IMG/VR virus record: IMGVR_UViG_3300025840_000238
Location: 1 to 24,294 of that record
Strand: one strand, 5' to 3'
Length of the DNA stretch: 24,294 bases
Source: a virus
Part shown: positions 1-24,294 of the stretch, one piece after another
Position numbering within the stretch: position 1 is the stretch's first letter
How the letters are laid out: each line of letters begins with the position of its first letter
The notes under the pieces: generated by a model
Databases searched by the model: none
What the model was told of the DNA's origin: nothing
Seen by the model: only the letters and a program-made list of their open reading frames with translations
Program-made: the position numbers and the translations under genes

Positions 1-1
1 C

Positions 2-286
2 GAAGTAAATGAGGTTATGCAATTCTTTCAAATTGCTAATGCTCTTGGGCCTGGTGGTGTTGCTGAAGTTAAACCAGATGCTATTGCAGCATTCGTTGGA
101 GATAAACTAGGTATACCTTCAGAACTTAGAACTTCACCAGAAGAGAAACAACAAATTATACAACAGAGTATGCAGATGTTATCTGCTCAAGGTATGATGC
201 AAGGAGGTGGACCAGCTCCAGGACAAGCTGCACAACCAACACAACAAGAACCGGTAGAGGCTGTAGAAGAACAACTTAGATCATGA
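2..286 (+). CDS. Portal (head-to-tail connector) protein, C-terminal end, partial
   Basis: The frame is open from the left edge, so this is the 3' end of a longer gene and the first ATG at position 17 is internal. About 94 residues are visible. The motif DKLGIPSELRTSPEE followed by a Q/M-rich helix and a Gly/Pro/Gln-rich tail is typical of the C-terminus of T7 gp8-like portals. The family forms the dodecameric ring at the capsid vertex through which DNA enters and leaves. The position directly before the Bbp19-like gene and the scaffold supports this. The stop codon overlaps the next start as ATGA. The bulk of the gene lies outside the window, so the call rests on the tail motif and gene order. 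Confidence 0.8.
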   Translation, partial: EVNEVMQFFQIANALGPGGVAEVKPDAIAAFVGDKLGIPSELRTSPEEKQQIIQQSMQMLSAQGMMQGGGPAPGQAAQPTQQEPVEAVEEQLRS

Positions 287-546
287 AACAAGGCTGGGAT
301 GGAATAGAATTCTTAGATGTAAAACCTAAGAATGAAAATAAAGACACAGAATTAGAAACTAACAAAGCATTTGCTAGAACTTTTGAAACTGAAGAAGGAA
401 AGAAAGTTTTAGAGTTTCTAATTAATAAAACTTTACAACAACCAACATGGATCCCTGGTGGTGATAATAGTTATGGTTATGCTAGAGAAGGGCAAAACAG
501 TATCATTAGAGAAATCCAAACTAGAATAGGAAGGACAAAACAATGA
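283..546 (+). CDS. Bbp19-like small head-associated protein
   Basis: The product is 87 residues. It contains a conserved core, FETEEGKKVLEFLINKT near residues 35-50, then WIPGG at about 56-60, and YAREGQNSIIREIQ at about 66-79. This matches the pattern of the Bbp19-like family found between portal and scaffold genes in BPP-1-like and marine podophages. Its biochemical role is not established; it is usually treated as a minor head or packaging-associated protein. It overlaps the portal gene by ATGA (283-286) and the scaffold gene by ATGA (543-546), so it is almost certainly translated in coupling with both. No membrane segment or signal peptide is visible. Confidence 0.75.
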   Translation: MKQGWDGIEFLDVKPKNENKDTELETNKAFARTFETEEGKKVLEFLINKTLQQPTWIPGGDNSYGYAREGQNSIIREIQTRIGRTKQ

Positions 547-1364
547 GTAATGAAAATATAGAAGAAAATAAAAATGAAGGATTAATGGCAAACACTTCCC
601 CACAAGTAGAGCAAGAGGCTCCTAACCCGGAAGAAACAGTTATACCTCATTTAGAAGATGACAATAAAGATCAAACAGTAGAAGAGGCTAAAGCTGAACA
701 AGAAACAAAAGTTTTAGAAAAACCAGAATACATTGAAGATAAATTTTGGGATCCTAAGTCTGGTGCTAAGATTGAAGAGTTAAGTCATTCTTATAAAGAA
801 TTACAAAAACAATTTTCTATGGGTAAACACAAAGCTCCTTCTGAGTATGATTTATCTGTAATGGAAGATGTTGATATTGAGAATGATGTCCTAGCTAAAG
901 AATTTTTAGATTGGGCAAAAGAGAATAAACCAACTCAAGGTGCTTTTGATAAACTTGTAAACACATTTAAGACATTATCTCAACAACAAGCACAAGAAGA
1001 AAGTATTAATCCAGATGAAGAGGCTAAAGCTCTTGGTCCAAATGCAGATCAAATTATTAGTGGTATTAAAACTTGGGGACAAGGATTAGTAGCCAAAGGT
1101 GTATGGTCTGATCAAGACTTTGAAGAGTTTAAAGTATTTGCTGCAACAGCTAATGGTATTAATGCATTAAATAAAGTAAGAAAATATTATGGTGAACAAA
1201 CAATTCCAACTGCACCAGTAGATGTAGATGGAGCTGCAAGTAAACAAGAACTATATGAAATGGTAGCAGATCCTAAATACAAATCAGATCCAGCATATAG
1301 AAGAAAAGTTGAAGAACAGTTTGCTAGAGCTTTTCCAGGTAAAGTTAATACTGGAGATATTTAA
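543..1364 (+). CDS. Capsid scaffolding (assembly) protein
   Basis: The product is 273 residues, strongly acidic and rich in Glu, Gln and Lys in its first 80 residues. A segment with KFWDPKSGAKIEELSHSYKEL (split here for length as KFWDPKSGAK and IEELSHSYKEL) lies at about 67-87. The C-terminus has MVADPKYKSDPAYRRKVEEQ, the end typical of T7 gp9-like capsid assembly proteins, which binds coat protein. In the family the protein nucleates procapsid assembly inside the shell and leaves before or during DNA packaging. Its place immediately before the major capsid gene fits. The start overlaps the upstream gene by ATGA. A 172-base non-coding leader separates it from the capsid gene. Confidence 0.85.
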   Translation: MSNENIEENKNEGLMANTSPQVEQEAPNPEETVIPHLEDDNKDQTVEEAKAEQETKVLEKPEYIEDKFWDPKSGAKIEELSHSYKELQKQFSMGKHKAPSEYDLSVMEDVDIENDVLAKEFLDWAKENKPTQGAFDKLVNTFKTLSQQQAQEESINPDEEAKALGPNADQIISGIKTWGQGLVAKGVWSDQDFEEFKVFAATANGINALNKVRKYYGEQTIPTAPVDVDGAASKQELYEMVADPKYKSDPAYRRKVEEQFARAFPGKVNTGDI

Positions 1365-1373
1365 TTTAGGTAC

Positions 1374-1402
1374 TTGATAATTTTATAAAATTCGACTATT
1401 CT
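1374..1402 (+). promoter_or_regulatory. Candidate sigma70-like promoter for the capsid gene
   Basis: TTGATA at 1374-1379 and TATTCT at 1397-1402 are separated by 17 bases. They match the TTGACA and TATAAT consensus at 5/6 and 4/6 positions. The site lies just after the scaffold stop in the only sizeable gap among the head genes. T7-like phages often transcribe the capsid gene from its own strong promoter, so the position makes sense. In AT-rich DNA such matches also arise by chance. No phage RNA polymerase gene is visible in this window. Confidence 0.4.
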
Positions 1403-1408
1403 TATAGC

Positions 1409-1536
1409 CGAAGATAACCAAATTTATAAATGGCCTTCTGGCTGGTGAGCAAAGACACCATTTTTGTCAGCCGGGCTTTACCCCGACAACTGCAAGTTAA
1501 GTAAAACTAATGTGTTAAAAACAAGGAGATAAAAGT
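1409..1536 (+). ncRNA. Possible structured 5' leader of the capsid mRNA
   Basis: This is the non-coding stretch ahead of the capsid gene. It can form TGGTG/CACCA (1443-1447 with 1456-1460) with an 8-base loop followed by five T. It can also form TTGTC/GACAA (1464-1468 with 1485-1489), extended inward by GGG/CCC (1473-1475 with 1482-1484). A competing pairing joins GGCTGG (1440-1445) with TCAGCC (1467-1472) and excludes both. It is richer in G and C than its surroundings. No known riboswitch class is recognised. The pairing is read by eye, without a folding calculation. Confidence 0.35.
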
Positions 1537-2388
1537 ATGGCACAATCAATAACAAATGCTTTTGTAACTTTGTTCGATGCCGAGGTAAAACAAGCATATC
1601 AAGGAGAGAGTTCTCTTCTTAATTGCGTAAGGCTAAGACAAGGTGTACAAGGCAACACTTACAAATTCCCTAAATTAGGGAAAGGAAGTGCAACTGCTCG
1701 TATCCCTCAGACAGATGTAACACCTCTAAATGTAACTTACTCTCAAGTAACTGCATCTATGAGTGACTACAATGCTGCTGAGTATTCGGACATCTTCCAT
1801 CAAGCAAAAGTAAACTTTGATGAAAGACAAGAATTGGTACAAGTAGTATCTAAAGCAATCGGTAGAAGAATGGATCAACTTATCATTGATGGGTTAGATG
1901 CAGCATCTTCACCTTCAACTGTAGCAAAAACAGTCGTGACTTCTGGATCAGCAGCAGCCTCTAACTTAAATGTTGGTAAGCTAATTGCTGCTAAGAAAGC
2001 TCTTGACGCAAAGAATGTCCCGTTTGACGACAGACATATCGTTGTTCATGCTAATAACCTATCTGGGTTACTTGGTGATGAGAGAGCAATTTCTGGTGAT
2101 TTCGCAACTGTGAAGGCTTTGGTTTCTGGTGAGATCAATACTTTCTTAGGTTTCCGTTTCTATATTTTAGGAGACAGAGACGAAGGAGGTCTACCATTAT
2201 CAACTAATGACAGAACTTGTTATGCGTTCCACAGATCATCAATCGGTATGGCTGTTAACATGGCACAGAAAACTGAAATTAACTATGTTCCGGAGAAAAC
2301 TTCGTTCCTAGTTAACTCAATGTTCTCTGCTGGTGCAGTAGCTATTGATGACGAAGGTATCGTTAAAATAACTTGTGATGAAAGCTAA
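1537..2388 (+). CDS. Major capsid protein
   Basis: The product is 283 residues and forms the icosahedral shell. It matches the short coat proteins of BPP-1-like and pelagiphage-type podophages: N-terminal MAQSITNAFVTLFDAEVKQAY, a central acidic helix with DERQELVQVVSKAIGRRMDQL at about 94-115, and a C-terminal Gly/Ala-rich beta segment with IDDEGIV. The ribosome binding site is strong (AAGGAG, about 8 bases before ATG), as expected for the most abundant protein. Codon use differs from the neighbours, with more TTC, ATC and AAC, which fits high expression. The gene ends in tandem stops TAA TAG. It lies between the scaffold and a small decoration-type gene. Confidence 0.88.
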   Translation: MAQSITNAFVTLFDAEVKQAYQGESSLLNCVRLRQGVQGNTYKFPKLGKGSATARIPQTDVTPLNVTYSQVTASMSDYNAAEYSDIFHQAKVNFDERQELVQVVSKAIGRRMDQLIIDGLDAASSPSTVAKTVVTSGSAAASNLNVGKLIAAKKALDAKNVPFDDRHIVVHANNLSGLLGDERAISGDFATVKALVSGEINTFLGFRFYILGDRDEGGLPLSTNDRTCYAFHRSSIGMAVNMAQKTEINYVPEKTSFLVNSMFSAGAVAIDDEGIVKITCDES

Positions 2389-2403
2389 TAGAGGAGAATA
2401 ATT

Positions 2404-2685
2404 ATGGCTTATACTAAAGACAACTTACAACCAATCGGTGGTCAAGCTAAAGCTGGTAATGCTCCTCAAATGTGGAGTTACACAGCACCTGGTACTGATG
2501 CGATTGCTGACATTAATACTGAAGGGTACTTCAATAGTGCCTCTGATGTTTTAAAAGTTGGTGATTTAATTCATGTATGGGATAGCTCTGTACCAACTTC
2601 TACTTTAGTTACTGTTTTAAGTAACGCAAGTGGAGTTGTTGATGTATCTGATGGAACAGCTCTATCAGTTGCAGACGCAGACTAA
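2404..2685 (+). CDS. Putative capsid decoration or head-stabilising protein
   Basis: The product is 93 residues, with no membrane segment. It has the motif GGQAKAGNAPQMWSYTAPGTDA near residues 12-33 (written here only as landmarks: GGQAKAG, then MWSYTAPGTD), then EGYFN, then LKVGDLIHVWDS at about 50-61, then a Thr/Val-rich beta stretch. Proteins of this shape sit directly after capsid genes in many phages and are inferred to be beta-rich decoration or head-fiber-base proteins. The gene is 15 bases after the capsid stop, has its own GAGGAG ribosome site, and shares the capsid reading phase behind two stops, so it is not a read-through extension. The function is inferred from position. Confidence 0.6.
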   Translation: MAYTKDNLQPIGGQAKAGNAPQMWSYTAPGTDAIADINTEGYFNSASDVLKVGDLIHVWDSSVPTSTLVTVLSNASGVVDVSDGTALSVADAD

Positions 2686-2699
2686 TAACTAATACTGGG

Positions 2700-2717
2700 G
2701 AGGCCCTTCGGGGCCTC
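2700..2717 (+). terminator. UUCG tetraloop hairpin after capsid and decoration genes
   Basis: GAGGCCC (2700-2706) pairs perfectly with GGGCCTC (2711-2717) around TTCG, giving a 7-base-pair GC-rich stem closed by the very stable C(UUCG)G loop. It lies between the decoration gene stop and the tail tubular A start. The following TTCACAAATT is a poor U-tract. It may be a partial (leaky) terminator, as T7 has after its capsid gene, or a 3' end that protects capsid mRNA. It is the clearest hairpin seen by eye in the window. Confidence 0.7.
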
Positions 2718-2738
2718 TTCACAAATTAGAGGATTTAA

Positions 2739-3374
2739 ATGGCAAGTGGAGATACAAATGTTTCAATCTGTAACCAAGCATTAATATTACTGGGTTCAGA
2801 TACAATTTCGTCTTTTAGTGATGCAAGTAATGATGCATCAACTATCTGTAATAACATCTATGATACAGTTAAGAGACAAGCACTATCTTTATATCCCTGG
2901 TCCTTTGCTTTAACAAAAGTACAACTTTCTAGATCTTCAACTATACCTATTAATGAATGGTCATACCAATATGATTTACCATCTACTTCTGTATCTGGTA
3001 CACCATTACAAGTTTATAATTCAAGCTCTACAAGAATATTACCAATTCAAAATTACGAAATTTTATATACTGGCTCTGGTCCAACTATAGCTACTAATGA
3101 AGAAACTATTTATGTTGATTATATAACTTCTGCAATTACAGAAGGAGTAATGCCCTCATATTTTGTTCAGCTACTCGTTTATATGATGGCATGGCATCTA
3201 GCAGAACCAGTAACAGATCAAATAACTAAATCTGATTATTGGAGAAAAGTAGCTGTGGGTACGGAAAGCGAAAATGGAAGGGGTGGGTATTTTCGACAAG
3301 CAACTAATATTGACGGAAGAGGAAAACCAAATTACGCAATAGTGGATTTCCCATTAACAGATGTTAGAGACTAA
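2739..3374 (+). CDS. Tail tubular protein A (T7 gp11-like)
   Basis: The product is 211 residues. It starts with an N-terminal helix pattern SICNQALILLGSDTISSFSD and continues with ALSLYPWSFALTKVQL near residues 50-65. This is characteristic of the gp11-like gatekeeper family, which forms the ring joining the portal to the nozzle. A later WSYQYDLP and YEILYTG pattern also fits that family. In the virion the protein acts as the head-tail adaptor and binds tubular protein B. The start ATG follows an AGAGGA ribosome site 6-8 bases upstream, just downstream of the UUCG hairpin. The stop overlaps the next start as TAATG, so it is translationally coupled to the nozzle gene. Confidence 0.85.
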   Translation: MASGDTNVSICNQALILLGSDTISSFSDASNDASTICNNIYDTVKRQALSLYPWSFALTKVQLSRSSTIPINEWSYQYDLPSTSVSGTPLQVYNSSSTRILPIQNYEILYTGSGPTIATNEETIYVDYITSAITEGVMPSYFVQLLVYMMAWHLAEPVTDQITKSDYWRKVAVGTESENGRGGYFRQATNIDGRGKPNYAIVDFPLTDVRD

Positions 3375-5338
3375 TGAGCAGAGCTGTAACAATTCAATCA
3401 AACTTCACAACTGGAGAACTAGATCCATTATTAAATTCTAGGATTGATATTAATCAATATTATAATGCTCTTGATAAAGCTCGTAATGTTTTAATCCAAC
3501 CACAAGGTGGTGCTGTTCGTAGACCAGGGTTAGAATATATTAGTACAATACCTTCTGCTGCCAATCCTCAAAATGGAGTAAGATTGGTTCCATTTGAATT
3601 TTCAACTACTCAAAGTTACATGATGTTATTTGTTAATAATAGAATGTATGTTTATAAAGATAAAGAATTAGTAACTAATATTAATGGATCTGGTAATGAT
3701 TATTTAACTACTACAATTCAAAGCTCATACTTAGCTACTTTAGATTATGCTCAGTCTGCTGATACATTAATTGTAGTGCATGAAGATATGCAGCCAGTAG
3801 AAATTACTAGAGGTGCAAGTGATAGCTCTTGGACAATTACAAATATTACTTTTGATTACACACCTCAGTATGCATTTACTATTACGACAACTGCTGGAGG
3901 TCATTCACTAACACCTAGTGAAGTAGATGGTAATATTACTCTTAGTGCTGGTGGTGGATCTTTTTCTGCTAGTGATGTTGGTCAGTATGTTGAGACTAAT
4001 GATGGATTAGGTAGAGCAAGAATTACTCGTTATGTTTCATCAAGTGAAGTAGAGGCTATTGTTGAAATACCTTTTTTTAATACGGATGCTATTGCATCTG
4101 GATCTTGGTTTATTGAAAGTGGATATGAAGATGCCTGGAGCTCATCTAAAGGATGGCCAAGAACTGTAACCTTTCACCAGGGTAGATTATATTTTGGTGG
4201 ATCTAAGTCTAGACCTAATACAATCTTTGCATCTAGAGTTGCAAGGTTTTTTGATTTTAATCCTGGAGAAACTTTAGATGATGATGCTATTGATGCTACT
4301 CTATCAACTGATAGTGTTAATGCTATAACTGGATTGTTTGCTGGTAGAGACTTACAGATCTTTACTAAAGGAGGTGAATTTTTTATTTCTCAGGCATCAC
4401 TAGATCCTATTACTCCAAACAACTTAGTTGTAAGTACAGCAACAAGAAGAGGGGCCAAAGAAGGTATTAAACCTATTGGTGCTGAGAGTGGTACTTTATT
4501 TATTCAAAGAGCTGGTAAAGCATTAAGAGAATTTTTATTTAGTGATGTGGAGTTATCTTATATCTCTAATAATATTTCTTTATTATCTTCTCACTTATTA
4601 AGATCTCCATCTGACATGGCTCTTAGAAAAGCAACATCTACTGATGATGGTGACTTATTAATGATTGTTAATGGCAGCGATGGATCTCTTGCAACTTATT
4701 CTATTTTAAGAGGACAAAATGTTATTGCTCCATCTTTATCAACTGTTGATGGTGAGTTTGTAAAAGTAGCTGTTGATGTTGATCAAATTTATTTTGTAAT
4801 AAAAAGAACTATAAATGGATCTACTGTTTATTATGTAGAGGCATTCAATGATGATAATACAACAGACAGTAATGTTTTATTAACGGGTGCATCTTTACCT
4901 GGATCAACAACTGTAACTGGTTTAGATCATTTAGAAGGTGAAACTGTAAAAGTTATTGCTGATGATCTTATGCAATCTGATAAGACTGTATCTTCCGGGC
5001 AAATCACTTTAGATAGTGTCCCAACATCTTATGTAGAAATAGGATTAGACTTTACTACAGAGATTAAAACTTTACCGGTGGAATTAAAATTATCTAGTGG
5101 TAATGTATTAGCACAGAAAAAAAGAATAGTAGAGGCAACAGCAAATATGTACTTGACACAAAATTTAACATTGAATGGAAGTGATTTTAGTTTTACTGCT
5201 GGTGATTTCTATACTGGATTAAAAAGAAGAAAACCAATTTTAGGTTATGACAGACGAGGACAGATGACATTCTCCCAATCTCAGCCCTTGTTTTTTACTT
5301 TATTGGGAGTTGAATTTAAAGTGAGTGTAGGACAATGA
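3374..5338 (+). CDS. Tail tubular protein B (T7 gp12-like tail nozzle)
   Basis: The product is 654 residues. The N-terminus has NFTTGELDPLLNSR, then YYNALDKARNVLIQPQGGAV, then RRPGLEYI near residue 50. This is the signature of the nozzle proteins of BPP-1/T7-like podophages. The rest is long beta-rich sequence with TFHQGRLYFGGS at about residue 265 and AVDVDQIYFVIKR at about 470, consistent with a beta-propeller-type nozzle. In the virion a hexamer forms the distal tail tube, carries the fibers and gates DNA. Length is slightly below T7 gp12 (about 790 residues), as is usual in marine relatives. It overlaps the previous gene by TAATG and the next by ATGA. Confidence 0.85.
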   Translation: MSRAVTIQSNFTTGELDPLLNSRIDINQYYNALDKARNVLIQPQGGAVRRPGLEYISTIPSAANPQNGVRLVPFEFSTTQSYMMLFVNNRMYVYKDKELVTNINGSGNDYLTTTIQSSYLATLDYAQSADTLIVVHEDMQPVEITRGASDSSWTITNITFDYTPQYAFTITTTAGGHSLTPSEVDGNITLSAGGGSFSASDVGQYVETNDGLGRARITRYVSSSEVEAIVEIPFFNTDAIASGSWFIESGYEDAWSSSKGWPRTVTFHQGRLYFGGSKSRPNTIFASRVARFFDFNPGETLDDDAIDATLSTDSVNAITGLFAGRDLQIFTKGGEFFISQASLDPITPNNLVVSTATRRGAKEGIKPIGAESGTLFIQRAGKALREFLFSDVELSYISNNISLLSSHLLRSPSDMALRKATSTDDGDLLMIVNGSDGSLATYSILRGQNVIAPSLSTVDGEFVKVAVDVDQIYFVIKRTINGSTVYYVEAFNDDNTTDSNVLLTGASLPGSTTVTGLDHLEGETVKVIADDLMQSDKTVSSGQITLDSVPTSYVEIGLDFTTEIKTLPVELKLSSGNVLAQKKRIVEATANMYLTQNLTLNGSDFSFTAGDFYTGLKRRKPILGYDRRGQMTFSQSQPLFFTLLGVEFKVSVGQ

Positions 5339-5850
5339 ACCCTTGGGCAATAGTAGCTGTAGTATCATCTATAGGTAAAGCATATGCAACATACCAACAA
5401 GGTATGGCTACAAAAGCATACTACGATGCTAAAGCTGATGAGGCTCTATTAAAATACAAATCAAAAGAAATAGAGGCAAAAGAACAAGGTGTTAAAGTTT
5501 TACAAGAAACTAATGAAAGTATATCTGAGATGATTGCTAAAGCTGCTGCAAGTGGAATTATGCCAATGGAAGGTTCTGCTGCTACTGCTCAGATTGCATC
5601 ATTAAGAGTTGGATCTGAAGAATTTTCTATTGCATTAATTAATCAAGAGCTAATGCAAAACTTAGGATTAATAGAATTTGGTAATTTAAAAAATGCTGGT
5701 AAACAAGCTAAGAAAGCTGGGATCATGGGAGCTATCTTTGGCCTGGGTACTGATATAGGAACTATAGGACAAGCTGGTGGTTTTGAAACTAAACCCGATG
5801 TTATTGATACTTCTAAAGATATTCCTATGGGACAAGGAGAACCATTCTAA
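5335..5850 (+). CDS. Internal virion protein, T7 gp14-like
   Basis: The product is 171 residues. A hydrophobic N-terminal stretch (WAIVAVVSSIGKAYATY, about 3-19) is followed by a long Ala/Glu/Lys helix with little proline. It then has ASGIMPMEGSAATAQIASL near residue 75 and a Gly-rich hydrophobic end. This is the usual build of the small core protein that inserts into the host outer membrane to begin the ejection channel. Sequence similarity to T7 gp14 itself is low; the call rests on composition, size and its place between the nozzle and the large core proteins. It overlaps the upstream gene by ATGA and the downstream gene by TAATG. Confidence 0.65.
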   Translation: MNPWAIVAVVSSIGKAYATYQQGMATKAYYDAKADEALLKYKSKEIEAKEQGVKVLQETNESISEMIAKAAASGIMPMEGSAATAQIASLRVGSEEFSIALINQELMQNLGLIEFGNLKNAGKQAKKAGIMGAIFGLGTDIGTIGQAGGFETKPDVIDTSKDIPMGQGEPF

Positions 5851-7772
5851 TGGCTAAGAGACAAGTATTCAAAGGAATTAATGCACAGTATTTTTCACCT
5901 ACTGTTTCTCTAGGACAAGAGCAGCAAGTCCAGGCTAGTGGTTATTCTAATCTTGCACAAAACATAGATCGAACTTTAAGATTTGCTATTGGTAAAGTAG
6001 AAAAAGAAAGTGAGATTGCTGCATACGAATATGCTGCGTCTAATCCTTTAACTGTAAGTCAATACTTAAATGCAGATCCAACAGAAAGATCTAAGTTACT
6101 TCCTAAAGGAACTAATAAATACAAATCAGTTTTAAGAAATGCTCAAGTTAATTTCATGGCTACTGATATGGCTATGTCAGCATCTAAAGCTATTTCTGAT
6201 CTTGAGATGGAGGCTACTACATTTGAAATGCCATCTGAACAATTTGAAACTAGATTAAATGCTATTGTTAATGGATACACTCAAGCATTCTTAGATATAG
6301 ATGCAGAAGGAGCTATTACAGTTAAAGCTAAGTTAGCGACTATGGCTCACTCTTCTTACAATAGTTATTTAAGTAATAGTATTAAAAGAGCAAAAGAAAT
6401 TAAAACTGCTGTAGTTACAAACTATGCCCAAGAAAGTATTAATGAAATTGCTAAAGATGTTAATGGGTACATGGGTAAGATTAAAATATATCATGACTTT
6501 GATGATGAAGAAAAAACAATAAGTATTGATGATCATCTTAAACAAAAGAAACAAATTAAGATGAATGAATTAATTATTAAAGGTTATAAAGATATTGATA
6601 CCTGGAGCACCAAATGGGATGCAGAAGTTATTAAACAAAAACAAAATGTATTAAGTACATACTACGATACTCCAGATGTCCAGGAGACAGCTACTCAAGC
6701 AATCGATATGTATGATGAGGCAGAGAAAGGTACCTTTGGTGGTAATACAAATCTTCAAGAAATTTATGCAAGTCTCCCACAAAATGAGAAAGAGGCATAC
6801 TTAGAAAAAGTAGAAAGCTGGGCTAAAGAAGTTAGAGATAATATTAAAGCAAAAGAAGATGCAAGAGTAGCAGATGCAACTGGAATTATTAAAGACACAA
6901 GAGTTAAATACTATGAGGCAAAACTAGATGGTGATTATGTTGCTGCTAAACAACACTTAGATGCAATGAAAAATGTTGATAAAGATGAATATGAAAAACT
7001 AATTAAAGACTTTGATACTTCTATTGACGATGGTGCATTCACAGATGCAGATGAGTATGACAGATTAGAGACATTATTAATTAGAGATCAATTAACAGAT
7101 ATAGATGTTGATGATGCTTATTCAAAAAGAAAAATTACATCTAAACAAAGAAGTGAATTTAAATTAGCAATCGACAAAAGAAAGACAGCTACATTTACTA
7201 AAGCTGATGCTTACATGAAAAAAGCTATTGGTTATGAAGATACTAGAATTAGTATTGGTGATAGTGATGAAAAGAATATGGCATTTGAACGATACAGAAT
7301 TAAATCAAATGAACTTTATGATTATATGATTAATAACCCAGGTATTTCATCTGGTGAATTAATGGCTAAAGCAAAAGAGATTGTTGCTGATCGACAAGTA
7401 GATGCAGACATAACAGTTAAGATTAATACATTAAGAACTAAAATTTCTTCTAATAACAAAGCATATGGTGGTTTCTCATTAATGAATAATGAATTTTTAA
7501 AATATATGAGAGCTCACGATGAGACTATAAAAACCATGAATGACTTCTCTACTAACTATTTTGGATCTGCTGAGAATATGGATAAATTAATTGATGTTTT
7601 AAGATCTATACAAAAAATTCCAGAAGGTGGATCTATTAAAGTAGATGTTCCAGATAAATGGTTTGATGAAGAAGTTAAAAGACCTTTTAATATTAGTGAT
7701 GATAATTTAGATATAATTATTGCTGATGTTAAAGCATTAAAAGAATTGTACAATCAACAAGGTGGTAATTAA
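5850..7772 (+). CDS. Internal virion (core) protein, T7 gp15-like position
   Basis: The product is 640 residues and almost entirely helical in character: Lys, Glu and Asp rich, with few prolines and many heptad-like stretches. The start (GINAQYFSPTVSLGQEQQVQ) has a polar, extended look, as often seen in inner-core proteins. No catalytic motif, membrane segment or transglycosylase active site was recognised. By order (after the gp14-like gene and before two larger core proteins) it takes the place of T7 gp15, a component of the internal core that is ejected and lines the periplasmic DNA conduit. The functional call comes from synteny, not from a domain. TAATG overlaps join it to both neighbours. 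Confidence 0.6.
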   Translation: MAKRQVFKGINAQYFSPTVSLGQEQQVQASGYSNLAQNIDRTLRFAIGKVEKESEIAAYEYAASNPLTVSQYLNADPTERSKLLPKGTNKYKSVLRNAQVNFMATDMAMSASKAISDLEMEATTFEMPSEQFETRLNAIVNGYTQAFLDIDAEGAITVKAKLATMAHSSYNSYLSNSIKRAKEIKTAVVTNYAQESINEIAKDVNGYMGKIKIYHDFDDEEKTISIDDHLKQKKQIKMNELIIKGYKDIDTWSTKWDAEVIKQKQNVLSTYYDTPDVQETATQAIDMYDEAEKGTFGGNTNLQEIYASLPQNEKEAYLEKVESWAKEVRDNIKAKEDARVADATGIIKDTRVKYYEAKLDGDYVAAKQHLDAMKNVDKDEYEKLIKDFDTSIDDGAFTDADEYDRLETLLIRDQLTDIDVDDAYSKRKITSKQRSEFKLAIDKRKTATFTKADAYMKKAIGYEDTRISIGDSDEKNMAFERYRIKSNELYDYMINNPGISSGELMAKAKEIVADRQVDADITVKINTLRTKISSNNKAYGGFSLMNNEFLKYMRAHDETIKTMNDFSTNYFGSAENMDKLIDVLRSIQKIPEGGSIKVDVPDKWFDEEVKRPFNISDDNLDIIIADVKALKELYNQQGGN

Positions 7773-9823
7773 TGGCTAGTGAGTTAGATCAACAATTTTT
7801 AGATTACTATAAAAAAAAGAATGATGATAGAGATTATAATCTAACTAATACTGGTTATGAGCCTACTGAAAAATATTGGTATGAAAAAGCATACGATATA
7901 ATTAAACCAGGTGGTACAATGGATGTCTATGGTAAAGACATTGGTAAAGGTGTTGTAAGAGGTGGAGCTAAATTAGTAGAAGGTATTACAAGTCTTGCTG
8001 CTGCTGGTGCAGAGAAATTTATATTAGGACCAGAGAGTATGAAACTCTTAGATCCAGAAGGTGATGGCATTGTAAGAGACATTGGAGAATTTTTTAAGAA
8101 TGAAGTTTATCCTAGAATTGGTGAAGTAGAAACTATACCTGGAGGATTAGCAGAAGGTATTACACAATTCTTAACTCCAGGAGTTGGATACTACAAATTA
8201 TTTAATGGATTTATAAAATTAAAAGGTGTTTGGCCTTTTGTAAATAAAGCATTAAATGCTACTTTATCAGAGGTAGCTACTGTAGGAACTGCTCAAGTAC
8301 CTGGTGATCCTAATTTTGTAGGATTTATTGCTGATTTTTTAGATGTAGATACTAAAACAGCTAATAGTATTAGTGGAGAAATATTTAATTATTTAGCTAC
8401 TCCAGCAGATGTAAGTCAAGGTTACGATGCTGATACAGTCTTTGATGAAAAATTAAAAGGTATAATTGCTGATGCTCCATTAGGTCCATTAACTGAAATA
8501 TTACTTCCAATGCTTGGAACTTTAATTAAAGGATCTAAAAAAATATTTAAAGGTAATGACAAAGCAATCCAAGAAATAAATAACAAAATGAATTTCTCTG
8601 CTGGTGCAGCTATGAACCCAGATGGTCCTTTAGCAAAACAAATTGATGAAGGTTCATTTAAATACGAACCAGAATTAGAAGGAGTTGATGCTTATAACTC
8701 TTTATCAATTATGGATAGTGTTACTCCAGTTATAAAAGGATCTGGTAAAAATGAAAAAGTAAAAATTGATGACATCTTAAATCATTTTGATCAAGCTCCT
8801 AAACTAGATATTAATAATCCAGATGACTTTGCTAAAATGGTTAACCAGGGTGTAGAAGAAGTTAATTATCAATTAAAGCAAGAGATTACTGGAGCTGGGT
8901 GGTATGACAAAGATATGAAGATTGCCATGGAAAAACTAGATGAGATTAATCCTAAGTTTAAAGGTAATAAGGATATTAAAGACTTTGTTGTATTTTTAAC
9001 TGCTATTTCATCTCCAGGAGTTAATGTAGGATCTGATTTTAAAGTAGCAGCAAACATTGCAGATATTTATTTAGATACTGGTAAGATCCCAACAACTAAT
9101 CCATTAAGTAAACAGACAGAAAAAGATGTCCTGGTTAAAATGGGTAAAGCAAAAGTTGGTGATGAAAAAGGATGGACACAAAGATCTCACTTAAAAGGGC
9201 AACTAGAATTTGTACAAAAATATATTGATCAAAATGGATTAGCTAATTTTATAGATTTCTTAGATACTCCAACAACAAGAAGAGAATTAAATACATTAAG
9301 AAAAGAATATGGAATGAAACCTATCTCTGGAGCTCTAGATAAAGAGATCTATGGTGCTGATATGTTTGGTCCTAAAGTTTCTAAATTTATGCAAAGTCTA
9401 ATGGGTACTTCTGATGAGAGTGTACCAGATATTTGGTTTACTAGAGGGTTTAATAGAAAGTCTGGTAATGTTTACACAATTAAAAAAGATGGTGTAAAAG
9501 CAAGTGCTGATCAACCTAGAAATTTAAGTGAAAGAAAAATAATGGATAATTATATAGAACAGATAAGAAATACCTTACAAAATGAATATGGTATCACATT
9601 AAATAATCGTGACACACAAGCTGTTCTATGGTATTTTGAACAAGGATTATACACAAAAATAGGAGTTAAGAGTGAACCAAAAAGTTACGCAGACGCAGCC
9701 AAATCAATCATTGACCGAAAAACCAATGACATCAACGGAGGCATTCCACAGAGCAAGACTGGTAATGTCGAAAATCCGAAGAGCAATGGAGAACAAGTCA
9801 ATGAACCAGGAGGAGCCATCTAA
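7772..9823 (+). CDS. Internal virion protein with a C-terminal conserved phage domain
   Basis: The product is 683 residues. The N-terminal half has amphipathic, Gly/Ala-rich stretches (GVVRGGAKLVEGITSLAAAG at about 54-73 and GFIADFL near 186) that could contact membranes. The C-terminal half, about 355-640, is a folded-looking domain ending in DIWFTRGFNR (about 551-560) and QAVLWYFEQGLYTKIG (about 617-632). A similar Trp-rich end occurs in large phage ejection and polyvalent proteins, and I recognise it only as that type. No lysozyme or transglycosylase motif is clear. The last 45 residues are polar and disordered and use unlike codons (GAC, GCC, CCG), hinting at recent replacement. TAATG overlaps link it to both neighbours. 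Confidence 0.55.
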   Translation: MASELDQQFLDYYKKKNDDRDYNLTNTGYEPTEKYWYEKAYDIIKPGGTMDVYGKDIGKGVVRGGAKLVEGITSLAAAGAEKFILGPESMKLLDPEGDGIVRDIGEFFKNEVYPRIGEVETIPGGLAEGITQFLTPGVGYYKLFNGFIKLKGVWPFVNKALNATLSEVATVGTAQVPGDPNFVGFIADFLDVDTKTANSISGEIFNYLATPADVSQGYDADTVFDEKLKGIIADAPLGPLTEILLPMLGTLIKGSKKIFKGNDKAIQEINNKMNFSAGAAMNPDGPLAKQIDEGSFKYEPELEGVDAYNSLSIMDSVTPVIKGSGKNEKVKIDDILNHFDQAPKLDINNPDDFAKMVNQGVEEVNYQLKQEITGAGWYDKDMKIAMEKLDEINPKFKGNKDIKDFVVFLTAISSPGVNVGSDFKVAANIADIYLDTGKIPTTNPLSKQTEKDVLVKMGKAKVGDEKGWTQRSHLKGQLEFVQKYIDQNGLANFIDFLDTPTTRRELNTLRKEYGMKPISGALDKEIYGADMFGPKVSKFMQSLMGTSDESVPDIWFTRGFNRKSGNVYTIKKDGVKASADQPRNLSERKIMDNYIEQIRNTLQNEYGITLNNRDTQAVLWYFEQGLYTKIGVKSEPKSYADAAKSIIDRKTNDINGGIPQSKTGNVENPKSNGEQVNEPGGAI

Positions 9824-12800
9824 TGATACCAAAGGATCTTCCGAACAAATCGATAGGTGAGCAGACAGAGAGTACACCTAATCTAGATTTTCTAGAAAAG
9901 AAAGAAGGTACTCTTGCTGACACAGAGGCAAATAATTTTCCAATAACTACAGAGAGTGATAACCTTGATGCAGAGGGTAATGCTCTATCTAAAGAAGAAT
10001 TAAATCAAATAGAAAACGAAAGTCTACAAGAGAAAGAAGATAGAACTTTATATGCTGCTAACTTCTTTAAACTTCCTAAAAAGAAAACAATGACAGATGT
10101 ACCTTATGGTACAACTAAAAACGAAAGATTAGATAAACAAAAAGAAATCTTAAATAAGATTGAAGGTGATGTAGAAATAGATCCATCTACTGGATCAATT
10201 ATATTAAAAGAATTTGAAGAAGGTGAAGTCAAGTATGTAGATGACTTACTAGAAAAGTTTAACCTAGGTACACTTACTGAGGCTAAAAAAAATACTTCAA
10301 CTAAATTTATATTCAAAGAATTAGATACAGATGCAAATGGTGTTTATAGTCCTGGAGCATTTTCTGATCTTGTCTTTAAAATGTTTGGAGACAAAATACA
10401 AAAAGCTAAAGGTGGTAAGATCTCTGTAGATACAGTTTTATCTCAAGCTGCTGAGTTAGGTAGATCAGATGTTTATTTAAAAGTATTTAATAAGAAACCT
10501 GGTGAGGCATTACCATTAGCCTATAGTGTTAGAGCTCTTGTTGAGACTAAATTACTTTACACACAATTAAGAAAGATTGCAGAGAAGGGAGCTACGGGTG
10601 CAGCTACCGAGGCAGACAAAGTAGAATTTTATAAAGTCCTAAGATTATACGGACATATGTTATCTCAAAGTGCAGCAGATATTTCTGAAGGTGCAAGAAA
10701 AATGAGGATGACACAAGAGATAACTAAAGTAAATCCAGAGTTAGGTATTAGTATTGAAGGTGCTAAATCTGTAACTGATTGGTTATCTAAAAATATGAAT
10801 GCAGATTTTAGTGCAGAAGGTTTCCAACAAATCTCTTCTCACTTCTTAATGTTAAGACCAGACCAGGCATCTAAGTTTGCTAAACAATCACTTGCATCTA
10901 AATGGGTAGATGGATGGGTAGAGATCTGGGTTAACTCTAGATTGATGTCACCTATTACTCACATTGTTAATACTGTTGGTAACATTGGATTTAACTCATT
11001 AAGATTATTTGAATACACAACTGCTGCTGCATTAAACAAGGTTCCATTTTTAGGTAGCCCAGATGGAGTACAGTTTAATGAAGTATTGTCTATGATTAAA
11101 GCATTGAAGTATGGAACAAAACTTGGCCTGGACAATGCTGTTGAAGGTTTTAAACAAGGAGCTCCAACAACTAAATTAGATTTACCTCCAAGAAATTCTA
11201 TTGGTAAACAATTAGCTGGTAAGTATGAAGATACTTTTTTAGGTACTATGTTTGAATACATTGGTACTGCTGCAAGGGTACCTGGAAGATTACTTGTAGC
11301 TGAAGATGAATTTATGAAGGGTATTTTATTCCAAGTAGAGTTAGAAAGAATTGCTACTCAAAGAATGAACCAAGCTATTAATAATGGTTTATCCAAGACT
11401 GATGCAGAGCAAATTTATATTAAAACAATTTCAGATCCAGATGTGTCTGTAATTAATGATGTTAAAGCAAGTATGTTAGAAGGTACATTCCAACAAGACT
11501 TGCCTCCTGGTGTATTTAAAAACATACAAGGTTTTATGAATGAACCAGCTATTAAAATGTTTGTACCATTCTACAAAACTGTAACTAACATATTTTTAGA
11601 AAGCTCTAAAAGAAATCCATTCTTAGCTGGATTAATGCCATCTGTAAGAAGAGATTTGTCTGGTGCTAATGGACCAGCAAAAAGACAACTGGCTGCATCT
11701 AAAATAATTACGGGTGCTGGTTTAATGTATACCTTTGGTAATTTTGCATATGGAGCTGCTGATGGATCCTCTAATTACATTATAACTGGTAGAGCTCCAG
11801 GTAATAAAAAAGAGAGAGATGCATTCTTTAGAAATGGTTATCAAGCATATTCAATAGGGATTAGACAAGACGATGGAAACTTTAAATTTTTTAGTTATGC
11901 AAGATTTGAACCTATCTCAACATTCTTAGCAATGGCTGCTGATATGGGTTATGCAATGTCAAGACCAGATCAATATGGCTATGAGCAAGATGAAAATTAC
12001 CAAGCATTATTCTCTGCTGGTACGACTTGGTTATACAACTACATGGGTGAGCAACCATTCGTATCTGGTATTGCAGATATATCAAAAGCATTTAATGGTT
12101 TGGGTGGTGATGATGAAACAAAATTTATAAATGGTATGAGTGCGATTGTTGGTCAAGTTATGGATGCAACATACGGAGTAGCTGTTAACCCAACGGGTAC
12201 ATTCTCTAATTATTTAATTAGAATGCAAGATCCTAAAATTTACGACACGATGATTTCACCAGATCAAGCAGATGCTGGTATCTTTGGTTTGGGTGCTAGA
12301 GAAGATGGTGGAGACATTCCATTATTAGTAAGAGAGTTTTATAAAAATTTAAATAAGATCCACAGACAAAGTCCATTCTTTAATCCAGATTTAAAACCAG
12401 CATTAAATTTATGGGGTGAAGAAATGGTAGGACCAGAGCAAGGTATAATTAATCCTATTAAGATTTTACATAAGCAAGGATACAATCAAATTGATGATTG
12501 GTTACAAACTCATGGCCTAGGTATGTCAATGCCATCTAAAAAATTTAAAAGATACATTGCTATGGATGGTGAACAATACCACACTCTAATTACTTTAATG
12601 AACAAAGAATATAATGGCAAAACTATGTTATCTGAAATGCAAGAGAAAATGAATAGTACAACATGGTTAAAATACCAGAATGCACCTGGTGGTCCATTGC
12701 TTGGTAAACAATTAGATATGCTTGAGGGTGTGAAACAAAAATATATTGAGAAAGCTAATAAGGAGCTTGTTCTTCTTTATCCTCAATTAGAAACAGCTAT

Positions 12801-12843
12801 CATGAATATTGATGCAAAAATAGAAAGGACTGGTAGCAAATAA
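9823..12843 (+). CDS. Large internal virion (DNA ejection) protein
   Basis: The product is 1006 residues, the position and scale of T7 gp16-type core proteins. Residues 1-85 are polar and acidic. A helical middle carries WVEIWVNSRLMSPITHIVNT at about 367-386, a motif seen in internal proteins of many podophages. A second conserved block has FVPFYKTVTNIFLESSKRNP at about 583-602, then PGNKKERDAFFRNGYQAYSI and ARFEPISTFLA at about 690-706. Such proteins leave the capsid before the DNA and form the channel across the periplasm. No peptidoglycan-cleaving active site is evident here, unlike T7 gp16. It overlaps the previous gene by TAATG and the tail fiber gene by TAATG. Confidence 0.65.
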   Translation: MIPKDLPNKSIGEQTESTPNLDFLEKKEGTLADTEANNFPITTESDNLDAEGNALSKEELNQIENESLQEKEDRTLYAANFFKLPKKKTMTDVPYGTTKNERLDKQKEILNKIEGDVEIDPSTGSIILKEFEEGEVKYVDDLLEKFNLGTLTEAKKNTSTKFIFKELDTDANGVYSPGAFSDLVFKMFGDKIQKAKGGKISVDTVLSQAAELGRSDVYLKVFNKKPGEALPLAYSVRALVETKLLYTQLRKIAEKGATGAATEADKVEFYKVLRLYGHMLSQSAADISEGARKMRMTQEITKVNPELGISIEGAKSVTDWLSKNMNADFSAEGFQQISSHFLMLRPDQASKFAKQSLASKWVDGWVEIWVNSRLMSPITHIVNTVGNIGFNSLRLFEYTTAAALNKVPFLGSPDGVQFNEVLSMIKALKYGTKLGLDNAVEGFKQGAPTTKLDLPPRNSIGKQLAGKYEDTFLGTMFEYIGTAARVPGRLLVAEDEFMKGILFQVELERIATQRMNQAINNGLSKTDAEQIYIKTISDPDVSVINDVKASMLEGTFQQDLPPGVFKNIQGFMNEPAIKMFVPFYKTVTNIFLESSKRNPFLAGLMPSVRRDLSGANGPAKRQLAASKIITGAGLMYTFGNFAYGAADGSSNYIITGRAPGNKKERDAFFRNGYQAYSIGIRQDDGNFKFFSYARFEPISTFLAMAADMGYAMSRPDQYGYEQDENYQALFSAGTTWLYNYMGEQPFVSGIADISKAFNGLGGDDETKFINGMSAIVGQVMDATYGVAVNPTGTFSNYLIRMQDPKIYDTMISPDQADAGIFGLGAREDGGDIPLLVREFYKNLNKIHRQSPFFNPDLKPALNLWGEEMVGPEQGIINPIKILHKQGYNQIDDWLQTHGLGMSMPSKKFKRYIAMDGEQYHTLITLMNKEYNGKTMLSEMQEKMNSTTWLKYQNAPGGPLLGKQLDMLEGVKQKYIEKANKELVLLYPQLETAIMNIDAKIERTGSK

Positions 12844-15800
12844 TGGCAACATTTGATATTAACGAAGTAGCAAGACGAGCTCAGTATACATCTACTGGCC
12901 AGGCTGGTCCTTATGCTTTTAACTTCCAGGTCAATGCTGCATCTGAATTACAAGTATATAAAAACGATGCATTACAAACTGATAGTGTTAATTATAACGC
13001 AACACTAAATGCAGATGGTACTGGATCTATTACATTTATAGATAACTCTGGAATTGGTGGAGATGATTACACACCAGCTAATGGAGATCTAATTACTATT
13101 ATTGGTGATCAACCATTATCTAGAACAACAGTATTTCAAGTTGGCCAGGCGAACAATCCAGTAACACTAGAAACAGAATTTGATAATGTTGTTATTAGAC
13201 AACAACAGATTAAAGAAATAACTGACAGAGCTTTACAATTAAAACCAAGCACACCTAGAACAGTAACTGGATCTGGAACATCTGGTCCTATCTATTGGCC
13301 TTACGATGCTACACCAGCTAACAATGCATCAAGAGTTATTTCATATGACAGTAATGGTACTGGATTAGAGCTTGGACCAACAACTGCAAACTTAAATACA
13401 TTAGCATCAATTACATCTGATATTTCTACAGTAGCTGGTATTTCATCTGAAATACAAACAGTAGCTGCTGACGAAACCGATATTGGGGTTGTGGCAACAA
13501 ATATAAATTCAGTCAATACAGTAGCAACTAACATTAATGATGTAATCAAAGTAGCCGATGATTTGAACGAGGCTGTCTCTGAAGTTGAAACAGTTGCGAA
13601 TGATTTAAATGAGGCTGTATCTGAGATTGATACTGTTGGAACGAACATTGGAGTAATTCAAACAGTTGGTGATAGTACAAACATTGCAAACATTACAACA
13701 GTCGCTGGTGAGATTTCACCTACTAATAATATTTCTACTTTAGCAAATATCTCTGCTGATATTACAACACTTGCTAATACAAGTGGCTTAACAACTTTAG
13801 CTAACAATGCAGCAGATATTTCAACTGTAGCTGGGATCCAGGCTGATGTAACGGCTGTCGCAAATATTGATGCTGCTGTTAGTGCTGTGAATTCAAATTC
13901 TGCTAACATCAATGCTGTTAATGCTAACTCGACAAATATTAACACAGTCGCTACAGACTTATCTGGATCTAATACAATAGGAACAGTAGCTGCTGATTTA
14001 TCTGGATCTAATAATATTGGAACAGTTGCATCAAATCTTTCTAATGTAAATAATTTTGCTGAGACTTATCGTATCTCTGCAAGTCAGCCTACAACAAGTT
14101 TGGACATCGGGGATTTATGGTTCGACACAGCAAATTCGGTCATGAAAGTCTACTCGTCATCCGGTTGGATTACTGCTGCGTCTGCCGTGAATGGGACTGC
14201 TGCTCGGTTTAAGTATACTGCTACTGCATCACAGACAACATTTACTGGAGCTGATGATAATACAAATACCTTGGCCTACGATAGTGGGTTCATGGATGTG
14301 TACCTAAACGGAGTGAAGTTAGTTTCGGGTGCATCCAATGACTATGTCGCTACCAACGGGACCAGCATTATATTAAATTCTGGAGCTGCTGCGAATGATA
14401 TTTTAGAGGCCATTGCCTACGGAACATTTGAATTAACAAACTTCTCTATTAATGATGCTAATGATGTACAGACAACTGGTTTAGCAACTAATGATTTACT
14501 AAGATACGATGGAACAAATTTTGTACCAAAAAGTTTTGATGAGATTACACCAACACAAACAAGTAATGCTGGTAAGTTCTTAACTACTGATGGAACTAAC
14601 TCATCCTGGGGTACAGTTAATACAAATTTGGTAGCAGATACTACTCCACAATTAGGTGGTGACTTGGATGGTAACGGAAACACAATAGACTTAACTGGTA
14701 ATACTGAAAGTTTTGGATTACCAAGAGGTACAACTGCACAAGAACCAACAGCATCTACAGCAGAAGGTCATATTAGATACAACAATGATGATGATACAGT
14801 TTACTTTTCTAATGGTTCTAATTGGTTAAAAATTGCATCTGCTGTTCCTACATTAACAAATGTTACTGGAACAATTTATGAAACTTTACAATCAACATTA
14901 ACTCTAACTGGCACAAACTTTTTAGCTAGTAATTTAATAGTTACTTTTACAAGAAGTGGTACTGACTATAATCAAACTGTTACTCCAACTTCTGACACAT
15001 CTGCATCGGTAACAACACCATCGGGTTTAAATAGTGTTACAGCAAGTGGTGATGTTATAAGTATTAAAGTAACCAATAGTGATTTTGCATCAAGTAATAC
15101 TCAAACTGTTACTGTTTTTGGATTGCCTTCTGGTGGATCAATATCTAATAATGGTAATTATCGTGTTCACGCATTTACATCTTCTGGAACATTGACTGTT
15201 CCTTCTGGTTTTTCAACATCATCTTATTACTTAGTAACTGCTGGAGGTGGTGGTGCTGGTAACTCTTACTTTAATGCCACAAGAGGTGGTGGTGGTGGTG
15301 GAGCTGGAGGAGTTATTTATAACACATCTTACACTCTTGCTACTGGATCATACACAATAACTATTGGTGCTGGAGGCTCTGGTGGTGCCAATGAAAATTT
15401 AGGATCGGATGGATCTAACACTACTGCTTTTTCACAAACTGCTATTGGTGGTGGTGGAGGAGCAATTTTCTCTAATACAGCAGGTACAGGTTATGATGGT
15501 AGACCTGGTGGTTCTGGTGGAGGAGGCCGAGGATCTGGAACTGTAGGGGGTGCTGGTACAACTGGACAAGGTAATGCTGGAGGTCAAGGAGGAGATCAAA
15601 CCGGAGGTGGTGGAGGTGGAGGAGGTAAATCTCAAACTGGATTTGATACTCATCAAGTTGCTGGTGATGTTCCATCTGCTCATGATGGTGGTGATGGCAC
15701 AGATTACTCGTCTATTTTTGGAACAAGTTTAGGTGAAAGTGGATACTTCGGTGGAGGAGGTGCTGGTTCTAGTGGTGAAGATACAGGCATGACAAATAAT

Positions 15801-15980
15801 TTAACTGGTGCTGCTGGAGGCCTTGGAGGAGGTGGAAACTCTGAAGGTGTTAATGGTGGTACATTTGAAAATGGAGATGCTAATACTGGAGGTGGAGGAG
15901 GTGCCGGTCATGGTAGCACATCTTCTGGATCTGGTGGATCTGGTATAGTATTAATTGCTTATGACACAACAGCTTTATAG
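12843..15980 (+). CDS. Tail fiber with T7 gp17-like base and polyglycine tip
   Basis: The product is 1045 residues. Residues 1-150 form a T7 gp17-like base that docks on the tail (ARRAQYTSTGQAGPYAFNF, later QQQIKEITDRALQLKPS). Residues 180-410 are tandem beta/coil units built on I-x-TVA, including near-perfect 14- and 13-residue repeats. Residues 414-525 are a module common in marine fibers (IGDLWFDTANSVMKVY, YLNGVKLVSG-type strand). Near 630 is GTTAQEPTASTAEGHIRYN, and 668-758 resembles an IPT/TIG fold. Residues 760-1045 are a Gly-rich domain with runs of GGGGGAGG and GSGGSGIVLIAYD, probably a polyglycine-helix receptor-binding tip. The module at 14101-14425 has markedly different base composition. 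Confidence 0.82.
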   Translation: MATFDINEVARRAQYTSTGQAGPYAFNFQVNAASELQVYKNDALQTDSVNYNATLNADGTGSITFIDNSGIGGDDYTPANGDLITIIGDQPLSRTTVFQVGQANNPVTLETEFDNVVIRQQQIKEITDRALQLKPSTPRTVTGSGTSGPIYWPYDATPANNASRVISYDSNGTGLELGPTTANLNTLASITSDISTVAGISSEIQTVAADETDIGVVATNINSVNTVATNINDVIKVADDLNEAVSEVETVANDLNEAVSEIDTVGTNIGVIQTVGDSTNIANITTVAGEISPTNNISTLANISADITTLANTSGLTTLANNAADISTVAGIQADVTAVANIDAAVSAVNSNSANINAVNANSTNINTVATDLSGSNTIGTVAADLSGSNNIGTVASNLSNVNNFAETYRISASQPTTSLDIGDLWFDTANSVMKVYSSSGWITAASAVNGTAARFKYTATASQTTFTGADDNTNTLAYDSGFMDVYLNGVKLVSGASNDYVATNGTSIILNSGAAANDILEAIAYGTFELTNFSINDANDVQTTGLATNDLLRYDGTNFVPKSFDEITPTQTSNAGKFLTTDGTNSSWGTVNTNLVADTTPQLGGDLDGNGNTIDLTGNTESFGLPRGTTAQEPTASTAEGHIRYNNDDDTVYFSNGSNWLKIASAVPTLTNVTGTIYETLQSTLTLTGTNFLASNLIVTFTRSGTDYNQTVTPTSDTSASVTTPSGLNSVTASGDVISIKVTNSDFASSNTQTVTVFGLPSGGSISNNGNYRVHAFTSSGTLTVPSGFSTSSYYLVTAGGGGAGNSYFNATRGGGGGGAGGVIYNTSYTLATGSYTITIGAGGSGGANENLGSDGSNTTAFSQTAIGGGGGAIFSNTAGTGYDGRPGGSGGGGRGSGTVGGAGTTGQGNAGGQGGDQTGGGGGGGGKSQTGFDTHQVAGDVPSAHDGGDGTDYSSIFGTSLGESGYFGGGGAGSSGEDTGMTNNLTGAAGGLGGGGNSEGVNGGTFENGDANTGGGGGAGHGSTSSGSGGSGIVLIAYDTTAL

Positions 15981-15992
15981 AAAGGATAAATA

Positions 15993-16361
15993 ATGGCTCA
16001 TTATGCAAAAGTAAAAAATGGTAAAGTAGTTAATGTAATAGTTGCTGAACCAGAATTTTTTGCAACTTTTATTGATGACACACCAGGAGAATGGGTTCAA
16101 ACATCTTACAATACAGTTGGAGGTGTACATAAATTAGGAGGAACACCATTAAGAAAAAACTTTGCTGGTGTTGGTTATACTTACGATAAAACAAGAGATG
16201 CATTTATTCCACAAAAACCTTTTGCATCTTGGGTACTCAATGAAACAACTTGTTTATGGGAACCTCCTATTGTAAAACCAACTACAGGGAACTATGAATG
16301 GAATGAAGAATTATATCAAAGTGATAATACCCAGGGATGGGTGGAGGTAACGAATGACTAA
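15993..16361 (+). CDS. Small tail-fiber-associated conserved protein
   Basis: The product is 122 residues. It follows a pattern very common in cyanophages and other marine phages: HYAKVKNGKVVNVIVAEPEF at the start, WVQTSYNTVGGVH near 34-46, LRKNFAGVGYTYD near 53-65, and then PFASWVLNETTCLWEPP near 76-92. These proteins sit next to tail fiber genes, and their molecular role is not established; they are probably fiber accessory or chaperone-like structural proteins. Here it lies between two adhesin genes. It has an AAAGGA ribosome site and overlaps the second adhesin by 8 bases. No signal peptide or membrane segment is visible. Confidence 0.65.
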   Translation: MAHYAKVKNGKVVNVIVAEPEFFATFIDDTPGEWVQTSYNTVGGVHKLGGTPLRKNFAGVGYTYDKTRDAFIPQKPFASWVLNETTCLWEPPIVKPTTGNYEWNEELYQSDNTQGWVEVTND

Positions 16362-18003
16362 AGCGAGAGATATTGCTGACTTTAAATTTGAAAACATTAC
16401 CGATACTGGTACTGAAGGAACTAGAATTGCTAAGGGTACTACAGCTCAAAGAGGTACTACGCAAGGTCAAATTAGATTTAATACTGATTTAGGATTAGCT
16501 GAATACTATGATGGTACTGCTTTTAAAATTGTTGATACACCACCTTCTATTGTAAGTGTAGATAAAACAAATATTGAAAGTAGCACTTTACCAACAAACT
16601 TGGTTATTACTGGAACGAGTTTTAATAGTGCATCTGTAAAATTTATTGGTGCTGACGGAACAGAATATTCAAGTCCAAGTGTGACTACTAATTCATCAAC
16701 TCAAATCACAGCCCAGGTACCAGCAACTGTAACAAGTGATAATGAACCTTTTGATGTTAAAGTAATAAATGCATCTAGTCTTGCTAATACTTTAGAAGAT
16801 GCTTTTAATATAGATGCCTCACCAGAATTTTCAGTAGCTAGTGGTTCTTTAGGAACATTAGAAGATATTGACAGAGCTGCATCAAATTTAACTGCTGTTA
16901 CAGCAACAGATGATGAGGGAGACAGTATTACTTTCTCTGTAACTTCTGGAACAATTCCAACTGGATTAACTTTGAATTCTGATGGTACTTGGTCTGGAAC
17001 AGCAAATGCAGAAACTTCAACTACAACTTATACATTTACAGTTACAGCAAGTGATGGAACAAACACCTCAACAAGACAATACACAATCACAGTTGAGCAA
17101 CCAATAGCAACTGGTGGTACTACTCAAACTTATAATATTGGTGGAACAGATTATGTTTCTCACACTTTCTTATCTAGTGGAACATTTACATTAAACTCTA
17201 ATAAAACAGTTGATGTATTATTAGTAGGTGGTGGAGGAGCTGGTGCTGCACATACAACAGTCTCATCTACTGGAGGTGGAGGTGGAGGAGCCGGAGGTTT
17301 TAGAACTATTCAAATGTCTTTAACTGCTGGTTCATTTGCTGCAACAGTCGGAGGAGGTGGAAGTGCTGGTACTTCTGCTGATCCTGGTGGAGTGTTATCT
17401 TCAAATGGAGGTAATACTACATTTAATTCTTACTCAGCTCAAGGTGGTGGTAGAGGTGATGCTCGAACTGGTCAAAATGGAAGTAGAGTAGGAGATGGAG
17501 GTTCTGGAGGTGGTGCTGGATATGATTACCCAACTATAGTTGGATCTGGAAATACTCCATCAACAAGTCCATCACAAGGTAATAATGGAGGGCAAGGTTT
17601 TGGAGTTTCACCAAACAGTCCAAGTGAATACCCTAGTCTAACTGGATTTGCTGGAGGTGGTGGAGGAGGAGCCTCTGCTACTGGTGGAAATTGGAGAAAT
17701 GACGGAACCAATGTTGGTGGTGGTAACGGAGGTGCTGGTTCTCAAAATAATTATAGAACTGGAAGTAATCAATACTATGCTGCTGGAGGTGGGGGTGGCT
17801 CTGGAGGTGGTAATGGTACCTTTAATAATGTAGGAGGTACTGGTGGATCTAGCATTGGTGGTAATGGTGCTGGAGATACAACTGCTCCTACAAGTCCAAC
17901 TCAAAATACTGGATCTGGTGGAGGAGGATGTGGTGGAGCAACTAACTTATATAATCCTACAGCCGGTGCAGATGGAATTATAGTAATAAGGTATGCTGTG
18001 TAA
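16354..18003 (+). CDS. Second adhesin with IPT-like, cadherin-like and polyglycine domains
   Basis: The product is 549 residues. It begins TKARDIADFKFENITDTGTE, the start typical of marine phage fiber-tip proteins, then has GTTAQRGTTQGQIRFNTD at about 28-45. Residues 62-148 look like an IPT/TIG domain. Residues 150-250 look like a cadherin/He-PIG type repeat (VTATDDEGDSITFSVTSG and SDGTWSGTA). Residues 285-549 form a Gly-rich domain (VLLVGGGGAG, GGGGGGAGGF and many GGG runs) like that of the upstream fiber. It is probably a receptor-binding protein or fiber tip. A clean GGAGG ribosome site lies inside the end of the upstream gene. It shares the IPT plus polyglycine arrangement with the first fiber, suggesting paralogy or domain exchange. 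Confidence 0.72.
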   Translation: MTKARDIADFKFENITDTGTEGTRIAKGTTAQRGTTQGQIRFNTDLGLAEYYDGTAFKIVDTPPSIVSVDKTNIESSTLPTNLVITGTSFNSASVKFIGADGTEYSSPSVTTNSSTQITAQVPATVTSDNEPFDVKVINASSLANTLEDAFNIDASPEFSVASGSLGTLEDIDRAASNLTAVTATDDEGDSITFSVTSGTIPTGLTLNSDGTWSGTANAETSTTTYTFTVTASDGTNTSTRQYTITVEQPIATGGTTQTYNIGGTDYVSHTFLSSGTFTLNSNKTVDVLLVGGGGAGAAHTTVSSTGGGGGGAGGFRTIQMSLTAGSFAATVGGGGSAGTSADPGGVLSSNGGNTTFNSYSAQGGGRGDARTGQNGSRVGDGGSGGGAGYDYPTIVGSGNTPSTSPSQGNNGGQGFGVSPNSPSEYPSLTGFAGGGGGGASATGGNWRNDGTNVGGGNGGAGSQNNYRTGSNQYYAAGGGGGSGGGNGTFNNVGGTGGSSIGGNGAGDTTAPTSPTQNTGSGGGGCGGATNLYNPTAGADGIIVIRYAV

Positions 18004-18242
18004 TGCAAAAGATTTCCAGAAAAAAAACTACAATTCATAGACCTACAGTAACTTCCATTACATTAAAACATATCAATGAAAAACTAGAACACATTCACAA
18101 AGACTTAGAACAAAATACAAAAGACATTACAGAATTAAAGCAGCAAGTAGCCATGGGTAAAGGTGGTCTTAGAGTGATCTTCTATGTGGGTGCTTTAATT
18201 ACAGCTATTATTGGTATTTTAAAATTATTAAAATTTAGTTAG
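18003..18242 (+). CDS. Small XhlA-like membrane protein, possible holin partner
   Basis: The product is 79 residues. A basic start is followed by a short coiled coil (INEKLEHIHKDLEQNTKDIT, about 24-43) and a single hydrophobic C-terminal segment at about 57-75 (VIFYVGALITAIIGILKLL). This soluble-helix-then-tail-anchor layout is that of XhlA/haemolysin-type lysis accessories. It is the first gene after the adhesins and is followed 9 bases later by the holin, so a role at the inner membrane in lysis is likely. The TAATG overlap couples it to the adhesin gene. Without experimental data it could equally be a holin regulator or a minor membrane protein. Confidence 0.55.
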   Translation: MQKISRKKTTIHRPTVTSITLKHINEKLEHIHKDLEQNTKDITELKQQVAMGKGGLRVIFYVGALITAIIGILKLLKFS

Positions 18243-18251
18243 GAGAATACA

Positions 18252-18662
18252 ATGATCCAGGGATTGACAGCTCTGTTACCTATTCTCAACAAAGCTGTTG
18301 AGTTGGTTCCAGATAAAAACAAAATTGCAAAACACAAAGCAGATTTAGAAAAAGAATTATTAAAAGCTCTTGTCGATGTAGACAAAGAACAAGCAAAAAT
18401 AAATAGAGAAGATGCAAAGGCTATTGGCAAGTTGTCCTGGGTACAAAGATTATGGAGGCCCACACTTGCATGGATCTGTGTCCTGGCATTTGGTTTTCAA
18501 TTCTTAGTCATACCTATTACTACTTGGTATGGAGCTATAACAAACAATCCAATAAACTTACCTACCTTGCCTAGCGATGTATTGATGACTACATTGTTTG
18601 CCTTGTTAGGATTAACCGGAGCTAGATCTTTTGAGAAGTTAAAGAAAATAGATAAGAAATGA
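18252..18662 (+). CDS. Holin, GTA 3TM-type family
   Basis: The product is 136 residues. A cytosolic charged helix (about 20-60, rich in Lys/Glu) precedes WVQRLWRPTLAWICVLAFGF (about 63-82) and a hydrophobic run to about 91. A second membrane segment follows at about 109-124 (DVLMTTLFALLGLTGARS). The RRLWRPxLAW-like motif and the end in LTGARSFEKLK fit the holin family first described for gene-transfer-agent release. It forms the inner-membrane lesion that lets endolysin out. The third weak hydrophobic segment is at the N-terminus. It has an AGGAG ribosome site and overlaps the next small gene by ATGA. Confidence 0.75.
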   Translation: MIQGLTALLPILNKAVELVPDKNKIAKHKADLEKELLKALVDVDKEQAKINREDAKAIGKLSWVQRLWRPTLAWICVLAFGFQFLVIPITTWYGAITNNPINLPTLPSDVLMTTLFALLGLTGARSFEKLKKIDKK

Positions 18663-18814
18663 ATTTTAAGTGGGACCTAAAAAAACAAATTGATGAAAAG
18701 AAAAAAGAGGCATCAGCAAAAGCACAACTTCGTAAAAGAAGTCTTGACAGTATTGCTAGGCCCAAAGCTAAAAAGAATATTACATCTAAAGATCCGAGGC
18801 TCCAGGGTATATGA
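18659..18814 (+). CDS. 51-residue basic phage protein, coupled on both sides
   Basis: This short gene starts at an ATGA overlap with the holin stop (18659-18662) and ends at an ATGA overlap with the next start (18811-18814). The product begins MNFKWDLKKQIDEKKKEASA, is Lys/Arg rich with a predicted helix in the first 30 residues, and ends in KDPRLQGI. I do not recognise the family. The double start/stop overlap and its place in the lysis cassette are the evidence that it is a real gene. It excludes a longer out-of-frame reading of 18690-18914. A role in lysis timing is possible but unproven. Confidence 0.65.
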   Translation: MNFKWDLKKQIDEKKKEASAKAQLRKRSLDSIARPKAKKNITSKDPRLQGI

Positions 18815-19188
18815 AACTATCAGACAAAACATCCGTAGCCTTACCTATAAGAAATTTAATTGCGATTGCCGGGGCTGTAGCGATAGGTGTCTGGGCCTAT
18901 TTTGGCATTATTGAAAGACTTAATTTATTAGAGACTGCTGACAAACTACAGCAGCAAGATCTCCTAGAGGCATCAGCTCAGAAACCTATAGACCAAGAAC
19001 AATTTTTATTATTAGAATTTATGTCTGGTAGATTAGATAAACATCAAAAATTATTAGATCAAAATATTCACACCGGTGTCATGCTTGAGATGTTTGAAAA
19101 AGAAATAGAGAAACTTAAAAAAGATGTAGAGAAATTGAAAGACCAAACAAGAGATATAAAATTTAGTAACGGGAATGGAGCTCACTAA
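18811..19188 (+). CDS. Inner-membrane anchored coiled-coil protein, spanin-like topology
   Basis: The product is 125 residues. It has a short cytosolic start (MKLSDKTSVALPIRN), one membrane segment at about 14-33 (NLIAIAGAVAIGVWAYFGII) and a periplasmic domain ending in a coiled coil, EIEKLKKDVEKLKDQTRDIK (about 97-116). This is the topology of inner-membrane spanins (Rz-like), which pair with an outer-membrane lipoprotein to fuse envelopes at the end of lysis. The sequence type is common in marine podophages, where its role is not proven. No outer-membrane spanin with a clear lipobox was found beside or inside it. ATGA and TAATG overlaps tie it to its neighbours. Confidence 0.55.
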   Translation: MKLSDKTSVALPIRNLIAIAGAVAIGVWAYFGIIERLNLLETADKLQQQDLLEASAQKPIDQEQFLLLEFMSGRLDKHQKLLDQNIHTGVMLEMFEKEIEKLKKDVEKLKDQTRDIKFSNGNGAH

Positions 19189-19409
19189 TGATGGTCAAAG
19201 CTGTAATAAGTTTATGTCTTTGGATGGGTGGAGATCTTATAGAGCATACTTATAAAGATAGTATTTCAGACTGTCTCAAGACAAAAAGAGAAATAGTTAG
19301 ATATGGATATGAAGGTAATAACTACACTTGTGATTTTGTAGAGGCAGAAATTTATGTAGATGAGTTTGGTAAAACAAGAATAAATAAAATAATCGGAAAG
19401 GCTAATTAA
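19188..19409 (+). CDS. Small probable exported two-cysteine protein
   Basis: The product is 73 residues. The first 12 residues are hydrophobic (VKAVISLCLWMGG), short for a signal peptide but suggestive of one. The remainder has the spaced motif HTYKDSISDCLKTKREI, then YTCDFVEAEIYVDEFG, so two cysteines could form a disulfide outside the cytosol. The residue before the first cysteine is Leu, so a lipobox is not satisfied. A protein of the same shape is encoded on the opposite strand at 21166-21387. Function is unknown. Location between the spanin-like gene and the endolysin suggests an envelope role. It overlaps both neighbours by TAATG. Confidence 0.5.
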   Translation: MMVKAVISLCLWMGGDLIEHTYKDSISDCLKTKREIVRYGYEGNNYTCDFVEAEIYVDEFGKTRINKIIGKAN

Positions 19410-19825
19410 TGAAACAAAGAAACACAACAGACACAATAGTAATACATTGTGCTGATACTCCAGAGGATATGGATATTGGTGCAGAGACAATTCGTAAATG
19501 GCACACAGAAGAAAGAAAATTTGATGACATAGGTTATCATTGGGTGATAACTAGATCTGGAAAGTTGGAACCCGGAAGAGATCTAAGAATGCAAGGAGCT
19601 CATGCTGTAGCTGTGAATGCATCAAGCATTGGGATCTGTCTTGTCGGTAGAGGAGATAATTTTACAGAGCAACAATTTATTACCTTGCATAATCTAATTA
19701 ATACAACTAAAGATATGTATGGAGATGATTTGAAAATTATCGGCCATTGTGATGTTGAACCTAACAAACCAAACTGTCCTGGGTTCGATGTAGAGCAATG
19801 GGTTAAAGATGAATTTTATGGCTAA
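19409..19825 (+). CDS. N-acetylmuramoyl-L-alanine amidase endolysin (T7 lysozyme type)
   Basis: The product is 138 residues, the length of a single-domain amidase_2 (PGRP-like) enzyme. Expected zinc ligands are visible as His13 (IVIHCADTPED), His113 (IIGHCDVEP) and Cys123 (KPNCPGFD). Tyr43 in IGYHWVI and Lys120 before NCPGF correspond to the catalytic Tyr and Lys of T7 lysozyme. The enzyme cleaves the bond between muramic acid and L-alanine in peptidoglycan, releasing progeny. In T7 it also binds the phage RNA polymerase through its N-terminus; no such polymerase is in this window, and the N-terminus here is shorter. There is no signal peptide, so export depends on the holin. Confidence 0.9.
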   Translation: MKQRNTTDTIVIHCADTPEDMDIGAETIRKWHTEERKFDDIGYHWVITRSGKLEPGRDLRMQGAHAVAVNASSIGICLVGRGDNFTEQQFITLHNLINTTKDMYGDDLKIIGHCDVEPNKPNCPGFDVEQWVKDEFYG

Positions 19826-20528
19826 AGGTTATTCTAGTGTTCTTGTAATATCTGACCTACACGCACCCTGGCAACATCCAGATGCTCTGGACTTTCTTGC
19901 TGCTATTAAGAAAAAAATTAAACCGGACTTTGTTTTGAATGTGGGGGATGAATGCGATGCCCACGCATTGTCTATGTGGGAAAGCGATCCGGATCTTCCA
20001 TCAGCCGGTGATGAATTAAAGATGGCAAGAAAAGTTATGCATGACCTGGAAAAAATATTTCCAAAGATGACACTCCTACATTCTAATCACTCATCATTAA
20101 TATACAGAAGAGCTCTGAAACATGGAATGCCTAGAGCTTACTTAAAACATTACAATGAATTTTTACAAGTAGGTAAAGGATGGGAATGGGTAGACGATAT
20201 TAAATTTAAATTATCAGATGGTACAGAAGTTTTTGCCTCGCATGGTTTAGCAGCCGATGGCCTCAAGCTAAGTCTCCAGTATGGATGCCATACAATCCAG
20301 GGACACTTCCATTCAAAAGCAGCAATACAATACTTTAGTAATCCATCACAGTTAGTGTGGTCCCTCCAGGTAGGATGTCTTACAAAGCAGTCCAGCCTCG
20401 CCTTCCAATATGCCCGTAACTTTAGAATGAGATTTATTATTTCTACTGGAGCTGTCATTGATGGACAGCCAGTAATATTTCCAATGCAAATGGACAAGCA
20501 TGGAAGATGGACCGGTAAGATTGTGTAA
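19818..20528 (+). CDS. Calcineurin-like metallophosphoesterase
   Basis: With the start at 19818 the product is 236 residues; an in-frame ATG at 19809 would add three. The start at 19818 gives an 8-base overlap (ATGGCTAA) with the amidase. Metal-binding motifs appear in order: SDLHAPW (Asp13, His15), VGDECD (Asp44), SNHSS (Asn90, His91), ASHG (His142) and GHFHS (His163, His165). These are the conserved residues of a two-metal phosphoesterase. The GNHD motif is altered to SNHS, losing its glycine and aspartate. Substrate is unknown; phage relatives are proposed to act on nucleic acid or nucleotide phosphates. It sits next to the endolysin, in the late operon rather than the replication region. 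Confidence 0.85.
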   Translation: MAKGYSSVLVISDLHAPWQHPDALDFLAAIKKKIKPDFVLNVGDECDAHALSMWESDPDLPSAGDELKMARKVMHDLEKIFPKMTLLHSNHSSLIYRRALKHGMPRAYLKHYNEFLQVGKGWEWVDDIKFKLSDGTEVFASHGLAADGLKLSLQYGCHTIQGHFHSKAAIQYFSNPSQLVWSLQVGCLTKQSSLAFQYARNFRMRFIISTGAVIDGQPVIFPMQMDKHGRWTGKIV

Positions 20529-20665
20529 TGGCTAAACAAAAGTTTACTCATTTTATACCAAGAGAAAAACCAAAGAAGAGAAGAGGGGTTCACAAGAAAT
20601 CAAAAAACAAAAGTGAAAAGTTGAGCTCTAAAAAATCAAGATACAAAGGACAAGGTCGTGTATGA
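20528..20665 (+). CDS. 45-residue very basic conserved phage protein
   Basis: The product is MAKQKFTHFIPREKPKKRRG followed by VHKKSKNKSEKLSSKKSR and a YKGQGRV end. About 40% of residues are Lys or Arg. I recognise this pattern (THFIPR, KPKKR, HKKSxNKSEK, GQGR) as a small protein repeated across marine podophages and other phages; its function is unknown. Charge suggests binding to DNA or RNA. It overlaps the phosphoesterase stop as TAATG (20526-20530) and the next gene as GTATGA (20660-20665). Codon phase, coupling and family resemblance together support it despite its length. Confidence 0.7.
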   Translation: MAKQKFTHFIPREKPKKRRGVHKKSKNKSEKLSSKKSRYKGQGRV

Positions 20666-20778
20666 TTGATAGACTTATTTATAAATTCTTTGCCTGGATA
20701 GATGATTGTTTTAAAAAAGTAGATGATGTTTTAACATTTGATTGGCCCAACTGTAAGAAGAGAAACAAGAAGAAATGA
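20662..20778 (+). CDS. 38-residue small phage protein with basic tail
   Basis: The product runs MIDRLIYKFFAWIDDCFKKV then DDVLTFDWPNCKKRNKKK. An amphipathic aromatic helix occupies about residues 3-25 and is followed by DFDWP-like sequence and a Lys/Arg tail. I recall the same layout downstream of the basic protein in other marine podophages. It overlaps the previous gene by ATGA (20662-20665) and the next by ATGA (20775-20778). Two cysteines (16 and 31) are present. No function can be given; a peripheral membrane role is possible from the aromatic helix. Confidence 0.6.
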   Translation: MIDRLIYKFFAWIDDCFKKVDDVLTFDWPNCKKRNKKK

Positions 20779-21083
20779 AATCAGTTACTATCGATAACCA
20801 AAAATATTTTTTCTTAAAATTAACTTGGGTTGATATTGTAGGTCTGAGTACACTCGAAGGTGATACAGAATTTAACAAACTTAAATGTGCTACAATAATT
20901 ACTGAGGCATATCTCTATGATGTCTTTGAAGAGAACGGAAAAGAATATGTCCGAACCTTCTCATCCTACTCTTTAGATCCAGATCCAGGCTATGGAGACA
21001 GAAATGTATATCCATTAGAAGTCTTTGATAAACAGTCTCAAAAGGCCATCAGAGAGGCCCATAGAGCTATGTTAAAGGGTTAA
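20775..21083 (+). CDS. Small conserved marine-phage protein of unknown function
   Basis: The product is 102 residues. It has LTWVDIVGLSTLEGDTEFNK (about 17-36), then KCATIITEAYLYD (about 37-49), then TFSSYSLDPDPGYGDRNVYP (about 61-80). The pattern W-x-DIVG, then an E-x-Y/W-L-Y/F strand and then GDRNV-x-P is shared by short proteins in many phages, often annotated only as hypothetical. It looks like a small beta fold with no membrane segment. This is the last gene on the plus strand; the strand switch follows. It overlaps the previous gene by ATGA. Confidence 0.6.
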   Translation: MKSVTIDNQKYFFLKLTWVDIVGLSTLEGDTEFNKLKCATIITEAYLYDVFEENGKEYVRTFSSYSLDPDPGYGDRNVYPLEVFDKQSQKAIREAHRAMLKG

Positions 21084-21165
21084 TCCGATACATCTGTCAT
21101 CAAATAATTAAAGTCTCTGTATGAGCTTTATATTGGATTTAAACGGAAAGTGTTTTATTTGTTCT

Positions 21166-21387
21166 CTAAGCTGGTGTTTTTTCTATAGGAACTTCATTAC
21201 AAAAGTAATTTAGGTACAGTTTTTTTTCAGAAAATTCTTTTGAATATTTTTGATTGAGCTCTATTGTTATATTGGCACCACCAATGGCACACTCTGACCA
21301 ACTCTTATACTCAACTGGATAGAGCATAGTATTATTACATAACCCAGTTATAGCTGAGCAGAGTGTATATGCCAAAATGAACTTCAT
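21166..21387 (-). CDS. Small probable exported cysteine-containing protein
   Basis: The product is 73 residues. A hydrophobic N-terminus (MKFILAYTLCSAITGLCNN) resembles a signal peptide, with three cysteines in or near it. It is followed by YKSWSECAIGGANI and then LYLNYFCNEVP. The arrangement of a hydrophobic start, then S-E-C, then Y-x-C echoes the plus-strand protein at 19188-19409. Neither cysteine in the start has Ala/Gly/Ser directly before it (both follow Leu), so lipidation is unlikely. Function is unknown. It is the last gene of the minus-strand operon; its start overlaps the upstream stop as TAATG, and no good ribosome site precedes it. Confidence 0.5.
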   Translation of the reverse strand: MKFILAYTLCSAITGLCNNTMLYPVEYKSWSECAIGGANITIELNQKYSKEFSEKKLYLNYFCNEVPIEKTPA

Positions 21388-21671
21388 TAATTACCAGTAG
21401 TATTCTCTTCTGGTTTTTTTAGCAACTCTATTTCTATTTTTTCTTTGTGTTTTTCAATCCAGTATTCCTCATATGGTCTGATATTAATTGTAGCTGTCTT
21501 ATGCATAACTTCTAAATCAATATCATCTGCTGAATAAAACTTCTGATGAGGATGACCTTCACTATCGTGTTGATCAAATGTAATTACAACTACATCATTC
21601 TCCCCATCAAATGCCTTAATCAATTCTTTTACAAACCATTTACTAAAACGAGATTTATAAACCTTAGCCAT
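21387..21671 (-). CDS. Hypothetical 94-residue protein
   Basis: I do not recognise this protein. It is 94 residues, with a basic start (MAKVYKSRFSKWFVKELIKAF), a beta-like middle (DVVVITFDQHDSEGHPHQKF), then TATINIRPYEEYWIEKHKEK and a polar tail ending TTGN. Histidine-rich DQHDSEGHPHQ could bind a metal, but no known motif is complete. There is no membrane segment. The start overlaps the end of the LexA-like gene by 8 bases (ATGGCTAA), preceded by a GAGG about 9 bases upstream. Its place after the HTH gene suggests an early accessory function. Confidence 0.55.
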   Translation of the reverse strand: MAKVYKSRFSKWFVKELIKAFDGENDVVVITFDQHDSEGHPHQKFYSADDIDLEVMHKTATINIRPYEEYWIEKHKEKIEIELLKKPEENTTGN

Positions 21672-21882
21672 CTTTCAATACCTCAATTCCTCTTGGTCTA
21701 GCTGGATGCACTTTGATGTAACCATCTCTCTCAAGCAGCCTTAACATTCTATGCACATTACTGTGAACACACTTCTTATGTTTAGCTATCTCTCTTAGAG
21801 TTGGTGGTACTCTATGTTTTTTTATATGATCAGTTATGAAATCAAAGATCTCAAGTTGTTTCTTAGTCAGCATTAGTGTCAT
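21664..21882 (-). CDS. LexA-type winged-helix DNA-binding protein without peptidase domain
   Basis: The product is 72 residues. LTKKQLEIFDFITDHIKKH, then VPPTLREIAKHKKCVHSNVH, then RMLRLLERDGYIKVHPARPR and GIEVL align well with the N-terminal DNA-binding domain of LexA (PPTxxEIA helix, recognition helix at about 38-49, wing, and RGIxVL end). The C-terminal Ser-Lys autopeptidase and dimerisation domain is absent, so it cannot be cleaved like LexA. It probably acts as a small transcription regulator of the phage or host SOS-type operators. The ribosome site AGGAGG lies 8 bases before the start and is embedded in the end of the ERF gene, so the two are co-translated. Confidence 0.75.
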   Translation of the reverse strand: MTLMLTKKQLEIFDFITDHIKKHRVPPTLREIAKHKKCVHSNVHRMLRLLERDGYIKVHPARPRGIEVLKDG

Positions 21883-22588
21883 TTGATATACCTCCTAATT
21901 TCTTTTTTTCATCAACGATATAATGCATAAGCATATCCCATTGACCTTTATCTAGATCCATTAACTTTTCGAATGCTGCTTTGTTTTCTTTTTCTAAAGC
22001 AATTAAGTCATGGACTTTTTCTGCATCAGTCATCTCTTTATTCTGAAGAGTTTGTTTTACAGAAGTTTTGATACTGTTAACCCAGACTGTCATCTTTCTT
22101 TTTTGATCAGCCATAACTTTTTCGTTATGAGTATTTGAGTTACCATCATCATCTTCACTTGGTAATCCGTAGATTGCCTGGAGTGAATATCTTTTTGCAT
22201 AAGTAATAGCAGATCCAAGGGCCTGGCTATCATCGTATCTATTATTCTTTGGAACCACCGGGTACCTTGAAGTTATAACTGTATCACTATCTTTATGCAT
22301 TAGACTGGTCCTTACATACATTGTAGGAACTACAGCTCCCTCTAGTACATCCTTCTCAAAGTCTATGCATTGAGTAAATGCCAATCCATACTTAGCACCT
22401 TCATTCGCAGCAGCTATTACATCTTCTAGTGATGCGTAGTTAGATTTAAAGAATGGATTTTTACTAGATTTAATTGCTGCGTTAGCCTCACTCTGAAATT
22501 GTGAGAGAGCATCAACAACTGATTTAGTGTTGTGTTGGTTCTTCATCGTCATCTTCTCCTTCGTCTCTTTCGTTTCTTGTTGTGTCAT
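21863..22588 (-). CDS. erf: ERF-family single-strand annealing protein
   Basis: The product is 241 residues, close to the family's usual 200-240. Signature blocks are NPFFKSNYASLEDVI (about 44-58), GLAFTQ (68-73) and QALGSAITYAKRYSLQAIYG (122-141), then LPSEDDDGN. ERF proteins anneal complementary single strands in phage recombination and genome circularisation or repair. The start at 22588 has a strong AAGGAGG site 8-9 bases upstream. Internal Met codons at residues 13 and 15 are alternatives, the latter with its own GGAG. The first 65 bases overlap the 92-residue gene in another frame. The nearby YqaJ-type exonuclease is the expected partner. Confidence 0.88.
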   Translation of the reverse strand: MTQQETKETKEKMTMKNQHNTKSVVDALSQFQSEANAAIKSSKNPFFKSNYASLEDVIAAANEGAKYGLAFTQCIDFEKDVLEGAVVPTMYVRTSLMHKDSDTVITSRYPVVPKNNRYDDSQALGSAITYAKRYSLQAIYGLPSEDDDGNSNTHNEKVMADQKRKMTVWVNSIKTSVKQTLQNKEMTDAEKVHDLIALEKENKAAFEKLMDLDKGQWDMLMHYIVDEKKKLGGISNDTNAD

Positions 22589-22802
22589 TTTTTATGTCCT
22601 CCTTTATGACATTGATTGTTAATACTTTGTTTTGTAATTGCATGAACTCAAATGCTGTTTGGCCCATGACTTCAATGATCTCTTCCAGGAACTGCTGCTC
22701 AATATCAAAACCAGTTTTCTGTAAAATTTTTTCTCGCAACATTTTAGCTGTGAGTTTACGAGCTGTGATATAAGCATTGAACCATTGGAAATCATCTTGC
22801 AT
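22524..22802 (-). CDS. Hypothetical acidic-tailed protein between exonuclease and annealing protein
   Basis: I do not recognise this 92-residue protein. Residues 1-70 are helical (QWFNAYITARKLTAKMLREK, then FLEEIIEVMGQTAFEFMQLQ). The C-terminus is highly acidic (ERDEGEDDDEEPTQH), reminiscent of tails that in single-strand-binding proteins recruit partners, though no OB fold is evident. It lies between the exonuclease and ERF genes and overlaps both: 11 bases with the exonuclease end and 65 bases with the ERF start. The acidic tail is encoded in the ERF overlap. A role in loading or regulating the recombinase pair is a guess from position. Confidence 0.55.
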   Translation of the reverse strand: MQDDFQWFNAYITARKLTAKMLREKILQKTGFDIEQQFLEEIIEVMGQTAFEFMQLQNKVLTINVIKEDIKNDTTRNERDEGEDDDEEPTQH

Positions 22803-23772
22803 CCTTTATACTAAACCTCCTCATGACAATAGGATCAGCACCAGGTACTTCTACCATCTTGGTTTTTTTTCTACTCATAGTCTTATGATTAATTATAAAA
22901 CCATTAAAAGAAACTACCTCATGATCCTTCATGATAGATTTTATAGCCTTAGATGCCTCATCTTTATTTTCTTTAGCATCCTTATAAGTTTTATCTGCGT
23001 TGATATATTCCTCAATCAATTCAGATAACATATTGTTACCATCCATATTTACTGGATCTAGATTTCCATTACCTTTGTAGATCTTGGATGCCTCTTCAGT
23101 AGTCTCTGGTGGATACCAATAGTCTTTACCTTCTAAGATCCCATCAAATCTATTCCAGAAATCTGTAGCTGCATTAATGATGTCATTACACATCTCAGTA
23201 TTTCTTTGATAAACAAACCATTGCAACTCCCATCCTTTAACTAATCTAACTAGGATGCCCCAGGTAGATCCAGTACAAAGCATCTGCTGTTGTAATTGAT
23301 AAATGTTTAATGGGTATACGGGATCATCGGCAGATCCAGAGTAATTCTTGATTTCAACTGGACCACTATCTGAAAGAACCATTGTTGATTTGTTGTGATC
23401 AGTCAATTCAATCTTACCACTTTTAATAGTTAAAAGATTATCTAAAGAACTGCCGAGTTTCCCATTGTCTAATGAGTACAAGTTGGCCTTCTCCGGAACA
23501 GAGATTTTAAATTTGGCCTTCTGATCGATTGCTATGGATTGTAACTCATCGACAAACATTTGAGTTATGACTGGTTCCAATGCTTGTCCAGCCTTAACCT
23601 TTGGATTGTTAGCTAAGTCATTCTTAGCCTCCTTCCCTTGATACTCATTTAGAGCATCTTCCAAAACCTCGTTAGGAGTTTTGAAACCTTTTATGCCAGG
23701 GATCAAAGATCCAACTGTACTGGCACCTAATTCTTTTCTTTTGTAAGAAGTTTTTCTACCACTATCTTTCAT
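22792..23772 (-). CDS. YqaJ-type phage recombination exonuclease
   Basis: Starting at 23772 the product is 326 residues. The start is chosen because AGGAGG lies 8 bases upstream (23781-23786); a longer frame to 23829 would add an unlikely hydrophobic leader. Motifs of the PD-(D/E)xK YqaJ fold are present: GASTVGSLIPG (16-26), AGQALEPVI with Glu66, SSLDN with Asp111, PVEIKNYSG with Glu140 and Lys142, and YQLQQQM (158-164). The family degrades one strand of double-stranded DNA ends to give single strands for annealing, here presumably by ERF. The C-terminal 100 residues include a charged coiled region (YINADKTYKDAKENKDEASK). Its start is coupled to the preceding small membrane gene, whose last codons contain the ribosome site. 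Confidence 0.85.
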   Translation of the reverse strand: MKDSGRKTSYKRKELGASTVGSLIPGIKGFKTPNEVLEDALNEYQGKEAKNDLANNPKVKAGQALEPVITQMFVDELQSIAIDQKAKFKISVPEKANLYSLDNGKLGSSLDNLLTIKSGKIELTDHNKSTMVLSDSGPVEIKNYSGSADDPVYPLNIYQLQQQMLCTGSTWGILVRLVKGWELQWFVYQRNTEMCNDIINAATDFWNRFDGILEGKDYWYPPETTEEASKIYKGNGNLDPVNMDGNNMLSELIEEYINADKTYKDAKENKDEASKAIKSIMKDHEVVSFNGFIINHKTMSRKKTKMVEVPGADPIVMRRFSIKDAR

Positions 23773-23773
23773 A

Positions 23774-23995
23774 TTAAAATCCTCCTGGTACATAATAATA
23801 ATAACAACTGTCGACCATGACACAGCCAACTACTACTGCTGCTATCAAAGCTGCAAGACAAAATAAAAATGCAATCATCTCTACAACACCTATTAAGATT
23901 TCTTTAATACTCATTTTGTAAACACATTGTTTATCTTCTGTGTTCACTTTAGTCATGAACTGTTGCTTGAATACATGAACAATACTAGACCACAT
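23774..23995 (-). CDS. Small single-pass membrane protein
   Basis: The product is 73 residues. After a polar start of about 30 residues there is one long hydrophobic segment (ILIGVVEMIAFLFCLAALIA, then AVVVGCVMV; about 33-61), followed by a short Tyr-rich end, DSCYYYYVPGGF. The start at 23995 is supported by GGAGG about 6 bases upstream, lying in the end of the recombinase gene. A shorter form from Met28 would still keep the membrane segment. Function is unknown. Expression is tied to early recombination genes, and its last codons carry the ribosome site of the exonuclease. A superinfection or envelope role is possible but not shown. Confidence 0.6.
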   Translation of the reverse strand: MWSSIVHVFKQQFMTKVNTEDKQCVYKMSIKEILIGVVEMIAFLFCLAALIAAVVVGCVMVDSCYYYYVPGGF

Positions 23996-23996
23996 A

Positions 23997-24294
23997 TTAT
24001 ACCTCCACTCTTTCTAGGACATTTTTAACTGTTGTAGGGTACCAAACTTTGTCCTGGTAAGTTTTAACACCACGATCATTCAAGGCATTAGCTAAACCAG
24101 ACAATGTACTGATGCCCGTAGCTCTAATGCCAGAAATAATTTCTGAAATATTTTTTGCGTACTGATTTGCATTAGCCTTAGAAGTTTCATGACCTCTAAC
24201 TCTAACTACATCTAAGTTAGTACGATTGCCTAACAATTTACCTTCTGCTTTTAATCTTGTTAATGCAGCCTTGGTACGATTTGAAATATTAATT
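23997..24294 (-). CDS. Serine recombinase (resolvase/invertase family), C-terminal part, partial
   Basis: The frame runs off the right edge, so the apparent TTG start at 24236 is internal. The visible 98 residues begin INISNRTKAALTRLKAEGKL and continue LGNRT, which is the end of the long E helix in small serine recombinases (family pattern ISERTKxxLxxAKxxGxxLG). Then comes a helix-turn-helix-like domain: ISEIISGIRATGISTLSGLA, then NALNDRGVKTYQDKVWYPTT and VKNVLERV. The catalytic serine would be about 100 residues upstream, outside the window. Such enzymes act in phage integration, inversion or resolution. The stop is 1 base from the next start. Which role it has here cannot be told without the rest. 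Confidence 0.8.
   Translation of the reverse strand, partial: INISNRTKAALTRLKAEGKLLGNRTNLDVVRVRGHETSKANANQYAKNISEIISGIRATGISTLSGLANALNDRGVKTYQDKVWYPTTVKNVLERVEV

Follow-up and report, generated by a model that had tools for sequence, protein, structure and literature searches.

The window, by which we mean the whole stretch analysed, is a virus contig of 24,294 bases whose right-hand end falls inside an open reading frame on the minus strand. This frame encodes the C-terminal part of a small serine recombinase, here called REC, and the N-terminal catalytic half lies beyond the window. The features of the operon are as follows.

23997..24293, minus strand: REC (small serine recombinase), 3' part, 98 codons; end of the E-helix and C-terminal helix-turn-helix (HTH) domain
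23774..23995, minus strand: small ORF of 73 aa between REC and the exonuclease, kept in most relatives
22792..23829, minus strand: YqaJ/RecE-like exonuclease (PF09588, 23.7 bits, over the cut-off; PHROG 434, E = 8.6e-33)
22524..22802, minus strand: 92-aa ORF between the exonuclease and ERF, no PHROG match
21863..22588, minus strand: ERF single-strand annealing protein (PF04404, E = 7e-24; PHROG 155, E = 4.7e-36)
21664..21882, minus strand: LexA-type DNA-binding domain, 72 aa (PF01726, E = 5.4e-15)

The first-pass annotation had described an early operon in which a serine recombinase is followed by an exonuclease/annealing pair and a LexA-type regulator. The order REC, small ORF, exonuclease, 92-aa ORF, ERF and LexA-type HTH was confirmed, with the refinement that the 72-aa protein is a DNA-binding domain only, no peptidase domain being found in it. 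Because contigs of many metagenomes show this gene order, a chimeric contig, which the annotation had considered, could be ruled out. The REC fragment scores 22.5 bits with PF07508 (cut-off 21.1) and 22.7 bits with PF20552, which is under the cut-off of 27, and its PHROG matches are to integrase (2.7e-6) and DNA invertase (6e-4). A profile search of the window's own record gave no match to the catalytic domain PF00239.

The complete recombinase in related contigs

The REC fragment is encoded at 70-100% identity by 38 IMG/VR loci, and in 33 of the 37 examined (the truncated L029 was omitted) the N-terminal motif xALVRVST is reached. Full-length REC of the window's family has ~212 aa and starts xNIVALVRVSTDKQ, and lengths of 212-239 aa were found across the full-length relatives listed. 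PF00239 was matched in all 18 records tested, each at 4.2e-20 or better, by the full-length REC P0002 with E = 7e-20, and in 22 of a second 38 records, some of which had been picked for carrying PF00239. The tyrosine integrase domain PF00589 was matched in none of these records (0/18 and 0/38, 56 in all). Residues R7, S9, Q18, S40, R48, R72 and R75 are invariant across 33 diverse RECs, and the Ser and Arg residues expected to be catalytic are among them; in the window's family R72 follows a Ser, as it does in TnpX (2mhc). The class read from the fragment is thus borne out by PF07508 in the window and PF00239 in relatives, and the related contigs supply both the catalytic serine (S9) and, from the N-terminal motif onwards, the full length.

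REC is under purifying selection, with dN/dS of 0.08-0.26 in 16 of 16 pairs compared. The folds nearest to an AlphaFold2 model of REC (pLDDT 87.6, pTM 0.54) are the catalytic domains of Sin resolvase, and the model places helices 178-187 and 200-211 in a C-terminal HTH DNA-binding domain. This domain gives weak matches to PF20552 and PF07508, the cut-off of the latter being passed by the fragment and just missed by the full-length protein. Among the PHROGs, full-length REC matches 'DNA invertase' best, and PHROG 95 'integrase' as well. With its catalytic domain, catalytic Ser and Arg residues and C-terminal HTH, REC has the composition of a small serine recombinase of the resolvase/invertase type. 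Large serine phage integrases exceed ~450 aa and combine recombinase, zinc-ribbon and coiled-coil parts, and the REC relatives, at less than 240 aa, fall outside that class.

The phage clade and its genome ends

Gene order is conserved in the eight contigs compared, where a leftward replication/terminase block is divergent from the REC-exonuclease-ERF genes. The block contains an O-like/HTH_36 replication initiator (rep), a DnaA-C-domain protein, DUF3310, an ORF without Pfam or PHROG match that we label ssb-like, and both terminase subunits. One 178-aa protein of this block (L050:2702-3235, minus strand) carries a DNA-binding domain like domain IV of DnaA (PF08299, E = 3.6e-16), which suggests that the phage may use or compete for DnaA boxes.

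The late genes are collinear and on a single strand in the contigs compared, and the tail-fibre genes differ between relatives. Two tail-fibre-like ORFs of the window (12843-15980 and 16354-18003) have similar glycine-rich domains at their ends, which could allow homologous exchange between the two. In the region upstream of REC, hypervariable small genes (L001-L037; for example L004:2834-3036 and L037:221-680) share exact junctions at their ends, AAGGAGGCTGCRTAATG (where the protein ends in KEAA) or AAAGGAGGACCARTAATG (where it ends in KEDQ), and one and the same small gene occurs in different subclades. This run looks like a swappable early-gene cassette region, perhaps for anti-defence.

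The nearest isolate is the OM43/Methylophilales phage MEP301 (MW452941), with 68% identity in the terminase and 52% in the nozzle. The SAR11 host assumed in the first-pass annotation is therefore unproven, the nearest isolate being one that infects OM43/Methylophilales. Its label 'T7-like' is doubtful as well: T7-type RNA polymerase (PF00940) was matched in 0 of 16 records, an absence that we do not take as proof because the control set was equally silent.

Circular genome maps occur among the REC-bearing relatives. Within a set of twelve contigs of 32-39 kb, G047 has an exact 99-bp end overlap, six (G020, G022, G026, G028, G044 and G046) have approximate ones and five (G023, G025, G027, G045 and G049) have none. 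Because the overlaps occur at different places, there are no fixed genome ends; fixed cohesive ends are ruled out, and the overlaps do not distinguish cos from pac.

A candidate recombination site 3' of rep

In REC-bearing phages one dyad of ~36 bp closely follows rep on its 3' side, ahead of the ssb-like/terminase genes. The window ends short of this region, and the candidate site is known from its relatives. When the rep to ssb-like interval was compared in 16 contigs of the window's family, the dyad TTATAAAnnGTAAACG-AA-CCTTTACnnTTTATAA stood out as the one conserved element amid otherwise diverged non-coding DNA. The equivalent place is occupied by GGCTAAACG-nn-CGTTTAGC in MEP301-like relatives (in MEP301 itself the dyad 3' of rep is GCTAAAGGGACGTTTAGC), by another dyad type, ATAGCTATTAGG/TCTTTTAGCTAT, in distant relatives, and by TGTACAAAAnnnAnACG-AA-CGTATGGGTTTTGTACA in a group that we call freshwater from the company of its contigs, not from metadata. 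The central dinucleotide, which does not count in the palindrome score, is AA, TT, CC, GT or GA and is non-palindromic in 38 of 38 sites; the same holds for all 17 that remain when the RECs are dereplicated at 80% identity. In each of the 10 records checked, several of them fragments, the dyad occurs once.

Serine recombinases cut their crossover sites to leave 2-nt 3' overhangs (PMC9943657). A dyad of ~36 bp with a non-palindromic two-base centre is what a crossover site bound by a serine recombinase dimer looks like. A search for accessory half-sites within 250 bp of the dyad found none (best extra 11.0/17 against a background of 11.2/17); the search covered half-sites like those of the dyad, and accessory sites for a different protein are possible. 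A tract rich in C or G, with a CACAATTTTTTTGC-type sequence after it (L050:1650-1810 and equivalents), separates the dyad from the ssb-like/terminase genes in REC-bearing phages, and most REC-less ones have it too; it is a candidate packaging (cos/pac) or origin element.

Association of the site with REC

A significant dyad, as judged by palindrome score against dinucleotide shuffles, was found in 37 of 59 loci with REC and in 0 of 19 loci without it (Fisher p = 4e-7, with the qualification that related phages are not independent). Four REC-bearing loci (L009, L013, L018 and L029) had been dropped from the original 63 as mis-anchored, their 'rep' match not being rep, and L202, probably mis-anchored, was retained among the 19. 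The automatic test called nothing significant in the other 22 correctly anchored REC-bearing loci, some of which show a weaker dyad on inspection and others none. A CAATTTT-type element, as defined by the script's pattern, is present in 14 of the 19 REC-less loci, so this landmark generally persists where the dyad was not found.

The half-sites of the dyad co-vary with the DNA-binding domain of REC more than with Rep. Across 38 loci, site similarity correlates with the REC C-terminal domain at 0.56, with the catalytic domain at 0.41 and with Rep at 0.34 (L259, whose best dyad is a C-tract, was left out). The partial correlation of the site with the C-terminal domain given Rep is 0.48 (0/500 permutations), against 0.08 for Rep given the C-terminal domain (59/500); given the catalytic domain it is 0.43, and the reverse is -0.01. 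Dereplication at 90, 80 and 70% lowers the value given Rep to 0.39, 0.32 and 0.25; at 80% it is reached in 4/1000 permutations, compared with 0.10 (164/1000) for Rep given the C-terminal domain, and at 70% the partial correlations of REC (0.25) and Rep (0.23) are about equal. When the pattern CTAAACGNNCGTTTAG was run over the whole collection, 4 of 65 new contigs had REC, and a scrambled control gave 0 of 56, a difference short of significance (p = 0.12). In two viral contigs of ~90 kb (L339:7111-8267 and L359:343-1499) a serine recombinase gene lies 395 bp away from CTAAACGNNCGTTTAG; an unrelated phage may here carry the enzyme-site pair too.

Homologues on plasmids and in another phage

Recombinases 31-35% identical to REC are encoded on plasmids of 4-11 kb. 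Out of 157 records we examined six plasmids (pDMC2, pP18_i, Leisingera unnamed2, pDSM109990_g, pSM103mini and pH8NP1), and in four of these the top dyad, of 34-36 bp with a non-palindromic centre (TT, GA or AA), lies upstream of the recombinase gene. The dyad of pDMC2 is perfect (17/17, core CTAAACG-TT-CGTTTAG) and 39 bp upstream; two roseobacter plasmids share one 14/17 dyad, placed at 71 bp in one and at 364 bp in the other, and pDSM109990_g has a 12/17 dyad at 45 bp, a score that whole-plasmid shuffles reach too. No convincing dyad was found in the other two (weak in pSM103mini, none in pH8NP1). The plasmid site is thus beside the recombinase gene, whereas the phage site is some kilobases away from it, 3' of rep.

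The closest protein in a phage record, at 32%, is the recombinase of Microcystis phage Mwe-JY31, a phage unrelated to the REC phages in which the site, unlike theirs, adjoins the gene: a 15/17 dyad, TTAAACG-CT-CGTTTAA, lies 117 bp upstream, and repeat-derived dyads elsewhere in the genome score equally. Mwe-JY31 also has several dispersed TAATTACATAAATA-type palindromes of iteron-like appearance (L061:5599, 9882, 12165 and 12177). Relatives of the terminase gave two distant matches on plasmids, and the one viewed, a Bradyrhizobium plasmid, has a tyrosine recombinase.

Proposed function and alternatives

In our judgement, REC is probably an active small serine recombinase of the plasmid type, with one simple ~36-bp site per genome between rep and the ssb-like/terminase genes. 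The single dyad argues against simple inversion and leaves multimer resolution, circularisation or integration. That REC inverts DNA to switch tail fibres would agree with the best PHROG of the full-length protein and with the variable tail-fibre genes, and is nevertheless highly improbable, as the dyad has no inverted copy in the 10 records checked and the late genes keep their order on one strand in the contigs compared; in the window, the 25 longest inverted pairs, taken without a control, are only 23-42 nt long and 70-87% complementary. This reading was rejected, and the switching of a DNA segment, one of three roles that had been floated for the enzyme, is not supported. Equally hard to credit is that REC drives cassette exchange in the hypervariable region upstream of its gene. 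Close relatives do exchange small genes in the run from the divergent promoter to REC, and these genes share exact junctions, but the junctions are unlike the dyad half-sites by eye, and they span ribosome-binding sites, as we would expect of ERF-mediated exchange at short shared sequence; REC sites at the mapped junctions were therefore rejected.

Integration deserves more weight, although we think it unlikely that REC is a small phage integrase, the dyad its attP and the phages temperate. The dyad is single, REC sits in the early operon beside the exonuclease and ERF, PHROG 95 matches it, and PF00589 revealed no other integrase in the 56 records. Against this, REC is short and without the zinc-ribbon/coiled-coil part of phage serine integrases, its homologues are on small plasmids, S24 peptidase and HTH_3 over the cut-off were each found in 0 of 16 records, and one GTDB scan for prophages with the window-type REC gave no close relative, only a 30% archaeal match. 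Lysogeny by integration, which had also been proposed for this phage, is possible and drew no support from the PF00589, S24 and GTDB searches. The dyad might instead be an origin or operator for Rep, the DnaA-domain-IV protein or a repressor, with REC acting elsewhere, and its position immediately 3' of rep and the PF08299 protein encoded nearby speak for this. We consider it quite unlikely, since the dyad was not found in the 19 REC-less relatives that retain rep, co-varies more with the REC DNA-binding domain than with Rep, and has counterparts adjoining recombinase genes on plasmids.

The plasmid relatives, together with the lack of tyrosine integrase, S24, HTH_3 over the cut-off and prophages in these searches, favour multimer resolution or circularisation over integration. 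A Cre/lox-like role, that is, monomer resolution or circularisation, is the best reading of REC and its candidate site, rather than tail-fibre switching and probably rather than classical integration. REC would bind the dyad as a dimer, two dyad copies would synapse, strands would be cut at the central dinucleotide, and exchange would proceed by subunit rotation. Because each genome carries one dyad, partners would meet only in dimers, multimers or terminally redundant DNA, and the predicted products are monomer circles. REC would act early, beside the exonuclease-ERF pair, which may itself make and repair multimers and circles by annealing; a late-active resolvase would work against concatemer packaging. 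The first-pass annotation thus stands in its enzyme class, its operon and its suggestion of multimer resolution, now the best-supported reading given one dyad per genome and the plasmid homologues; segment switching is not supported, and integration-based lysogeny is possible and unsupported. More tentatively, marine and freshwater podophages of a large clade, for the most part uncultured, may use a plasmid-derived serine recombinase and one lox-like site by the replication/packaging region to circularise or monomerise the genome, possibly for a plasmid-like persistent state, enzyme and site evolving and being gained or lost together.

Comparison with known systems

In the open-access literature, the combination of pelagiphage and serine recombinase led only to the MEP301 paper, and no phage serine-resolvase system for multimer resolution or circularisation like REC and its dyad was found by title and abstract. 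The enzyme class is known; the REC-site pair in a phage clade and its lox-like role appear new within the literature searched. MEP301 encodes a small serine recombinase (ORF4, gp04) in the equivalent slot before the YqaJ exonuclease and ERF, 24% identical to the window-type REC. The domain named in the MEP301 paper is one that small serine recombinases do not need. That paper (PMC8024684), in the part available, judges the recombinase possibly non-functional and describes no recombination site for gp04. For a gene once unexplained in aquatic phages, MEP301 included, there is now a prediction that pairs enzyme with site and is open to a simple laboratory assay.

The Sin and Tn3 (gamma-delta) resolvases share their catalytic domain and fold with REC. 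Those enzymes depend on accessory sites adjacent to the crossover site (PMC9943657), and no counterpart was found within 250 bp of the REC-phage dyad; a res-like system with accessory sites was rejected in the absence of extra half-sites near it. Cre is a tyrosine recombinase whose site has a longer spacer than the REC dyad, and the two enzymes have no sequence relation and unrelated chemistry. The likeness is in the arrangement, as P1 and the REC phages both have one site per genome; Cre-loxP keeps circular P1 monomeric (PMC2409434), and for REC, resolution in vivo is predicted. If our reading is true, it would suggest that phages of streamlined bacteria pass through a stage that is circular or plasmid-like, and would provide several recombinase/site families, diverged in nature and simple in their sites, that would also be useful as tools; REC would be the serine-recombinase counterpart of Cre-lox in small podophages.
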